Of a stretch of 59,919 bases of DNA, positions 1 through 59,919 are shown one piece after another (the stretch's first letter is position 1; every line of letters begins with the position of its first letter). The translations under genes and the position numbers were made by a program. The notes beneath the pieces were generated by a model. That model did not search any database, was not told the origin of the DNA, and saw only the letters and a list, made by a program, of their open reading frames with translations. The stretch spans positions 1 to 59,919 of the forward strand of contig CAKZOB010000016.1 of NCBI GenBank assembly GCA_937135955.1, read 5' to 3'. This DNA is from an uncultured Anaerolineales bacterium. GTDB lineage: Bacteria > Chloroflexota > Anaerolineae > Aggregatilineales > Aggregatilineaceae.

Positions 1-582
1 GCGCTGCGCATCCATAGCATCAGCCACCAGGTCGCCCATCTCGTCCGACAGGCCGTTGGCGAAGACAAGCACTTCGTCGGTCTCTGTGCGCTGCCAGGGC
101 CGCGACGTGTCGGCATATTCGCCGTAGCCCTGCTCGGTGACGAATTCGTTGCCCGCCGCATCGCGCAGCCGCCAGCGGTAGTAGACACCCACCCAGGGCG
201 GCACCGCCGTAGACTGCGTCGGCTCCCAAACAGCGGTGATCAGGCCGGTATCGGGATCGATCTCACCTGTCGCGCGGCGCACGCTGAGCGGTTGCTTTTC
301 GCGCACGGTGGGGCGGTGCATCCATTCCACGCGCGCGCTGACGATCTCCCCACCGCTGCTCGACACCCGCAGCATGAAGGCGAAGCCATTGGGGTAGCGG
401 CTCTCGAAGTCCATCTGCTCGATCGTCCACTCGGCGGTATTGGCTCCGGCCTGCGCAGCGAGGACAGGCGCGGGCGCAACGGCGTCATCAGCGCGGGCAG
501 GCGCGGTAAGCTGACCAATTCCCACCAACGCCAGGGCGACTATCATCAAGGGAAGAGTTACGGCCAGGACACGTCGTTTCAT
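1..582 (-). CDS. Secreted protein, C-terminus cut by the window edge; possibly peptidase-MA-like
   Basis: The frame stays open for 194 codons from an ATG at 580-582 to the first base of the window. A GGAG sits about 9 nt upstream of the start. The N-terminus (MKRRVLAVTLPLMIVALALV, ending near A-R-A-D-D) is a clear signal peptide. The rest is a beta-rich exported segment with no TM. The layout (a signal peptide, a domain speaking of W-E-P-T-Q-S and Y-Y-R-W-R-L-R-D, then DEVLVFANGLSDEMGDLVADAM) resembles the N-terminal part of Chloroflexota peptidase-MA-family proteins, where an HExxH metallopeptidase domain follows. That domain would lie outside the window, so the family call is an inference. 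The gene is alone upstream of a repeat and points away from the hydrolase. Confidence 0.72.
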   Translation of the reverse strand, partial: MKRRVLAVTLPLMIVALALVGIGQLTAPARADDAVAPAPVLAAQAGANTAEWTIEQMDFESRYPNGFAFMLRVSSSGGEIVSARVEWMHRPTVREKQPLSVRRATGEIDPDTGLITAVWEPTQSTAVPPWVGVYYRWRLRDAAGNEFVTEQGYGEYADTSRPWQRTETDEVLVFANGLSDEMGDLVADAMDAQR

Positions 583-725
583 GGGGAATGGCTCCGTGTT
601 GAGTCTTGAGTCAGGAATTGAGAATGATGAGCGATGAGTCAGAGCAGGGCAACGCTGATGACTCCTCACTCAGAATCCCTTATCAGAACATAGCGCAAGG
701 CGCGGACATGCGGCAAGCGTGCCAG
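583..725. other. Intergenic stretch without gene
   Basis: Contains short imperfect GAGTC/GATGAGT reiterations around 600-665 but no credible ORF, promoter pair or RNA gene. It separates the truncated secreted gene from the palindromic repeat that starts near 726. Confidence 0.4.
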
Positions 726-881
726 GTGCGTGCAAAATGTGACGGGCAATTTGCGGCAGTCTGCTGCCCCTCACCCCTAAATTCCCTCTCCCTCGCGACT
801 GCGTCGCGGGGCGAGGGGACTTATTGTCCGCTCCCGTTCTCCCGCGCTGCGGGCGAATGACCTTGCCCCGCCTTTGCTCAC
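726..881 (-). repeat. Mosaic palindromic repeat, copy 1 (reverse orientation)
   Basis: Read on the minus strand it begins near GCAAAGGCGGGGCAAGG, runs through CCCGCAGCGCGGGAGAAC and a GAGGGAG/CTCCCTC-type hairpin, and ends GCCCGTCACATTTTGCACGC. The same ends and inner hairpins occur in copy 2 at 17424-17601. It abuts the stop of the hydrolase gene at 888 and may act as its transcript end. Confidence 0.7.
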
Positions 882-887
882 AATGCG

Positions 888-2138
888 TTAGTCTGATTGT
901 AGCGCATTTTCCCCACCGATCGGCTGCGCGCGCGTGCCGCAGGCGAACGCCCAGGCCAGGAAGCGATCCACGTCGTACTGGATCAGCGGCCCGCTCAGCC
1001 CCAGCGGCAACGGGCCAACGCCATGCCGTCCCCAGGGAATGCGCAGCAGCACCACCGTCGCGCCCGCCGCACGCAGTCGGTTCGCCAATAGTTCGGCATG
1101 AGCGGGCGGCACGGTGCGGTCGCGCTGCCCCTGGATGATCAGCGTCGGCGGTACGTCCGCGCGCACATAGCTGACTGGCGCGGCCTCCTCGTAAACGGCG
1201 GGGATGTCGGCGGGCAGGCCGCCGAGCAGCAACGCCGGCGCTCCGTCCGGCACAGGCGGCCACAGGCGCAGGTCTGCCGGAGGGGCGCAGACCACTACCA
1301 CCTGCACGCGCTCGTCCGACGGCAAGCCCGCCTTGCCCAGGCAACTGGGCGGGAAACGCGCGTCGTTGGGCGTGTAAGCCGCCAGCAGCGCCAGATGAGC
1401 GCCCGCCTCCTGGCCCAGGATCGCCACGCGACCGGCATCCGCCCCAAAGGACAGCGCGTTCGCCCTGATCCAGCGCAGAGCACACTTAACGTCGCTCAAC
1501 GGCGCGGGCCACGGCCCGCCGCGATATTGCGCGTCGAAGACCACATAGCCTTGCGACGCCAACCAGCGATAGCGCAGCCCGGCCACCGCCCCGCCCTTGT
1601 CACCGCCGAACCAGGCCCCGCCGTGCAGGGCCAGGATCGCCGGACACAGGGTAGAGGCATGTGCTGGCGCGTAGACATCCAGGCGCAGCGGATAGCCGTC
1701 CGGTGCGGCGAAGAGCACATCGCGCGTCACCTGGACGCGCGGCCAGACCATCCAGCGCAATGGCCCGATCAGGTCGGTGCGGTGCCGCTGGACAAAGGCG
1801 CGGTGCTTTTCGGCGGGGATGCGCTGTTGCCAGCCAGGGCCTAACCCCTCGCGCATGGCCTCGGCCATCTGCCGGGCGACGGCGTCGCGCAGCAGCCACG
1901 GGCGCAGCCGCAACGCCAGGCCAGTCGCGCCCAGCACCATCGCTCGCCAGCTTCGCGCCCGTATCCCGTGCCAGAAGCCCAGCCAACCCGCGATCAGCCC
2001 CAGCAGGGGGTCTTCAGTGGCGAGGGTCTGCGCCAGCGCCAGATGACGGCGCGAATGCGGCGAGATAGTCGGCCAGATGCTCAACAGCCCGGCCAGCGCG
2101 GCCAGGGTAGCCCAGACGAGCGCCTTCAGTCGTCGCAT
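888..2138 (-). CDS. Alpha/beta hydrolase-fold protein with the nucleophile serine replaced by glutamate
   Basis: 416 aa. The ATG at 2138 is preceded by AGGAGG 6 nt away. An in-frame extension to 2240 has no such site. A -10-like TATAAT lies at 2175-2180 on this strand. N-terminal hydrophobic segments (about residues 5-25 and 42-80) precede an esterase/BD-FAE-type domain. The oxyanion motif HGGAWFGG is at residues 172-179. The expected nucleophile elbow G-x-S-x-G reads GQEAG (242-246), with Glu244 where the Ser should be. The acid (QRDRTVPP, Asp340) and histidine (GRHGVG, His372) are kept. In this family Ser-His-Asp hydrolyse esters or peptides. Without Ser the protein may be non-hydrolytic or have a changed activity. 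The fold assignment is firm and the function is open. Confidence 0.85.
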   Translation of the reverse strand: MRRLKALVWATLAALAGLLSIWPTISPHSRRHLALAQTLATEDPLLGLIAGWLGFWHGIRARSWRAMVLGATGLALRLRPWLLRDAVARQMAEAMREGLGPGWQQRIPAEKHRAFVQRHRTDLIGPLRWMVWPRVQVTRDVLFAAPDGYPLRLDVYAPAHASTLCPAILALHGGAWFGGDKGGAVAGLRYRWLASQGYVVFDAQYRGGPWPAPLSDVKCALRWIRANALSFGADAGRVAILGQEAGAHLALLAAYTPNDARFPPSCLGKAGLPSDERVQVVVVCAPPADLRLWPPVPDGAPALLLGGLPADIPAVYEEAAPVSYVRADVPPTLIIQGQRDRTVPPAHAELLANRLRAAGATVVLLRIPWGRHGVGPLPLGLSGPLIQYDVDRFLAWAFACGTRAQPIGGENALQSD

Positions 2139-2361
2139 GATCGTCCTCCTGGTGCGGAGACTTCGCTCATCCTCATTATACCCCCGCCCAGGTGTGACAT
2201 CGGGCGACGACCTCCCAATCGCAGTTCGTCCGATTCTCACGCTTGGCAGGGAAGCGGAAAGCCTGTAAAATGCAGTTAACCGTAGGGGCTATGATAAGTT
2301 CTCTAATTACCCTCACAGGGTTAAATAGTCCAAGCGGAACATCCCACGAGTAGAGTTTCGA

Positions 2362-3270
2362 GTGATGATCACAACCATCCGTTCTCACCTGAAGGGGCAT
2401 TTGCTCACGGCAGAGATCTTCATCTTTGCCGTCGTGGTGCTGACGCTGGTGGCAGCCGACGTGCTGTACCCGTCCACCGAAGTTTTTCTGGTCGCGCTGG
2501 TGCTGCTGGCCATCATCAACAGCAAAGCACGCGCCTTCGCCATTGACTTCGCGCCGTTCATCGTGCTGATCTTTTCTTACGACTCGCTGCGCAACTTCGC
2601 CGACGACCTGACCGGCGCAGACATTCACGTCCGCGATCTGATCATCTGGGAACGCGCGCTTTTCGGCGGGAGGTTGCCGGCGCATTGGATTCAGCAGAAT
2701 CTGTGGGATTTGCCCATCACCCCTTTACTCGATGTGCTGACCAACACCCTTTATCTTTCGCACTTCATGACGCCGCTGGTCATGTCGGCGCTGCTGAGGC
2801 GGCGCAGCCCCAACGAATACTGGGCGTTTGCGCTGGGGTTGGTGACGCTGTCCTATGCGGGCTTCATCACCTACATCCTCTTCCCCGCCGCGCCGCCCTG
2901 GTGGGCCACCCATCGCGGCTACCTGCGCACCATGCCGATCACGCTGGATCACTTCGTGGTGCCTGCGGATGTCGTCAGCGCTGGCCCCAATCCGGTAGCG
3001 GCCATGCCCTCCCTGCACACCGCCTACCCGGTCTATATCGCGCTGGTGGCCATCGCCACCTGGGGCAAACGCGGCTTGGTGGCCATCCTGCTGCCGCTTG
3101 GCGTGGCTTTCTCCACCTTCTATCTGGGGCATCACTGGGTCATTGACGCGCTGGTAGGCGCTGGCTACGCGGCCTTCTTCTTTGCGACCGTCTTCCTCTA
3201 CCTGCGGCGCAACGAGCTATCGCTGGTCTGGCTGACCCGCGTCAAGCAGGTGCTGGTGCCGCACACGTGA
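2362..3270 (+). CDS. PAP2/inositolphosphotransferase-type membrane protein
   Basis: 302 aa with about six membrane segments. The frame opens GTG-ATG (2362, 2365); either codon could start, and ATG at 2365 is the simpler choice. The C-terminal half carries the PAP2_3 signatures: P-S-L-H-T-A-Y-P near residue 217 and G-H-H-W-V-I-D near 253, the histidines and aspartate of the phosphotransfer centre. Such enzymes act on lipid phosphates or move phospho-head groups at the membrane surface, and inositol phosphorylceramide synthase is a relative. The gene is divergent from the hydrolase and is closed by the hairpin at 3306-3338. The substrate cannot be read from sequence. Confidence 0.85.
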   Translation: MMITTIRSHLKGHLLTAEIFIFAVVVLTLVAADVLYPSTEVFLVALVLLAIINSKARAFAIDFAPFIVLIFSYDSLRNFADDLTGADIHVRDLIIWERALFGGRLPAHWIQQNLWDLPITPLLDVLTNTLYLSHFMTPLVMSALLRRRSPNEYWAFALGLVTLSYAGFITYILFPAAPPWWATHRGYLRTMPITLDHFVVPADVVSAGPNPVAAMPSLHTAYPVYIALVAIATWGKRGLVAILLPLGVAFSTFYLGHHWVIDALVGAGYAAFFFATVFLYLRRNELSLVWLTRVKQVLVPHT

Positions 3271-3305
3271 GACAGTCGCGAGCGCTACATCTGAAGTGAG
3301 GAATC

Positions 3306-3338
3306 ACAAGCCTGGAGCGTCCCCTGCTCCAGGCTTGT
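3306..3338. terminator. Bidirectional hairpin between convergent genes
   Basis: A perfect 13-bp inverted repeat (ACAAGCCTGGAGC, 7-nt loop, GCTCCAGGCTTGT) lies between the 3' ends of the PAP2 gene and the ABC operon. The T-tract is poor (CATTT), so it is a likely but not classic terminator. Confidence 0.75.
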
Positions 3339-3394
3339 CATTTCTGGCTCCGGTGCGCTTTGTCCCTGCCGGATTCTGACTTCGCTTCCCAGAC

Positions 3395-4753
3395 TCAGCC
3401 CCTGATCAAGCGGGGAATGTCGCGCAGTTTGGGCATGTGCCCCATCAACAGCATGTTCACCCGGAACATCCGCCCGGCCAGCCACACTGCCCCTGCCACA
3501 GCCAGCACCTGCAGGACAATGCCGAGCACAAGCTGAAAGGTCGGCACAGTAACGACGGCCTGCCGCATGACCATGGCCAGCGGCGCAGTGAGAGGGATCA
3601 GCGAGAGCACGACCGCCAGCGTGCCGTTCGGCTCTTCGGTGAAGATGGTCAGGAAGAAGAAGGGAATAGCCGCCGGCAGGGTGACGATGGTCACGAAGTT
3701 CTGCGCCTCGCGCAGCGACGTGCTCATGGCTCCGATGGCCGCCATCAGGCCACCGAAGAACAGAAAGCCCAGCAGGAAATATACTGCCAGCGTGATGAGC
3801 GCCCTGAGGTTGACTTCGATATCCCCCAGCGCCTCGAACACATCCCCAAGCTGACTGCCGATGAAGAGCAAAGTTCCCGTCAGCGTGACCACCTGCAACA
3901 ACGCGAGCAGACCCGCCGCCAGGACTTTGCCCAGCAGCAGGGCCGTCGGGCGCACGGTCGTCAGCATGACCTCGACGATGCGCGATTCTTTCTCCGCCAC
4001 GGCGCTGGTCATCACGTAGCCCCCGCCCCAGAAGACGGAGAACATGAGCAGCAGCCCGAAGGCATAGACCAGCAAGAATTCCTGATCTTCACGGCTCTCC
4101 TCGACCGCGCCTGTCTCGTTCAGACGGTGGTCTACTACCACCGCAGGCGTGCGCAGGCGCAGATAGAGCGACTCGTAATCGGGCGCGTCCACGCTCACCA
4201 GCAGGCTGCGTATCAGGTAATCCTCCATCAACTGCCCAGTATCAGCAGCCTGCAGGTTCAGCCCCCTGGTATAGACCGACACCTCGCCGCTTTCTACGAA
4301 GTCCGCTTCGATGACATACAGCACGTCTATATCGCCCGCTTCCAGCGCCGCCTTACCTTCTTCTTCACTGTCGTAGTGCGTGAACAGCTCGCGCAGACAG
4401 TAGGGCGAACTGATGCGCTTGATCACCGCGCTGCGGGTGCGATCCATCGTCTCGTCGAAGTTCAGCAGCGCCAGTTCCTGCGCCGAAGGCTCGCACTTGA
4501 CCGGCGGATAGCTCTCTGGAGCGGGGAACAATCCCTGTGGCGTCAGGTCTACATAGCCGATGGCCTGGCTGCCCTCGTTCACTTCGGCAATAGTGGCAGT
4601 GTCCTCCTCGTCTGCCGAAAGATGCTGATACAGGCGATAGCCGTAGAAAGCCAGCAGCGCCAGGATGGGGATGCCGAAAGTGATGAACAGATAGCTCTTG
4701 CGGACAAACATGTGCCGCACTTCGTGACGGAAGACAACAATCCAGTGCTTCAT
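3395..4753 (-). CDS. ABC-2 type exporter permease (second subunit)
   Basis: 452 aa. An N-terminal TM (about residues 18-40) is followed by a long extracytoplasmic domain (about 45-230) and a C-terminal group of five or six TM segments (about 230-440). This is the NatB/YhaP type of ABC-2 permease. The motif SAVAEKESRIVEVMLTTVRP, just inside the first helix of the C-terminal group, is typical of the family. The start ATG overlaps the TGA of the upstream permease by 4 nt, so the two are translationally coupled. It should form a heterodimer with that permease and use the ATPase at 6106. The substrate is unknown; Na+, lipids or peptides are all possible. Confidence 0.9.
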   Translation of the reverse strand: MKHWIVVFRHEVRHMFVRKSYLFITFGIPILALLAFYGYRLYQHLSADEEDTATIAEVNEGSQAIGYVDLTPQGLFPAPESYPPVKCEPSAQELALLNFDETMDRTRSAVIKRISSPYCLRELFTHYDSEEEGKAALEAGDIDVLYVIEADFVESGEVSVYTRGLNLQAADTGQLMEDYLIRSLLVSVDAPDYESLYLRLRTPAVVVDHRLNETGAVEESREDQEFLLVYAFGLLLMFSVFWGGGYVMTSAVAEKESRIVEVMLTTVRPTALLLGKVLAAGLLALLQVVTLTGTLLFIGSQLGDVFEALGDIEVNLRALITLAVYFLLGFLFFGGLMAAIGAMSTSLREAQNFVTIVTLPAAIPFFFLTIFTEEPNGTLAVVLSLIPLTAPLAMVMRQAVVTVPTFQLVLGIVLQVLAVAGAVWLAGRMFRVNMLLMGHMPKLRDIPRLIRG

Positions 4754-6102
4754 CGGCGGAACAACCCCTTTCTGCGACCCGTGATGGCGATCGGCGCATC
4801 CGCCGGAGCGGTAGTCAGCGTAACGCTACCCTGGCGCAGCGCCCGCCACAGCGTGCGCGGAGTGAGCGGCTTGCCGTACATCAACATGCCCAGCCGGAAA
4901 ACCTGCACCACCAGCCACATCACGGCCAGCACCGCGACGACCTGCAGCGCCAGGCTCAGCGCGATCTGCCAGGCAGGGACGCCCCCCAGCAACCCCAGGC
5001 GCAGCGTCAGGCCGACCGCCGCCGTGAGCGGGAAGAAAGAGAAGAACACCGGCAACGCGCCATCCGGATTGTTGAAGAACGTTCCCACGAACATGATCGG
5101 CAGCACGCTGAGAAATGTGAAGAATCCGGCGATCTGACGGCTCTCGGCTTCAGCAGTGACCGCCGCGCCGATGCCCAGCATGGTCGCCGCGAAGAGCACG
5201 AAATTGATCAGGAACAAGACACCGATCAACAGCAGATGCGTCGGGTCGAACTCCACCCCGCTGAAGAATGCGCGCGCATCCTGGTAAATCTGACGGATCA
5301 CCAGGGCCGCCGCGGCCCACAGCAGCACCTGGGTCAGCGACAGCGCACCCAGGCCCAGCAGCTTGCCCCACAGCAACTCCGCCGGGCGCGCGCTGGTGGC
5401 CAGAATCTCCATCAGGCGGTTTTCCTTCTCTTCCACGACGCCGCTCATCAGAAACTGCGCGGTGGTGCTGGTGCTCATGAAGTAGATCATCACCAACAAA
5501 AAGGGCAGGATGAAGCGCCCCAGGATAGCCGCTTCGCTGAGTTCTTCGCCGGTCTCTTCGTCGCGGATGACGAATTCCAGCGCACCCAGCCGCTTGACCG
5601 GCACTGGCAACGTATCGGGCGCGCGGCTGGCAATCTGCGCTCGCATGAAGTTTTCGATGCCGGATCGCAGCGCTTCGGGCATGTTGCGCCGCATATACAC
5701 GTCAATGCGCCCGGAGAACAGATAGTTCTGCGGGATGACAAAATAGGCGTCGAGTTCTCCGTTCTGCAACTGCTGCCGGGCAAACTCTTCCAGCCCGTCG
5801 AAATACTCCCCGATCAGCTTGCCGCGGCTGGTCTCTACCGGCATTGGCACAGTAGGATCGCTGATGGGGAAGTAGCCTGCCGGGTTGGCTACGGCGGGGT
5901 TGATGATCATCGCCCGATCAATGTAGCCGACGCGCTGGAAGTTGTCCAGGCTGGTTTCGCGCTCGGCGGTGATCCAGACGACCACAACCATGGCCAGCAA
6001 GGTGATCAACGGAACGCCGAACGCGGTGAACAGAAAGCTGGGTCGCCGGAAGTTATAGACGTACTCGCGGCGTGTCACCAGCCAGACTTTGCGACTGAGC
6101 AT
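4750..6102 (-). CDS. ABC-2 type exporter permease (first subunit)
   Basis: 450 aa, paralogous to the following gene. One N-terminal TM (about 22-45), an external domain to about 200, and a C-terminal set of TM segments from about 208. The SGVVEEKENRLMEILATSAR stretch is the NatB/ABC-2 membrane-adjacent motif. It starts 4 nt after the ATPase stop and overlaps the next permease by ATGA, so all three form one operon. Two non-identical permeases with one ATPase suggest a heterodimeric membrane core. The C-terminal tail (TTAPADAPIAITGRRKGLFRR) is basic and cytoplasmic. Confidence 0.9.
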   Translation of the reverse strand: MLSRKVWLVTRREYVYNFRRPSFLFTAFGVPLITLLAMVVVVWITAERETSLDNFQRVGYIDRAMIINPAVANPAGYFPISDPTVPMPVETSRGKLIGEYFDGLEEFARQQLQNGELDAYFVIPQNYLFSGRIDVYMRRNMPEALRSGIENFMRAQIASRAPDTLPVPVKRLGALEFVIRDEETGEELSEAAILGRFILPFLLVMIYFMSTSTTAQFLMSGVVEEKENRLMEILATSARPAELLWGKLLGLGALSLTQVLLWAAAALVIRQIYQDARAFFSGVEFDPTHLLLIGVLFLINFVLFAATMLGIGAAVTAEAESRQIAGFFTFLSVLPIMFVGTFFNNPDGALPVFFSFFPLTAAVGLTLRLGLLGGVPAWQIALSLALQVVAVLAVMWLVVQVFRLGMLMYGKPLTPRTLWRALRQGSVTLTTAPADAPIAITGRRKGLFRR

Positions 6103-6105
6103 GGC

Positions 6106-7047
6106 TCACCCCCCAAATGACCCGTTGGCGCGCACCCCGCCGACCACCTCGATGAAAATTTCGTTGAGGCTGGGCACGGCCAGTTCGAAACGCTGAATCC
6201 GGTAGGCCGGGCTGGTCGCCAGAGCTGCCATCACATTATCGGGCGTGACATCTTCGGCCAGGCGCAGCAACACATCGCGCCCGTTTTCGCCCGCCTCCAC
6301 CACCACCACACCGGGCAGTGCCGCCCAGTCGCCTTCCCCTTCGACGATGACGGCGTTCTTGGCGAAGCGCTGCCGCACCTCGTGCACATCCCCATACAGC
6401 ACCGCGTGCCCCCGATTGATCATCAACAGGCGGTTGGCCATTTCCTCGATCTGATGCATCTGGTGCGTGGACATGATGATCGTCACGCCCTCGCGGTTCA
6501 TCTCATAGAGCAGGTCCTTGACCATCTCCGTATTGACCGGGTCCAGACCGGAGAACGGTTCGTCAATGATGATCAGGTCGGGGCGATGCAGGATGGTGGC
6601 GATCACCTGCACTTTCTGCTGCATCCCTTTGCTGAGTTCTTTGACTTTGCTGCGGGCGTTCTCGGCCAGGCCGACGTGTTCGAGCAGGCTCAGGGCGCGG
6701 GCGCGCGCCTCAGCGCCAGATAGCCCTTTGAGCTGCCCCAGATAGACCAGCATGTCCAGCACGCGGACGTTGTGGTACAACCCGCGCTCTTCCGGCAGGT
6801 AGCCGATGCGCGCTTTGGTCGCCTCGGTGATCGGGCCGCCTAGCACCTCGATGTGACCTGCATCTGGCTTGAGAATGTCCAGAATCATGCGGATAGTGGT
6901 GGTCTTGCCCGCTCCGTTGGGGCCGAGCATGGCAAAGATTTCACCGCGCCGCACCTCGAAAGACAGGTTATCTACAGCGGTGAAATCGCCATATTTCTTG
7001 GTCACACCGCGAACGGCGATCGCCAGGTCTGTTTGCGAGGCATTCAT
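6106..7047 (-). CDS. ABC transporter ATP-binding subunit, NatA-like
   Basis: 313 aa. Walker A GPNGAGKTT at residues 42-50, signature LSKGMQQ at 138-144, Walker B LIIIDEPFSGLD with catalytic Glu163, and switch His195 are all intact. The C-terminal 90 residues resemble the DUF4162 tail common in NatA-type ATPases. ATG at 7047 follows AAGGAG by 7 nt. It is first in the operon with the two permeases. The -10 at 7107-7112 gives a leader of about 50 nt. It hydrolyses ATP at the cytoplasmic face to power export. Confidence 0.93.
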   Translation of the reverse strand: MNASQTDLAIAVRGVTKKYGDFTAVDNLSFEVRRGEIFAMLGPNGAGKTTTIRMILDILKPDAGHIEVLGGPITEATKARIGYLPEERGLYHNVRVLDMLVYLGQLKGLSGAEARARALSLLEHVGLAENARSKVKELSKGMQQKVQVIATILHRPDLIIIDEPFSGLDPVNTEMVKDLLYEMNREGVTIIMSTHQMHQIEEMANRLLMINRGHAVLYGDVHEVRQRFAKNAVIVEGEGDWAALPGVVVVEAGENGRDVLLRLAEDVTPDNVMAALATSPAYRIQRFELAVPSLNEIFIEVVGGVRANGSFGG

Positions 7048-7106
7048 CCAGATACTCCTTGCTCACTTCATAGACAGGGGAGCCTTGTCCGGTTGAGGTC
7101 TACTTG

Positions 7107-7135
7107 ATTATACGCAGGGCCAGCCCTCAGCGTAA
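7107..7135 (-). promoter_or_regulatory. Candidate sigma70 promoter of the ABC exporter operon
   Basis: On the minus strand TTACGC (7130-7135), a 17-nt spacer and TATAAT (7107-7112) lie 60 nt upstream of the ATPase start. The -10 is perfect and the -35 is weak. Confidence 0.5.
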
Positions 7136-7184
7136 CGGGTATTTTGTCACATACAGGGCCTGTCAGGTGATTTTCAGCCACCTG

Positions 7185-8828
7185 TCAGTTTGCGGGTTGT
7201 CCCTCAGGGGAAAGAACTACACGGTAGAGCTGTACTCCGGTGCTGACATAGACCGGCACCAGGTATGGCGCACGCGCCGGATCGAAGCGGCCCAGGGCAC
7301 GCTCGTCTGGGCCAACATATATGTAGTCCACGCCGAAAGTCTGTAACAAATGGAGTCGCGCAGCATCCGAAGCATCAGCGTCGAAGAAGCGACTGACGTC
7401 CGCCAGCCGCTCGGCCATTTCCGCCGTGAGCGACCAGTGCCCCACGAAACTGCGCACCGGCGCGCGCGCTGGCAGCCAGTTGCCGCTGTAGAAGAAGGAA
7501 AGCACCACCTCATCGAGGGTGGCGTGCGCACACAACCAGTCTGTGGCTCCGCGCTCGTCGGCATGAGCGTAGACGAACTGATCGTCCTGGCGCTGGATTG
7601 CGTAGCGTGTGAGGGTGATCAGCGTATGCACCGGGCTGGCTGTGACCAGCACCAGCAAAATAATCAGGGCCAGGCCAACGCTGTACTCCGTCAGCCTGCG
7701 CCGCAGGCGGGGTGCAATCCCGCGCGACCAACCCGCCGCTGCCAGGACGGTCACCGGCACGTGCCAGCCTTCCATGAAGCGGCGCTGAAAGTTGACGGGC
7801 ACATAGACGAGCACCAGCACGACCGCGAACCACAGCACTATCCCACGCCAAGCAGCCCCCCGTTGCCGCAGAGCGTACCAGGCTCCGGCAAAGGCCAGCA
7901 CCCAGACCGGCCCATATAGATTGAACAGACCCCATACAGGGGGCGTGTAGGTATCGCCCTGCTCCAGCCAGCTCGCCAACGCCAGATCGCGGTAACTGAG
8001 TATAGTGAGCAAGCCCGCCAGCAGCGCCGGAGGTGTGAAGATCACTGCCAGCCACCCCACTGCCCGCCAGGGTATACGGCGCGTATCCGCGATCTGCCAC
8101 AGCACTTCGCCGCCCAGCACCAGCCCCACGACAGCCAGTTGGTGCGCGTGAATCAACGCTGTACCCAGTCCAGCCACGCTCGCCAGCGCGGCCAGCGGCC
8201 AGCGCCCCCCCGCCAGCAGACGCTCTCCGGCGACAATCATGACCATCATCAAAACCATGTTGAGCGTGAAATGCCCGTTGCTCAGCAGCGCCAGGAAGCT
8301 GATAGCGTCGGTAACCCACAAATCGGGCGTCAGATGGACGTGCGTCGTCTCCGACAGGGTAGGCACCAGGGTGACTATCCAGCCTGTGCCACCGGTGAAG
8401 AGCAACAGAAACAGCGCCAGGGCGCGTTCGCCCCTGGAGGCCAGCAGGCGCGCAGCGAAATGATAGGCCGACCAGGCGAACAGACCGCCGCAGCCCAATC
8501 GCGCCAGGTGAAAAACCAGCGGCAGCGAAAGCGAAGTCAGGCGGGCCAGGTGCCCCAGCACCAGATAGTACGAGAAAAGGGGCAGCGGACGACTGGGGCT
8601 GGCGGTGTAAGGCAACTGATAGAGCCAGCGCCCTTCATAGCCTTGCTGCATGTTGGCCAGATAGGAGTTGGCGTCGAAGGGATTGATGCTCACACCCGTC
8701 GCCCTTACGCCCTCAGGCGCTGCCCAGAGCGGAACTACATACGGGAGCGTGCCCATCAACAGGAAGAGAATCAGCGCGCCCCACCCCCACAGCGGGGTCT
8801 GCTTCACCAGGCTACGCAGCGTGTGCAT
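7185..8828 (-). CDS. Polytopic membrane protein, glycosyltransferase-39/83-like architecture
   Basis: 547 aa from ATG 8828; a GTG at 8840 is in frame and cannot be excluded. About ten hydrophobic helices span residues 15-440 and a soluble C-terminal domain of about 110 residues follows. The first loop after TM1 contains a D-A-N-S-Y-L-A-N-M segment, and aromatic/charged residues cluster near the membrane, as in GT-C lipid-linked sugar transferases. No diagnostic DE motif is clear, so the enzyme class is only suggested. The product of 18433-20352 is a clearer GT-C enzyme. It is probably transcribed alone; the next upstream gene starts about 100 bp away. Confidence 0.75.
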   Translation of the reverse strand: MHTLRSLVKQTPLWGWGALILFLLMGTLPYVVPLWAAPEGVRATGVSINPFDANSYLANMQQGYEGRWLYQLPYTASPSRPLPLFSYYLVLGHLARLTSLSLPLVFHLARLGCGGLFAWSAYHFAARLLASRGERALALFLLLFTGGTGWIVTLVPTLSETTHVHLTPDLWVTDAISFLALLSNGHFTLNMVLMMVMIVAGERLLAGGRWPLAALASVAGLGTALIHAHQLAVVGLVLGGEVLWQIADTRRIPWRAVGWLAVIFTPPALLAGLLTILSYRDLALASWLEQGDTYTPPVWGLFNLYGPVWVLAFAGAWYALRQRGAAWRGIVLWFAVVLVLVYVPVNFQRRFMEGWHVPVTVLAAAGWSRGIAPRLRRRLTEYSVGLALIILLVLVTASPVHTLITLTRYAIQRQDDQFVYAHADERGATDWLCAHATLDEVVLSFFYSGNWLPARAPVRSFVGHWSLTAEMAERLADVSRFFDADASDAARLHLLQTFGVDYIYVGPDERALGRFDPARAPYLVPVYVSTGVQLYRVVLSPEGQPAN

Positions 8829-8941
8829 CACCACAGTCACTGGCCTTCACGCCAGATCGCGGGCATCCAGACCATACTGGCCCCTCAGTATAGCCGGACC
8901 CGCCCGGCGCACAACACCGGAGCACAGGGCAGGGAAGGCAC

Positions 8942-9787
8942 TCAGGCGGGGAACAAGCCTTCCCAGTCGCGCAGCAGAGCGCGCAGGCGGGTTCCATAGG
9001 GCGTCGCGGCATAACGTTCGGCTTCGATCCGCCATTCCTGGAGGGCCTGCGCGTAGCGCCGGAAGGCGGGCGGTGGCTCGCCCCGCAGCTCATGCCGCAT
9101 GGCGATCAGGGCCAGGGCATAGCGATCTCCCAGATGAGAGATCGCGTGCGTCGTAGGGGGTAGCGCGTCGAGCGCCGCGCCCGCCGTCTCTTGCTGCTGC
9201 GCCAGAAACAACCCCCAGGCAACCAGCGTCTGCGCGAAGAGCGGGTTTTCAGCAGCGGGGATATGAGCGCGTAAGCTCTCGGCAGCCTCGGCGAAAGCAC
9301 CGCGCGCGATGAGGGCGCTGAAAAGGGTGATGTACGCCAGATCGCACAGCCAACGAGCTGTGCTGTCGCCCTGCACACCGACACCCTGCGCCTGCAAAGT
9401 TGATAGCGCCTCGCGCGCGAAGGACTCGGCCCGCGCCCCCTGCGCCTGAGCCGTATAGGCGCTGGCGAGCACCAGAGCATTTTCCACCGACCGGTCGCCT
9501 GTCTGGCGCAGGGCGCGGGCGCGCGCCAGCACCTGCGCGGCGTGCCCCGCCTGAATCAGCAGGATGCTATCGGCCAGGTAGCGCGTATCTGGCCCCTGCC
9601 GCGATCCGCGCAACAGCCAGACCGTGAGGCCCAGCGTAAGCGGCACCATCACCGCCATAAACGCTCCAACGAGCACAATGATCTGTCGATCCTGCCGTGG
9701 GTCGAGCGAGGTTAGCGTCAGGCCCAAGGCCAGGCCGATCAGCACCAGCAGCGCGAACCACAGTGCCCGTATCCAGGAAGAAGACAT
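8942..9787 (-). CDS. Membrane-anchored TPR-like protein
   Basis: 281 aa from the ATG at 9787. The frame extends to 9913, but the extension is Arg/Gly-rich and covers the terminator region of glgP. An AGGAGG lies 13 nt upstream of 9787, a long but possible spacing. Two adjacent TM helices (about residues 5-60) precede a soluble alpha-helical region with repeating A-x-x-L-A and A-E-S-F-A patterns, typical of degenerate tetratricopeptide repeats. Such proteins hold protein complexes at the membrane. No partner is evident from context. Confidence 0.72.
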   Translation of the reverse strand: MSSSWIRALWFALLVLIGLALGLTLTSLDPRQDRQIIVLVGAFMAVMVPLTLGLTVWLLRGSRQGPDTRYLADSILLIQAGHAAQVLARARALRQTGDRSVENALVLASAYTAQAQGARAESFAREALSTLQAQGVGVQGDSTARWLCDLAYITLFSALIARGAFAEAAESLRAHIPAAENPLFAQTLVAWGLFLAQQQETAGAALDALPPTTHAISHLGDRYALALIAMRHELRGEPPPAFRRYAQALQEWRIEAERYAATPYGTRLRALLRDWEGLFPA

Positions 9788-9866
9788 GTTCTTTGTGTGA
9801 CCTCCTGCGCCCATCTCTGGCCAGACTCTAGCCCGTTCAGCCCTGGAGACCCAAACATAACTGCAG

Positions 9867-9906
9867 AAAAACGAACCGGGCGCTCCGCCCTCGCGCTGCG
9901 CCCGGT
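9867..9906 (-). terminator. Intrinsic terminator of glgP
   Basis: On the minus strand, stem ACCGGGCG / CGCCCGGT (9899-9906 and 9875-9882), with further GC pairing inside the 16-nt loop, is followed by TCGTTTTT. This is a typical rho-independent end 25 nt after the glgP stop. Confidence 0.78.
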
Positions 9907-9931
9907 GATACACGTCTCGTTCGCCCGACGA

Positions 9932-12511
9932 TCAGGCCCAGGTGATCAGGTTGGTCATGATCGGGTCAGTCAGGTCATCATGACGCGGCAACACGCGCAC
10001 CGAGATACCCCGTTGACCGGTCGTGGAATAGTGCAGTGTGGCGTAGAACTCATGTACGTTGCCCGACTTAGGGGGATTCTCCGGGCAGCAGTGCTGCATG
10101 TCCATCGTCTCGCCGACCACGATCTCGCCCCGACTGTCCAGCGAACCATAGTAGAGCTGCACAGTGACATCTTCGGGTTTGAGCGCGCCCAGGTCTACGA
10201 AAGCGCGCACGGAAATCTCGTCGCGGACCGTCAGTTGTTGCGGCTCGACTAGCACCCGCTCGACGCGCACCGTATGCCAGTTGGCGCGGACACGGGCCAG
10301 CCAGTTGGCGAAGGCGCGCCCGCGCGTCAGGTCGGGCTGGCTGAGCGCCACGAAACGCTGATGGCTGGGCAGATAGTATTCCTCCGCATATTCGCGCACC
10401 ATGCGGTAGGTATTGAAGACGGGAGCCAGTTTTTGCATACTGGCCTTGATGCGCCGAATCCACTCACGGGGCAGGCCGTCGCGGGCGCGGGTGTAGAAGG
10501 CCGGGATGATGTCCTTCTCCAGCAGGTTGTAGAGCGCCTGCGCTTCGATGAAATCCTGCAAGTCCCATTCCTGCTGCGGGTATTCCTCGCCCGCGCCAAT
10601 GGCCCAGCCGACCGATGGGTCGTAGGCTTCGGCCCACCAGCCATCGAGGATGCTGGCGTTCAACCCGCCGTTGTAGATCACCTTCATGCCGCTGGTGCCG
10701 CTGGCCTCGTTGGGGCGGCGCGGCGTGTTCAACCACACATCCACCCCTTGCACCAGGTAGCGGGCGACATTGATGTCGTAGTTCTCCAGGAAAACCAGGG
10801 CATGGCGGAACTCCGGTTGTTCTGCCGTCTTGATGATCTCTTTGATCAGCTCTTTGCCCAGGTGATCGTGTGGATGCGCCTTGCCGGCGAAGATGAACTG
10901 CACCGGGCGGTCGGGATCGTTGACGATGCGCGCCAGGCGCTCTTTGTCGCGGAAGAGCAGTGTCGCGCGCTTGTAGGTGGCAAAACGACGGGCGAAACCA
11001 ATCGTTAGCGCATCCGGATTGAGCACCTCGCTGGCCGCCTCAACCTCGGACTGCGGCGCACCACGCCCCCGAAGTTGCTCTACCAGGCGGCGACGGGCGA
11101 ACGATACCAGGCGTTCGCGGCGACGCTCGTGCGTGCGCCACAATTCAGCATCTGGGATGCGCTCGACATCCACCCAGTAGGCAGGGTTGTCGGGTTCTTT
11201 GCGCCAGGCTGGATCGAGGTAGCGATCGAACAGGCTGATCATCTCGCCGCTGATCCAGCTTTCGATGTGAATGCCGTTGGTGATCGACCCGATGGGCACT
11301 TCATCTTCTGGCACCTGGGGGAACAGCCACTGCCACATGGTGCGGCTGACCGCCCCATGAAGCTGACTGACGCCGTTGGCGTGCATCGAGACCTTCAGCG
11401 CCAGCACGGGCAGGCTGAACACGTCGAAGCCGCCCATATGCTCGCGTCCCAGGTCGTGGAACTGCTCGCGCGTCAGCCCCAGTTCTTGCCACAGATAGGC
11501 GAAGTGTTCGTCAATCAGGTCATAGCCGAAGCGCTCCAGCCCTGCCGGGACGGGCGTATGGGTAGTGTAGACGTTGCCGGTGGCGCAGACATTGGCCGCT
11601 TCCCAGAAGGTCATCCCTGGATTTTCCTTCATCATGATGCGGATGCGCTCCAGGGCCAGGAAAGCGCTGTGCCCCTCGTTCATATGACAGACCGTCGGGC
11701 GCATGTTGAGCGTTTCCAGCAACTGAATGCCGCCGATGCCCAGCACGATCTCCTGACGGATGCGCGTGCGCCGATCGCCGCCGTAGAGCCGGTCGGTCAG
11801 GTCGCGGATGTCTTCGGGGTTGTCCGGGTGATTGGTGTCCAGCAGATAGAGCGGCACCCGTCCCACCTGCACTTTCCAGACCTGAATCTTGGCCTGATGC
11901 TGCGCGATGGGAATCTCGATGATCAGCGGCGTGCCGTCGTCTTTGAGCACCTGTTGCACGGGCAGATTGGCGTAGTCGTTGAGGGGGTAGGACTGCTGCT
12001 GATAGCCGTCGGCGTTGAGATATTGATGGAAGTAGCCTTCCTGGTAGAGCAGCCCCACGCCCACCAGCGGCAACCCCAGGTCGGAGGCGCTCTTGAGATG
12101 ATCGCCAGAGAGCACCCCCAGGCCGCCCGAATAATTGCGCAGGCATTCGGTCAGGCCGTACTCCATGGAGAAGTAGGCGATGAACGGTTTTTCGAACTCG
12201 CCGAAGTGACGGCGGTACCAGGTGCGCGCATCGGGAGCCATGTAGGCGTCGAAGGCGGCACAGACGCGGTCGAGATGCGCCAGAAAGGCTTCATCTTCGG
12301 CAGCCGCCTGCAACACGTCCTGGTTGATGCGCCCCAACATGAGCACCGGATTGTTGCCGGTCTCTGCCCACAGATCGCGGTCAAGCCGCCGGAAGAGGGC
12401 GATGGTCTCGTGATCCCACGTCCAGCGCAGGTTATAGGCCAGCTCGCGCAGCCGTTCGAGGCTGGGCGGCAGGCTGGGTTTCACGTCGACTCTGGCGACG
12501 GGTTTTACCAT
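9932..12511 (-). CDS. glgP: Alpha-glucan phosphorylase
   Basis: 859 aa, GT35 of the bacterial/archaeal alpha-glucan phosphorylase type (TIGR02094-like), which cleaves glycogen or maltodextrin with phosphate to glucose-1-phosphate. The start ATG 12511 has AGGAGA 7 nt upstream; the in-frame extension to 12655 lacks it. The PLP-lysine site is NEASGTSGMK with Lys610. RRPNEASGTSG and the downstream NGGLNASILDGWW are family hallmarks. The N-terminal ~100 residues (E-R-L-R-E-L-A-Y-N-L-R-W-T-W) match the usual DUF3417 start. The -10 TATCCT at 12591-12596 lies 80 nt upstream. It forms a single-gene unit closed by the 9867 terminator. Glucose-1-phosphate could feed the nucleotidyltransferase fusion at 40575. 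Confidence 0.95.
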   Translation of the reverse strand: MVKPVARVDVKPSLPPSLERLRELAYNLRWTWDHETIALFRRLDRDLWAETGNNPVLMLGRINQDVLQAAAEDEAFLAHLDRVCAAFDAYMAPDARTWYRRHFGEFEKPFIAYFSMEYGLTECLRNYSGGLGVLSGDHLKSASDLGLPLVGVGLLYQEGYFHQYLNADGYQQQSYPLNDYANLPVQQVLKDDGTPLIIEIPIAQHQAKIQVWKVQVGRVPLYLLDTNHPDNPEDIRDLTDRLYGGDRRTRIRQEIVLGIGGIQLLETLNMRPTVCHMNEGHSAFLALERIRIMMKENPGMTFWEAANVCATGNVYTTHTPVPAGLERFGYDLIDEHFAYLWQELGLTREQFHDLGREHMGGFDVFSLPVLALKVSMHANGVSQLHGAVSRTMWQWLFPQVPEDEVPIGSITNGIHIESWISGEMISLFDRYLDPAWRKEPDNPAYWVDVERIPDAELWRTHERRRERLVSFARRRLVEQLRGRGAPQSEVEAASEVLNPDALTIGFARRFATYKRATLLFRDKERLARIVNDPDRPVQFIFAGKAHPHDHLGKELIKEIIKTAEQPEFRHALVFLENYDINVARYLVQGVDVWLNTPRRPNEASGTSGMKVIYNGGLNASILDGWWAEAYDPSVGWAIGAGEEYPQQEWDLQDFIEAQALYNLLEKDIIPAFYTRARDGLPREWIRRIKASMQKLAPVFNTYRMVREYAEEYYLPSHQRFVALSQPDLTRGRAFANWLARVRANWHTVRVERVLVEPQQLTVRDEISVRAFVDLGALKPEDVTVQLYYGSLDSRGEIVVGETMDMQHCCPENPPKSGNVHEFYATLHYSTTGQRGISVRVLPRHDDLTDPIMTNLITWA

Positions 12512-12731
12512 GGGGATATCTCCTGCTATACCGTTCGATGTGAGCCTCGGTAGACCCGTTGTAGAACGGGCATGACAGACGACAGGGTGTAGGATAGCAG
12601 GCGCGGCCCGATTTGCCAACGTGACGGGGAGGGCCGTAGCCTGATAGGGGGGCAAAAACCGGTCTCACCAAGGCACTCAAATCCAGGGGGCGGGTTCCCT
12701 GCCCGCGCCATCGCCCCTCACTGGCCCGTTA

Positions 12732-14147
12732 TCATCCCTCATCGGGGCGCGGGCGTAACGGCTGCGCACGTCCGGCGAGGCTCCCGTCGTGGGCTGGGCG
12801 TGTGCGCGCGCCGGGCTGCGTGGTATCGGCGGACGAAGTCGGCGGTTCCACCGGAATCAGCGGCACCACGGCGGGCATGTCTGGCAAGGGGACGGCGGGC
12901 GTTGCGGGGCGTTCCAGCGGCAGGGCCATGGTGAAAGTGCTGCCCTCGCCCAGGGCGGTCGCCACGCTCAGGTAACCGCCGTGCGCCTCGGCTACCGCCC
13001 GTGCCACGAACAACCCCTGCCCCAGCCCGCGCGGGTCAATGACGCGCCCATCGGGGGTGCGCGCCTCGCCCCGATAGAAGCGCTCGAAGATATGCGGCAG
13101 GTCGCGCGGAGAAATGCCCACGCCCGTATCGGATACCTCCACCAGGGCGTAGCCGTCGCGGATGCGCCCCACCTGCACCAGGATTTCGCCCCCTGGCTCC
13201 GTGTATTTGATGGCGTTGTCAATCAGGTGCCCGATGGCCCACTGCAGACGGCGGTCGTCGCCCAGCAGCCTGAGGCGACGGGCGTTGGCAACCGCGAACG
13301 AGAGCTTGAGTTCGGCCTTTTCGATGCGCGAGCGCAACCCCAGAATGACCTTGATCACCAGGGCGGGCAGATCAACATCCTGTTCGCGCACGGCGAAGCT
13401 CCCCGCACCGATCTCCGAAATGTCCAGCAACTCGACGATCATGCGGTCGAGGATGGCCGCATTGCGGCTGATCGCCTCCAGGAATTTGCGGTTGGGCGGG
13501 CGGTCCTCCGGCATGGCCAGCAGCACTTCGCTCATGCCCTTGATGGCTGTCAGCGGCGTGCGCAATTCGTGGCTCATGTGCGTGACGAACTGATCCTTCA
13601 GCCGGTCGGAGATGGCGTCGCGCGTCACGTCGCGCAGCATGAGCACCGTGCCCAGGCGTTCGCCCTTTTCGTCGCGCACCACCGCGATCTGCGCCCCGAT
13701 CACGCGGTTGTTGACTTCCACGCGCTGCGGCTCGCCCAGGGTGATCTCGCCCTCGGCAGGCACGCGGTAGCGCGAGTCCTGGAACATCCGCCCCAGGTCG
13801 CTATCCCAGAAGACCCGCATCGAGCCGAGCAACTCGTGCGCCGCTTTGTTCATCAGCACCACGCGGCCCTCGTTGTCCTGCATGATCACGCCTTCGCTGA
13901 TCATGGCCAGCACGCCGGTCAACTGCGCGATGCTGGTAGCCTGTTCGGCGCTCAGTTTTTCTAGCTGATTGATGCGCAGCAGCGAGTGCTGCAAGGCTGC
14001 GTCCCGCTCGCGTTTCTTGCGGCGCAGCGTGCCATAGAGCCGCTCGAACAGACGACCGGTGTTGGTGCCAAGGGCGTCTACCGACTGCACCATGTCGGCC
14101 ACTGGACGGGCGGAATCGCCAGGTGCGGGCTTGGGCGCTGTGGGCAT
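12732..14147 (-). CDS. Soluble sensor histidine kinase with a PAS domain
   Basis: 471 aa and no TM segment, so it is cytoplasmic. A coiled N-terminus (about 25-80) leads into a PAS domain (about 75-175). HisKA follows, with the phospho-acceptor His193 in MSHELRTPLTAIKG. The HATPase region has the N-box IGHLIDNAIKYTEPGG (Asn311), the G1 box VSDTGVGI and IFERFYRG. The C-terminal 50 residues are Pro/Thr-rich. It starts 1 nt after the response regulator stop, so the two are co-expressed. The PAS domain suggests sensing of an internal signal (redox state, ligand or light). No cofactor residue can be named. Confidence 0.93.
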   Translation of the reverse strand: MPTAPKPAPGDSARPVADMVQSVDALGTNTGRLFERLYGTLRRKKRERDAALQHSLLRINQLEKLSAEQATSIAQLTGVLAMISEGVIMQDNEGRVVLMNKAAHELLGSMRVFWDSDLGRMFQDSRYRVPAEGEITLGEPQRVEVNNRVIGAQIAVVRDEKGERLGTVLMLRDVTRDAISDRLKDQFVTHMSHELRTPLTAIKGMSEVLLAMPEDRPPNRKFLEAISRNAAILDRMIVELLDISEIGAGSFAVREQDVDLPALVIKVILGLRSRIEKAELKLSFAVANARRLRLLGDDRRLQWAIGHLIDNAIKYTEPGGEILVQVGRIRDGYALVEVSDTGVGISPRDLPHIFERFYRGEARTPDGRVIDPRGLGQGLFVARAVAEAHGGYLSVATALGEGSTFTMALPLERPATPAVPLPDMPAVVPLIPVEPPTSSADTTQPGARTRPAHDGSLAGRAQPLRPRPDEG

Positions 14148-14148
14148 G

Positions 14149-14625
14149 TCAACTCTCCGGGCCGGGAGCGGCTGTGTTGGGACCTTGGCTAGGCAACGGG
14201 GCAGAGGTAGTGCCCGGCTGACTTTGCTTGGTGGCTGCCAGCCGGTCGAGCATCGCCTTGAGTTCCATCAGGTCGGGCAGGGGCTTGTTGATGATGGTAT
14301 CTACCCCATCGCGGTCGAGCATGGCTTGCCGCTCGGACGCGCTGAGGCTGAAGGCGGTCATCAGGACGATGGGGATTTTGCGGAAATGCTCGATAGAACG
14401 CATCCGGCGGGCGATTTCGTTCCCCCGTGGGCCGGGCATCCGGATGTCCAGCAGCGCCAGTTCGGGCAGGTCGCCGGCGTGATTGCCAGACTCGATGGCA
14501 TCCAGCCAGGCGAACGTCTGCTTGCCATCGCGGAACTCGATGGCGCTGTGCCCCCAGGCCATGAACAACATCTTGACGTAGTTGCGAATATCGTCATCGT
14601 CCTCGACAACCAGCCAGGGTTTCAC
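14149..14625 (-). CDS. Single-domain response regulator
   Basis: 158 aa, starting at GTG 14625 with GGAGG 7-8 nt upstream; the open frame to 14760 has no ribosome site. Receiver residues: acidic cluster EDDDD (8-12), phospho-acceptor Asp60 in LALLDIRMPG, Thr90 and Lys114 in NKPLP. No output domain follows, only a Thr/Pro-rich tail of about 30 residues. It should act by protein interaction or as a phosphate shuttle. It precedes its histidine kinase by 1 nt. Confidence 0.92.
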   Translation of the reverse strand: MKPWLVVEDDDDIRNYVKMLFMAWGHSAIEFRDGKQTFAWLDAIESGNHAGDLPELALLDIRMPGPRGNEIARRMRSIEHFRKIPIVLMTAFSLSASERQAMLDRDGVDTIINKPLPDLMELKAMLDRLAATKQSQPGTTSAPLPSQGPNTAAPGPES

Positions 14626-14770
14626 GCCTGATTCCTCCCCACATGCAGCATGATTTCCCCTTGTCCCTAAGTCTACCGCGTTTTTTGTGCGCGGAACACC
14701 CGACCGACGGGTGTTTTCACGGTTTTTTGGGGAAGCGCCCGCCTGAACAGGCTGAAACACGCCAGCAAAG

Positions 14771-14806
14771 GCGACTTCGGAAGCCGCTCCCGACTTCCGA
14801 AGTCGC
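14771..14806. terminator. Hairpin downstream of the penicillin acylase gene
   Basis: A perfect 13-bp inverted repeat, GCGACTTCGGAAG / CTTCCGAAGTCGC, with a 10-nt loop, lies between the acylase stop (14834) and the response regulator start. The T-run is short on the minus strand (CTTTGC). A second stem (AACACCCG / CGGGTGTT, 14695-14715) lies closer to the regulator gene. Confidence 0.55.
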
Positions 14807-14833
14807 TCGTTGCTCTCTATGAGGCTGGGTTTC

Positions 14834-17317
14834 TCACTCAGCCGGCGTCAGCGTCCACGTTTCCACCGTGTGCGCCGTCACCGCCTCCGCGCTGAAGTGA
14901 TGCGCGTGATACTGCCCGCTCGCCCACAGCGGAATCATGTCGGCATAGTGTTTGCTCTGCGGACTGCCGCTCTGCCCCGTCGTATGGATCAGGCGCGAGT
15001 TGTCCCAGTCGCTCAGGTCGAGGATCATGCGCAAGCTGGGCAGGCTGTGCACCGTGAAGTCGCCCGACCCCACATCCCAACTCGTCGCGTTGACGATCGC
15101 CGGGCCGCCGCTGACCGGCGTCTCGCGGTTGAAGACAGCCTGCAAGATCGGCAACATCTGATCCAGACGCGGGTCGAGACCTTCGGGCAGTTGGCCGATG
15201 GGCGCATTGCGGAAGCGCGCTACGTGCAGGTCGCCCCAGCGCCAGGCTGTCCGGTCGGCCCCGTAGTTGCTCTCCAGCCAGTCGAGCGCCTCGCTCAGCG
15301 CCCTGGCCGCCAGCGCCGCCGGATCGCTCACACCCAGGTCGGCGTTGGCCCACACCGGATGAGCGGGCTGATCGAGCATCAGTGACAGACGACGGATGTT
15401 GAACGACTCGTCGAAGAACGGCACTTCGTCGAAGACCAGCGGGACAAAACTGTTCCAGAAGACGTTGAACAGGGCCGCCTGCGGGCTATCGGCGGCGTTC
15501 TGCAAATCCCACTCCGCCAGCCAGGCGACGGCCTCGGCCAGCCGCTCATCGTCCCAGGTCAGCCCGGCCAGCCAGGGCACGGTCAGCGCCGCCGCCGAGT
15601 TGTAGCTATCGAACTGAATCGCCGCGATCGTGTCCGGCGTGTGTTGCGGTTCGGCCTGCAGGAGCGTCTCGATGCGCGCCGCGCGGTAGCCGTAATCCCA
15701 GTCCACTGTGATCGTGTAGGGGAAGTCCTCCGGCGCGATCACCGCATTGTTGGCCGTGACAATATAGCCGGCGGCGGGGTTGAACAGGCGCGGGTTTTCG
15801 CGCGGGTCTACGTACCCCTGCCACTCGAACTCCGCCGACGTGCCCGGCACAGGCCGCGAGCCATCGTGCCCTTCGGCGCGGATGGGGATGCGCCCGGAGG
15901 TGATGTAGCCGATGTTACCCTCCACATCGGCATAGACGAAGTTCTGCGCCGCCAGGTCGAAGTACGTCACCGCCTCCTGAAATTCGTCCCAGTTGCGGGC
16001 GGCATTGATGCCCATAAAAGCCTGGAAGTTGCGGCTGGGGTCGGCGGCAGCCCAGCGCAGGGCGACCGGCTGATCCAGCCCCAGCAGGTCGGTGACCACC
16101 GGCCCGAAGCGCGTCATCAGCACCTCTACAGTCACTGGCTCGCCGTCCCAGAGCCGAATGGTCTCGGTGATGACTTCCATATCCACCCATTCGCCCTCAT
16201 AGCGATACTGGCGCGGGTTGTCGGGGTTGAGTTCCAGCAGGTAGAGGTCTTGTACATCGGTGCCCACGTTGGTCACGCCCCAGGCGATGTCGCGGTTGTG
16301 CCCGATGATGACAAAAGGCGTGCCCGCGAAACTGAACCCGCTGACATCGAACGGGCAGGCATCGGTGATCTCCACGCAGTGCAGCCCGACCTCATACCAG
16401 ATGGACGGCATTTGAATGCCCAGGTGCGGATCGTCGGCGAGCAAGGGTTTGCCGCTGGCGGTGCGACTGCCAGCCACCACCCAGTTGTTCGACCCCAGGC
16501 CCGCGTCGCGTAGCGCCGCGATGTTCTCCAGCCCTGGCAGGCGATCCAGCGGATCGGCGCTCTCGATCTGACGCGACTGCGCAGGCACGGGTGCCCAGCC
16601 CGGCTCCAGGATCAGCGGCTGTCCGGCATAGTCGTAACCGGGAGCCAGCACGTCGAGCGCCTCCTCGCCCGCCTGCTGGATCAGGCGATAACGCAACGCC
16701 TCGGCGCTCATGTTGCCGCTGAGACCCAGTGCTATCACCTGCAACCAGGTGGCGCTATGGAGCGGCTCCCAAGGTTCGATGTCTGTCACCGGCGGCGCGC
16801 CGAAGCCTTCGCGCAACTGATTGAGGATGGTGTATTCCATCGCCACATCGCCAGGCGCTTTGCCCGCCAGCCAGGCGTTGACGCCGTCAGCATACGCCTG
16901 CAACAGAGCCAGTACCTCGGCAGGCATGTGATCCAGATCATTTTGGGCGTTGCGGGCCAACCCCAGCGTGCGCAGGTAAGCATCGGTACTCACCAATGAC
17001 GAACCGGCGATCTCCGCCAGCCGCCCGCTCCCCTGAGCACGGAACCACTCCATCTGCCACCAGCGATCGGCGGCGTGTACGAACCCCTGGGCCATGACCA
17101 GGTCGTGCAGGGTGGTGGCATAGATGTGTGGCACGCCCATCTCGTCCCAACGGACAGTCACTTCGCCATCCAGCCCCGGCAGGCTCAGGGTTTGCCCTTC
17201 CTGCCGGTAGACTGCCTGGTTTGCTGGCGGTTGCGACACCCCCGCCAACGCCGTCAGTGGGGTTGCCAACAGCATCAACAGCCCCAACACTGCCCAAAAG
17301 CGCTTGATACCGCTCAT
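14834..17317 (-). CDS. Penicillin acylase family Ntn hydrolase, exported
   Basis: 827 aa from ATG 17317, which has GGAGG 10 nt upstream; a GTG 9 nt further up is too close to it. The signal peptide runs to about residue 26. The precursor is expected to self-cleave before Ser276 in GLGSNNWVVAGS, giving an alpha chain (about 27-275) and a beta chain whose N-terminal Ser is the nucleophile. Conserved NNW, HLG and D-P-H-L-G follow. These enzymes hydrolyse amides such as acyl-homoserine lactones, beta-lactams or N-acyl peptides outside the cytoplasm. A -10 TATAAT is at 17370-17375. The length is normal for the family and the substrate is unknown. Confidence 0.94.
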   Translation of the reverse strand: MSGIKRFWAVLGLLMLLATPLTALAGVSQPPANQAVYRQEGQTLSLPGLDGEVTVRWDEMGVPHIYATTLHDLVMAQGFVHAADRWWQMEWFRAQGSGRLAEIAGSSLVSTDAYLRTLGLARNAQNDLDHMPAEVLALLQAYADGVNAWLAGKAPGDVAMEYTILNQLREGFGAPPVTDIEPWEPLHSATWLQVIALGLSGNMSAEALRYRLIQQAGEEALDVLAPGYDYAGQPLILEPGWAPVPAQSRQIESADPLDRLPGLENIAALRDAGLGSNNWVVAGSRTASGKPLLADDPHLGIQMPSIWYEVGLHCVEITDACPFDVSGFSFAGTPFVIIGHNRDIAWGVTNVGTDVQDLYLLELNPDNPRQYRYEGEWVDMEVITETIRLWDGEPVTVEVLMTRFGPVVTDLLGLDQPVALRWAAADPSRNFQAFMGINAARNWDEFQEAVTYFDLAAQNFVYADVEGNIGYITSGRIPIRAEGHDGSRPVPGTSAEFEWQGYVDPRENPRLFNPAAGYIVTANNAVIAPEDFPYTITVDWDYGYRAARIETLLQAEPQHTPDTIAAIQFDSYNSAAALTVPWLAGLTWDDERLAEAVAWLAEWDLQNAADSPQAALFNVFWNSFVPLVFDEVPFFDESFNIRRLSLMLDQPAHPVWANADLGVSDPAALAARALSEALDWLESNYGADRTAWRWGDLHVARFRNAPIGQLPEGLDPRLDQMLPILQAVFNRETPVSGGPAIVNATSWDVGSGDFTVHSLPSLRMILDLSDWDNSRLIHTTGQSGSPQSKHYADMIPLWASGQYHAHHFSAEAVTAHTVETWTLTPAE

Positions 17318-17423
17318 GTTTTTCACCCCTCCAGAAGGTTATTCAGGCTGGCACAAATATGTCATCCCGATTATAAACGAAGAGTGGTTCCCCGTGACGG
17401 GTCGATCCGCCTAAAGGATGCTT

Positions 17424-17601
17424 GGGTGCATGCAAAGGTTGTCAGCGACTTTGCCCCACCCGATGACGCTCATCCCCCAGCCCCTTCTCCCGCGCTGCGG
17501 GGGAGCACTCGCACGAGAGACGGTAAGTCCCCTCGCTCCGCGACGCAGTCGCGAGGGAGAGGGGATTCAGGGGTATCGCCTGTTACATTTTGCACGCACC
17601 C
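17424..17601 (+). repeat. Mosaic palindromic repeat, copy 2
   Basis: Begins GGGTGCATGCAAAGGTTGTC and ends TGTTACATTTTGCACGCACC. Inner hairpins include CTCCCGCGCTGCGGGGGAG and CCCCTCGC / GCGAGGGAG. Same ends and inner parts as copy 1, with a different centre from copies 3-5. It lies between the divergent acylase and HTH genes. Confidence 0.75.
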
Positions 17602-17671
17602 GGATGCTTTGCGCCGCGGTTGACCTGGCCGTATAATGGCCGCAAAGGCCGTCCGCCGGGAGGGAAGTCCC

Positions 17672-18391
17672 ATGAGCGCTAACGAACGGGCTTCTTTGGT
17701 TGCCTCACGCGAGTTGCCCGACCTGGATGAAGTGTACCTGCTGCGCGCGCGCATCCTGGGCGTGCTGATCCGCGATGCCCGCGAGGCGGCGGGCCTGAGC
17801 GAAGAAGCGTGCGCGGCAGTGGTGGGCGTCACGCCGGAGACACTGCGCGCCTGGGAGCTGGGTCAGACCATGCCCGCCCTGCCCGACCTGGAGCTGTTGG
17901 CCTACCATCTGCACGTGCCGATCAGCCATTTCTGGGCCACCGAGCCAGCGCTGGAAACTGAACGCCGCCCGGCAGTGGATCGCGCGGCTTATCGCCTGCT
18001 GCGCGACCGGCTGATCGGGGCCTTGCTGCGCGCCGCCCGCCAAGAGCGCGGCCTGAGCCTGGAGGCGCTGGCCGCCGAAGCGGGCATTGCACCGGACGTG
18101 CTCGTCGCCTACGAACTGGGGCAGCGCTCGATTCCGGTGCCGGTGCTGTCGTCGCTGGCGGCGGTATGTCATGTCCCGCTCTCGTACTTCGTCGAGAGCA
18201 GCAACCGTGTGGGACACTTCCTGGAGCAGCAGGAAAATCTGCGGCGCGTCGCCGAACTGCCCGACGACGTGCTGCGCTTCATCAGCTCCCCCAGCAACCA
18301 GCCTTATCTCGACCTGGTGATGAAGCTCGCCGCGCTGGATAGCGACCGCCTGCGCGCCGTCGCTGAAGCGATCCTCGACATCACGCTGTGA
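17672..18391 (+). CDS. Transcriptional regulator with two tandem XRE-type HTH domains
   Basis: 239 aa from ATG 17672 (GGAGG 8 nt upstream). A TATAAT at 17632-17637 is a likely -10. Two Cro/C1-type helix-turn-helix units are visible: about residues 27-85 (R-D-A-R-E-A-A-G-L-S ... R-A-W-E-L-G-Q) and 115-175 (R-A-A-R-Q-E-R-G-L-S ... V-A-Y-E-L-G-Q). The repeated G-L-S and ELGQ motifs show an internal duplication. A helical C-terminal part follows (L-D-S-D-R-L-R-A-V-A-E-A-I-L). A single chain with two HTH units could bind a palindrome as a monomer. The next gene's ATG lies 42 nt after the stop with its own -10. Confidence 0.88.
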   Translation: MSANERASLVASRELPDLDEVYLLRARILGVLIRDAREAAGLSEEACAAVVGVTPETLRAWELGQTMPALPDLELLAYHLHVPISHFWATEPALETERRPAVDRAAYRLLRDRLIGALLRAARQERGLSLEALAAEAGIAPDVLVAYELGQRSIPVPVLSSLAAVCHVPLSYFVESSNRVGHFLEQQENLRRVAELPDDVLRFISSPSNQPYLDLVMKLAALDSDRLRAVAEAILDITL

Positions 18392-18394
18392 CCC

Positions 18395-18424
18395 TTCCCG
18401 ACTCGGCCTGTCGCGCGGTACAAT
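18395..18424 (+). promoter_or_regulatory. Promoter of the GT39-like gene, leaderless start
   Basis: TTCCCG (18395-18400), an 18-nt spacer and TACAAT (18419-18424) place the expected transcript start at or next to ATG 18433. There is no Shine-Dalgarno before the ATG, which fits a leaderless mRNA. Confidence 0.45.
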
Positions 18425-18432
18425 CGCTGCCC

Positions 18433-20352
18433 ATGCACACTCATTCCCACACGCCTCCCCGTTGGATCGCGCCAGCCATGCTGGCCGTGCTGCTGCTCGC
18501 CGCCTACCTGCGCCTGCACGACCTCAACGCGCAGGGCATGTGGGGCGACGAGGGCTGGTCTATCTGGCTGGCGCGCGGCGACACCCTCCGCGACCTGACC
18601 ATGACCATGGTCTTCGATCATCACGGGCCGGTCTACTCGGCGTTGCTGCGCAGCTGGGAATTGCTGGCGGGCGAGACAGTGCTGGCCCTGCGCTGGATCA
18701 CCGCGCTGTTTTCGCTGGCGAGCATCGCCCTGCTCTATGCCCTGGGGCGCGAGTTGTTCAATCCGGCGGCGGGCGTGACGGCGGCGCTGGCCTTCGCGCT
18801 GATGGACAAGCATGTCGTGCTGACCCAGGAAGTGCGCGACTACCCCATGGTGTTCTTCACCATGATCGCCATCGCGCTGTTCTACGCCCGCTGGCGACGC
18901 GCTCCGCGCGGAGGCAACGCTTTCTGGTTCGTCGCCGCATCTGTCTTCGGCCTCTACCTGCATTACTACTGCTACATGGTCAACCTGGCCATCCTCATCC
19001 ATGCCGCGCTGACATTGCGCGGACGGGCGCGCTGGCGGCATTTCCTGGCGCTCAATGGCTTGATTGCGCTGGCCTTCGCCCCCTGGCTGCCGGTGGTGGT
19101 GCATCAGTTCGTCAACACGCCGGTGGACAGCGAAGTGCTCACCATTCACGGGATGCCCCTCAACCGCGCCACGCTGGACTATCTGGCGAGCGAGTCGTTC
19201 GGCAAACCGGTTGCGCTCTATGGGCTGTTGATGATCGTTGGGGCCTGGGGGCCGCTGAGCGAGCGGCTGCCGGGCGCGTTGGGGCGCATCCCGCGCGATC
19301 GTCGCCTGGCGGGTGCACTGTTGGCGCTGCTCTGGTTCGCCCTGCCCATCCTGATCACTGTCTCGCTGCACAGCCGCTACCCGCTGCTGACCGATCGCAA
19401 TATCTCGGTGATCATGCCCGCCATCGCGCTGCTGGTGGGCGCGGGTCTCACCGCCTTCGAGCCGTTCGGCGCGGGCTTCCTGGTCGCGCTGGTCATCGCC
19501 AACGGTCTACTGACCACCAGCTCATACTTCGACAAGCCGCCCTGGCGCGAGATGGCCGCCGACATCAGCGCCCGTTACCCCGGTCAGAGTGAGCCGGTCT
19601 TGCTAGACGTGGAGGGAGCGCACGCGGCATTGTGGTATCACCTGTCGCTGGAGCTGCCGGTGAACGTGGATCGCGTGCTCAACCTGTTGCCCGCCGAGGC
19701 CGAGGGCACCGATCTGGCCGTGTCGCTCTACGACCTGCGCAAGCGTTACGGCGGGCAGTTCATCCCGCGCCTGCAACGCATCCTGGCCGAGACAGACGGC
19801 CTGTGGCTGGCCTATTGGGGCGACGAGGCCAAGAAGCACGATGTCTTCGATGCGCTGGCGTTAGCGGGCTTCGTGCGCACAGGCACGCTGGAATACGAGC
19901 ATCACGGCTACCCCATCTATGCCTACCGCTACGACCGCCTGGCCTCGTTCGGCACGCCGCTGGCTACCTTCGGGACGGACGCGCCAATCACGCTGCGCCG
20001 TGCGGTCTGGCCGCAGACGGGGCGACCTGGCGAACGGGTGCACTCCCTGCTATGGTGGAGCGCTGCCGCGCCGCCGCCCGCTGACTATACGGTGTCGGTC
20101 TTTCTGCTGGACAGCGCCGGGGTGCTGCGCACGCAGCACGACGGCTTCCCCGCCGACGGCGCGCGCCCTACCAGCGGCTGGACTGCGGACGAACTGATCT
20201 TCGACGCGCACACCTTCCGCCTGCCGCGCGACCTGCCCCCTGGCACGTATACTCTGGGCGTCAAGCTCTACACCTGGTGGGACGGCGCGATCCTGCGCAC
20301 CGCCGACGGCACGGAATACGCCGTGCTGGGGACGATCACCGTGCGTCAGTAA
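18433..20352 (+). CDS. GT39-like membrane glycosyltransferase (ArnT/PMT superfamily)
   Basis: 639 aa. The N-terminal helix is followed by L-N-A-Q-G-M-W-G-D-E-G-W-S (about 32-44), whose DE pair matches the catalytic acid loop of GT39/GT83 lipid-linked sugar transferases. About eleven TM helices reach residue 360. The C-terminal ~270 residues are a soluble, beta-rich periplasmic-type domain. ATG 18433 is chosen because of the -10 directly in front; an in-frame GTG at 18388 overlaps the regulator stop and is less likely. It would transfer a sugar from a polyprenyl phosphate to lipid or protein on the outer face. Acceptor and sugar are unknown. Confidence 0.86.
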   Translation: MHTHSHTPPRWIAPAMLAVLLLAAYLRLHDLNAQGMWGDEGWSIWLARGDTLRDLTMTMVFDHHGPVYSALLRSWELLAGETVLALRWITALFSLASIALLYALGRELFNPAAGVTAALAFALMDKHVVLTQEVRDYPMVFFTMIAIALFYARWRRAPRGGNAFWFVAASVFGLYLHYYCYMVNLAILIHAALTLRGRARWRHFLALNGLIALAFAPWLPVVVHQFVNTPVDSEVLTIHGMPLNRATLDYLASESFGKPVALYGLLMIVGAWGPLSERLPGALGRIPRDRRLAGALLALLWFALPILITVSLHSRYPLLTDRNISVIMPAIALLVGAGLTAFEPFGAGFLVALVIANGLLTTSSYFDKPPWREMAADISARYPGQSEPVLLDVEGAHAALWYHLSLELPVNVDRVLNLLPAEAEGTDLAVSLYDLRKRYGGQFIPRLQRILAETDGLWLAYWGDEAKKHDVFDALALAGFVRTGTLEYEHHGYPIYAYRYDRLASFGTPLATFGTDAPITLRRAVWPQTGRPGERVHSLLWWSAAAPPPADYTVSVFLLDSAGVLRTQHDGFPADGARPTSGWTADELIFDAHTFRLPRDLPPGTYTLGVKLYTWWDGAILRTADGTEYAVLGTITVRQ

Positions 20353-20372
20353 ATATCACCGCCAGGACGCAG

Positions 20373-20555
20373 GCGAACCGAGGCGGATGTCTGAAGCCGT
20401 GCTCTGGGGTGAACTTTGTGAAATGCCCCCCTCAAACTGAGTGCGAGCAAAGGTTCTAAGTGGTCTGCTCGGTGCGGAGGCGTTTACCTCACCCCCGCTC
20501 GGCGCTGGCGCGAGGCTGGGGGTGAGGTAAAGCGGCAAGCGGTTTGATACAATCT
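20373..20555 (+). repeat. Mosaic palindromic repeat, copy 3 (modules A+B)
   Basis: Left module 20373-20448 (GCGAACCGAGGCGG ... CTCAAACTGAGTGCGAGC) matches, inverted, the isolated element at 28017-28106. The core arms TTTACCTCACCCCC (20483-20496) and GGGGGTGAGGTAAA (20518-20531) are perfect. The right end AAAGCGGCAAGCGGTTTGATACAATC is shared with copies 39715 and 53164. It contains TACAAT (20548-20553), which could serve as the -10 for the TPR gene. Confidence 0.82.
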
Positions 20556-20655
20556 CCCTGCCCGCATGTCCCCCTGGCTGGCACAAGCCGCCGAATGCGT
20601 GTACAAAAGACGCAGCCAAGCTCATTTGATATGCGACAAGAGGGAGAAGTACCCC

Positions 20656-21228
20656 ATGCCTACCGCTGACGAATTGAAAGACAAAGGCGTTGCCGAATAC
20701 CTGCGCGGCGACTACGAGCTGGCCGCCGAGACCTTCCGCCAGGCCATCGCCCAGTATCAGAGCGACGGTGTTGCCGACATGGTGGCCGAGATGCAGGTCA
20801 ACCTGGGGCTGACGTTGCACTCCCTGGGTCAGCACGATGAAGCGCTACAGCAGATGGCTCAGGGGCACGCTGTGTTCGTGCAGATGGGCGATCGGCGCCG
20901 CACGGCGCAGGCGCTGGGCAACATGGCCCGTGTCTACGCAGGGCAGGGGAACAGCGAACAGGCGCTCACCAACTACCGCGAAGCGGCGGCTATCTTCCAG
21001 GAACTGGGCGACGAAGAAAACTACGGGCAGACTGTGCTGGCCATCGCCGACCTGGAATTGCGTAGCGGGCAGATCATGAAGGCCGCGGCCACCTATGAAG
21101 TGGGGCTGGAATACATCAAGCACCCCAACGCCCGCCAGAAGCTGATGAAAAAGCTATTGAGCCTGCGCAATCGCTTCGGCGGAGGGGGACTGCCACCGCG
21201 CCAGGACTCCGACTCCAGCCAGGGATGA
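20656..21228 (+). CDS. Tetratricopeptide repeat protein
   Basis: 190 aa from ATG 20656 (GGGAGAA upstream); the frame runs open from 20566 but has no ribosome site there. About four TPR units are visible: residues 8-40 (A-E-Y-L-R-G-D-Y-E-L-A), 48-80, 88-120 (ARVYAGQGNSEQALTNYREA) and 128-160. The tail is basic and Gly-rich. It is soluble, with a likely scaffolding role. It overlaps the next gene by 4 nt (ATGA), so the two products probably work together, the partner being membrane-anchored. Confidence 0.87.
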   Translation: MPTADELKDKGVAEYLRGDYELAAETFRQAIAQYQSDGVADMVAEMQVNLGLTLHSLGQHDEALQQMAQGHAVFVQMGDRRRTAQALGNMARVYAGQGNSEQALTNYREAAAIFQELGDEENYGQTVLAIADLELRSGQIMKAAATYEVGLEYIKHPNARQKLMKKLLSLRNRFGGGGLPPRQDSDSSQG

Positions 21229-21914
21229 ACGCGCCCGATCCGGCCCTGCCAGAGTGGCCGCCGGACGAAGCGATCCTGACTCCGCCTGCCGCACGAACAC
21301 GCCCGCACGCTCCCTCCTGGTGGCGGGCGGCAGTCTACGCCTCCCTGGCAGCATCGCAGATCGCCCTGATCGGCGGGCTGGTGATGGGGTGGTTGTGGTA
21401 CGAGTGGCAGCGCGAAATCGCCCTCGATGCTACCCTCTACAGCCCGCCGCTGGGCGTTCACCTGTCTTATCCGCACGCCTGGCATCTGACGACCGGTCGC
21501 CTGGCCCTGCTCTCTGCCGACGCCGCCCCGACGGTGTTGTTATCTGATCAGGCTGTGCGGGCCGGTGGCCCTTATGGAGCGGCGCGCCTGGTCATTGCCT
21601 GGCAGCGCATTGACCCTGTGACCGTCTTCCGCGTGCCGCGTGGCTGCTGGGGGCACCTCTACGCCGGGCCGGAGAGCACCTTCCGCTGTATGGAGCGGCA
21701 GGGCTGGCTCACGCCTGCGTATAGCGTGTTCGACACAGCGTACTTCTGGGGAGTCAGTCTGGCGGGGACATTGCCGCCGACGCGCGCCTCGTACCCCCTG
21801 ATCCTGCTTGCCAATGGCGAGCGCGAATGGCTGGCAGCGATCATCGTGCACTGGAATGGTTTCGCCAATGCGCGGGCCATGCTCAGACGGCTGGCGCTGG
21901 CCGTTCACCCCTGA
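21225..21914 (+). CDS. Single-pass membrane protein of unknown function
   Basis: 229 aa. A Pro-rich cytoplasmic N-terminus (1-32), one TM helix (about 36-60, V-Y-A-S-L-A-A-S-Q-I-A-L-I-G-G-L) and an external domain of about 165 residues with two Cys (G-C-W-G, T-F-R-C-M) that could form a disulfide. I do not recognise the external domain. Coupled to the TPR gene by a 4-nt overlap. Confidence 0.75.
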   Translation: MNAPDPALPEWPPDEAILTPPAARTRPHAPSWWRAAVYASLAASQIALIGGLVMGWLWYEWQREIALDATLYSPPLGVHLSYPHAWHLTTGRLALLSADAAPTVLLSDQAVRAGGPYGAARLVIAWQRIDPVTVFRVPRGCWGHLYAGPESTFRCMERQGWLTPAYSVFDTAYFWGVSLAGTLPPTRASYPLILLANGEREWLAAIIVHWNGFANARAMLRRLALAVHP

Positions 21915-22024
21915 AGAAAGTTTTCGTGCAATTTCGTGACAATTTCTGACAGCATCTTAACTGAAGACCGGTCCCCACATGTTACACTGAGGGCAAGGGA
22001 AGGCATGTACCAGCCGGTGGTGTT

Positions 22025-23056
22025 ATGATGAACAGCCATCAGGTTGCCTGTACTGTCGGGCCATACGAATTGCTCGACCGCCTGGGCAGCGGGGGCGCGG
22101 GACATGTCTACCGCGCCCGCATACCTGGTGATGGCCCGGCGGCACTGGCGATCAAAGTCATCCCTCTGCAATCTCCGCAGCGCTCCGCACAGCGTCAGCG
22201 CTTCTTGCGGGAGGCCCAGACAGCGACGCGCCTGCGCCATCCGCATATCCTCCCTGTCTACGATTATGGCGAAAGCAACGGGCAGCTCTACCTGGTGATG
22301 AAGCTGGTCGAAGGTGGCACGCTGGCCGACCGCATCGCTCAGGGACCGTTGCCGCCTGGTGATGTGGTGGCGATCCTCACGCAGATCGCCGGCGCGCTCG
22401 ACTACGCACACGCCCGCGGCGTGATTCACCGCGACATCAAACCGCAGAATATCTTGTTCGACAGCGCCGGCGACGCCTATCTGTCCGATTTCGGCATTGC
22501 ACAGCCAAACCTGCGCGTAGGCACTCATGATGCCACGGGTTTCTTCGGCACGGCGGCCTATGCCTCACCGGAACAGTGCCGGGGCGAAGAACTCACTTCG
22601 GCCTCCGACCTCTACGCGCTGGGCGTAGTGACCTTCGAAATGCTCACCGGCACGCTGCCCTTCCAGGGGGCGACCCCGTTGGCGATCATGCGCCAGCATC
22701 TGCACCATCCCCCGCCCGATCCCTGCGCGTTGCTGCCGACACTGCCCGCCGCCGCCGGAGAAGTCGTGCGCCAGGCGATGTCCAAGCGTCCGTCGGCGCG
22801 CTACAGGTCAGCAGTATCCTTCAGCGGCGCGTTCAGCCGCGCCCTCTGCAGCGCTCTGACTCCGCTTCCTCCCCTACCCGCGCAAGATGTCCCCGCTCTC
22901 CCTGCGACTGACACCAGACCCACTCGCCCCGCGCCACCCGATAGGCCCGGCCAGGCGCATGCCCGCCCGCGCTGGCAGGCGCGCGCCCTGGGGGTAGCGT
23001 TGGCTTTGCTGGCGCTGGCGGCAATCGTGGCTCTGGCAATCGCGGCCTGGCGTTAA
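22025..23056 (+). CDS. Ser/Thr protein kinase (PknB/Hanks type), C-terminal TM
   Basis: 343 aa. Kinase domain about residues 14-270: Gly-loop LGSGGAGHV (20-28), Lys44 in ALAIKVI, HRDIKPQN with Asp137, DFG with Asp155, and ASPEQ replacing APE. It then has a Pro-rich linker and one TM helix near the C-terminus (about 315-340), with only a short tail outside. It phosphorylates Ser/Thr on proteins from the inner face. No PASTA or other sensor domain follows, which is unusual for PknB-type kinases. ATG 22025 is followed by a second ATG at 22028. A TACACT (21983-21988) is a possible -10. Confidence 0.92.
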   Translation: MMNSHQVACTVGPYELLDRLGSGGAGHVYRARIPGDGPAALAIKVIPLQSPQRSAQRQRFLREAQTATRLRHPHILPVYDYGESNGQLYLVMKLVEGGTLADRIAQGPLPPGDVVAILTQIAGALDYAHARGVIHRDIKPQNILFDSAGDAYLSDFGIAQPNLRVGTHDATGFFGTAAYASPEQCRGEELTSASDLYALGVVTFEMLTGTLPFQGATPLAIMRQHLHHPPPDPCALLPTLPAAAGEVVRQAMSKRPSARYRSAVSFSGAFSRALCSALTPLPPLPAQDVPALPATDTRPTRPAPPDRPGQAHARPRWQARALGVALALLALAAIVALAIAAWR

Positions 23057-23074
23057 CGGAAAGCGTCTCCGGTC

Positions 23075-23214
23075 ACTCAAACTGAGTGCGAGCAAAGGTT
23101 CTCAGCGATTTGCCCGGTGCGGAGGCGTTGACCTCACCCCCGCTCGGCGCTTGCGCGAGGCTGGGGGTGAGGTCAACCACAGCGCAGCAAACGGCCCGTC
23201 ACAGTTTGTGCGCA
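23075..23214 (+). repeat. Mosaic palindromic repeat, copy 4
   Basis: Left end ACTCAAACTGAGTGCGAGC, then AAAGGTTCTCAGCGATTTGC. Core arms TTGACCTCACCCCC (23128-23141) and GGGGGTGAGGTCAA (23163-23176) are perfect. Right end CAAACGGCCCGTCACAGTTT. The outer ends are imperfect inverted repeats of each other, so the whole unit can fold into one long hairpin. Confidence 0.85.
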
Positions 23215-23315
23215 CCTCTCAAATTTGGCCACCGGTTTATTTGCAGAATCGGCAGCTCCGGTCTACCGTAGTCGGTGGGCAATGCCCTTGTACTTGCTAC
23301 TACAGGATGGTGACG

Positions 23316-24515
23316 ATGTCCCGACGCCTGCGTTGTGCGCGTTATGCGGTCGAGACGGTGCTGGTGCTGGCGCTAATCGGTTCGACGCTCTATCAACTGG
23401 CCGTCTACCTGGCCAACCGGCGCTTCTGGCGGCAGGCGCTTCCGCCCCCGCCCGATCAGACGCCGTCGGTGAGCGCAATCGTGCCTCTGCGCGGCAAGAC
23501 GCTCGACACGCTGGCCTTGCTGCATGTGTTGGTCACTACTGCCCCCTGCGAGCGCTACGAGGTGATCCTCGTCCTGGAAGACGAGCACGACCCGGCCTAT
23601 GCCATTGCGCAGCAGGTCGCGCAGAGCTATCCGGAACGGGTACGGGTGGTGCTCAGCGGCTCGCCAGGGCCATATGCGGGTAAGCTGCACAGCCTCAACG
23701 CGGGCTACCTGTCTGCGCGGGGAGAGTTGATCGCCTTCGTGGACGCGCAGGTGCAGGTCAGCGCGGCGCTGTGGTTTGCGGCGCTGGCCGCCCTGCAAGA
23801 CCCGGCGGTGGGCGCGGTCTTCGCGCCGCCGCTGGTCGCCGAACCCGAACATCGGCCCGCCAGCGGGTTGGGTACGGGCGGTGAGATGCTCACTGCCCTA
23901 CACGTCAATCACGCGCAGAGCGCGCCCATCCCTTTTGCGGCACTCAGCAACCGTCTGAATGCGCTGGCCAACGGTTTCATGGTGGCACGGCGTCGGGCGC
24001 TGGAAGAAGCGGGCGGGTTGTTGCACCTGCTCAGCGAAGGGTCGGATGGCATCAGCCTGGGGCGGGCGCTGCGCGAAGCGGGCTACCGGCTGGCGGCGAT
24101 CCCTGTGCCCGCGCTGATCGTGCCGGAGCCGGAGACCTTCAATCAGGCGCTGAGCCGTCTGCGGCGACACCTGATCGTCAGCCGCGCCTATAGTCGCCCG
24201 GCCTTCATCGCCTGGCCCTTCACCAACCCGCAGACGGTGGGGCTGTTGCTGAGCTTCATCACCGAGCGCGAGGGGCGTTGGTGGGGCCGCCGCACCTGGT
24301 GGGTGTTCGTGGCGTTGTGCACTGTCCTCGCCTACGAACTGGATCGGGTGCGCTTTGGGCGCGGCTTCACCTGGCTGGCCTACGCACAGCTTTTCATGCT
24401 CGACACTTTCATCGCGCCCACCCTGTGGATGCGCGCCTTGCTGCAGAGCACCTTTAGCTGGCGCGGACGGACCTACCGCATCGCCCGCGGCGGCAAGGTG
24501 ACGCCGCTGGACTGA
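23316..24515 (+). CDS. GT21/ceramide glucosyltransferase-like membrane glycosyltransferase
   Basis: 399 aa from ATG 23316 (AGGA 8 nt upstream); the frame is open from 23151 but that part lies over a repeat. TM helix at about 10-32, then a GT-A domain: V-S-A-I-V-P-L-R-G (about 50), EDEHD, GPYAGKLHSLN, a D-A-Q-V-Q-V pair in place of DxD, and ANGFMVARR. Further on EGSDGISLG and QALSRLRRH match the ED and (Q/R)xxRW sites of HpnI/ceramide glucosyltransferases, with Trp missing. Two or three C-terminal TM helices follow. It probably adds a sugar or N-acetylhexosamine to a membrane lipid. Confidence 0.85.
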   Translation: MSRRLRCARYAVETVLVLALIGSTLYQLAVYLANRRFWRQALPPPPDQTPSVSAIVPLRGKTLDTLALLHVLVTTAPCERYEVILVLEDEHDPAYAIAQQVAQSYPERVRVVLSGSPGPYAGKLHSLNAGYLSARGELIAFVDAQVQVSAALWFAALAALQDPAVGAVFAPPLVAEPEHRPASGLGTGGEMLTALHVNHAQSAPIPFAALSNRLNALANGFMVARRRALEEAGGLLHLLSEGSDGISLGRALREAGYRLAAIPVPALIVPEPETFNQALSRLRRHLIVSRAYSRPAFIAWPFTNPQTVGLLLSFITEREGRWWGRRTWWVFVALCTVLAYELDRVRFGRGFTWLAYAQLFMLDTFIAPTLWMRALLQSTFSWRGRTYRIARGGKVTPLD

Positions 24516-24531
24516 GCAGCTAACAATCTAT

Positions 24532-24584
24532 CCGTAAATTCCTGTCGTGCAGCAAGCAGCGCCCCTACAGAACCGAATTTACGG
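24532..24584. repeat. Short inverted repeat element
   Basis: CCGTAAATTC (24532-24541) and GAATTTACGG (24575-24584) flank a 33-nt loop directly after the glycosyltransferase stop. It could be a transcript end or a small palindromic element. No T-run follows. Confidence 0.5.
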
Positions 24585-24591
24585 AGATACC

Positions 24592-24832
24592 TGAAATGCA
24601 CCCCCTTTGAGAAATGCGCGCAAACTGTGACAGGCCGTTTGCTGGGCTGTGGTTTACCTCACCCCTAGCCTCGCTTCGCTCAGCTTGCTCCCTCCCCGAC
24701 GCGGGGGGCAGCGGGGCGCGCCAGCGCCGAGCGGGGGTGAGGCAAACGCCTCCGCACCGGGCAAATCGCTGAGAACCTTTGCTCGCACTCAGTTTGAGGG
24801 GTGCGTTTCACAACAGTTCACCCAAGAGCAAG
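24592..24832 (-). repeat. Mosaic palindromic repeat, copy 5 (reverse, long loop)
   Basis: On the minus strand it reads module A (ACGCACCCCTCAAACTGAGT), then CAAAGGTTCTCAGCGATTTGC, the core and the right end CAAACGGCCTGTCACAGTTT. Core arms GGGGTGAGGCAAA (24734-24746) and TTTACCTCACCCC (24653-24665) enclose a 68-nt loop instead of about 21 nt, with an extra inner stem. Confidence 0.82.
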
Positions 24833-24857
24833 GGATAGATACTAAAGCCGAGAGCTT

Positions 24858-24945
24858 TCAGCCGTCAGCGATCAGCCGTCAGCGACCGGGAACCTGTCCG
24901 TTTGTGCCCAGACGCTCCCCTTCGCCCGCAGCGCAGGCGAAGGGG
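24858..24945. repeat. Tandem 14-bp repeat and adjacent hairpin
   Basis: TCAGCCGTCAGCGA occurs twice in tandem (24858-24885). A perfect 10-bp stem CCCCTTCGCC / GGCGAAGGGG (24917-24926, 24936-24945) follows, 28 bp before the CDGSH gene stop. This stem may terminate that minus-strand gene. Confidence 0.55.
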
Positions 24946-24973
24946 TCGGAGAGTGAGGGAGAGATAACGCGCT

Positions 24974-25216
24974 CTAGCGCAGTTCGCGGTGCGTGTCGTC
25001 GCAATAGGGCGCGTCTTTGGTATGCTTGCAGCGACACAGCCGCACGCGCTTGCGCTCCGTCACCGTGAATTCCAGCGGGGAAAAGCCGGTTGTCTGCCGG
25101 TGCGATCCGTCGCAGAATGGCTGATTCTGCGAACGCCCACAGCGACACCACCAGTATGTCCCTGGTTCCAGTTCCAGGACAGCGGGTGATTTCGCAGCAA
25201 TGACCGGTTCAGCCAT
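24974..25216 (-). CDS. Small iron-sulfur protein with two CDGSH motifs
   Basis: 80 aa from ATG 25216 with AGGAGG 10 nt upstream. Two CDGSH-type clusters: CRCGRSQNQPFCDGSH (about residues 24-39) and CRCKHTKDAPYCDDTH (about 62-77). Each supplies three Cys and one His for a [2Fe-2S] cluster. In the second, the usual Gly after CD is Asp. Dual-CDGSH proteins are soluble redox or cluster carriers. It lies 88 nt after the DoxX-like gene and is likely co-transcribed with it. Confidence 0.93.
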   Translation of the reverse strand: MAEPVIAAKSPAVLELEPGTYWWCRCGRSQNQPFCDGSHRQTTGFSPLEFTVTERKRVRLCRCKHTKDAPYCDDTHRELR

Positions 25217-25304
25217 ACGATCAATCCCTCCTAATGACAAAAAGCCAGACCTTGCGCTCTGCGCCGCCCCAATCGGCGCGGTCCAGCTCAACCCGACCCG
25301 TTGC

Positions 25305-25826
25305 TCACCCGGAAGCGCGCTCCGCGGTCGGCGCTGCTGGCTCGGTGACCAAGCCGCCGCCGCGCACCGTCGCGCCGACCACCAGCGCGGCGCTGATCAG
25401 CACCAGATTCTTGATGATGTACTGCCCCTCCAGCGTCAGTTCGAAGGGAAATGAGCGCCACACCGCGTCGGGATTCAGCACCAGCGGAGAAGCCGCCCCG
25501 CCCATTTGCAACATCATCAGCAGGATGGTGAGGCGCAGAAAACGCCCGGTGATGAACCCCAGCCCGATGACCATCTCCCAAATGCCCAGAAAGGGGATGA
25601 ACACGTCCGAGGGCAGGAAGGTGATCGAGTCGCGGATCAGGTTGGTAGCCGGGCTGGCATCTGGAAAGAGCTTGAGCGCCCCGAACCAGAAAAAGACGAC
25701 GCCGATCGAGATGCGCAGCAATACGATACCGGTGCGAGCCATCCAGCGCGTGATCAGACGATCGGCCCGGTCGAAGCGGGTGTACGCCAGGTCATACCAG
25801 ACCGGTTGTTTCTGTCCTGTTTTCAT
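25305..25826 (-). CDS. DoxX/DUF417-like membrane protein
   Basis: 173 aa, ATG preceded by a near-perfect AAAGGAGGTG. Four TM helices at about residues 30-48, 70-95, 98-116 and 138-158. R-I-S-I-G-V-V-F-F-W-F-G-A-L-K-L-F-P is the typical first helix of DoxX-like proteins, which associate with quinones or oxidoreductases. A TATAAT at 25868-25873 on this strand is the likely -10. With the CDGSH protein downstream, a small redox unit is plausible. This is an inference from adjacency. Confidence 0.85.
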   Translation of the reverse strand: MKTGQKQPVWYDLAYTRFDRADRLITRWMARTGIVLLRISIGVVFFWFGALKLFPDASPATNLIRDSITFLPSDVFIPFLGIWEMVIGLGFITGRFLRLTILLMMLQMGGAASPLVLNPDAVWRSFPFELTLEGQYIIKNLVLISAALVVGATVRGGGLVTEPAAPTAERASG

Positions 25827-25920
25827 CGGCCACCTCCTTTGTGCCTTGCCGTCTTTGTCCAGGGCAAATTATAGGAAACAGCCCCGCCTTCTGCCCACCT
25901 CCTGCCTGGTCGCAAGGCGA

Positions 25921-26778
25921 TCAGCGACAGCGCCTGCGCAGCGCCTCGATCACGCCGTCCTCTCCGTGCGGCACGAAGACCTCGCAGCCCAGGCAACGCC
26001 AGCCGCCGCGCACCGGCACCCAGTCCACCGCCCCGCAGCGCGAACAGCGCCACACTTCTTCCAGCAGGCGCGCACCAGCGGGCGCACTGTGACCCAGCTT
26101 GCGGGCGTAGACGATACTGTAGTCCAGTTGCCAGGGCAGCAGTTCCACGTCGCACAGGCACAGTTCGTCCTGGAGCAACCGTATGAACTCCGGGTGCGAA
26201 AAAGTGTGGCCGGGCATCAGGCGGGCGTCCAGCCCTTGGCGGTTGGTCAGCACCAACAACCCACCCGGACGGGTCACGCGGATCAGCTCGCGCAAGACGG
26301 CCCGCGCGTCCATCATGAACTCCAGCGCTTCCAGGCAGGTCACCAGGTCGAAGGTTGCATCGGGGAAAGGGAGCGCTTCGGCGGGGTGATGCATCAGGCG
26401 CACCCGCTCGCCGAAAGGGACGAGTTTGGCTGCTGCCTGCGCCAGCATCCGCCGGCTGAGGTCGAGCGCGACGATCTGCCCCTGGAAACCCGGCTGTTCC
26501 AGCAGGGCCAGCGGCAGGCGACCGGTGCCCGTTGCCACATCGAGCACCAGCGGCGCGCGCGTATCCAGGCGCTGCAAGATGGGTTGCGCCAGGAAGAGGT
26601 CTTCGGTGAGCGGATCGTACTGCTTGATGCGGTCATAGCGCCCGGCGTAGAGGTCGTAGAGCCAGATGACCATCCGCCGTCCCAGGTACACCCCCTCCGT
26701 CTTGATCAGCAGATACCACAGGGCAACGGCCAGCAGGGTCGCTCCCGTCAGGACGATCGCCGCAACAGACCAAATCAT
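25921..26778 (-). CDS. Membrane-anchored class I SAM methyltransferase with a C-terminal zinc ribbon
   Basis: 285 aa. One N-terminal TM helix (about 2-24). SAM-binding motif I is VLDVATGTGR (about 78-87), with IVALDLS and the motif LVTCLEALE further on. The C-terminal 50 residues have two CxxC knuckles (C-S-R-C ... C-L-G-C), a likely zinc ribbon. It resembles UbiE-like small-molecule methyltransferases. The combination of anchor, methyltransferase and zinc ribbon is not one I can tie to a named family. It starts 13 nt after the LysM lipoprotein gene in the same operon. Confidence 0.85.
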   Translation of the reverse strand: MIWSVAAIVLTGATLLAVALWYLLIKTEGVYLGRRMVIWLYDLYAGRYDRIKQYDPLTEDLFLAQPILQRLDTRAPLVLDVATGTGRLPLALLEQPGFQGQIVALDLSRRMLAQAAAKLVPFGERVRLMHHPAEALPFPDATFDLVTCLEALEFMMDARAVLRELIRVTRPGGLLVLTNRQGLDARLMPGHTFSHPEFIRLLQDELCLCDVELLPWQLDYSIVYARKLGHSAPAGARLLEEVWRCSRCGAVDWVPVRGGWRCLGCEVFVPHGEDGVIEALRRRCR

Positions 26779-26791
26779 AGGGTGTTCCTGC

Positions 26792-27844
26792 TCACTGCGC
26801 CCGCACCGACGCCGCCTCGCTGGTCAATAGCTGGCCGTTGGGCATGGTTGCGCGCGCCTGCACTGTGCCCACAACTCCGGCAGGCACCGTCCAGGTCATC
26901 GTCGCACCGTCGGCAGGGGTAGCGTCGCTGCCGATAGTCTGCACCCTGCCCGCGCTCGCTGTGAACAGGAAGTCCACCCGCACCGCCCCTCCCGGCGCGT
27001 CGCGCCAGGTGATGGTCACTGCCGCCCCCGCCCGCAAACTGATGACGCCGCCCGCAGTGCCCAGCGTAGGGGAAAAGCTCAGCGTGTTGTATTGGGTACC
27101 GCCGGGCGGCACGAAGTTCGGGTCGTAGCGGACGGTGAACGGCGCGCTGCTGACGCGCCCCACGTCACTTTCGGCGACGGCCTGGAAGGTATACGTCCCC
27201 GGCGCAGGGAAGGTGTAATCCACAAACGCGCCATCCCAGGGATCGGCGTCCTGGCCGATGTACGCCGCCGCCCCGCCCCCTGGCCCTGTGACGAAGAAGC
27301 TCACCGTATCGGCAGTCGGCACCTCGCCCACGTTCAGGCGCACCGTCCGGTAATAGGTGATCGGCTGTCCCGTGCTGTCGCGCCAATGCTGATCGGCGGT
27401 GAGCGCCTGCCCAAAGACCGGCGCACCAGGGGCCGGCGTGACCGGCGTCGGGGTGATGGGCGTCGGCGTCAAAGTGGCCGGAAGCTGCGGCACGTACAGT
27501 TGCTGGCCAGCGTAAATCAGGTTGGAATCGGTCAGGCAGTTGGCAGCGACCAATTGGGCGATGGTGGTGTTCGCCCGCTGCGCAATGCTACCCAGCGTAT
27601 CCCCTGCAACGACGGTATACACCGGCCAGGCCGTGTAGCGCACACAGGCCGTCGCCGTGGGCGGCAGAGGCGTCGGCGTGAAAAAAGGCGTCGGCGTGAA
27701 GACCGGCAGCGGCGTATAGAACGGCGTGAACGGCGACGGTGTGGGCGAAGGAAGCTGCTCGCTCCCCCAACTGAGGTTGCAGGCCAGCGCCGCCCCCGCC
27801 AGAGCCATCGCTGGAATAATCAGAAATCGGCGCAAGGGACGCAT
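26792..27844 (-). CDS. LysM domain envelope protein, probable lipoprotein
   Basis: 350 aa from ATG 27844, with GGAGA 9 nt upstream; a TATAAT lies at 27890-27895. The signal peptide ends A-G-A-A-L-A-C (Cys about residue 22), a non-ideal lipobox. A Pro/Thr-rich linker (TPTPFFTPTPLPPT) leads to a LysM domain (about 75-122, VVAGDTLGSIAQRANTTIAQ), a second Thr-Pro linker, and two beta-sandwich domains of Ig-like type to the C-terminus. LysM binds GlcNAc-containing glycans, which would fix the protein at the cell wall. Operon with the methyltransferase downstream. Confidence 0.88.
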   Translation of the reverse strand: MRPLRRFLIIPAMALAGAALACNLSWGSEQLPSPTPSPFTPFYTPLPVFTPTPFFTPTPLPPTATACVRYTAWPVYTVVAGDTLGSIAQRANTTIAQLVAANCLTDSNLIYAGQQLYVPQLPATLTPTPITPTPVTPAPGAPVFGQALTADQHWRDSTGQPITYYRTVRLNVGEVPTADTVSFFVTGPGGGAAAYIGQDADPWDGAFVDYTFPAPGTYTFQAVAESDVGRVSSAPFTVRYDPNFVPPGGTQYNTLSFSPTLGTAGGVISLRAGAAVTITWRDAPGGAVRVDFLFTASAGRVQTIGSDATPADGATMTWTVPAGVVGTVQARATMPNGQLLTSEAASVRAQ

Positions 27845-28003
27845 GACCGCTTCTCTCCAATCCGGAGTTACAACGACCCCCATGCCCCGATTATAGCACC
27901 GCGTAGGGGGCAGGGAATCGGAGCGGAGAGCCTGGGTGCATCTCGCAAAGGTCCACGGTCGGTTGATAGTGCATCAGACCTGTTCGGGCTTGTCGGGTCT
28001 TGT

Positions 28004-28119
28004 GAACTCAACTGAATTTGCTCGCGCTCAGTTTGAGGGGTACGTTTCACAACAGTTCACCCCAGAGCACGGCTTCAGCAACCCGCCTCAGTTCGCGAGT
28101 GCGAGCGAACTCAACTGAA
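28004..28119 (-). mobile_element. MITE-like element, module A alone, with 13-bp flanking direct repeats
   Basis: GAACTCAACTGAA is present at 28004-28016 and 28107-28119. Between them are 90 bp (28017-28106) whose ends GCTCGCGCTCAGTTTGAGG and, inverted, GCTCGCACTCGCGAACTGAGG are imperfect terminal inverted repeats. The inside matches the left part of copy 3 (20373-20448). The flanking repeats look like a target duplication. No transposase is encoded. Confidence 0.72.
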
Positions 28120-28243
28120 ATACACCCGAGAGCCTGCGCTAGCCCCCGCCTTCAAACTCCAGACGCGCAACATGTCCCCTTGCCGCACCCGCTGCGCTTC
28201 TCTTACAATCTCCACCAGACCTGCGATCGGAGAGAATGGCCAG

Positions 28244-29221
28244 ATGGATCATTTCAGCTACCAGACCGCGCTGACCGGCACGGTTTGCTACCGGGTACCG
28301 CAGCCGGGCTTGCTGCGCATCGCTGGCGAAGGGCGGCTCGACTTTGTTCAACGCCAGACCACTAACGACGTGCGCCTGCTGGCACCGGGCCGCACGCTGC
28401 TAACCGTGCTCACCTCGCCCACGGCGCGCATTCTCGACGTGTGGCGGCTATTGCTCAGCCCGGACGATGAAGCCCTGGACGCGATCACCCTGCCCGCGCG
28501 CGGATCGATCACCGCGCAGTATCTGGCGCGGCGCATTTTCTTCATGGATCGCGTGACGGTGAGCGACCTCAGCGCGGAAAGCGCCCAACTGTGGATCAGC
28601 GGGCCGACCGCCCCGCATACTCTGCGCCAGGTGGGATTTGAGACACTCCCCGCGCCAGATGAGGTGGTATCCCTGAATCTGCCTGGCGAGCCGGGGCGTC
28701 TGCTGGCGCAGGATGGGGCATTGGGACAGGGCTATCTGGCCCTGGGCGGGCAGAATGGCCTGGAGTTGCTGGTGCAACGGCTGACTGAGGCGGGCGCGGC
28801 GACGCTCGATCCCGACACCGTGGAGGTGTTGCGTATCGAGGCGGGAATCCCCGGCCCGGCCCGCGAGCTGACCGACACTTATACCCCCCTGGAAGCCAAC
28901 CTGGATCGCGCCATTCACGGGGCCAAAGGCTGCTACACCGGCCAGGAAGTCATCGCCCGGCAGATCACCTATGACAAGATTGCCCGTCGTCTGGTGGGCC
29001 TGCGCCTGGACGCGCCCGTTAGCGTAGGTGCAACGGTGCTGGTGGAGGAGCGTAGCGCGGGCGCAGTGACTTCGGCGGCGATCTCGCCGCGCTTCGGGCC
29101 GATCGCGCTGGCTGTGTTACGAAGACCGCACTTCGCACCGGGAACGCCCGTCCGGGTGACGGATGCGGCTGGCGAAGCGAACGGGATCGTCGTGACGCTG
29201 CCGTTCCCCGTCACCCTCTGA
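28244..29221 (+). CDS. ygfZ: YgfZ/GcvT-fold folate-binding protein (Fe-S maturation)
   Basis: 325 aa from ATG 28244 (GGAGAG 9 nt upstream). The GcvT-like fold carries the YgfZ signature KGCYTGQE at residues 228-235, with Cys230. YgfZ/IBA57 proteins bind tetrahydrofolate and support repair or assembly of certain Fe-S enzymes. This fits the IscA-type gene that is convergent and adjacent. TACAAT at 28204-28209 is a likely -10. The intrinsic hairpin at 29237-29261 lies just after the stop. Confidence 0.93.
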   Translation: MDHFSYQTALTGTVCYRVPQPGLLRIAGEGRLDFVQRQTTNDVRLLAPGRTLLTVLTSPTARILDVWRLLLSPDDEALDAITLPARGSITAQYLARRIFFMDRVTVSDLSAESAQLWISGPTAPHTLRQVGFETLPAPDEVVSLNLPGEPGRLLAQDGALGQGYLALGGQNGLELLVQRLTEAGAATLDPDTVEVLRIEAGIPGPARELTDTYTPLEANLDRAIHGAKGCYTGQEVIARQITYDKIARRLVGLRLDAPVSVGATVLVEERSAGAVTSAAISPRFGPIALAVLRRPHFAPGTPVRVTDAAGEANGIVVTLPFPVTL

Positions 29222-29236
29222 TCCGCGCCGCCGGGC

Positions 29237-29261
29237 AAAAAAGCCAGGCCCTGCCTGGCTT
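29237..29261 (-). terminator. Intrinsic terminator of the IscA-type gene
   Basis: On the minus strand a 9-bp stem AAGCCAGGC / GCCTGGCTT with a 3-nt loop is followed by TTTT. It lies between the convergent ygfZ and IscA-type genes. Confidence 0.85.
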
Positions 29262-29295
29262 CTGTCTTCGCGCGTGAGACAGCAGCAATCGCCGC

Positions 29296-29727
29296 TTAGT
29301 GACAGCTACACCCGCCACCGTAGCCGCTCGCCTCTGCCCCGCCCTCTTCGGTGCGGAAGGAATGGCCGCAGCCGCAGGTTGAGACGGCGTTGGGGTTGTG
29401 AATGGCGAAACCGCCGCCCATCAGGCTATCCACATAGTCAATCTCCGATCCGGCCATATACATCAGACTGGTGGGATCGATCACCAGGCGCACGCCGTCG
29501 CTTTCAACCACGCGATCCTGAGGATAGATGTTCTCCTCAAAGGCCATCCCATACGACAGGCCGGAGCAGCCGCCCCCCTGGACAAAGACGCGCAGGGCAT
29601 AGCCCTCAAGCTGGCGCTCGGCCATCAACTCGCGCACCTTGCTCGCGGCAACAGGGGTAATGGTCAACACCGCCGGTTCTGCTTCGGCAGCGGGCTGGTG
29701 TACATCGGTCTGCGAAACGTTGGCCAT
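29296..29727 (-). CDS. A-type iron-sulfur carrier (IscA/ErpA/HesB family)
   Basis: 143 aa. Core domain about 22-125, with the three ligand cysteines Cys54 (GGGCSGLSYG), Cys118 and Cys120 (STCGCGHSF). It accepts and delivers [2Fe-2S] or [4Fe-4S] clusters to apo-enzymes. The C-terminus has an extra Gly-rich tail ending GGGCSCH (Cys140, Cys142, His143), which could hold another metal or cluster site. It has a strong promoter at 29777-29805 and its own terminator. Its convergence with ygfZ groups Fe-S functions here. Confidence 0.94.
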   Translation of the reverse strand: MANVSQTDVHQPAAEAEPAVLTITPVAASKVRELMAERQLEGYALRVFVQGGGCSGLSYGMAFEENIYPQDRVVESDGVRLVIDPTSLMYMAGSEIDYVDSLMGGGFAIHNPNAVSTCGCGHSFRTEEGGAEASGYGGGCSCH

Positions 29728-29776
29728 GGTCTGCTCCTCAATATCCTGCTATACCCCAAACTGAGCGATTGCAGAG

Positions 29777-29805
29777 AGTGTAACAACGATCGTTGAAAGA
29801 GTCAA
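29777..29805 (-). promoter_or_regulatory. Promoter of the IscA-type gene
   Basis: Minus strand: TTGACT (29800-29805), a 17-nt spacer and TACACT (29777-29782), 50 nt upstream of the start codon. This is one of the best sigma70 matches in the window. Confidence 0.75.
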
Positions 29806-29853
29806 TTTTGATGAAAAGTGTTTAAGAAATATATGTTACTACCTCTTTCATGC

Positions 29854-30762
29854 TTATTGTACGACGCTGATCACCACCCCCTGATGATCGCTGGGCAGCG
29901 ACCAGGTGCGCGCTTCCACCCCCGCCGAGCGAAAGGCCCGCTGTATGGCCTCTTCGATGCTCTCGTGATTGTAGCTGGCGAAGGCCAGCAACGCCGGCCC
30001 CGCGCCGCACAGCGTCACCGCCACCGCGCCAGCATCTTCGGCGGCGCTGACAACAGCGTGATAGCCGGGAATCTGCTCGCGGCGATAGGGTTCGTGCAGG
30101 CGGTCACCGATGGCCTGGCGAGCCAGCTTAAAGTCTCCCTGGCGCAGTGCCTCGATGAGCAGGGCCACATGCCCCACATTGCTGATGGCGTCGCTCAGCG
30201 TCACGCGGGCGGGCAGGTCGGGGCGCAGGCGCGGCTGAAAATTCGGCAGCCGCGGCACGGCCACCACCACGCGCAGCGGTGTGATCTCTACTGTGCGGTA
30301 GACCGGCCCATGTGGGCCAGCACTGTAGACACCCAACCCTCCCGCAATGGCCGCTACCACTGCCGCGCCGTCTCCGCTCAATTGCACGGCCATGCGGACC
30401 AGCGCTTCCTGGTTGAAGGGGCCACCGAGCAGATTGTTCGCTCCCACCAGCCCGCCGACGATCAGCGCCGCGCGCGCGCTCAACCCCACGCCAAAAGGGA
30501 TGCGATTGTCACAGCGCACGTTGAGTCCGGCGGGGGCCTGTTCCAATTCCTGGAAGACGCGAATCGCCGCGCGCACCGCCGGGTTGTGCACGTCCAGCGA
30601 GAGCGCTTCCTGCCCCTCACCGGAGACGCGCACGTCTAGCCGGTCGTCGGAGCGCAGACTCATCTCGATCACATTGCGCAGGTTGAGCGCTAGGCCCAGC
30701 ACTTCCAGGCCAGGGCCAAGGTTAGTGCTGACGGCAGGGATAGAGACATTGACCTTATACAT
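29854..30762 (-). CDS. Homoserine-kinase-like GHMP protein with degenerate catalytic motifs
   Basis: 302 aa from ATG 30762; an extension to 30876 is low-quality sequence. The N-terminal A-V-S-T-N-L-G-P-G-L-E-V-L-G-L-A-L and C-terminal L-C-G-A-G-P-A-L-L-A match homoserine kinase motifs 1 and 3, and the spacing and length are right for ThrB. Motif 2, which wraps ATP phosphates and normally reads P-x-x-x-G-L-G-S-S-A, here is IPFGVGLSARAA. The E-G-H-P/Y-D-N region reads SGDGAAVVAA, so Asp and Asn are lost. It may be inactive, regulatory or have changed chemistry. No other thr genes are nearby. Confidence 0.8.
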   Translation of the reverse strand: MYKVNVSIPAVSTNLGPGLEVLGLALNLRNVIEMSLRSDDRLDVRVSGEGQEALSLDVHNPAVRAAIRVFQELEQAPAGLNVRCDNRIPFGVGLSARAALIVGGLVGANNLLGGPFNQEALVRMAVQLSGDGAAVVAAIAGGLGVYSAGPHGPVYRTVEITPLRVVVAVPRLPNFQPRLRPDLPARVTLSDAISNVGHVALLIEALRQGDFKLARQAIGDRLHEPYRREQIPGYHAVVSAAEDAGAVAVTLCGAGPALLAFASYNHESIEEAIQRAFRSAGVEARTWSLPSDHQGVVISVVQ

Positions 30763-30968
30763 ACATACACGCGCACACGGTCGGTGCGCCTCCAGGGAAT
30801 GCAGCCGTACAGTCCGGCAGCCGCGCGTATCCCCTATGGTAGTGGCGTAGCACGGGCTGCGCAAGCATTCCCCCACTCACTGGGGGACACTCCCGCGGAC
30901 GCACCGTGCTAAACTTGACTCAGATCAGCCTGGTAGAGGGGCACTGTCATGCCTTGCGCCGATCCGGA

Positions 30969-30974
30969 TATAAT
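30969..30974 (+). promoter_or_regulatory. -10 box of the binding-protein gene
   Basis: Perfect TATAAT, 55 nt upstream of the GTG start at 31029. No good -35 is visible at 16-18 nt. Confidence 0.45.
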
Positions 30975-31028
30975 CAAACTGAGCGATCACTGCCAGTAGC
31001 TTCCTGGCCCGGGAGGAGAAAACAAACC

Positions 31029-32078
31029 GTGTGGAAAAAACTAATCGTGGGCCTCGTCGCGCTAAGCCTGGCGCTGCCGTTCCAGGGACTGGCGGCCCAG
31101 GGCGGAGAATTGCGCGTCTGGCATACGCTGGATCGTGAGAGCGCCGGTATAGTGGCCGACGCGGTCGCCGAATTTGGTGCAAGCCGGGGCGTGCCCGCCA
31201 GCGCCGAGATGGTCGAGGCGTCCTTCCTGTTGCAGACGCTGCTCGATCTGCAAAAGCGCGGCAACCCGCCGCCCGACCTGATCTTCACCAGTCACGACAT
31301 GGCTGAGCCACTGCTGATGAACAACCTCATCGTGCCAACGCCCAGCGGTGGGGAGCTATTTCTGTTCGGTCTGCTCGAAGCCTTGCCCGGCCTGCTCGAA
31401 GACACCTGCCGCGACGAACCCGTGGAGCGCTGCCTGTGGGGCGGGCTGTCGTCCGCCTTGCCGTTGCAGCGCCCCGACGACAAGGCCATTGAACAGACAG
31501 TCGCCTGGATATGCGACTCCGCGCCAGCTCTGCCGGGCTGCAAAGGCGGCGAATTGCCCGCCGGGCCGATCGTATGGAGCTTCCAGATCACGCTGCTCAA
31601 CTGGCAATGGCTGGCCGAACGCGGCCTCGAACCGCCGCAGCTTTTCGATGACGTGCTGGCATTGCGCAGTCAGTTCGGGCTGCAAGTCGTGCGGGCCGAA
31701 CGCGACTTCCTGCCGAATCCAGACAACGTCGCGCCGGACGCCATTGTGGTCTTCCCGTCTACTGTGCTGGTAGAGCGCCCGCAGGAGGCGCTGGAGAGCC
31801 TGGGCGCTTTTTTCCAGGCCGACTACGCGCCCGTCTTCTCGGTGGGTCTGCACAGCCTGTACCGCATCGCTGGTAGCCAACAGCCAGACCTGGCCGCGGA
31901 ATTCGCCAACACGACTGCTCGCAATACGCCCCTCAAGATGGCGTTGCTGGAGAGCGCCGGCCTGCTACCCGCCCTTGCGCCCGCTGATCTGCGCCAGTGG
32001 GGCCTCGACCGCCCCGAAACGCAGGCCGTGTTGGGTGCGCTGGTGGTCCTGACCAGCTATGCGCAGACTGTCTATTGA
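31029..32078 (+). CDS. Extracellular solute-binding protein (sugar ABC type)
   Basis: 349 aa from GTG 31029 with GGAGGAG 10 nt upstream. The signal peptide ends L-A-A-Q. The mature start G-G-E-L-R-V-W-H-T-L-D-R-E-S is the usual opening of family 1 (maltose-type) binding proteins, with hinge segments P-D-L-I-F-T-S-H-D (about 85). Four Cys (C-R-D-E-P-V-E-R-C, C-D-S ... G-C) could form disulfides. No permease or ATPase follows, so it either serves a distant transporter or has another binding role. It overlaps the acetyltransferase gene by 20 bp. Confidence 0.82.
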   Translation: MWKKLIVGLVALSLALPFQGLAAQGGELRVWHTLDRESAGIVADAVAEFGASRGVPASAEMVEASFLLQTLLDLQKRGNPPPDLIFTSHDMAEPLLMNNLIVPTPSGGELFLFGLLEALPGLLEDTCRDEPVERCLWGGLSSALPLQRPDDKAIEQTVAWICDSAPALPGCKGGELPAGPIVWSFQITLLNWQWLAERGLEPPQLFDDVLALRSQFGLQVVRAERDFLPNPDNVAPDAIVVFPSTVLVERPQEALESLGAFFQADYAPVFSVGLHSLYRIAGSQQPDLAAEFANTTARNTPLKMALLESAGLLPALAPADLRQWGLDRPETQAVLGALVVLTSYAQTVY

Positions 32079-32913
32079 GCCTGACCGCTTCTCCGGCGGC
32101 GAGGCGTCGGCTGCCGCGTCTGATTCTTTGCTGGCCCAGGCGCAGACTTGCGTCGAGGATTTTTACCGGCGCATGTTCCGCACCTGGCCCGGCGCGATCA
32201 CCCGCCAGGGGCCAGGGTATACGCTCAGCTTCAGCGGCGACCCCGCCCTGACGGGGGCCAACCATCTGTGGCCGTACACGCCCACCGGTCTGAGCGACGC
32301 TGCTCTGTGCGAAGCCGAAGCGTTTTTCCGCGTCTACCGTGCCCTGTGGAGCGTGGTCTTGATCGAGCCGCTGTTCGCCGCCGCGGGCGACTGGCTGCGG
32401 CAACGCGGCTACACACTGCGTTGGGATGCGCCGTTGCTCGCCTGGGATGGCCCCCTGCCCCCCGCGCCGAGCACAGAGCGGGCAGCAGTCGTGCGCGCCA
32501 GCACGGCGCATCATCTGGCCGATGTGCGCCAGGTGATGGAAGAAGCGTTCCTGTCTGGAAGCGAAGTCAGCCGACGGGTGGCCCGCGAAGAGCACCTCGC
32601 CGACCCGGACGTGGCGCACTACCTGGTCTACGCCGGGCCAGACGCCGTTGCCTGCGCCACCGTAGTGCGGCACAATGACATGGGCGGCGTGTGGAATGTG
32701 GGCACGCGGCGGGGTTTTCGTCGGCGGGGCTATGCCACGCTGCTGATGCAAATAATACTGCACGATCTGGCAGCCTGGGGATGTACCTGTAGCATCCTGA
32801 TGGCCTCGCCCAGCGGCGAGCCGCTCTACCTGAAGCTGGGTTATCGTCCAATCGGGCGCATCTGCTACATGGGGCCGCCCGACGACCTGACGCGCTGGTG
32901 GGGGTTCGCCTGA
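32059..32913 (+). CDS. GNAT family N-acetyltransferase
   Basis: 284 aa. An N-terminal domain of about 130 residues precedes a C-terminal GNAT fold (about 140-280). The acetyl-CoA site VGTRRGFRRRGYAT (Q/RxxGxG/A motif) is at about 212-225, and the C-terminal Y-L-K-L-G-Y-R-P-I-G is the classic end strand. It transfers an acyl group from CoA to an amine; substrate unknown. ATG 32059 lies inside the 3' end of the binding-protein gene, suggesting coupling. Confidence 0.88.
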   Translation: MRRLSIEPDRFSGGEASAAASDSLLAQAQTCVEDFYRRMFRTWPGAITRQGPGYTLSFSGDPALTGANHLWPYTPTGLSDAALCEAEAFFRVYRALWSVVLIEPLFAAAGDWLRQRGYTLRWDAPLLAWDGPLPPAPSTERAAVVRASTAHHLADVRQVMEEAFLSGSEVSRRVAREEHLADPDVAHYLVYAGPDAVACATVVRHNDMGGVWNVGTRRGFRRRGYATLLMQIILHDLAAWGCTCSILMASPSGEPLYLKLGYRPIGRICYMGPPDDLTRWWGFA

Positions 32914-32978
32914 TCCGACACAGCACGCTACACTCAACGCCCCATAGCGGGCTATACCCTGCATTCGAGGACAGAAGT

Positions 32979-33629
32979 ATGGCTGTCGAGATACTCAAAC
33001 TGACCCTGGGGCCGCTGCAAACCAATTGCTATGTCCTGGGTGATCCTGCCGGCGGAGCGGCGATCGTGATCGATCCCGCCGACTCCGCCCCGCTCATTCA
33101 GCAGACAGCGACCGAGCGCGGCTGGACGATACAGCTCATCCTGGCCACCCATGCGCACTTCGACCATGTGCTGGCCAGCGCCGAACTCAAAGCGTTGACG
33201 GGCGCGCCCTTCCGCCTGCACGCCCGCGATCTCCCCTTGCTGCACGACATGCCGGGGCGCGTCTGGCAATGGCTGGGGTTGGAGGTGCCCCCGGCTGCCG
33301 AACCCGACTCGTTCGTCACGGAAGGTGAAATCATCACGGCGGGAGCGATTGCGCTGGAAGTGCTGTTCACACCGGGGCACGCGCCGGGGCATGTCAGCTA
33401 TGTGCTACGCAGCGAGCGCACCGTCTTCAGCGGCGATTGCCTGTTCTATGGCAGCATCGGGCGCACCGACCTGCCCGGTGCCGATCATGCTACGCTGCTG
33501 CGCTCCATCGCCGACAAGTTGCTGCCGCTCGGCGACGACTTCACCGTCGCGCCGGGGCACATGCGCAACACCACCATCGGTTACGAACGGCTGCACAACC
33601 CGTTCCTGGCCGAATACCTGGCCCGCTGA
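32979..33629 (+). CDS. MBL-fold hydrolase, glyoxalase II-like
   Basis: 216 aa from ATG 32979 (GAGG 8 nt upstream). All metal ligands are present: THAHFDH (His58, His60, Asp62, His63), His134 in TPGHAPGH, Asp153 in FSGDCLF and His194 in APGHMRNTT. The GH of the last motif is normally followed by Gly; here Met. Typical activities are thioester or lactone hydrolysis. It begins 65 nt after the GNAT gene, and the run of + strand genes continues to 35189. Confidence 0.93.
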   Translation: MAVEILKLTLGPLQTNCYVLGDPAGGAAIVIDPADSAPLIQQTATERGWTIQLILATHAHFDHVLASAELKALTGAPFRLHARDLPLLHDMPGRVWQWLGLEVPPAAEPDSFVTEGEIITAGAIALEVLFTPGHAPGHVSYVLRSERTVFSGDCLFYGSIGRTDLPGADHATLLRSIADKLLPLGDDFTVAPGHMRNTTIGYERLHNPFLAEYLAR

Positions 33630-33645
33630 GCCGCAGAGGATGTCC

Positions 33646-34263
33646 ATGATCCGGCGACGCTGGCGCTTCATCTGGCGCTACCTGCGCGGAGATGTTCCCT
33701 GGGATTCGGGGATCGTGCCGCCCGAAATCGTCGCCTGGGTAGAAACGGCGGAACGCGCCGGGCAGTCGCCAGGGCGGGCGCTCGATCTGGGCTGCGGCAC
33801 GGGCACTACCTCGATCTATCTGGCCGGGCGCGGCTGGCAGGTGGTCGGGGTGGACTTCGCACCCAACGCCATCTGGCGGGCGCGGCACAGGGCACGTCGG
33901 GCCGGGGTGAGCAACCGCGTCACCTTTCTGGCCGCCGACGTGTCGCATCCGGCTTTCCTGCGCGACGCCCTGCCGTTCGATCTGTTGATTGATGTCGGCT
34001 GCCTGCACGGCCTGACGCCTGAGCAGCGGCAACGTTACGCGGCGCATCTGGCCCGCCTGAGCAAACCGGGCGCGACCTACCTGCTCTATGCCTTCATGCC
34101 CCGCATGGGGCGCAATGGGCGGGCGATGGGCATTGACCGGGCAGGCGTCGAGACGCTTTTCGGCGCGGCCTTCGCCGTGATGGAGTATATGCCCGGCCAG
34201 GAAGTCACCACGCCGGTGCCCAGTGCATGGTACACCCTGCGTCGGCGGGACTGGCTCTCGTGA
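33646..34263 (+). CDS. Class I SAM-dependent methyltransferase
   Basis: 205 aa from ATG 33646 (GAGG 6 nt upstream; ATG 33640 is in frame). Motif I is ALDLGCGTGTTSIYLAGRGW, with a VVGVDFAPNAI acidic strand and a DLLIDVGCLHGL motif IV. Resembles thiopurine/Tehb-like small methyltransferases. Its TGA and the next ATG share one base (TGATG), so translation is coupled to the phosphomutase-fold gene. Confidence 0.9.
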   Translation: MIRRRWRFIWRYLRGDVPWDSGIVPPEIVAWVETAERAGQSPGRALDLGCGTGTTSIYLAGRGWQVVGVDFAPNAIWRARHRARRAGVSNRVTFLAADVSHPAFLRDALPFDLLIDVGCLHGLTPEQRQRYAAHLARLSKPGATYLLYAFMPRMGRNGRAMGIDRAGVETLFGAAFAVMEYMPGQEVTTPVPSAWYTLRRRDWLS

Positions 34264-35189
34264 TGCGCGCCCTGGTGCTTTTCCTGGATGGCGTTGGCCT
34301 GGGCGACGATGACCCCGCCGCCAACCCCTTCGCCGCCGCGCACACCCCCACCCTAGACGCGCTGGCGGGCGGTCAGCGCTGGCTGCGGAACGCGCGGCGT
34401 CATGACAATGGGCGCGCTCTGTTCATCCCCACCGATCCGCGCCTGGGCGTGCCCGGTCGCCCGCAGAGCGCCACCGGCCAGGCGACCATCCTCACCGGGT
34501 GCAACGTGCCCGCCGCCCTGGGCGAACATTACGGCCCCCGCCCCAACGCCGTCATCCGCGCCTTGCTCGACGCCGACAACCTCTTCAAGCGGGTCATCGC
34601 GGGGGGCGGTTCGGCGGCACTGATCACCGCCTTTCCGCCACGCTTTTTCGCAGCGCTGGCCCGCGGCAAGCGGTTGCCGTCGGCCATTCAGCACGCGGCG
34701 CTATCGGCGGGGGTGCGTCTACCCACCGAAGACGACATCTACGCGGGCACAGCCATGAGTCCAGACTGGACAGGCGAAGGCTGGCGCAGCGACCTGGGCT
34801 ATACCGATACGCCGCTCTACACGCCGCAACAGGCTGGGGCGCTGCTGGCACACCTGGCCCGTCGGCATACCCTCACCTTTTTCGAGCACTGGGTCTCCGA
34901 CGTGATCGGTCACAAGGGGCCGCTGGAGCGCGGCGTGGCACTGCTGGAACTGTTCGACGCGGTCATGGCTGGCCTGCTGAGCGCCTGGGACGACGACGCG
35001 GGCGTGATCGTGATCACCAGCGATCATGGCAACCTGGAAGACCTGCGCACGCGCAAACATACCGAAAACGACGTGCCCACTGTGATCATCGGCGCAGCAC
35101 GACACATTGTCGCCGACGGCCTGCACGACCTGACCGGCATCACCCCGGGTCTGACGCGCCTGCTAACCGAACCGCGCAACTTCCTCTGA
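34263..35189 (+). CDS. Metalloenzyme of the alkaline phosphatase/phosphoglycerate mutase superfamily
   Basis: 308 aa. Asp9 in FLDGVGLG and the ITSDHGNLED motif near residue 255 supply two-metal ligands as in phosphopentomutase and cofactor-independent phosphoglycerate mutase. R-P-Q-S-A-T-G-Q-A-T (about 60-70) holds the likely Ser/Thr nucleophile. H-T-E-N-D-V-P-T is also conserved. Shorter than iPGM (about 510 aa) and phosphopentomutase (about 390 aa), so the cap is small. The role is a phosphate transfer or hydrolysis that I cannot specify. Confidence 0.85.
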   Translation: MRALVLFLDGVGLGDDDPAANPFAAAHTPTLDALAGGQRWLRNARRHDNGRALFIPTDPRLGVPGRPQSATGQATILTGCNVPAALGEHYGPRPNAVIRALLDADNLFKRVIAGGGSAALITAFPPRFFAALARGKRLPSAIQHAALSAGVRLPTEDDIYAGTAMSPDWTGEGWRSDLGYTDTPLYTPQQAGALLAHLARRHTLTFFEHWVSDVIGHKGPLERGVALLELFDAVMAGLLSAWDDDAGVIVITSDHGNLEDLRTRKHTENDVPTVIIGAARHIVADGLHDLTGITPGLTRLLTEPRNFL

Positions 35190-35209
35190 TCCGTCGCCTC
35201 GATCGGCGG

Positions 35210-35215
35210 TATACT
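35210..35215 (+). promoter_or_regulatory. -10 box before the DUF433 gene
   Basis: TATACT followed by GAAAACAGTGG. It precedes the first copy of the duplicated leader; the second copy before the AMMECR1 gene has no such box. Confidence 0.5.
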
Positions 35216-35222
35216 GAAAACA

Positions 35223-35658
35223 GTGGACGATCAAGAGCGCCTGGCCCGGCCAGTAGGGAAACCAGCATGGAAACAACGCTGAGCATCAACCTGATCGCCG
35301 TCAACCCGCAGGTGCGCAGCGGGCGACCTTACCTGATTGGCACGACGATTACGGTAGCAGATGTCGCCATTGCCAAGGTGTTCCACCGCCTTGAGCCCGA
35401 AGAGATTGCCGAAAACTACCGTCTGACGTTGCCTCAGGTCTATGCAGCCCTGGCCTACTATTACGAACACAAGGCAGAAATTGACGCCAGCATTCAGGAA
35501 CGCCGGAAACTTGCGGCTGAGATGAAGAAGAAACGGCTTGGCAGCCGCCATAAGCCTCTATTTGGATGAGAATCTGACGCCTAAGATCGCCTTCCAGTTG
35601 AGACAAAAAGGTATTGACATAGTGGCTGTGGTGGACGATCAACGGAGCGCCTGGCCGG
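35223..35658 (+). repeat. Direct repeat of a gene leader flanking a DUF433 cassette
   Basis: GTGGACGATCAAGAGCGCCT (35223-35242, continuing GGCCCGG) recurs at 35631-35658 as GTGGACGATCAACGGAGCGC continuing CTGGCCGG. The similarity goes on less exactly to an ATGG start in both cases (35267 and 35672). The span between holds the DUF433 gene and a broken partner. Confidence 0.72.
35267..35569 (+). CDS. DUF433 domain protein, antitoxin-like
   Basis: 100 aa. I-A-V-N-P-Q-V-R-S-G-R-P-Y-L-I-G-T-T-I-T-V and the later L-T-L-P-Q-V-Y-A-A-L-A-Y-Y-Y-E-H are the DUF433 HTH signature. DUF433 proteins usually pair with a downstream DUF5615 (PIN-like) protein in toxin-antitoxin-like units. Here only a fragment of such a partner follows, overlapping the end of this gene. 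An AGGGA is upstream of the ATG and the -10 is at 35210. The C-terminus is Lys/Arg-rich. Confidence 0.9.
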   Translation: METTLSINLIAVNPQVRSGRPYLIGTTITVADVAIAKVFHRLEPEEIAENYRLTLPQVYAALAYYYEHKAEIDASIQERRKLAAEMKKKRLGSRHKPLFG

Positions 35659-35714
35659 TGGAGAGAAAACCATGGAAGACCCCTACACCCCCCAGGAAAA
35701 ACATCTGTTGCTGA
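35538..35714 (+). pseudogene. Truncated DUF5615 (PIN-like) partner of the DUF433 gene
   Basis: From a TTG at 35538 this frame reads L-A-A-A-I-S-L-Y-L-D-E-N-L-T-P-K-I-A-F-Q then L-R-Q-K-G-I-D-I-V-A-V-V. S-x-Y-L-D-E-N-L and R-x-x-G-x-D are the N-terminal signature of DUF5615. After about 33 codons the homology stops at the duplicated leader and the frame ends at TGA 35712-35714. The catalytic rest (about 80 aa) is absent, so it is most likely a non-functional remnant. Confidence 0.7.
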
Positions 35715-36253
35715 GCCTGGCCCGCGAAACGTTGCAGCGCGTCACCAACGGACAGCAACCGCCCACAGTAGACCTGGCAGCGCTGCCGCCCGCCCTGGCC
35801 AACGAACGCGCTTGCTTCGTCACCCTGCGGCGGCGGGGCAACGGCATGTTGCGCGGTTGCACGGGCACCCTGGTCGCCCGCCATCCTCTGGTCGAAGAAG
35901 TGGTGAACATGACCATTCAGACCGCCTTTTACGATCCCCGCTTCCCGCCGGTGCAGCCGTATGAGGTGCCAGAGCTGCAGATCGAGATCAGCGTGCTGAC
36001 GCCGCCACAGTTGCTTGCCTTCCGCAACCCGGACGAGCTGCTACGCAAGCTACGCCCCGGCGTAGACGGCGTGACGTTGCGGCTCGGCCATCGTCGCGCC
36101 ACCTTTCTGCCCCAGGTATGGGAGAACTACCCTGATCCGCAGGTCTTCCTGAGCCTGCTTTCGCAGAAGATGGGCGCTGCGCCCGATGCCTGGCGCGACC
36201 CACGCATTCAGGTAGAGACCTACCAGGCCATCGTCTTCGAAGAGGAGGACTGA
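35672..36253 (+). CDS. AMMECR1 domain protein
   Basis: 193 aa. The motif LRGCTGTL (about 60-67) matches the conserved LRGC(I/T)G of AMMECR1, and E-I-S-V-L-T-P-P and Y-P-D-P-Q-V-F-L follow at the expected places. Length is normal. AMMECR1 proteins are often near MEMO and radical-SAM genes but their biochemical role is unsettled. Its leader repeats that of the DUF433 gene, as if a cassette had come between the original promoter and this gene. Confidence 0.93.
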   Translation: MEDPYTPQEKHLLLSLARETLQRVTNGQQPPTVDLAALPPALANERACFVTLRRRGNGMLRGCTGTLVARHPLVEEVVNMTIQTAFYDPRFPPVQPYEVPELQIEISVLTPPQLLAFRNPDELLRKLRPGVDGVTLRLGHRRATFLPQVWENYPDPQVFLSLLSQKMGAAPDAWRDPRIQVETYQAIVFEEED

Positions 36254-36299
36254 TCCCCACCTGTTCCCCCACGACTGACCCATGTTCCGCGGATGACCC

Positions 36300-36327
36300 T
36301 TGCCCCTGCTCCGCGGTCTGTTACAAT
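36300..36327 (+). promoter_or_regulatory. Promoter of the lipoprotein gene
   Basis: TTGCCC (36300-36305), a 16-nt spacer and TACAAT (36322-36327), 52 nt before ATG 36379. TCCGCGG occurs twice nearby (36286-36292, 36310-36316), which could bind a regulator. Confidence 0.55.
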
Positions 36328-36378
36328 CGCGCCACTGTCCCACGCTGGACACATTCGCTGTACCATTTGGAGATTCTC

Positions 36379-37098
36379 ATGCACAAAGGTTTGCTTCTGC
36401 TGGCCCTGCTTGTTGCCGGGTTGGTTCTGGTCGCGTGTGGCGACGAACCGCCGCCCACGCAAATCTACATCGTCGTTTCCCCGACGCCGCAAGCGTCGGA
36501 GACAGCGCCGGCGACCCCTGCGTCGCCTACCCCGGCCACGCCGTCACCGGTGCCCAGCGCCACGGCTGGGCCATCGGTCACGCCCGCCCCGGCCCAACCT
36601 ACCCCGACGCCGCAACCGGCGGGTTTCCCCACCAATACGGTGTCCGAAGTGCAGCTTGCCGAGCAGGTCTTCGAGCATGGGCGCATGTTCTGGATTCGCC
36701 ACACGCGGCAAATCTGGGTGATGGTCAACGTGCCGCCTGACAACGAATACGGCGGCGACTGGTTCTGCTATAACGACACTTTCCAGGAAGGCGAGCCGGA
36801 GATTGACCAGAAGCTTGTCCCGCCAGAGGGAATGTATCAACCCCGGCGCGGTTTCGGCAAGCTGTGGCGCAACCGCACCGAACTAAAAGAGGCGCTCGGC
36901 TGGGCCATCACACCAGAATTCGAGCTGACCAGCGCCTACGTCTACATCGCGGGCGGCTATATGCAGGGCGGGCAATACGTCCCCGCCCCCGGCGAACACC
37001 GCCTGACCACGCTCTACAACGAGAATATCTCGTTCTTCGAGCAGGACATACGCGGCGACTGTCTGGGCGGCACCTGGCGCAAGGCTCCCGCGCAGTAG
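36379..37098 (+). CDS. Lipoprotein with a Thr/Pro linker, unknown function
   Basis: 239 aa from ATG 36379 (GGAG 6 nt upstream). Lipobox LVAC with Cys about residue 20. A long Pro/Thr/Ala-rich linker (about 30-85) leads to a compact C-terminal domain of about 150 residues (W-I-R-H-T-R-Q-I-W-V-M ... D-W-F-C-Y-N-D-T-F). Two Cys (F-C-Y, D-C-L) may pair. The Chloroflexota-style linker places the domain outside the membrane. I do not recognise the domain. Confidence 0.8.
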   Translation: MHKGLLLLALLVAGLVLVACGDEPPPTQIYIVVSPTPQASETAPATPASPTPATPSPVPSATAGPSVTPAPAQPTPTPQPAGFPTNTVSEVQLAEQVFEHGRMFWIRHTRQIWVMVNVPPDNEYGGDWFCYNDTFQEGEPEIDQKLVPPEGMYQPRRGFGKLWRNRTELKEALGWAITPEFELTSAYVYIAGGYMQGGQYVPAPGEHRLTTLYNENISFFEQDIRGDCLGGTWRKAPAQ

Positions 37099-37119
37099 TC
37101 ACCCTGCAGGGCATCATCA

Positions 37120-37143
37120 GGGCGGGTCGTTCCCGGCCCGCCC
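37120..37143 (+). terminator. Intrinsic terminator after the lipoprotein gene
   Basis: Stem GGGCGGG / CCCGCCC with a 10-nt loop, extended by one A-T pair, followed by TTTCGCTTCT; 20 nt after the stop. Confidence 0.7.
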
Positions 37144-37303
37144 TTTCGCTTCTCTGACAATCCCCCGACAGTTTGCCACGCCCCCTTTCGCGTTGCGCCA
37201 GTCTGTACTATGGTATGGGCAGACGACAGGCCGATCGGCTCACCTGCCTGGGCTGATTCGCCCTGATCGCCAGCGACCGCTACCCATCTCCGCGAGGTAT
37301 CCC

Positions 37304-39760
37304 ATGCGCGAATGGCATCTCACGCCCGGCGATCCTATGGCTCCGCGCATTGCGGCGGATGCGCGCGCCGGACGTACCAACTATCACGACGACCAGGTCT
37401 GGCAGTTGCAGTTGGGCGGCCCGCAGGAACCAGCGCTCAGCCTGGAGACGCGCTATGGAGGACGGGTAGGGCTGGCGCGGCTGGTGCCCGTGTGGCGCGT
37501 GGAAGGGCGACAGTTCTATGAAACGCAGGCCTATCATGCGCCACCCGCCCTGACCGCCTTCGCGCCGGACTACCTGCGGGTGCGCGCTGGCCTGACACCC
37601 ACCCTGGCCCTGACCGCCGAATTCTGGGTGATGGAATCGCGGGCGGTCGGCGGGCGCTTTGCCGTGCACAATACAGGCCCACAACCGCTCACAGTGCGCC
37701 TCGACCTGACGGCGCAGGTCGCGCGCGAAGAGAAATCGCTGCCCATGCTGTACCTGACGCTGGAGACCGGCGTCGTAGCGCTGCAACTGGGTCGCCTGCC
37801 ACACCTGCAACCAATCCTCCTGCTGGAGGAAGCCCGCGAGACCGGTGCGAGCGCTCAGCTCAGCCGGATGCAAACGGTCGCGCCGGGCGAGAGCGTCGCC
37901 TTTCGCTGGGTGCTGGCGTCGCTACCCGATCGCAACGATAGTCTGGCGCTGGCCCATCGCTGGCTGCACGTCGAGCCATGGGACGGGCACCTGGCCGCCA
38001 TCGCCGCGCGCGCGCAGGCTGCCCCGCAGGTTGAGACCGGACACGCCGACTGGGACCTGGCCCTGGCCTGGAGCCAACAACTGGTGCTGCGCAGTTTCTT
38101 CGCCGCGACCGGTCACCTGCCGCACCCCTCCTTCGTGCTCACGCGCAAGCCCGGCCAGGGCTACGCAGCGACTGGTGTGCATAGCGGCGGCTTCGGCTAC
38201 ACCTGGGGCGGACAAACTATCCCCGACGCGCTGGCGATTGTCGGGACGGTGGCGTTGGCCGCGCCGGAACTAGCTAAGGGCCTGGTGTACAACTTCCTGG
38301 CCGTGCAGCGCGACGACGGCTGGATAGACGCCCGCCCCGGCCTGGACGGACAACGTGCCCAGGTGATCGCCCCGCCGCTGCTGGCGACGCTGGCCTACGC
38401 CGTCTATCACTTCACCCAGGACAAAGCCTTTCTGGCCGGGTGCCTGGACGGGCTGACGCGCTTCTTCGAACGTTGGTTCGCGCCCGACCTGGACGCCGAC
38501 GGCGACGGCGTGCCCGAATGGCAACATCCGGATCAGGGCGCGTTTGCAGCAGGGCCAGCGCTGGCGCGAGGCGCGCGCTGGGCACAGGGTGTGGATATTC
38601 AAACGCTGGAAGCGCCCGACCTGCTGACCTATTTGATTCGCGAAGCGCGCGCGCTGCTGGGCATCTGCAAGCTGCTGGAGCGCGAAGACGTGGCGCGGGC
38701 GATCAAGTCCCGCTACGAGGCACTGGTCGCCACGCTGGAGACGTTTTGGGACGAGGCACGCGGCTGCTACACCTACCGCGACCGCGACGCGCACACCTGC
38801 CCAACGGGTGAAGCCGTGTTCACTGGCCATGGCGAAGCGGCTCTGAGCGAGCGGGTGACGCTGGCGCAGCCCAGCCGCCTGATCGTGCGGGCCAGCGGCG
38901 GGCTGAGCCGCAAACCGGCGCTCTCGTGCACGATCGAGGGCGAAGACCTGGCCGGTCAGCCAGCCCGCGAGGAGCTACCCGCCGCTGCGTTCGACTGGTA
39001 CCGCGGCGCGGGCATGGCCACCACGCGCACCGTCTGGCGGGCGGTGACGGCGCTGCGCTTCAACGGGCTGAGCCGCGTCTTCAAGGTCGAGGCGCGGGCC
39101 GTTGACCTGACTCCGCACGATGTGGCGCTCTTCATGCCGCTGTGGAGCGGCGCTCTGGACGAGGCGCGCGTCGCCCGGCTGATCGCACACCTGACCGAGC
39201 CGGACGCCTACTGGCGACCCTACGGCGTGCCCGGCTGCCCGGCGAATGGCCCACACTACGCCACCGACCTGCTGCAGGGATGCGGCGGAGTCTGGCCCGC
39301 GTGGAACGCGCGCATCGGCTGGGCGCTGATCGAGCGCGGCTACCGCCAGGAATCGGCGGAACTGTTCCGGCGCGTGCTCACCGCACAGAGTCGCAGCCTG
39401 GCAGGCGAGCAGACTTTCCGCGCGCTCTACAACGCCGAGACAGGCGAGGGCCTGGGCGACAGCGACATCGTCACCGGCGCGGTTTCGTGGGGCTGGTTCG
39501 CGCGGCTGTTCGGCGCATTTGCGCTCGACGCGCAGCGGGTGGCCATCACCGAACCGTTCGCCTTCGACGGCGAGACGATGACCTGGACCCAACACGGCGT
39601 GCGCATCACGCGGAGCGCGGCACGCACCGAGATCGCCTTCCCCAGCGGAGAGACGGTGACGCTGCCGCCGGACGCCGGGGCACAGATCGTGCGCGATCCG
39701 GCGTTCGGCAGGCCAGGTAATCGCATCAAAACCAGCCCGCAGAACCAGGGGCAGAAGTAA
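37304..39760 (+). CDS. (alpha/alpha)6-barrel glycoside hydrolase-like protein
   Basis: 818 aa from ATG 37304 (GAGG 6 nt upstream). The N-terminal ~250 residues are beta-rich. A helical part from about 250 resembles GH63/GH37/GH15-type (alpha/alpha)6 barrels: G-G-F-G-Y-T-W-G-G-Q-T, D-L-D-A-D-G-D-G-V-P-E-W and W-P-A-W-N-A-R-I-G-W-A-L. Acidic residues in GVPEWQHPD are candidate catalytic residues. No signal peptide, so it is cytoplasmic. The last 15 codons (from 39715) lie in a dispersed repeat also present at 53164, so the native C-terminus was probably replaced by the repeat. Confidence 0.8.
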   Translation: MREWHLTPGDPMAPRIAADARAGRTNYHDDQVWQLQLGGPQEPALSLETRYGGRVGLARLVPVWRVEGRQFYETQAYHAPPALTAFAPDYLRVRAGLTPTLALTAEFWVMESRAVGGRFAVHNTGPQPLTVRLDLTAQVAREEKSLPMLYLTLETGVVALQLGRLPHLQPILLLEEARETGASAQLSRMQTVAPGESVAFRWVLASLPDRNDSLALAHRWLHVEPWDGHLAAIAARAQAAPQVETGHADWDLALAWSQQLVLRSFFAATGHLPHPSFVLTRKPGQGYAATGVHSGGFGYTWGGQTIPDALAIVGTVALAAPELAKGLVYNFLAVQRDDGWIDARPGLDGQRAQVIAPPLLATLAYAVYHFTQDKAFLAGCLDGLTRFFERWFAPDLDADGDGVPEWQHPDQGAFAAGPALARGARWAQGVDIQTLEAPDLLTYLIREARALLGICKLLEREDVARAIKSRYEALVATLETFWDEARGCYTYRDRDAHTCPTGEAVFTGHGEAALSERVTLAQPSRLIVRASGGLSRKPALSCTIEGEDLAGQPAREELPAAAFDWYRGAGMATTRTVWRAVTALRFNGLSRVFKVEARAVDLTPHDVALFMPLWSGALDEARVARLIAHLTEPDAYWRPYGVPGCPANGPHYATDLLQGCGGVWPAWNARIGWALIERGYRQESAELFRRVLTAQSRSLAGEQTFRALYNAETGEGLGDSDIVTGAVSWGWFARLFGAFALDAQRVAITEPFAFDGETMTWTQHGVRITRSAARTEIAFPSGETVTLPPDAGAQIVRDPAFGRPGNRIKTSPQNQGQK

Positions 39761-39875
39761 GCTCAGGTGTGATCTGCAGGTTGACCTCACCCCCGCTCGG
39801 CGCTGGCGCGCCTCCAAGCCGAGCGAAGCGAGGCTGGGGGTGAGGTAAAGCGGCAGGCGGTTTGATGCAATCCCT
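39715..39875 (+). repeat. Mosaic palindromic repeat, copy 6 (C-type left end)
   Basis: Left part GGTAATCGCATCAAAACCAGC and GCTCAGGTGTGATCT matches copy 53164. Core arms TTGACCTCACCCCC and GGGGGTGAGGTAAA enclose a longer loop with a GAGCGAAGCGAGGC insert. Right end AAAGCGGCAGGCGGTTTGATGCAAT is shared with copies 3 and 9. It overlaps the last codons of the glycosidase-like gene. Confidence 0.85.
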
Positions 39876-39963
39876 CTGGGTCGGCAGGCCAGTTGGGCCA
39901 TTCGCCGCTCAAACTGAGGTACAATAGGGGGCAAGAGCCTGGAAAAGCGGAGGAACGCCGACA

Positions 39964-40515
39964 ATGGCCGTCACAACGCAGCCCATGACCGCCGAACAGT
40001 TCGAGCGCCTGGCCCTGCAGCCGGAGAATGCCGAGCGTCGCCTGGAATTCGTAGGGGGGGAAATCGTCGAGGTGGTGTCGAATAACTATTCGTCCATGGT
40101 GGCAGCGCGCATCTTGATCAAACTGGGCACCTTTCTGGAAAACGCACACCTGGAGGGTTATGTGACCGGCGCAGACGGCGGTTACTGCGTGGGCGACGAG
40201 CGCTACATCCCAGACGTGGCCTTCGTCAGCAAGAGCCGTCAGCCCGCCCCCTCCCGCGACGCCTATAACGCCATCGCCCCCGACCTGGCGGTCGAAGTCC
40301 TCTCCCCCTCCGATCAGCCGGACGTGCTGCGCCTCAAGCTCGCCAACTACCTGGCCGCTGGAACGGTCGTGTGGGTCGTCAACCCCGACAACAACACCGT
40401 CGAGGTCTATACCCCTGGTCAGCGCGCCTACCGCCTCGGCCCCGCCGACACCCTCACCGGCAGCGACCTCCTGCCCGGCTTCGCCCTGCCCGTCAAAGAC
40501 GTTTTCCCAGAGTAG
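39964..40515 (+). CDS. Uma2 family protein (PD-(D/E)XK fold)
   Basis: 183 aa. M-T-A-E-Q-F-E-R-L at the start, then Y-I-P-D-V-A-F-V (Asp) and D-L-A-V-E-V-L-S-P-S-D (Glu) and L-K-L-A-N-Y-L-A-A-G, the nuclease-fold core of Uma2. GGAGG lies 10 nt upstream, and TACAAT at 39920-39925 is a likely -10. Uma2 genes are abundant in Chloroflexota and Cyanobacteria; nuclease activity is inferred from fold and often lacks experimental proof. Confidence 0.92.
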   Translation: MAVTTQPMTAEQFERLALQPENAERRLEFVGGEIVEVVSNNYSSMVAARILIKLGTFLENAHLEGYVTGADGGYCVGDERYIPDVAFVSKSRQPAPSRDAYNAIAPDLAVEVLSPSDQPDVLRLKLANYLAAGTVVWVVNPDNNTVEVYTPGQRAYRLGPADTLTGSDLLPGFALPVKDVFPE

Positions 40516-40521
40516 ACAAAA

Positions 40522-40542
40522 CAGGGGGCTTGTGGCCCCCTG
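40522..40542. terminator. Bidirectional terminator
   Basis: Stem CAGGGGGC / GCCCCCTG with a 5-nt loop. On the minus strand it is followed by TTTTGTCT, which ends the GHMP-kinase fusion transcript; on the plus strand it follows the Uma2 stop closely. Confidence 0.75.
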
Positions 40543-40574
40543 ATACTGTCAGCGACTCCGGCGGGCGGCGCGCC

Positions 40575-42497
40575 TCAGTCCTCGCAGAAGGTGCGCAGCG
40601 TCTCCAGGTAGTATTCGGGGATGCCGATGTCGAAACGCCGCCCCTGCACGATCACGCCCAGAAAGCCATCTTCCCGGCGCAGACGATCCAGCGCAGACGT
40701 GAGTTGGAACTCGCCGCGCTCGCGTACATTGTGCTCGATGTGTTCCTCCAGATAATCGAAAATCTGCGGCTTGATCACATACTGACCGAAGACGGTCAGG
40801 TATTCCCCTTCTGGCAGACCGGGCGTGCGCAGACACTCGCGGGCATAGTCCACTGTGGGCTTTTCGGAGAATTCGGTGATGCTGAGCACCGTCCCTTCCT
40901 CGACCCAGATGCCAGTTGCCGTGCCGAAGTTGGCGATCTGATCCTCCGGCGTGCGGCGCAGGCCAAGCACGCTGATGCCGCGCTGATTGAATACGTCAAT
41001 CAGTTGCTGCGCACACGAACGATCGGTGTCCGAGCGGTAGAGATGATCGCCGAGCATCAGCAGAAATGGCTCGTCGCCGATGGCTTCGCGGGCCGTGTAG
41101 ACAGCGTGACCAAACCCCTGTTGCGTATGCTGCACGACGAACCGGACCCGCTGCCCGATCTCTAGCAGGCGGCGTGAATAGTCCTGGAAGTGCCGGGGCA
41201 GTTTGTTGTAGTTCTCGATGGAGACCTGTTCCTTGAAGAAGAACTCGAATTCGCGCAGGTCGCCCGGCTGCACGATGATGATGACTTCTTCGATGCCAGC
41301 GTTGAGCGCTTCCTCGACGATCAGCAGGATGGCGGGCTTGGCGATGCCATCGCGATCCACAATGGGGAACAGTTCCTTCTTGGCCGCCTTGGATGCCGGA
41401 AACAGGCGCGTGCCGAAGCCCGCTGCCGGAATCACCGCCTTGCGCACCTGCGGGCCGGGGGTAAGGGTCAGCTTCAGACAGGGCATCCCCAGGTCGCGCT
41501 CGATGATCTCGATGATCGCCTGCTGATCGGCCTCGCTGCGAGCGATGAACTGCGCCGTGCCGTCTCCTTGCGACCCGACGCCCTTACCGCCCCAGATGTG
41601 CGGCTTGAGCGGTTCGTAGGTCAGCACGCGGTGCAGCACCGGCGCGGTCAGCTCCTCCGGGCAGGCGGGGGTAGCATAGCGGTCGAAAAATTGCTGTGCC
41701 TCCACCATCAACGCGCCCAACTTTTCACCATCGCCAGCTTTCAGCGCTTCGACCGCCTGATGCACGATGCGCTTGTTGATGGGGCCGAGCAGCTTTTGCA
41801 CACCCTGTTCGATCGCGTTGTCAGCGAAGGGATAGGCGCGGTTGAGGCGGGCCAGAATCTCCATAGTGTCTTTCTGGGCCTGCAGATCAACCAGGACAAA
41901 ATACAGTTCGCGCCCGGCCCGCAATTCCTCGGTATCCAGGCGCTCCCCGTCGAAAGCCATCAGCACAGGGCGGTTGCCGAACGCGCAGCCCTGATCCATG
42001 CGTCCACAGCGCGACGGCGTGGTGATCTCGCCCTGATAGGCGATCTCCATCTCACCGCGCGTGGTCAGCTTGAGATCGTAGACACGGTTGAAGGCGCGCG
42101 CTGTCAGCACGCAGATGGCCGCGCTGGACGACAACCCCTTTTTGACCGGCAGATCGGTCTTGTAGTTGTCAATGATCAGGCCGCGCACGTGATAGTTGGT
42201 GAGCATCTGATAGGCCACGCCCGCGATGTAGCTCCAGAAGCCGCCGCGCTGCGCTTCTTCCAACAGCGCTTTGGGTTCCATGGCAATCTCATACGGGCCA
42301 TGACGCACTCCGTCGGGGGTGGTACTGCTGAGGATCAGCGCCGTCGGGTGCGGCTCCACATTGGCGTAGATGCCCTGGTTGGTGCCCGCGATGAGCGCAT
42401 AGCCCTTCTCGATCTCGGCGTTGATGCGCCGGTAACCGCCCGCCCAATCCGAATGCTCTCCAAACAAACATACGCGACCAGGGACAAAGATTTTCAC
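40575..42497 (-). CDS. Bifunctional GHMP sugar kinase / sugar-1-phosphate nucleotidyltransferase
   Basis: 640 aa. The N-terminal half (1 to about 348) is a GHMP kinase: PGRVCLFGEHSDWAGGY at 6-22, P-loop-like LPVKKGLSSSAA (116-127), GRMDQG with Asp168 as likely base, and GGKGVGSQGDGTAQF (303-317). The C-terminal half (350-640) is GalU/RmlA-like: IPAAGFGTRLFPASKAAKKE (356-375), LGDHLY and EFSEKP. One chain could phosphorylate a sugar at C1 and then join it to a nucleotide, a salvage route to NDP-sugar. The order is the reverse of Bacteroides FKP (nucleotidyltransferase first). TACAAT at 42545-42550 is a possible -10. Which sugar is open; glucuronate, fucose, galactose and arabinose are candidates. 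Confidence 0.9.
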   Translation of the reverse strand: MKIFVPGRVCLFGEHSDWAGGYRRINAEIEKGYALIAGTNQGIYANVEPHPTALILSSTTPDGVRHGPYEIAMEPKALLEEAQRGGFWSYIAGVAYQMLTNYHVRGLIIDNYKTDLPVKKGLSSSAAICVLTARAFNRVYDLKLTTRGEMEIAYQGEITTPSRCGRMDQGCAFGNRPVLMAFDGERLDTEELRAGRELYFVLVDLQAQKDTMEILARLNRAYPFADNAIEQGVQKLLGPINKRIVHQAVEALKAGDGEKLGALMVEAQQFFDRYATPACPEELTAPVLHRVLTYEPLKPHIWGGKGVGSQGDGTAQFIARSEADQQAIIEIIERDLGMPCLKLTLTPGPQVRKAVIPAAGFGTRLFPASKAAKKELFPIVDRDGIAKPAILLIVEEALNAGIEEVIIIVQPGDLREFEFFFKEQVSIENYNKLPRHFQDYSRRLLEIGQRVRFVVQHTQQGFGHAVYTAREAIGDEPFLLMLGDHLYRSDTDRSCAQQLIDVFNQRGISVLGLRRTPEDQIANFGTATGIWVEEGTVLSITEFSEKPTVDYARECLRTPGLPEGEYLTVFGQYVIKPQIFDYLEEHIEHNVRERGEFQLTSALDRLRREDGFLGVIVQGRRFDIGIPEYYLETLRTFCED

Positions 42498-42591
42498 TGC
42501 TCAGGCTCCCTACTTCGGCCAGACCATGTCCAGAATGCGCCGCGATTGTACTCAATTGGGCGGGGAACTTCCAGAACGTCGCGGCGGGGTT

Positions 42592-42734
42592 GCGCCAAGG
42601 TTGTCAGCGATTTGCTCGGCGCGGAGATGTTGACCTCACCCCCGCTCGGCGCTCGCGCGCCTCGCCGAACGAAGCGAGGCTGGGGGTGAGGTAAACCTCA
42701 GCCCAGCAAACGGCCTGTCACACGTTATACGCGC
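42592..42734 (+). repeat. Mosaic palindromic repeat, copy 7
   Basis: Left AAGGTTGTCAGCGATTTGC, core arms TTGACCTCACCCCC / GGGGGTGAGGTAAA with a longer loop including GAACGAAGCGAGGC, right CAGCAAACGGCCTGTCAC ending near TATACGCGC. Same B-type ends as copies 4 and 5. Confidence 0.83.
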
Positions 42735-42995
42735 CCGCGGCAGGAAGCCCCACTGGTGTCAGTCATCACCATCTGTTTATGGGCTGCCATGGCATAAAGA
42801 TTGCCCCAGGTCCTGTTGACAGTTGTCCCTGGCAAACGGGTAACCCGAACACCAGCAACGCGCGCCCGGCCAATAGATCGATTCTTGACAAAACGCTAAC
42901 AATTCATCAAGTCTATCTTAATCCACCGGCAGTTGAATAAGGGTAGAGGTTTCATAAGTTCATCCGGCATCATCTCTTCAGTGGAGGGGGTAGCC
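42735..42995. other. Intergenic, relatively AT-rich, with TTGACA boxes
   Basis: No gene. TTGACA occurs at 42816-42821 and 42885-42890, and TATCTT at 42914-42919 is 23 nt from the second, too far for a standard promoter. It carries the start of the pseudopilin transcript most likely. Confidence 0.35.
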
Positions 42996-43727
42996 ATGAA
43001 GCACAAAGGACTCACAGGACGCTGGCTGCGCTGGCAACGAGGCCAGGCCATGGCGGAGTACTGGGTGACCATTCCGGCAGGCATCATCATCATGCTCGCT
43101 GCGGCGGGTGTGGTGCAGCTCATCACCAATGGGCTGACACAGACAGTCGAAGGGCTGGAGTACACGGGCAGTGTCGAGTGCACCGTGACCACGCCCGACG
43201 AAGTGACCGGCCCGGTCTACGCCAATCTGTCCGGCCACACCATTGAGTTGGTCATGAACGTTTACGACGAAGAGACCGATACCACGCAGATCGCCTACCA
43301 GGTGACATCGGGCGGCGCGCACGACATCAGCCACTGGATGCTGGGTTTGCCGCCGGGAGTGGCCAAGCACATCCTCTGGACAAGCGAACCCTGGGTTGAT
43401 CACACCACCAAGGCCGACCCGACGACCGGCATGTTCGGCATCAAGTTCGATACTGGCTATGACAGCAGCGACAGTGACAGCGGCGGTGATGGCGCTGAGC
43501 CTCCCAAGGACAAAGATAAGCCCGGCAAGAAGAAGTCCGATGTGGGCATTGTGTTGACCGGTTACAGCGCTCGCGCAGCCGACTCGCGGCTGGTCGTCAT
43601 TCACCTGGCCGGATACTTCGAGTGGGATATCACTGACCTGGGCGTGAAGGCTTCGACCGACGTCTTCATGGGCACCATCACCGCCCCCGCGCGGCGGGTG
43701 GACCCGCCATCGGCGGACGACTGTTAG
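42996..43727 (+). CDS. Flp/TadE-type pseudopilin-like protein
   Basis: 243 aa from ATG 42996 (GGAGG 8 nt upstream). The N-terminus R-W-Q-R-G-Q-A-M-A-E-Y has the class III prepilin site: cleavage after Gly16, Glu21 at +5 and Tyr22 at +6, followed by a hydrophobic stretch (24-42). This is the Flp/TadE rule G^xxxxEY. The remaining 200 residues form a large non-membrane domain with an acidic Asp/Ser linker (about 150-170: D-S-S-D-S-D-S-G-G-D-G) and a Lys-rich stretch. Flp pilins are about 60 aa, so this is a large minor pilin or a wall protein using the same export. No Tad genes are in the window. Confidence 0.72.
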   Translation: MKHKGLTGRWLRWQRGQAMAEYWVTIPAGIIIMLAAAGVVQLITNGLTQTVEGLEYTGSVECTVTTPDEVTGPVYANLSGHTIELVMNVYDEETDTTQIAYQVTSGGAHDISHWMLGLPPGVAKHILWTSEPWVDHTTKADPTTGMFGIKFDTGYDSSDSDSGGDGAEPPKDKDKPGKKKSDVGIVLTGYSARAADSRLVVIHLAGYFEWDITDLGVKASTDVFMGTITAPARRVDPPSADDC

Positions 43728-43807
43728 CACAGAATGGTCGCGCAGACCAGCGGTAGAACATCCAGGGGCGTTGTCACACGCCCTTGGAGTCGTTTCTGAG
43801 ACTGGAA

Positions 43808-43925
43808 CTACCGCAGCCTTTGTGAATATCTCATTAATTTCTTCGGCCACACCGACCCATTCCCCTGGGGGGAGGTAGACACGGTGCCCCGCCATGGTAA
43901 TATTCACAAAAGGCCAGCGGTTTAG
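43808..43925. repeat. Long imperfect inverted repeat (hairpin or MITE-like)
   Basis: Arms CTACCGCAGCCTTTGTGAAT (43808-43827, continuing AT) and ATATTCACAAAAGGCCAGCG (43900-43919, continuing GTTTAG) are inverted copies with few gaps. A CCCCTGGGG stem is inside. 70 bp separate the arms. A shorter stem (CCAGGGGCGT / ACGCCCTTGG, 43762-43787) lies upstream and may end the pseudopilin transcript. Confidence 0.65.
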
Positions 43926-44083
43926 CGTTCGAAGCATGCGCGCTGATCAGGGGTCTCTGGAACGCAACCGCCGCTTACGGGTGAAAAATGGCCGAGTTAT
44001 CGCGTGAGCCTTCGTCTCTGTGGAGAGCATGGGTTATCTCGCCGCCTGCGGATTTTGTTTCTGCTATGTCTAAGACAGGGATC

Positions 44084-45121
44084 ATGACCGAACAACTTTC
44101 TCCGGAGGAGCTGGAGCGGCTGTCGCGTGAGATCAGCCGGGCCGACTTGCAGAAGCTGGCAGAACGGGGCCTGTTGGGAACACGAACTACCTCAGCCGCG
44201 GAGCCAAAGAAACCCCGACCAGAATCAACGCCCGCCGGAGCCAACGGCGCTCCGCTGCAGGACAGGCGCGTCGAGACTGTGTATACTGCCTTCGGCGAGA
44301 TACAGGAACTGCGCCTGGAGCTAGACCTGGCAGAAGTAGCCAAAGAAGAAGAAGCGCCCAAGCGCCGTTTCCGTGTGCGTGACATTCCCACCTACATCAC
44401 CATTGGCGGGCTATCGCTGGCGCTGATCATCGAACGTTCCTACCTGTATCTACGACGCACCAAGCGCGACTTCGATCGCCTGCCAGTGTTCGTGCGTGCT
44501 GTCTATTACCTGGCGGCGATGGCAGTGGTGTTGTTGCTGGTGGGCTTCATCCTCGGCACGCAGATCACACACCTGCTCGGCGGCGGCTACAACCCGCCCA
44601 CCCTGCAGGAGTCGGCAGCCGCACCGTACGGGGTCAATCAGCGCATGCTGCCGCTCAGCGACGCTCAGCCAGCGCAACTCCTGCCAGAGACGTTGGGCGA
44701 ATTCCCGCGCTCCAATGAGATCATCTCGGCCAACAATACCTCCAGCCCCACCAATCAGTGCTTGCTGGGGTTGGGCTATGCAAAAGATGTGCTCAACCCG
44801 CCGACCTGCGCGCGCAGCTATGGCATGCTTGGCACTGCGTCAGCGCGTTACTACGACGGGCGCATGAAAATAGACGTGGCTATCGCCCGCTTCTCCAACG
44901 AGCAGCAGGCGCACGGCACGATGGTCGAGCTGCTCATTCACGCCCGCAAGTATGGCCGCGTGGGGGATTTCGCCGTTTCCGGCCTGACGCCCAATAGCTA
45001 CTTCTATAGCAATGTGCGGGGGTGGCTTTCGTTCACCTGGTCACACGGGCCGTGGATTTTTTCGATCTCGACGGTGAAGCTGGACACCCTGGAGGAGGCG
45101 ATCAAGGCGTTCCCCTACTGA
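44084..45121 (+). CDS. Membrane protein of unknown function with a soluble C-terminal domain
   Basis: 345 aa from ATG 44084; in-frame starts at 43988 and 44066 are possible, and the 5' part has poorer codon use. An acidic N-terminus (EELERLSREISRADLQKLAE) is followed by a charged linker, a hydrophobic segment near 110-120 and a clear TM helix (about 150-175, A-M-A-V-V-L-L-L-V-G-F-I-L). The C-terminal ~160 residues are external. I do not recognise the family. It may be connected with the pseudopilin gene by position only. Confidence 0.72.
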   Translation: MTEQLSPEELERLSREISRADLQKLAERGLLGTRTTSAAEPKKPRPESTPAGANGAPLQDRRVETVYTAFGEIQELRLELDLAEVAKEEEAPKRRFRVRDIPTYITIGGLSLALIIERSYLYLRRTKRDFDRLPVFVRAVYYLAAMAVVLLLVGFILGTQITHLLGGGYNPPTLQESAAAPYGVNQRMLPLSDAQPAQLLPETLGEFPRSNEIISANNTSSPTNQCLLGLGYAKDVLNPPTCARSYGMLGTASARYYDGRMKIDVAIARFSNEQQAHGTMVELLIHARKYGRVGDFAVSGLTPNSYFYSNVRGWLSFTWSHGPWIFSISTVKLDTLEEAIKAFPY

Positions 45122-45219
45122 GCTTCCAGATGGCGAATTGCGGATTGCGAATCCTGCAAGCGCACCTTCCAAATCCGCGTCTCGAAATTCGCCTTCCGCA
45201 ATCGTCTGGGTTTTTTATC

Positions 45220-45270
45220 CCGCCGCCTGGGTGGTGCAAGGTTTATCGCACCGCGAAGCCTGGGCGGCGG
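45220..45270. repeat. Nested inverted repeat between convergent genes
   Basis: Outer arms CCGCCGCC (45220-45227) / GGCGGCGG (45263-45270) and inner arms GGTGC (45233-45237) / GCACC (45248-45252). Probably a transcript end for one or both genes, but no T-run follows on either strand. Confidence 0.5.
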
Positions 45271-45288
45271 TATTCTTTCAGAGACCGC

Positions 45289-46206
45289 TCAAGCGGACGC
45301 CGCCCGCAGTGTCCAGCGCCAGACCAGGGCGATGACCGCCTCGCGCAGGGCCAGGGTGAACGTCACCGCCAGCACAGCCCACCCCAGCGATAGCTCGGCC
45401 AGATAGGCGGGGATAGGGCCGAGCAGCGCCAGGGTGATCAGGCGCTCCTGCAGAGTCGCTGCTGGCACGGGTTGCAGCGCCAGCACGACCGCCGCCAGGC
45501 CCGCATCCAGCAGCCAGAACGCGAAGGCAGCGGCGTTGGCCCCTGGCACGGCCACGCGCACCGTACGCGCGCCAGCGCTGACGGCCAGGGCCGCCGTTGC
45601 CATCAGCGTGAACTGCTGTGCGCGGTCGAGCAGATAGAGGATGCTGCCAGCGCTCATCACCAGCAGGCCCACGCCACACATGCCGTAGGGTGAGAGGTCG
45701 CTAAGGAAAGGCCAGTGAGTATGTTCGATCAGGCTGAGGCTGAGCAGCGCGGCGACCAGAGCCGCGAGCAGGATCGCGCCGCGAGCGAGCAGGATCACCA
45801 CGCGCAGCGACCACAACGCGCCGCGCGCCTTGCTAAGCACCAGCGTGGCCGTGTCAAAGGGAGTGGTGCGCAGAGTATCCCAGGTGGCCCTTTCGCGTTC
45901 GCGGACGATAGTGGGGCCGAGCGCCAGCCCCAGTAGCACCGACCAGGTCATCACCGAAGCCAGGATCATCGTCAGTAGCAATAGTCCGCCAACCAGGCAG
46001 CGCGTTGCCAGGGGCAGAGGGGCACGCAGCAAAATCAGCAGTTGCACCAGGGCCACCACCGTCAGCGCCGGTACCGCGTCTTGATTCATCAGACGTAGGG
46101 CGACGCGCCAGGGCGGCAGATAGGTCGCCTCGCGCACGAAGACCGGCACTGCCCCGTCCGGCTCTCGGAAGGGATTCAGGCAGCGAAATAATTCCCAGGA
46201 ACGCAT
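45289..46206 (-). CDS. Polytopic membrane protein, possibly an ABC-type permease
   Basis: 305 aa from ATG 46206; GTG 46236 and the frame start at 46293 are possible alternatives since no ribosome site is clear. Six or more TM helices. The segment G-P-T-I-V-R-E-R-E-R-A-T-W-D-T-L-R-T-T-P after the second helix resembles the cytoplasmic E-K-E-x-x-T-L-E-x-L motif of ABC-2 permeases. No ATPase lies beside it. It is convergent with the 44084 gene and divergent from the kinase-like pair. Confidence 0.72.
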   Translation of the reverse strand: MRSWELFRCLNPFREPDGAVPVFVREATYLPPWRVALRLMNQDAVPALTVVALVQLLILLRAPLPLATRCLVGGLLLLTMILASVMTWSVLLGLALGPTIVRERERATWDTLRTTPFDTATLVLSKARGALWSLRVVILLARGAILLAALVAALLSLSLIEHTHWPFLSDLSPYGMCGVGLLVMSAGSILYLLDRAQQFTLMATAALAVSAGARTVRVAVPGANAAAFAFWLLDAGLAAVVLALQPVPAATLQERLITLALLGPIPAYLAELSLGWAVLAVTFTLALREAVIALVWRWTLRAASA

Positions 46207-46286
46207 CCGCGTTGTTGTCCAGCGGCTGAGTCTCACTGATCGTCTTATTGATTTATACGACAAAACGCTTTCGTCTGCTGACCCTC

Positions 46287-46316
46287 TCGACAACGCCCCT
46301 CACTTTCCCATATACT
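46287..46316 (+). promoter_or_regulatory. Promoter of the structured leader/cytidylate-kinase-like gene
   Basis: TCGACA (46287-46292), an 18-nt spacer and TATACT (46311-46316). Transcription should start near 46323, leaving a leader of about 150 nt. Confidence 0.65.
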
Positions 46317-46322
46317 GAAAGA

Positions 46323-46475
46323 AAGCCTGTGCGCAGGGGTTCGTAGCCTGACCAGGCGCTGGCGGGGAAGTCTCATAGCGGAATCACTGTGCTCAGGGGG
46401 CTGTAGGACATCAGACCCCGCCAGCGGTTCCGCTATGTGTTTTGATCAGGAGCGCAGGTGTGCAGGAGGTGCGAG
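46323..46475 (+). ncRNA. Structured 5' leader with interleaved helices (riboregulator candidate)
   Basis: Two perfect inverted repeats interlock in the order A-B-A'-B': A CGCTGGCGGGG (46357-46367) with A' CCCCGCCAGCG (46416-46426), and B CATAGCGGAA (46374-46383) with B' TTCCGCTATG (46428-46437). They form either a pseudoknot or two mutually exclusive hairpins. Smaller stems CCTG-TGCG-CAGG (46326-46337) and GCCT-GACC-AGGC (46346-46357) precede them. I cannot assign it to a known riboswitch class. It ends 39 nt before the ATG. Confidence 0.6.
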
Positions 46476-47141
46476 ATGGCCGTGATCACTATTTCCCGTC
46501 AGGTGGGGAGCGGAGGCGACGAGATCGCCGCGCGAATCTGCGAGCGTCTCGGCTACCGCTATTTCGACAAGCAGGCCATGATAGAGGCTGCCGCCGGGGC
46601 GGGCCTGTGCGAAGCTGAGGTGGTGGACTTCTCCGAAGAGCGCTACAAGGTGCAGGATTTTCTTTCGCGCATTCTGCGCAGCCGCCCGCGCGCGGTACGG
46701 CAGGTACTCATCCGCGAGGAAATGCATGGCCCCGTAGACACGCTCACCGCCCGCGAACTCGACGAAGAGCGCTGCGTCGAGCTGGTGCGGCTGGCTGTGC
46801 GCCATGCCTACGAACAGGGCGACATGGTCATCGTCGGGCGGGCGGGTCAGGCGATCCTGCGCGGGCTGCCGGGGGTGCTGCACGTGCGCGTCATCGCGCC
46901 GATCGAGGATCGCATCCGCCGTCTGCGGGAGCAGGGCATCAGCGGCATCAGCGAGATCAAGCTGACCATCGCCGAGCGCGACCGGGCCAGCGCCGCCTAT
47001 CTCAAGCGTTTCTTCGGCGTCTCCTGGGACGATCCGGCGCTCTATCACCTGGTGCTCAACACGGGCCTGCTCGATTACGACCTGGCCGCCGAAATCGTTG
47101 TGCACGCCGCGCAACACTTACCCCTGGCTGCCAACGTCTGA
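46476..47141 (+). CDS. Cytidylate kinase-like family protein, first of two
   Basis: 221 aa from ATG 46476 (AGGAGG 6 nt upstream). N-terminal TISRQVGSGGDEIAARICER is the P-loop form of the cytidylate kinase-like family (PF13189), and D-K-Q, V-I-V-G-R-A-G-Q-A-I-L and R-D-R-A-S-A-A-Y-L-K-R-F-F follow. The Arg-rich stretch VIAPIEDRIRRLR is the lid region. The family are NMP-kinase-fold proteins whose substrate is often unknown. It is preceded by a structured leader and its paralogue follows after 166 nt. Confidence 0.9.
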   Translation: MAVITISRQVGSGGDEIAARICERLGYRYFDKQAMIEAAAGAGLCEAEVVDFSEERYKVQDFLSRILRSRPRAVRQVLIREEMHGPVDTLTARELDEERCVELVRLAVRHAYEQGDMVIVGRAGQAILRGLPGVLHVRVIAPIEDRIRRLREQGISGISEIKLTIAERDRASAAYLKRFFGVSWDDPALYHLVLNTGLLDYDLAAEIVVHAAQHLPLAANV

Positions 47142-47249
47142 GAATGAGCGAGGCGGGGATTGTCCGCAAGAAATCCCCGCCCCCCTACTCAGTTGGCGCT
47201 GACGCGGCGTTTGTGCACAGCAGCTATTTCGGTGCGGCGAGCGATGCGG

Positions 47250-47255
47250 TACAAT
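47250..47255 (+). promoter_or_regulatory. -10 box of the second kinase-like gene
   Basis: TACAAT 52 nt upstream of ATG 47308; a TTTCGG 17 nt further upstream is a poor -35. It suggests the paralogue has its own promoter without the structured leader. Confidence 0.4.
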
Positions 47256-47307
47256 GCGGAGTGATTGGTAGCCCGCGTTCCGTATGCGGCTCGGCGAGGA
47301 AAAGGGC

Positions 47308-47973
47308 ATGGCTGTTGTCACCATTTCGCGTCAGATCGGCAGCGGGGGCGAGCAGATCGCCCGCCAGGTGTGCGAATTGCTCCATTACCGCTACTTCGAC
47401 AAGCAGTTGATCCTCGAAGCGGCGAGCGAAGTCGGTCTGGCTCGCGATCATGTGCTGGACTATTCCGAAGACCATTACGAGCTACAGAATGTCCTGGCCC
47501 GCCTGTTCCGCCCTGGGCCGCGTCCGGTCAAACGGGTGTCGGTGCGCACCGAAGATTCTTCCGGGCGAGTGCAGCTCACCGCCGAGACTATAGACGAAGC
47601 GCAGTACGTGGAGCTGATCAAAGCTGCTATCCGCACGGCAGCCGCGCAGGGCGACATCGTCATTGTGGGGCGTGGTGGTCAGGCCGTTCTGCAGGACATG
47701 CCGGATGTGTTGCACGTGCGCATCATCGCCCCCGACGGCACGCGCATTGCCCGCCTGCAACAGCAGGAAGGGCTAAGCATCGAAGCGGCGCAACAGAAGA
47801 TCGCCCGCCAGGATCGGGCCACCGCCGAATATCTGGGACGTTTCTTCGGCATTCGCTGGGACGACTCGACTCTCTACCATCTCATCATCAACACGGGCAA
47901 AATCAGCCTGGAGGGGGCGGCCCAACTCATCGTGGACGCCCTGGTGCAGTTGCGCGCCCATCCCATGCCCTGA
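47308..47973 (+). CDS. Cytidylate kinase-like family protein, second of two
   Basis: 221 aa, the same length as the first copy and co-linear with it (TISRQIGSGGEQIARQVCEL; VIVGRGGQAVL; R-I-I-A-P-D-G-T-R; R-F-F-G-I-R-W-D-D). Both keep the P-loop and lid residues. This is an old tandem duplication since residues differ widely between the anchors. AGGAAAAGGG precedes ATG 47308. The two may form a heterodimer or act on different nucleotides. Confidence 0.9.
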   Translation: MAVVTISRQIGSGGEQIARQVCELLHYRYFDKQLILEAASEVGLARDHVLDYSEDHYELQNVLARLFRPGPRPVKRVSVRTEDSSGRVQLTAETIDEAQYVELIKAAIRTAAAQGDIVIVGRGGQAVLQDMPDVLHVRIIAPDGTRIARLQQQEGLSIEAAQQKIARQDRATAEYLGRFFGIRWDDSTLYHLIINTGKISLEGAAQLIVDALVQLRAHPMP

Positions 47974-48039
47974 TGTAGCACGCCCTCACTCCCCTCACCC
48001 TGGACCCTGGCTCTGCCTCTGAGTGCAATTCAGGGGCGG

Positions 48040-48140
48040 TCCGCTGCCCCTCACCCCTAGCCTCGCGCCAGCGCCGAGCGGGGGTGAGGTCAACACCTCC
48101 GCACCGAGCAAAGTCGCTGACAACCCTTGCTCGCATAAAT
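48040..48140 (-). repeat. Mosaic palindromic repeat, copy 8 (reverse, shortened)
   Basis: On the minus strand: GCGAGCAAGGGTTGTCAGCG, TTTGCTCGGTGCGGAGGTG, core GGGGTGAGG (48081-48089) / CCTCACCCC (48049-48057). The right end differs from other copies (GGGGCAGCGGACCGCCCC). Lies between the second kinase-like gene and the redoxin promoter. Confidence 0.75.
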
Positions 48141-48141
48141 T

Positions 48142-48182
48142 CATCAACACATATTGATGTTTCCCTTCGCGCACGGTATAGT
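48142..48182 (+). promoter_or_regulatory. Redoxin promoter with overlapping palindromic operator
   Basis: TTGATG (48154-48159), 17-nt spacer, TATAGT (48177-48182). The -35 is the right half of an inverted repeat CATCAA-N6-TTGATG (48142-48159), a fitting operator site that would block or position RNA polymerase. The ATG of the redoxin is 48 nt downstream. Confidence 0.65.
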
Positions 48183-48230
48183 CCTGGTGCTGATACTGGG
48201 TGATACACGTTTGCGCAAGGAGACGACCTC

Positions 48231-48869
48231 ATGGCACCTCGAACGCACTTCCCAGCCCCTGCCCTGCTCCGCCTGGCGGCGGGCGCGCTCTGGGCAATAT
48301 TGCTGGGCCTGCTGTTGATGGCCTGCGGCGGGGATAAGAAAGATGACTCCGCTCAGCAGTCCACCGCCACCCCAACTATTGGCGCGACCGGCCTGCAGGT
48401 GGGCGATGCGGCCCCCGACTTCAGCCTGCCCGCCGCTGGCGGAGGCACAGTTGCCCTGGCCGACTACAAGGGCCGACAGCCCGTATTGCTGTTCTTCCAC
48501 ATGGCCGATGGTTGACCGCCCTGCCTGCAACAGATCGTTGATCTGGAACAGGACCCCGACTGGCAAGCCTTGAATGTGGCTATTGTCAGCATTGCCCTCG
48601 ACCCCGCCGATCGCCAGGCCGCCGTAAAGCAGGAATACGGCATTCAAGCCCCTATGTTGATAGACGCCGATGCGAAGGTCTCCGCTGCTTACGATGTCCT
48701 GAAGTGGGCCATCGCCACGGGCGAGCCGGGGCACACCTTTATCCTGGTGGATCGTGACGGTCGGGTAGCCTGGATACGCGATTACGGCGCGCCCGACCTG
48801 CCCGAACGCACCATGTACGTCCCGCCGGAGGAACTCATCCAGCAGGTGAGAGACAGCCTGGCCGGGTAG
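48231..48869 (+). CDS. Probable selenoprotein: lipid-anchored thioredoxin-like redoxin with UxxC
   Basis: 212 residues if UGA 48513-48515 is read as selenocysteine (position 95). ATG 48231 has AAGGAGA 7 nt upstream. The signal peptide has a lipobox-like L-L-M-A-C (Cys about 32). The redoxin domain starts V-G-D-A-A-P-D-F-S-L-P. The frame before UGA ends V-L-L-F-F-H-M-A-D-G and continues after it P-P-C-L-Q-Q-I-V-D-L-E-Q, so the UGA takes exactly the place of the first Cys of the G-C-P-P-C redox motif (Cys98 is the second). The second half keeps typical redoxin strands (N-V-A-I-V-S-I-A-L-D, H-T-F-I-L-V-D-R-D-G). A SECIS-like hairpin follows UGA. It probably reduces disulfides or peroxides at the outer face of the membrane. 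Alternative: a nonsense mutation in a dead gene. Confidence 0.8.
48513..48552 (+). promoter_or_regulatory. UGA codon and SECIS-like hairpin
   Basis: After UGA (48513-48515), CCTG (48524-48527), CAGATC (48531-48536), loop GTT (48537-48539), GATCTG (48540-48545) and CAGG (48549-48552) form an upper 6-bp and a lower 4-bp stem with a CAA/GAA internal loop. The apical loop begins with G and lies 22 nt after UGA, in the range for bacterial SECIS elements read by SelB. Confidence 0.7.
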
Positions 48870-48984
48870 GGCCGCCGGGCTGTCTGGTAGCTGCTGTGAG
48901 ATGTCCGACGACGGCGATGCCTGGCTTACCCTACGTCCGCCAAGCGCACAGGCTACGGCTGACACGCTATTGGGGGGCGGCCCA

Positions 48985-49013
48985 TTGAGTCATATTCGAA
49001 CTTGCCTTACACT
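48985..49013 (+). promoter_or_regulatory. Promoter of the SH3-LysM gene
   Basis: TTGAGT (48985-48990), 17-nt spacer, TACACT (49008-49013), about 49 nt before the ATG. Just upstream an inverted repeat AGACAGCC / GGCTGTCT (48851-48858, 48878-48885) straddles the redoxin stop and may end that transcript. Confidence 0.65.
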
Positions 49014-49061
49014 GAGAGTGACACACGCGAAAGCCTCTGGGAGTGAGCAAGGGAGAAGAAA

Positions 49062-49796
49062 ATGTCTCAGTACCGTTTGGTGAGCCTCGTCATCGTCGTC
49101 GCACTGCTGGGGGTGAGCCTGGGCCTGGCGGCTACAGCCTCCGCGCAGGCTCCGACGGCCACCGTCAATACCGGCGCACTGCACATCCGTAGCGGCCCTG
49201 GCATCAGCTACGCTGTGGTGTTCTCGGTCTATCGGGGCACGGTTTTGACTCTGCTGGCGCGCAATGCCGATGCCTCGTGGGTCAAGATACGGCTGGACAA
49301 CGGCATCGAAGGCTGGGTCAACAGCAATTACATCGCCACCGCCTATCCGCTGCGCAACCTGCCGCTGGAAGGCGGATCGGGCGGGCCGGTGGGCATCACC
49401 GCCACCGTGACCTCGTATGCGCTGAACGTGCGCAGCGGTCCCGGCATCGGCTATGCCCGCCTGACATCCATCCCGCGCGGCACGCTGATGACCCTGCTGG
49501 CGCGCACCGCCGACTCCTCCTGGGTCAAGGTGCTGCTGGCCAATGGCGTGCAGGGCTGGGTGAACACGGGTTACATTGCCCCGTCCGCGCCGATCACTTC
49601 GCTGCCGGTCGAAGGGGTCGTTGTGCCGCCGCCGCAGCCGCCGCCCCCCACCTATCGCACCCATGTGGTGCAACCGGGCGAGAATCTTTTCCGCATCGCC
49701 CTGCGCTATGGGGTGAACATGTGGGACATCGCCCGGCTGAACAACATCCTCAACCTGCGCCTGATCTACGCCGGACAGGTGCTGCTGATCCCGTGA
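49062..49796 (+). CDS. Exported protein with two SH3 domains and a LysM
   Basis: 244 aa, ATG after GGGAGAA. The signal peptide ends A-S-A-Q-A near residue 30. Two bacterial SH3 (SH3b) units: about 33-95 (I-R-S-G-P-G-I-S-Y ... G-I-E-G-W-V-N-S-N-Y-I) and 107-170 (V-R-S-G-P-G-I-G-Y ... G-V-Q-G-W-V-N-T-G-Y-I), clearly duplicated. After a Pro-rich linker a LysM domain (about 200-244) ends the protein. It binds cell wall glycan and peptide parts, a wall-anchored adaptor. No catalytic domain is present. Confidence 0.93.
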   Translation: MSQYRLVSLVIVVALLGVSLGLAATASAQAPTATVNTGALHIRSGPGISYAVVFSVYRGTVLTLLARNADASWVKIRLDNGIEGWVNSNYIATAYPLRNLPLEGGSGGPVGITATVTSYALNVRSGPGIGYARLTSIPRGTLMTLLARTADSSWVKVLLANGVQGWVNTGYIAPSAPITSLPVEGVVVPPPQPPPPTYRTHVVQPGENLFRIALRYGVNMWDIARLNNILNLRLIYAGQVLLIP

Positions 49797-49816
49797 CGGG
49801 ACAGCGCTTCAGCCGC

Positions 49817-49852
49817 CCCTCGCCGGGAGATTTCCTGGTGAGGGCTTTTTTG
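49817..49852 (+). terminator. Intrinsic terminator of the SH3-LysM gene
   Basis: CCCTCGCC (49817-49824) pairs with GGTGAGGG (49837-49844; one G-U), followed by CTTTTTTG. Starts about 20 nt after the stop. Confidence 0.85.
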
Positions 49853-49878
49853 TTGCCCCCCGCCAGGCACAGGCGTGC

Positions 49879-49884
49879 TATACT
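49879..49884 (+). promoter_or_regulatory. -10 box of the TauE-like gene
   Basis: TATACT 38 nt before ATG 49923. No good -35 seen. Confidence 0.45.
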
Positions 49885-49922
49885 GCGGGCGTTGTGCCTC
49901 TTGAACTCATGGGTAAACGGAC

Positions 49923-50648
49923 ATGTCTCACGCGCTCATGTTGGCGCTGGCGGCGCTGTTGGTTGGGGTGGTCAAGGGCGGGTTGGGGCCGATGCCAGGG
50001 GCGTTGCTGGTGCCCCTGCTCAGCACAACCATGCCGGTAGCTCAGGCGGTTGGCGCTACGCTCCCTATGCTGATAGCCGGTGACTGGTTCGCGCTGCCCG
50101 TCTACTGGCGCAAATGGGACGGGCAGGCATTGCGCCTGATGTTGCCAGCAGCGGTGATCGGCGTGGGGATGGGCGTGGCCCTGCTGACAACGTTGCCCGA
50201 CGACGCGCTGCGGCGTGTGCTGGGCGCATTTACGCTGATCGTCGCCCTCTATAAGCTGGGCAGCGATACCCTGAGCGCCATGGCCTATCGCCCGCGGATC
50301 TGGCACGGCTGGCTGGCCGGATGGGGATCGGGGTTTGGCTCGGCGCTGGCCAACGTCGGCGCACCGCCCATCACCGCCTATTTGTTGCTGCGCCGCACCG
50401 CTCCGACAACCTTCATCGGCACGACGGTGATCTTCTTCCTGATCGTCAACTTGCTCAAGCTGCCCATCTTCGTCATCACCGAGGTGCTCGATGGCCCGAC
50501 ACTGGTGCACACCCTTTGGACGCTCCCTCTGATCCCGCTGGGGGTCTGGCTGGGCAAGGAGTTGTTGCGCTATCTTCCACCGCGCAAGTTCGAATGGTTG
50601 ATGCTGGGGTTGCTGTTCTGGACGGGTATCTCGTTGTCGTTGGGGTGA
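49923..50648 (+). CDS. TauE/SafE family permease (sulfite or organic anion exporter-like)
   Basis: 241 aa with about eight TM helices. L-L-V-G-V-V-K-G-G-L-G near the N-terminus and G-S-G-F-G-S-A-L-A-N-V-G-A-P-P at about 137-150 are the paired GG/GxGS motifs of TauE/SafE transporters. The family exports sulfite, sulfoacetate and related anions. No sulfur genes lie next to it, so the substrate is open. Single-gene unit. Confidence 0.9.
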   Translation: MSHALMLALAALLVGVVKGGLGPMPGALLVPLLSTTMPVAQAVGATLPMLIAGDWFALPVYWRKWDGQALRLMLPAAVIGVGMGVALLTTLPDDALRRVLGAFTLIVALYKLGSDTLSAMAYRPRIWHGWLAGWGSGFGSALANVGAPPITAYLLLRRTAPTTFIGTTVIFFLIVNLLKLPIFVITEVLDGPTLVHTLWTLPLIPLGVWLGKELLRYLPPRKFEWLMLGLLFWTGISLSLG

Positions 50649-50739
50649 AGCGAGAGTCTTGATTCCGGGTCAGCAGAGCGAAAGCGCCCGCTGATCTTCA
50701 GCGCCCTCGACCTGACACCCCAGACCCCAAACCCCAAAC

Positions 50740-53085
50740 TCAATACCCCCGCAGATAGCCCAATGCCTCGTCGTGCTCGCCGTCCATGACGATCTCCAGG
50801 TAGCGCCCGCCTGTTTCGGCGGGCACGTCAATGACGCGGATCACGCAGGCCAGGTTGGCATCTTCCGGCAACAGGTCGGGCAACATGTTGCGGGCATTGT
50901 TGAAGAAACCCCAGTTGTAAACGTTGCCCGGCTCGTGCGGGAAGAGCGCCAGGGGGAAAATTTGCGCTTCCACCAAATCCTGGAAGAAGTGCGTGCCGTA
51001 GGCCATCTCCGGCGCGACGTTGTTGTCTGAGTGGGCGACTTCGATCAGGGCGCGGCTGTTGTAGATATCGGCATAGGACACCTTCACGCCCAGGTTGATG
51101 TCGGACGTGCCCCACCGCCCCGGCCCCATCAGCACGAACTGTTCGTCGCGCAGCCGCTCGTTGAGCCGCCCGACCACGCGCCCCACCTGCAGGCGCTTTT
51201 CCACGCTGGTGATCTGCTGATAGCACAACGGGTCTACATAGACGATGTAGCGCACGCGCTCGACCACCCCCTGCGGAACCTGCCGATGCGCAGAGAAGAG
51301 CACATCGCCGTCGGGCACGTTCTGCGGCGCGCGCACATTGGAACCGGCGCGTTGCTCGCTGAGCGGGCGGCATTGCAACAGCGAGATGCGATAGCGCGGG
51401 CGCGGCCAGACCTGCGTGACCTCGATGGCGAATTCGATGTCTACGGGGTGCTCGTAGCGGCTTTCCAGGAACTTGAGCAGGTTGCGCATGGTGGTCGTGA
51501 AGGCCGTATCGCGCGCCAGCCCGTCGAAGGTGAAGACCAGGCGCGACGAATCCAGGTTGCCGGGCCTGGAGATGAACGGCTGCAGAGTCTGTCCGTCGTC
51601 CAGCGCGGCGACCAGCCGCAGAGCCGGGAAGTTGCCATCAATGACCCGGGTGATGGGCAGCGTCTCGAAGCGGTTCTCTTCCAGATTGAGCACGTCAATC
51701 AGGTGTTGCGAGTAGTGACGCAATTGCTCGATGCGCGTTTCGGGGCGCAGATGCGGATGCGAGAGCGCGATCATACGGGCGTAGTCGTTGTCGGTGCGCT
51801 CAACGGCGCGCGTCCCCAGCCCGCATACCAGGCGCAGCAGGCCATCTTCGCGGCGAATCTTGGCGTTCCAGCGGAAGGGGTTGCGGCTGAAGCCCACGCC
51901 CGCGATCATGGGGAAGTAGTATGGCCCGAAGCGTTGCCCTTCGACCTTCTGGATCAAGATGGCCATGCGCTCGTCGAAGTCCACCAGGCCCATGCGCTGC
52001 CGGTAGATCAGCGCGTCTGGGCTGAGCGTGCTGGCGTAAATCTTGAGAATAGCCTCTTTGGCTGCGCGGAAGTTCTCTTCGGGCGTGCCGTGATTGGGCA
52101 GGAAGATGCTGTCGTACTTGCCAGCGAACGAGGTAGCGAAGCTATCTTCCAGCAGGCTCGACGAGCGGAAGATCAGCGGCGTCGGGCCGATGTGATCGAG
52201 CAAGGCGCGCAGTTCCTGGCTGACATGCGGGGGCAATTCGGCCTGCCGGTAGCGCTCGTAGATCAGCGGGTAATCGTTGACGATCTCCTCCCGCGACTTG
52301 TATTTCTGGTTCATGATGGCGTGGAAATCGTTGTAGCCGTGCACCTCGTAGAACACGTCCGCGCCGACGTAATATGAGTCCGGAATGGTGATCGTGGACG
52401 GATCGATCCCCGCCTCGGCTCCGGCGTGTTGCAGCAACTTCCAGGCCAGCAACATCCCCGCCGCCTTGCCGCCGATCTTGCCGCGCCCAATGCGCCGCGC
52501 GCGGATGTCCTTGAGGTCTTCGATGGTGAAGACTTCCTTGGCCAGCCGCACGAACGCCAGATGATCGCTGATCATGCCCTTGATGAGCACCACGATGATC
52601 TCGCGCAGATGGTGCTGTACTTTGGCCCGCTCTTCAGGGGGCAGGCGCTCGTAGCGCTCGCCTTCGGAGAAGAGCAGTTCCCAGGGGGCGATCTCCGGGT
52701 TGAAGGTCAGGCGCACCTCGCGATCCGGTTCGCGCTGATGCAGCACGTCGGCCAGGATGCGCTCGAATAGCTCGTAGGGCAGGTTATAGGCAAAGTAGAA
52801 GTCGGTGAGGTGCGCGCGGATGTAGCGCACCCGCTTGTCCCAGTCGGCAGCGGACTCCTGAAAGAGGGGGTCGGTGAGGCCCTCGCGCCGCTGCGACTCG
52901 ATCGCTTTCTGGTGCACCTCGCGCTCGAAATCTTCCTCGCTGATGATGCCGCGGCTGAACAGTTCCTCGCGCATCCGCTGGCGAATCTTGCGGCTGAGCA
53001 CCGGATATTGCGAGATGACCAGGTACAGTTGCAGCACCTTGGGCATCTGCTGACTGTCGGTGAAGGAAAAGCTTTCTTCGACCAT
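50740..53085 (-). CDS. PEP/pyruvate-binding (PPDK_N-type) protein without swivel and PEP domains
   Basis: 781 aa. The N-terminal ~200 residues are helical and unassigned. An ATP-grasp-type PPDK_N domain starts near 200 with R-G-K-I-G-G-K-A-A-G-M-L-L-A-W and has I-F-R-S-S-S-L-L-E-D-S-F-A-T-S-F-A-G at about 305-322, the nucleotide-binding loop. The phosphohistidine swivel and TIM-barrel PEP-utilising domains of PEP synthase are absent; the C-terminal half lacks these motifs. It may phosphorylate another protein, or act as a partner of a separate swivel protein. Start ATG 53085. Confidence 0.82.
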   Translation of the reverse strand: MVEESFSFTDSQQMPKVLQLYLVISQYPVLSRKIRQRMREELFSRGIISEEDFEREVHQKAIESQRREGLTDPLFQESAADWDKRVRYIRAHLTDFYFAYNLPYELFERILADVLHQREPDREVRLTFNPEIAPWELLFSEGERYERLPPEERAKVQHHLREIIVVLIKGMISDHLAFVRLAKEVFTIEDLKDIRARRIGRGKIGGKAAGMLLAWKLLQHAGAEAGIDPSTITIPDSYYVGADVFYEVHGYNDFHAIMNQKYKSREEIVNDYPLIYERYRQAELPPHVSQELRALLDHIGPTPLIFRSSSLLEDSFATSFAGKYDSIFLPNHGTPEENFRAAKEAILKIYASTLSPDALIYRQRMGLVDFDERMAILIQKVEGQRFGPYYFPMIAGVGFSRNPFRWNAKIRREDGLLRLVCGLGTRAVERTDNDYARMIALSHPHLRPETRIEQLRHYSQHLIDVLNLEENRFETLPITRVIDGNFPALRLVAALDDGQTLQPFISRPGNLDSSRLVFTFDGLARDTAFTTTMRNLLKFLESRYEHPVDIEFAIEVTQVWPRPRYRISLLQCRPLSEQRAGSNVRAPQNVPDGDVLFSAHRQVPQGVVERVRYIVYVDPLCYQQITSVEKRLQVGRVVGRLNERLRDEQFVLMGPGRWGTSDINLGVKVSYADIYNSRALIEVAHSDNNVAPEMAYGTHFFQDLVEAQIFPLALFPHEPGNVYNWGFFNNARNMLPDLLPEDANLACVIRVIDVPAETGGRYLEIVMDGEHDEALGYLRGY

Positions 53086-53163
53086 GGCCCCTGTCCGCTC
53101 CCTGGCAACTCACCTGCGCTTCACTTTTAACAGGTGTGGGGCGAAAAGGCAAGGGGAGAGCAG

Positions 53164-53305
53164 GGTAATCGCATCAAAAACCAGCCAGCAGAATCATGGG
53201 CAGAAGGAAGCTCAGGTGTGATCTTCTGGTTGACCTCACCCCCGCTCGGCGCTCGCGCGAGGCTGGGGGTGAGGTAAAGCAGCAAGCGGTTTGATGCAAT
53301 CCCCC
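53164..53305 (+). repeat. Mosaic palindromic repeat, copy 9 (C-type left end)
   Basis: Left GGTAATCGCATCAAAAACCA and GCTCAGGTGTGATCT as in copy 6. Core TTGACCTCACCCCC / GGGGGTGAGGTAAA. Right AAAGCAGCAAGCGGTTTGAT. Here the unit lies between convergent genes and is non-coding. Confidence 0.86.
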
Positions 53306-53332
53306 TGAGGGGACACAAAAGGGGCCATGCCG

Positions 53333-54412
53333 CTACTGCGCCTGCCGGGCGGCCTCATAGGCGGCGATCTCGTCTTCCAGCGCCGGAGGGAAAAGTGTCT
53401 GCCGGAACAGAGCGATCATCACCAGCCCCAGCAACACGCCCACCCATAGCTGAAACACGCCGATGAGGAAAGTCGCTGTGCCCGCGTCTGCTTTGGGCAG
53501 GGCCAGCAGCCCGACCAGCATGGGGCCAATGGCCAGTTCGCGCCCCCCCGCGCCGCCCGGCAGCGTGGAGATCGAGGCGACGATCACCGAGAAGCCCAGG
53601 ATGAAGGTCGCCTGGGCCAGCAGCGTCCACGACGGTTCGATCCCCAGGCCGGTCAGCAGCAGGAAGAAGCCCAGGCTGTCGGCGCTGTAGACGATCAGGC
53701 CGACGCCGGTCATGGGTAGCAGGTGCCGCAGCTTGATCAGATCGTAGCTGGACTCATAGAGGTTGCGCAGCGCCCCATGTACGCGGCGCACGCCGGGCCA
53801 GTGCGCCGTCAGGTCGAGCGCCCACTCGGCCAGCGGACGAATCTGGATCAGCACCATGCCCGCGCCCAGCGCCAGCGACACGCCGATCAACACTGCCCGC
53901 ACATACTCCAGCGACACATCGCCGCCCTCGACGGCGTCGCCGGCAGCGATCATGGCGACAGTCGTCAGCGGGATCACCGCCAGCCCGTCTACCAGTCGCT
54001 CCAGGAAGACGACCGGCACGCCGCGCGAGAAGTCCATGCCGCTCAGTTGCTTGAGCACCAGTGCCTTGAGCACTTCGCCCAGCTTGCCGGGGCTGACGGA
54101 CATGGCCAATCCCGCCAGCCACAACACGATGCTGTCCCGTTCGCGGATGACAGGCGCGGCGGGGTTGGGCGGGGGCGGTTGGGGCAGGCCGCGCACCGTG
54201 CGCACGCCGATCACGCCCAGAAAGTAGCGCCATTCGTAGTAACGCAGCGCCCAGTTGAGGCATTTGAGCAGCAACACCGGGGCGAACAGCCACAGCGGGA
54301 AATCGCCCAGCTTACCGGCGAGCGCGTCCGCGCCGGTGATGGCGACCACGGCGATCAGCACCACGCTGATGAAGAGCAGTCCGGCCAGAATCTGGTTACG
54401 ATAGCGGCGCAT
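53333..54412 (-). CDS. Flippase-like membrane protein (LPG synthase TM/UPF0104 family), second copy
   Basis: 359 aa with about eight TM helices. M-S-V-S-P-G-K-L-G-E-V-L-K (about 104-116) and S-T-L-P-G-G-A-G-G-R-E (about 284-294) are the family's conserved loops. Related proteins flip or move lipid-linked groups such as polyprenyl phosphates. Last gene of the polysaccharide operon, 24 nt after the other flippase-like gene, with no similarity in the soluble loops beyond the family motifs. Confidence 0.88.
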   Translation of the reverse strand: MRRYRNQILAGLLFISVVLIAVVAITGADALAGKLGDFPLWLFAPVLLLKCLNWALRYYEWRYFLGVIGVRTVRGLPQPPPPNPAAPVIRERDSIVLWLAGLAMSVSPGKLGEVLKALVLKQLSGMDFSRGVPVVFLERLVDGLAVIPLTTVAMIAAGDAVEGGDVSLEYVRAVLIGVSLALGAGMVLIQIRPLAEWALDLTAHWPGVRRVHGALRNLYESSYDLIKLRHLLPMTGVGLIVYSADSLGFFLLLTGLGIEPSWTLLAQATFILGFSVIVASISTLPGGAGGRELAIGPMLVGLLALPKADAGTATFLIGVFQLWVGVLLGLVMIALFRQTLFPPALEDEIAAYEAARQAQ

Positions 54413-54436
54413 GGGTGCCTGTTCTCACAAGGTCGT

Positions 54437-55342
54437 TCAGGAGCGTGGCACTTCGGTCGGCTGAGCGCTGCTCACTGGCACGGGGGCAGGAATGGGCGCA
54501 GCCAGGGCCGTTTTGGCGACAATGCCCAGGGCCAGTTCGGCAGCCACCCACAAAAAGCGGTGAATGGCCGCATAGAGCAGGGCGTCTCCGGCAGGCAGGA
54601 CGGGGGCTAGCAGCGCGGTCATGGCCGCCTCGCGCACGCCGATCCCGCCCGGCGCGAACACCGCCACATAGCCGATCACCCAGCTTATGCAGAACGCGCC
54701 GATGGCCAGCCCTCCCGCGCGGAGACCGTCCAGCGACGGCAGCAGCGCCCACAGGCTCGCCCCAACCAGCGCCCAGATCAGCGCCTGGAAACCGAGTGTC
54801 CCCAGGCTGCCGCGCCAGTTTCGCCCGCCGCTGAAGCGCAGCCGGATCAGCCACAACACCGCCCACCACACCGCGATCAGGCCCCCCAGAGCTACGGCCA
54901 ACCGCCAGCCGTCCGCGTAATAGATCAGCAGGCTGATCGCGCCAGCCATGAAGGCGGAGAAGACCAGCCACAGGTTCTCGACGATCATCGCCTGCGTGAC
55001 AGCGCGCAGGGGCAGCCCATCGGCATGATAGTAGCCCGCCCGACCGACGAAATGCCAGATGCCGCCAGGCAGGTACTTGGCGAGTTGGCTCAGCGCGTTG
55101 ATGGTGAACATGCGCCGGTAAGCGATCGTATGACCGGCCAGGGCTACCGAGCGCTGCGAAAGGATCACCAGCAGCAGCTTGGAGGCGATCAGCAAGATCA
55201 CCGCCAGGCCCAGGCGCGGCAGCGCGATCGCGCGCAGTTGGGGGCCGACTTCGTCCCAGTGTGTCCACAGGTAGCGCGCGACCGCACCCGCCACCAGGAC
55301 GAGCCACAGCCATTTGACCAGGCGAATCAGCGAAGCAGTCAC
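54437..55342 (-). CDS. Flippase-like membrane protein (LPG synthase TM/UPF0104 family), first copy
   Basis: 301 aa, about eight TM helices. S-Q-L-A-K-Y-L-P-G-G-I-W-H-F-V-G-R (about 84-100) and F-A-P-G-G-I-G-V-R-E (about 228-237) match the same conserved loops. It overlaps the pyruvyltransferase stop region by 4 nt. Two family members in one operon may handle two lipid-linked intermediates. Confidence 0.88.
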   Translation of the reverse strand: MTASLIRLVKWLWLVLVAGAVARYLWTHWDEVGPQLRAIALPRLGLAVILLIASKLLLVILSQRSVALAGHTIAYRRMFTINALSQLAKYLPGGIWHFVGRAGYYHADGLPLRAVTQAMIVENLWLVFSAFMAGAISLLIYYADGWRLAVALGGLIAVWWAVLWLIRLRFSGGRNWRGSLGTLGFQALIWALVGASLWALLPSLDGLRAGGLAIGAFCISWVIGYVAVFAPGGIGVREAAMTALLAPVLPAGDALLYAAIHRFLWVAAELALGIVAKTALAAPIPAPVPVSSAQPTEVPRS

Positions 55343-56613
55343 GCGAGCACTGCATCCAGACTGCTGAACTGCGCCGCAGCCGACTCTTTCACTGCGCCGA
55401 TGCGCGCGGCGACCTGCGCGCGCAGGGTGTCGCGCTCGGCCAGCGCCGCGCGGGCCAGCGCCAGGGCGTCGGCATGCGGATCGGCGAAATCTACAGCGAA
55501 GCGTTCCAGGCCGAACTCAGCCAGCACCTCGGCGTACTTGTGACTCCAGCCGATGACTACGGGCAGCACGCCCAGCGTCAGCGCCGAGACCATGGCGTGA
55601 AAGCGCGAGGTGATCAACACGTCGCACTGCGTGAACAGGCGACGGCTGCCCGCCGTGTTCAGGTCATAGTCCACTATATCCACGCGCTCGCCCAGCGCGC
55701 CTGGCAGGTCGGCAGCCAGCCGATCGCGCAGGATGGCAATGGCGGCCAGGTCGTTGTTGGCGAACGAGGGCGATCCCTGGCGCGTGGCATTGGGCACGAC
55801 GACAAAATGCAGTTCCGGCCCGCCCAGTTCGCGGATGATCTGCATGAACAGGCCAGCGTAGTCACGCCCCGCTTTGGCCGAGGCTGTGTGTACCAGCGAG
55901 CTGGGCACCAGCCCGACGATCGTCTTGCCTGCGGCGCGCAGTTCCGCCAGACGAGCGGCCAGCGCGTCTACCTGCGCCTCGTTTTCGCTGGTCAGGCTGT
56001 ATTCCGGCTGATAGAGAAAGGCGATGTCGGCGGCCAGACTGCATTTCTCGGCGGGCAGGCGCAGGTCGCGCAGGTGTTCGGCGGTGACTGCGCCGCGCGC
56101 GTAGATGTGACGGCAGCGCGGCAGGAAGAGCCGCGCGCTCAGGCGCGTCAGCGGGTTCTTGAACGGGCCGAGCGCCTGCGCCAGCTTGATCACCGGCACG
56201 CCCAGCAACATGGCGGGCCAGATCAGCAGGATGTTGAAGGGCAAGTACTTCTCGCGCCCGTCGGCGAAGGAGATGCCGCTGATGTCCAGCAGCACGTCGC
56301 AGCGACGCAAAGCGCGGGCCGGGTGCGGCAACAGACGATCCGGCCAGCGCAGGCGCAGCAGCCCGGCCAGCCAGATCAACACGGCAAAGGGGAAGGTGCG
56401 CAACACCAGGTCGCGCGGGCGCGCGCCGATGACGGTGATGCGCGGATCGCGCACCAGGGCACGGTCGCGCTTGGGAAAATAGGAAAAGATCACGATGTGC
56501 GCGTCGGGACGGCGGGCGCGCACCTGCCCGATGGTGGTCACGAGCATGGCTTCTGCGCCCCGGTTACCCCATAGCGTCGCGCCAGTGATGGCGACAGTAC
56601 GTTCATCGTTCAC
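55339..56613 (-). CDS. Polysaccharide pyruvyl transferase family protein
   Basis: 424 aa. N-terminal T-G-A-T-L-W-G-N-R-G-A-E-A-M, the G-x-x-x-x-G-N-x-G-D/A-E motif, and a C-terminal GT-B-like half with S-R-F-H-A-M-V-S-A-L-T-L-G-V-L-P-V-V (about 335-352) and H-K-Y-A-E-V. These are CsaB/WcaK features: pyruvate from PEP is added as a ketal to a sugar of a surface polymer. The neighbours match that role. Starts 1 nt after the FrhB-like gene. Confidence 0.9.
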   Translation of the reverse strand: MNDERTVAITGATLWGNRGAEAMLVTTIGQVRARRPDAHIVIFSYFPKRDRALVRDPRITVIGARPRDLVLRTFPFAVLIWLAGLLRLRWPDRLLPHPARALRRCDVLLDISGISFADGREKYLPFNILLIWPAMLLGVPVIKLAQALGPFKNPLTRLSARLFLPRCRHIYARGAVTAEHLRDLRLPAEKCSLAADIAFLYQPEYSLTSENEAQVDALAARLAELRAAGKTIVGLVPSSLVHTASAKAGRDYAGLFMQIIRELGGPELHFVVVPNATRQGSPSFANNDLAAIAILRDRLAADLPGALGERVDIVDYDLNTAGSRRLFTQCDVLITSRFHAMVSALTLGVLPVVIGWSHKYAEVLAEFGLERFAVDFADPHADALALARAALAERDTLRAQVAARIGAVKESAAAQFSSLDAVLA

Positions 56614-56614
56614 G

Positions 56615-57727
56615 CTAGAGGCTCTCCAGTCCTTTGAAGAAGTACAGGTAGAGGCGAATGATCGGGCGCGGCGTGTGCAGGATCAGCCAGCGGCCCGGAC
56701 GGGTGCGCGAGGCGCGCTCGTTGAGCAGCGCGATGAAAGCGATGACGTAGTCCACCGGTCGCACGGGCGCGTCGGTGCGATCTTTGATGCGCAGCCGGAA
56801 CAAACGGCCCACCCGCGCGCGGACGGTCACGTTGTAATGGAAGGGCGCGGTGCGCGCCTGCCCGTTGACCGCTTCCTCGATCGGTTCTTCGCCGCCCATC
56901 AGCACGCTCGCCGCCAGCGCCGCCTCGACCAGCGCCTGCCCGGCGGCAGTGCGTGTGATCAACGCCGTATGTTTGATGGGGTGCGCCTTCATGCGCGGCG
57001 ACCAGATATCGCCGGCGGAGATGTCGCAGTGATAGCCGAAGTGATCGAAGCAATGATGACATTTGGGCTGCGCGAAGAAGTACAGGTTGCGGTAGTCGGA
57101 GAAGGTTTCGAATGGCAGGATCACCTGGCTGCCGTCGGCGAAGGTCGCTTCCAGGTTGCCGCGCCAGTGACCGGTGCGCCAGCGGTAACTGGTCAGCGGG
57201 CCATGTCCTTTGCCCAACCGCCGGACGATGGCATCGGTGAGCACGGGTTCAGAATTGTGCCCGCAGAAGAGAGTAATCACCAGCGCGATCTTGCGATCCA
57301 GGTCGGGGACTTTGGCGCGCGTGCGCTGCAGGATAGTCGCATCGCAGGGCAAAGCGACGACTGCCACCCGCCCGTTGAACTCTTGCAGCAGCGGCAGCGC
57401 ATCGTTGGTGAAGTAAACCGCCGCGTACTTGCTGCCCTGGGCAGCGATGATCTCTTCGCGGGTGCGGGCGATGGTGAACTCCGGGCGGGGATGCCCGTTG
57501 CGGATGACCGTCCGGCAGACGAGCGCCCCGTCAATCTGCCCGCTTTCCAGCAGGTAGACCAGCAGCGCCGAAACACTGCCGCCGGAGGCGGCAGTGGCGC
57601 GCAACGTCTCGTCGCCCGCATAGGTGAAATAGCACTTCAAATAGTCTCCCACATAGCGCCGCACTTGATCGGCGGAGAAGTCTTTGTGCCAGATGGCATC
57701 GCGCAGACGCTTTAGCGCAGCTTTCAC
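56615..57727 (-). CDS. FrhB-like flavin/Fe-S protein of a polysaccharide cluster
   Basis: 370 aa. The coenzyme F420 hydrogenase/dehydrogenase beta-subunit fold: T-A-A-S-G-G-S-V-S-A (about 45-54), G-S-K-Y (about 97), L-P-C-D-A-T and the cysteine set P-K-C-H-H-C-F-D with H-C-D-I-S-A-G-D (about 221-240) for a Fe-S cluster. Proteins of this kind often sit beside pyruvyl transferases in EPS loci and are thought to reduce or oxidise a sugar or its carrier. The exact reaction is unknown. Overlaps the GT2 stop by 4 nt. Confidence 0.87.
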   Translation of the reverse strand: MKAALKRLRDAIWHKDFSADQVRRYVGDYLKCYFTYAGDETLRATAASGGSVSALLVYLLESGQIDGALVCRTVIRNGHPRPEFTIARTREEIIAAQGSKYAAVYFTNDALPLLQEFNGRVAVVALPCDATILQRTRAKVPDLDRKIALVITLFCGHNSEPVLTDAIVRRLGKGHGPLTSYRWRTGHWRGNLEATFADGSQVILPFETFSDYRNLYFFAQPKCHHCFDHFGYHCDISAGDIWSPRMKAHPIKHTALITRTAAGQALVEAALAASVLMGGEEPIEEAVNGQARTAPFHYNVTVRARVGRLFRLRIKDRTDAPVRPVDYVIAFIALLNERASRTRPGRWLILHTPRPIIRLYLYFFKGLESL

Positions 57728-58767
57728 GATTTTTCCTCGCTTCTAAGTGATTGGTCAACCAGCACAGGATTGGCGGAAGAGGATGGTGCTGGCTCGCCCT
57801 GCTGGTTGCTGCCTCGCCATACGACGCGCGTGATGCGCAGCGGGTCTTCCTGACGCTGCACAACCGAGACAACCAGCTCCGCCAGCAGGCCAATCGTCCC
57901 CAACTGCACGCCCATCAACATCAGCAGCACGCCCAGCGTGAGCAGCGGGCGTTGACTGAGGGGACGCATCCCCTGCAACCATTCGATGGACAGATAGGCG
58001 TTGATGATGAAGCCACTCAGCAGCAGGATCAGCCCTGCTCCACCGAAGAGGTGCAGCGGGCGGTAGCGGAAGTTGTTGAGGAAGAGCACGGTCAGCAGGT
58101 CCAGCCCGCCGCGTAGCAGACGCCCCAGCCCATACTTGGAGCGCCCGAAGCGCCGTCTGTGGTGCACCACAGAAATCTCGGTGACGCGGAAGCCGTGGTA
58201 ATGGGCCAGAATAGGGATATAGCGGTGCAGGTCGCCGTAGAGGTGCAGTTCGCGCACGCATTCGGCGCGGTAAGCCTTCAGCCCGCAGTTCATGTCGTGC
58301 AGGCGCAGGCCGGTTATCCAGGCCGTGACATGGTTGGCAATCCACGACGGGACGCGCTTGGAAAGCGGGTCTTGCCGCTGCTTCTTCCAGCCGCTCACCA
58401 CATCGTAGCCTTCGTCGAGTTTGGCCAGCAGGTTGGGAATCTCGTTCGGGTCGTCCTGCAGGTCGGCGTCCATGGTGACGACGACCGCGCCCTGTGCCAG
58501 GGCGAAGCCGGTGTTCAGCGCCAGACTCTTGCCACTATTACGGCGCTGTTCGGCAACCACGACGCGCGGGTCGGTCTCGGCCAGTCGGCGCAGCACATCG
58601 CGCGTGCCGTCGGTGCTACCGTCGTCCACATAGATCACTTCCCAGCGCAGGCCGAGCGGCTCGACCGCCGCGCAGAGGCGTTCGTGTAGCAGCGGCAGGC
58701 TCTCGGCCTCGTTGTAGGCGGGCACGACGACAGACAGATCGAGGGCGTATTCGGGCAGGCGCTCCAT
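57724..58767 (-). CDS. GT2 glycosyltransferase, polyprenyl-phosphate sugar transferase type
   Basis: 347 aa from ATG 58767; the ORF extends to 58878 over a promoter and terminator. GT-A domain: L-S-V-V-V-P-A-Y-N-E (about 10-19), V-D-D-G-S-T-D-G-T (about 46-54), M-D-A-D-L-Q-D-D-P (DxD, about 96). S-K-Y-G-L-G-R-L and two C-terminal TM helices (about 238-260, 272-295) are as in DPM1/ArnC. It makes a polyprenyl-phosphate sugar that a GT-C enzyme such as that at 18433 could use. Head of the five-gene operon. Confidence 0.93.
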   Translation of the reverse strand: MERLPEYALDLSVVVPAYNEAESLPLLHERLCAAVEPLGLRWEVIYVDDGSTDGTRDVLRRLAETDPRVVVAEQRRNSGKSLALNTGFALAQGAVVVTMDADLQDDPNEIPNLLAKLDEGYDVVSGWKKQRQDPLSKRVPSWIANHVTAWITGLRLHDMNCGLKAYRAECVRELHLYGDLHRYIPILAHYHGFRVTEISVVHHRRRFGRSKYGLGRLLRGGLDLLTVLFLNNFRYRPLHLFGGAGLILLLSGFIINAYLSIEWLQGMRPLSQRPLLTLGVLLMLMGVQLGTIGLLAELVVSVVQRQEDPLRITRVVWRGSNQQGEPAPSSSANPVLVDQSLRSEEKS

Positions 58768-58812
58768 GTCCCCTGGAAATCTCCCTGGCACAGGCAATAC
58801 AAACCGCGCGTG

Positions 58813-58841
58813 ATTGTAGCAAGCCGGGCGCACCGCGCCAA
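58813..58841 (-). promoter_or_regulatory. Promoter of the polysaccharide operon
   Basis: Minus strand: TTGGCG (58836-58841), 17-nt spacer, TACAAT (58813-58818), 46 nt upstream of the GT2 start. Confidence 0.6.
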
Positions 58842-58844
58842 TGA

Positions 58845-58880
58845 GAAAAAACACATGCCGGAGCGTGCGCCCCGGCATGT
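58845..58880 (-). terminator. Intrinsic terminator of the collagen-like gene
   Basis: Minus strand stem ACATGCCGG / CCGGCATGT with a 10-nt loop, then GTTTTTTCTC. Lies 26 nt after the stop and overlaps the -35 region of the polysaccharide operon promoter only slightly. Confidence 0.85.
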
Positions 58881-58905
58881 CGTCACTCAGTCCAGAGGAG
58901 GCAAC

Positions 58906-59919
58906 TCACTGAGCCGCGGCGCAAATGGCGTAGGCGGTCAGAGTGTAGGGGACGTTGCCGAGCGCGCGCACGCGCCAACCCGTCGTGCCCACTGGCATGT
59001 TGGTGTAGATCGAGACGGTGGGGTCGGAGACGCTGCCGCCGCCGCCGATGACCTGTTTACCGTCCGGGCAGCGCAGCGTCAGCACGCCCAGGCTGGTGAA
59101 CGTCCCCTCGCGCGTGACGATCTCGTAGCCTTTCAGGCCGCCCGGTTCACCTTGTGGGCCAGGTTCGCCCTGCGGGCCGGGCGGGCCAGCGGGGCCAGGT
59201 TCACCCTGCGGGCCAGGCTCACCAGCAGGGCCAGGCTCACCCTGTGGGCCTTGTGGACCGGCAGGGCCGGGCGGGCCAGCGGGGCCGGGTTCACCCTGCG
59301 GGCCAGCGGGGCCTTGCAGGTCTTGGGTGAGATCGAAGTCGCCGTCGCAGTCAGAATCAACCTGCAGGACAGTGCCCTCGAAGCTGAGCGCGGGGGTGCA
59401 GCCAGGTTCGCCAGCGGGGCCAGGTTCGCCCTGCGGCCCCTGGGGGCCGGGCGGGCCAGCGGGGCCGGGTTCACCCTGCGGGCCTTGCAGGTCTTGGGTA
59501 AGCTCGAAGTCCCCGTCGCAGTCGGCGTCAATCATCAGCACGCTACCCTGGAACTTCAGAGCGGGGCTGCACCCTGGTTCACCCTGTGGGCCAGGCTCAC
59601 CGGCAGGGCCAGGTTTGCCCTGCGGCCCCTGGGGGCCGGGCGGGCCAGCGGGGCCGGGTTCACCCTGCGGGCCTTGCAGGTCTTGGGTGAGGTCAATTGT
59701 GCCGTCGCAGTCGGAATCAATTTGCAGGACAGTGCCCTCGAAGCTCAACACAGGTGAGCAACCAGGCTCACCCGCGGGGCCAGGTTCGCCTTGCGGGCCA
59801 GCAGGGCCTTGCAGGTCTTGGGTGAGGTCAATTGTGCCGTCGCAGTCGGAATCAATTTGCAGGACAGTGCCCTCGAAACTCAGCGCGGGCGTGCAACCAG
59901 GCTCACCCGCGGGGCCAGG
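58906..59919 (-). CDS. Collagen-like repeat protein with DxDxDG modules, N-terminus cut by the window edge
   Basis: 337 codons visible, open to the last base. Gly-X-Y tracts ([13 protein letters not shown] and similar) alternate with a 29-residue module, seen four times: C-(T/S)[13 protein letters not shown], then [20 protein letters not shown]-x-x-D resembles an EF-hand/dockerin calcium loop, and each module has two Cys. The C-terminal ~85 residues ([19 protein letters not shown] and on, with a [11 protein letters not shown] segment) form a compact end domain, possibly the trimerisation cap. It is probably extracellular. The signal peptide, if any, lies beyond the window. Confidence 0.88.

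Follow-up and report, generated by a model that had tools for sequence, protein, structure and literature searches.

Does a redoxin gene with a single UGA codon inside its reading frame represent a broken gene, or is the UGA decoded as selenocysteine (Sec)? The question is raised by a locus on the window, by which we mean the whole stretch of 59,919 nucleotides that was analysed. The first-pass annotation had claimed that one frame runs unbroken through the UGA at 48513-48515, that this codon replaces the first Cys of a G-C-P-P-C motif with redoxin features on both sides, and that the product is a selenoprotein that looks lipid-anchored. The features of the locus are collected in Table 1.

Table 1. 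Features of the locus, given in window coordinates, and the basis for each.
Feature	Position	Strand	Basis
Shine-Dalgarno-like AAGGAG ahead of the ATG	48217..48222	+	Direct sequence reading
Predicted selenoprotein gene, 212 residues, Sec at 95, stop TAG	48231..48869	+	TGA in 55/55 distinct loci
Predicted signal peptide with lipobox-like LLMAC; Cys32 the probable lipid-anchor residue	48231..48326	+	Predicted helix, family motif
AhpC/TSA (redoxin) domain, residues 57-181	48399..48773	+	Pfam PF00578, E 7.8e-27; structure model
UGA, very probably read as selenocysteine (residue 95)	48513..48515	+	TGA in family, Cys in sister clade
Cys98, partner of Sec95 in U-P-P-C	48522..48524	+	Invariant in the 54-member alignment
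SECIS-like hairpin, 6-bp stem, GUU loop 21 nt after the UGA	48531..48545	+	Pairing, covariation, fold

The reading frame and its predicted product

The frame is as claimed: it contains no in-frame stop other than this UGA, which falls at codon 95 within F-H-M-A-D-G-U-P-P-C, and the AhpC-TSA domain extends to both sides of it. The domain score is 94.1 bits (Pfam cut-off 26), and the protein also matches PF08534 (E 2.4e-18). Eleven NCBIfam families were matched at E 0.01, none of them over its own cut-off, and mostly the same families were obtained for the other 53 members of the family described below. In the ORF list the gene is divided at the UGA into a 94-aa piece and a distinct 99-aa piece that starts with TTG. 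Such genes are readily missed in annotation because the UGA splits the frame, and also because no NCBIfam cut-off is reached.

The lipid anchor proved plausible, short of proof. In the structure model a helix (residues 11-30) lies N-terminal to LLMAC, where Met at position -2 is atypical of the lipobox consensus. Of 54 distinct members, 51 show a loose lipobox motif; a contig end truncates two of the three exceptions (L092 and L112). Conservation of Cys32 across the 54-member alignment is 90% or higher. The redoxin is regarded as probably lipid-anchored at Cys32.

On the minus strand an ORF of 273 aa (48144-48965) overlaps the whole gene, and being long and open it might be taken for the true gene. 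GC-rich DNA often contains long antisense ORFs, and it is the plus frame that has the Pfam domain, homologues across many genomes and low dN/dS; we consider an antisense gene extremely improbable.

Conservation of the UGA codon and the cysteine sister clade

A search for relatives with the single window protein as query found none. Among 396 genomes of the class, 208 had some match at 1e-10, mostly to other redoxins. At E < 1e-50 nine of the 396 genomes remained, including the window genome, with matches at ten places (two in G252) and one TGA in each; the proteins of the eight other carriers are 57-68% identical to the window protein, and the TGA is at the identical codon throughout. A second collection of 54 loci was obtained with a nine-member alignment as query. 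Here 52 loci cover the Sec codon, all 52 with TGA, and two fall short of it. Seven second-collection loci are genes identical to those of the class search; with these removed there were 54 distinct loci, and a search of the phylum added one more (G528), also with TGA. In total, every one of the 55 distinct loci, the window included, has TGA as its Sec codon. Both search patterns lacked the UGA codon, so UGA was not selected for among the matches, although both were derived from Sec members and are biased to close relatives. By record title the carriers belong to Chloroflexota, Actinomycetota (Acidimicrobiia and others), and Desulfuromonadales and their kin. All but one of the 54 second-collection records are titled as metagenome-assembled genomes (MAGs), the exception being Pelovirga terrestris strain M08fum (L107).

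Selection on the codons downstream of the UGA was estimated from pairs of members. For the two pairs with the window gene, dN/dS was 0.24 (L014-L015) and 0.15 (L014-L073). Five of the six other pairs gave 0.02-0.14, and the sixth (L107-L111) gave about 0.25 on very few changes. Purifying selection was thus found in seven of the eight pairs tested, all eight having been picked by hand. These results bear on a pseudogene explanation, in which the TGA would come from faulty sequencing or from a nonsense mutation of recent date, as a single in-frame stop in a draft assembly and a frame broken in the ORF list might suggest. Neither an error nor a recent mutation agrees with TGA at the same codon in 55 distinct loci, one of them in P. 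terrestris, whose record is not titled as a MAG, or with purifying selection beyond the UGA, and we give the pseudogene explanation hardly any weight.

An alignment of homologues at residue 95 had been proposed as a check on the Sec reading. All close homologues found have UGA there, and Cys was found in a sister clade. When 400 genomes of the phylum were searched with the 54-member profile at 1e-25, there were 11 matches, two with TGA and nine without a stop. The nine stop-free loci (L130-L138), together with two RefSeq plasmid homologues examined among 81 plasmid records with some match, have Cys at the Sec site (11/11 examined), at 34-41% identity. A tree of 78 sequences, calculated with the site masked and rooted on a single outgroup (L023), groups the 55 Sec sequences as a clade with support 0.83; the 11 Cys sequences form a clade of their own (0.96), joined to the Sec clade (0.85).

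Seven other redoxins of the class (L025, L027, L032, L033, L035, L037 and L041), at about 30-37% identity, also have an in-frame UGA. They show U-G-P-C, U-P-F-C or U-G-T-C at the Sec site, and a further redoxin of the class (L040) shows T-x-x-U.

The SECIS-like hairpin and the selenocysteine machinery

A hairpin follows the UGA in which C-A-[GA]-[AG]-U-C pairs with G-A-[UC]-[CU]-U-G around a G-U-N loop. The stem keeps all six pairs in 51 of 54 members; L071, L076 and L108 each contain a single mismatch. Resampling of synonymous codons in 2000 draws, which used the family's own codon usage and ignored the relatedness of members, left on average 10.5 and at most 22 of 54 stems intact. The Gln and Leu codons in the stem covary, being CAG/CTG in 40 members, CAA/TTG in 13 and CAG/CCG in one, and in the nine-member set three of seven pairs had changes on both sides. 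For 52 distinct rows of the alignment, 15 cells were changed on both sides, a value reached by none of 500 shuffles. The number of pairs changed on both sides (2) was not above the shuffles (79/500 reached it), and neither was the number of further pair types (500/500). When the stem was slid along the alignment, no more than 47% of cells paired.

In the part of PMC13188914 consulted, bacterial SECIS elements are limited to a loop of 3-9 nt with an early G, a stem of 4-16 bp, a spacing of 16-37 nt from the UGA and an energy of at most -7.5 kcal/mol. The window hairpin is within all four limits (GUU, 6 bp, 21 nt, -12.9 kcal/mol). The energy is at or below the limit in 48 of the 54 members and above it in six; 42 members include the hairpin in their minimum-energy fold and 12 do not. 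Folding of single sequences gave modest z-scores for nine members, from -0.38 to -2.33. Taken together, there is a bacterial-type SECIS hairpin with covariation downstream of the UGA.

The hairpin also bears on how far translation proceeds. Translation could mostly end at the UGA, giving a product of 94 residues, or the downstream ORF could be a separate gene; the two pieces of the ORF list would agree with this, and to our knowledge Sec insertion is never fully efficient. Yet the domain and the conserved residues span the UGA, and the conservation of the hairpin exceeds what the codons require, which makes predominant termination very improbable.

A search of the genome for selA, selB, selC (tRNA-Sec) and selD had likewise been suggested, and all except selD were found. 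They lie near the start of contig C29 in the order selA (C29:252-1568, E 6e-164), selB (C29:1587-3428, E 9e-104) and tRNA-Sec (C29:3700-3794, 67.6 bits, anticodon tca). The tRNA-Sec was over the cut-off in all nine carriers of the class search, which is weak on its own (about 0.11 by chance) because it is common in the class (310/396 genomes). Of seven further carriers, six had a tRNA-Sec over the cut-off, barely so in the L082 genome (48.5 bits, cut-off 47), and none was found in the L112 genome.

With this machinery present we can also consider the reading of the UGA as some other amino acid, through a change of the genetic code or simple readthrough. The frame would be open whatever the UGA means. 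Known ends of 51 members are TGA in 20, TAA in 17 and TAG in 14; since 20 of 51 terminate with TGA, this codon also acts as a stop in the carriers. This, the Cys found at the site in all 11 sister-clade sequences examined, and the presence of tRNA-Sec, selA and selB together make another amino acid very unlikely.

The missing gene, selD, had no match over the cut-off in the window genome, the assembly of which is fragmented (93 contigs). It was present in eight of nine carrier genomes tested, the window genome being the sole exception. Each of the other eight carriers has one in-frame TGA in its best selD match (L048-L055). In the relative G232, selD starts about 1.5 kb from a gene that we read as argC-like, and 18 kb around selD contained neither selA nor selB by tblastn. 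The argC-like neighbour has an 81% match near the start of contig C61 of the window genome. This similarity stops 107 nt short of the selD start, and no convincing similarity to selD was found in the remaining 176 bases to the contig end. For the other neighbour of selD in G232 no clear counterpart was found in the window genome (best 35% identity). An assembly gap is the likely reason for the missing selD; it stays unproven because the edge of C61 holds no convincing piece of selD and the second neighbour has no clear counterpart.

Proposed function, genomic context and relation to known systems

From the conservation of the UGA, the machinery, the hairpin, the selection on downstream codons and the Cys sister clade, we conclude that the window gene very probably encodes a Sec-containing, exported UxxC redoxin, and that this redoxin is probably lipid-anchored. 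The Sec reading of the first-pass annotation thus gains strong computational support.

The AlphaFold model, calculated with the 54-member alignment, has pLDDT 88.4 and pTM 0.74. In Foldseek the PDB folds most like it are peroxiredoxins, led by the Bcp and AhpE types, with a TM-score of about 0.6 when normalised by query length. The sequence profile matches best to chains of a thioredoxin-family protein and of ResA; in ResA it is the CxxC that aligns to residues 95 and 98. Sec95 thus corresponds to the first Cys in ResA and to the T/S residue in peroxiredoxins. In CxxC oxidoreductases it is the first Cys that attacks, and for this reason Sec95 is rather likely to be the attacking and Cys98 the resolving residue.

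We propose that the UGA would be decoded as selenocysteine by tRNA-Sec and SelB under the direction of the hairpin. The product would then be exported, probably anchored through Cys32, and its AhpC/TSA-type redoxin would fold on the outer side of the membrane. There, Sec95 and Cys98 would cycle between selenol/thiol and selenenylsulfide, reducing substrates that may be disulfides or peroxides. An apparently stop-broken gene would in this way very probably yield a whole, membrane-anchored selenium redox enzyme.

Contig C41 of the window genome carries a fusion of a DsbD_TM/CcdA-like domain with a TlpA-like redoxin containing W-C-G-P-C (L149, 868-2490). As an electron donor to the Sec redoxin this CcdA-redoxin fusion is possible. 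A DsbD_TM match was present in eight of nine carrier genomes.

The neighbours of the gene in the window, none of which indicates a substrate, are two tandem cytidylate-kinase-like genes upstream (46458-47141 and 47284-47973, PF13189) and genes for an SH3/LysM protein, a TauE/SafE protein and, on the opposite strand, a PPDK_N protein downstream. In the fetched flanks (up to 5 kb) of 51 loci, i.e. the codon-covering loci of the second collection after a duplicate copy of one gene was dropped, motifs of copper-type P-type ATPases were found at 11, a CsoR-like motif at five and a multicopper-oxidase motif at three. None of these motifs had a match in the window or in 234,328 bases of control sequence chosen for convenience. 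Among the matches listed, the ATPase gene immediately precedes the redoxin gene at L080, L081, L086, L089 and L117, on the same strand and with an intervening gap of -4 to 86 nt. Pfam identified four E1-E2 ATPases, two metal-sensitive repressors and one multicopper oxidase in ten neighbours submitted; the metal of the ATPases and regulators we take to be copper from the known motifs. Also among the matches listed, genes for small Met-rich or Met-Gly-rich membrane-like proteins begin 12-18 nt downstream at L104, L108 and L109.

The copper link is a lead only, as the motifs were picked post hoc, the loci are related and the control was one of convenience. It is conceivable, though unlikely, that the clade serves in copper defence on the outer side of the membrane and depends on selenium for it: a lipid-anchored Sec-Cys redoxin, the sister of the Cys redoxin encoded beside CcdA but with no adjacent CcdA of its own, would repair copper-oxidised thiols or pass electrons to copper-handling proteins.

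The kind of protein is already known, since UxxC selenoproteins of PF00578 and PF08534 have been listed before. Table 1 of PMC13188914, in the part consulted, contains Prx-like thiol:disulfide oxidoreductases (PF00578, UxxC/UxxU) and a redoxin family protein (PF08534, UxxC, representative HEU0032618.1), and the consulted parts of PMC9312934 and PMC2398784 also include such UxxC selenoproteins (Prx-like 1 in PMC2398784). The window protein shares its Pfam family and the UxxC motif with the Prx-like class; it differs in that its clade has F-H-M-A-x-G-U-P-P-C, a lipobox and a hairpin of its own. On the listed description of that class (representative WP_010940744.1), the two possibly overlap. The PF08534 protein, likewise compared by its description, is UxxC like the window protein and may belong to the same clade. 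In the openly licensed literature we found no GUPPC motif described as selenocysteine or UGA, and we do not claim the clade as unreported. The present analysis adds a coherent clade with the Sec codon in each member found, and a Cys sister clade. According to the part of PMC12013277 consulted, deep-Sep may misidentify selenoproteins without Cys homologues; those found here have only the 34-41% identity given above.

Among the extracytoplasmic thiol-disulfide oxidoreductases ResA and TlpA, ResA has its CxxC aligned to residues 95 and 98 of the window protein, but here Sec replaces the first Cys, the score against the ResA family NF002854 is 43 bits (cut-off 170), and the best fold matches are peroxiredoxins. 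The active site of classical peroxiredoxins is T/S-x-x-C. Compared with these, including the AhpE and Bcp/PrxQ types that match the fold best, the window protein has U-P-P-C with Sec where they have T/S (at this site L023 has S and L040 has T), and by a count made by hand its Cys98 falls at the position of the peroxidatic Cys.

A further comparison is with the Cys redoxins of the sister clade (L130-L138, WP_203447417.1 and WP_166180631.1). At all nine Chloroflexota Cys loci the redoxin gene adjoins a CcdA-like gene, 41-70% identical by tblastn to annotated CcdA genes; the same tblastn gave no such gene in the window or in the flanks fetched for those Sec loci that were searched. The name CcdA-like follows from this search and from the RefSeq annotation of two homologues, and Pfam at 1e-5 gave no family for three of these neighbours submitted. 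On the Microvirga and Rubrobacter plasmids (L142, L143) the genes for CcdA, Cys redoxin and glutaredoxin are consecutive, and on the Rubrobacter plasmid lgt is next in the row. The sister clade has Cys for Sec and, at its Chloroflexota loci, a CcdA-like neighbour of which the tblastn found no equivalent around the Sec loci searched. Spanning Chloroflexota, Actinomycetota and Desulfuromonadales, the two clades offer a natural Sec/Cys comparison of why selenium is retained in an enzyme outside the membrane, a question that is testable because the carriers include a named strain, Pelovirga terrestris M08fum.
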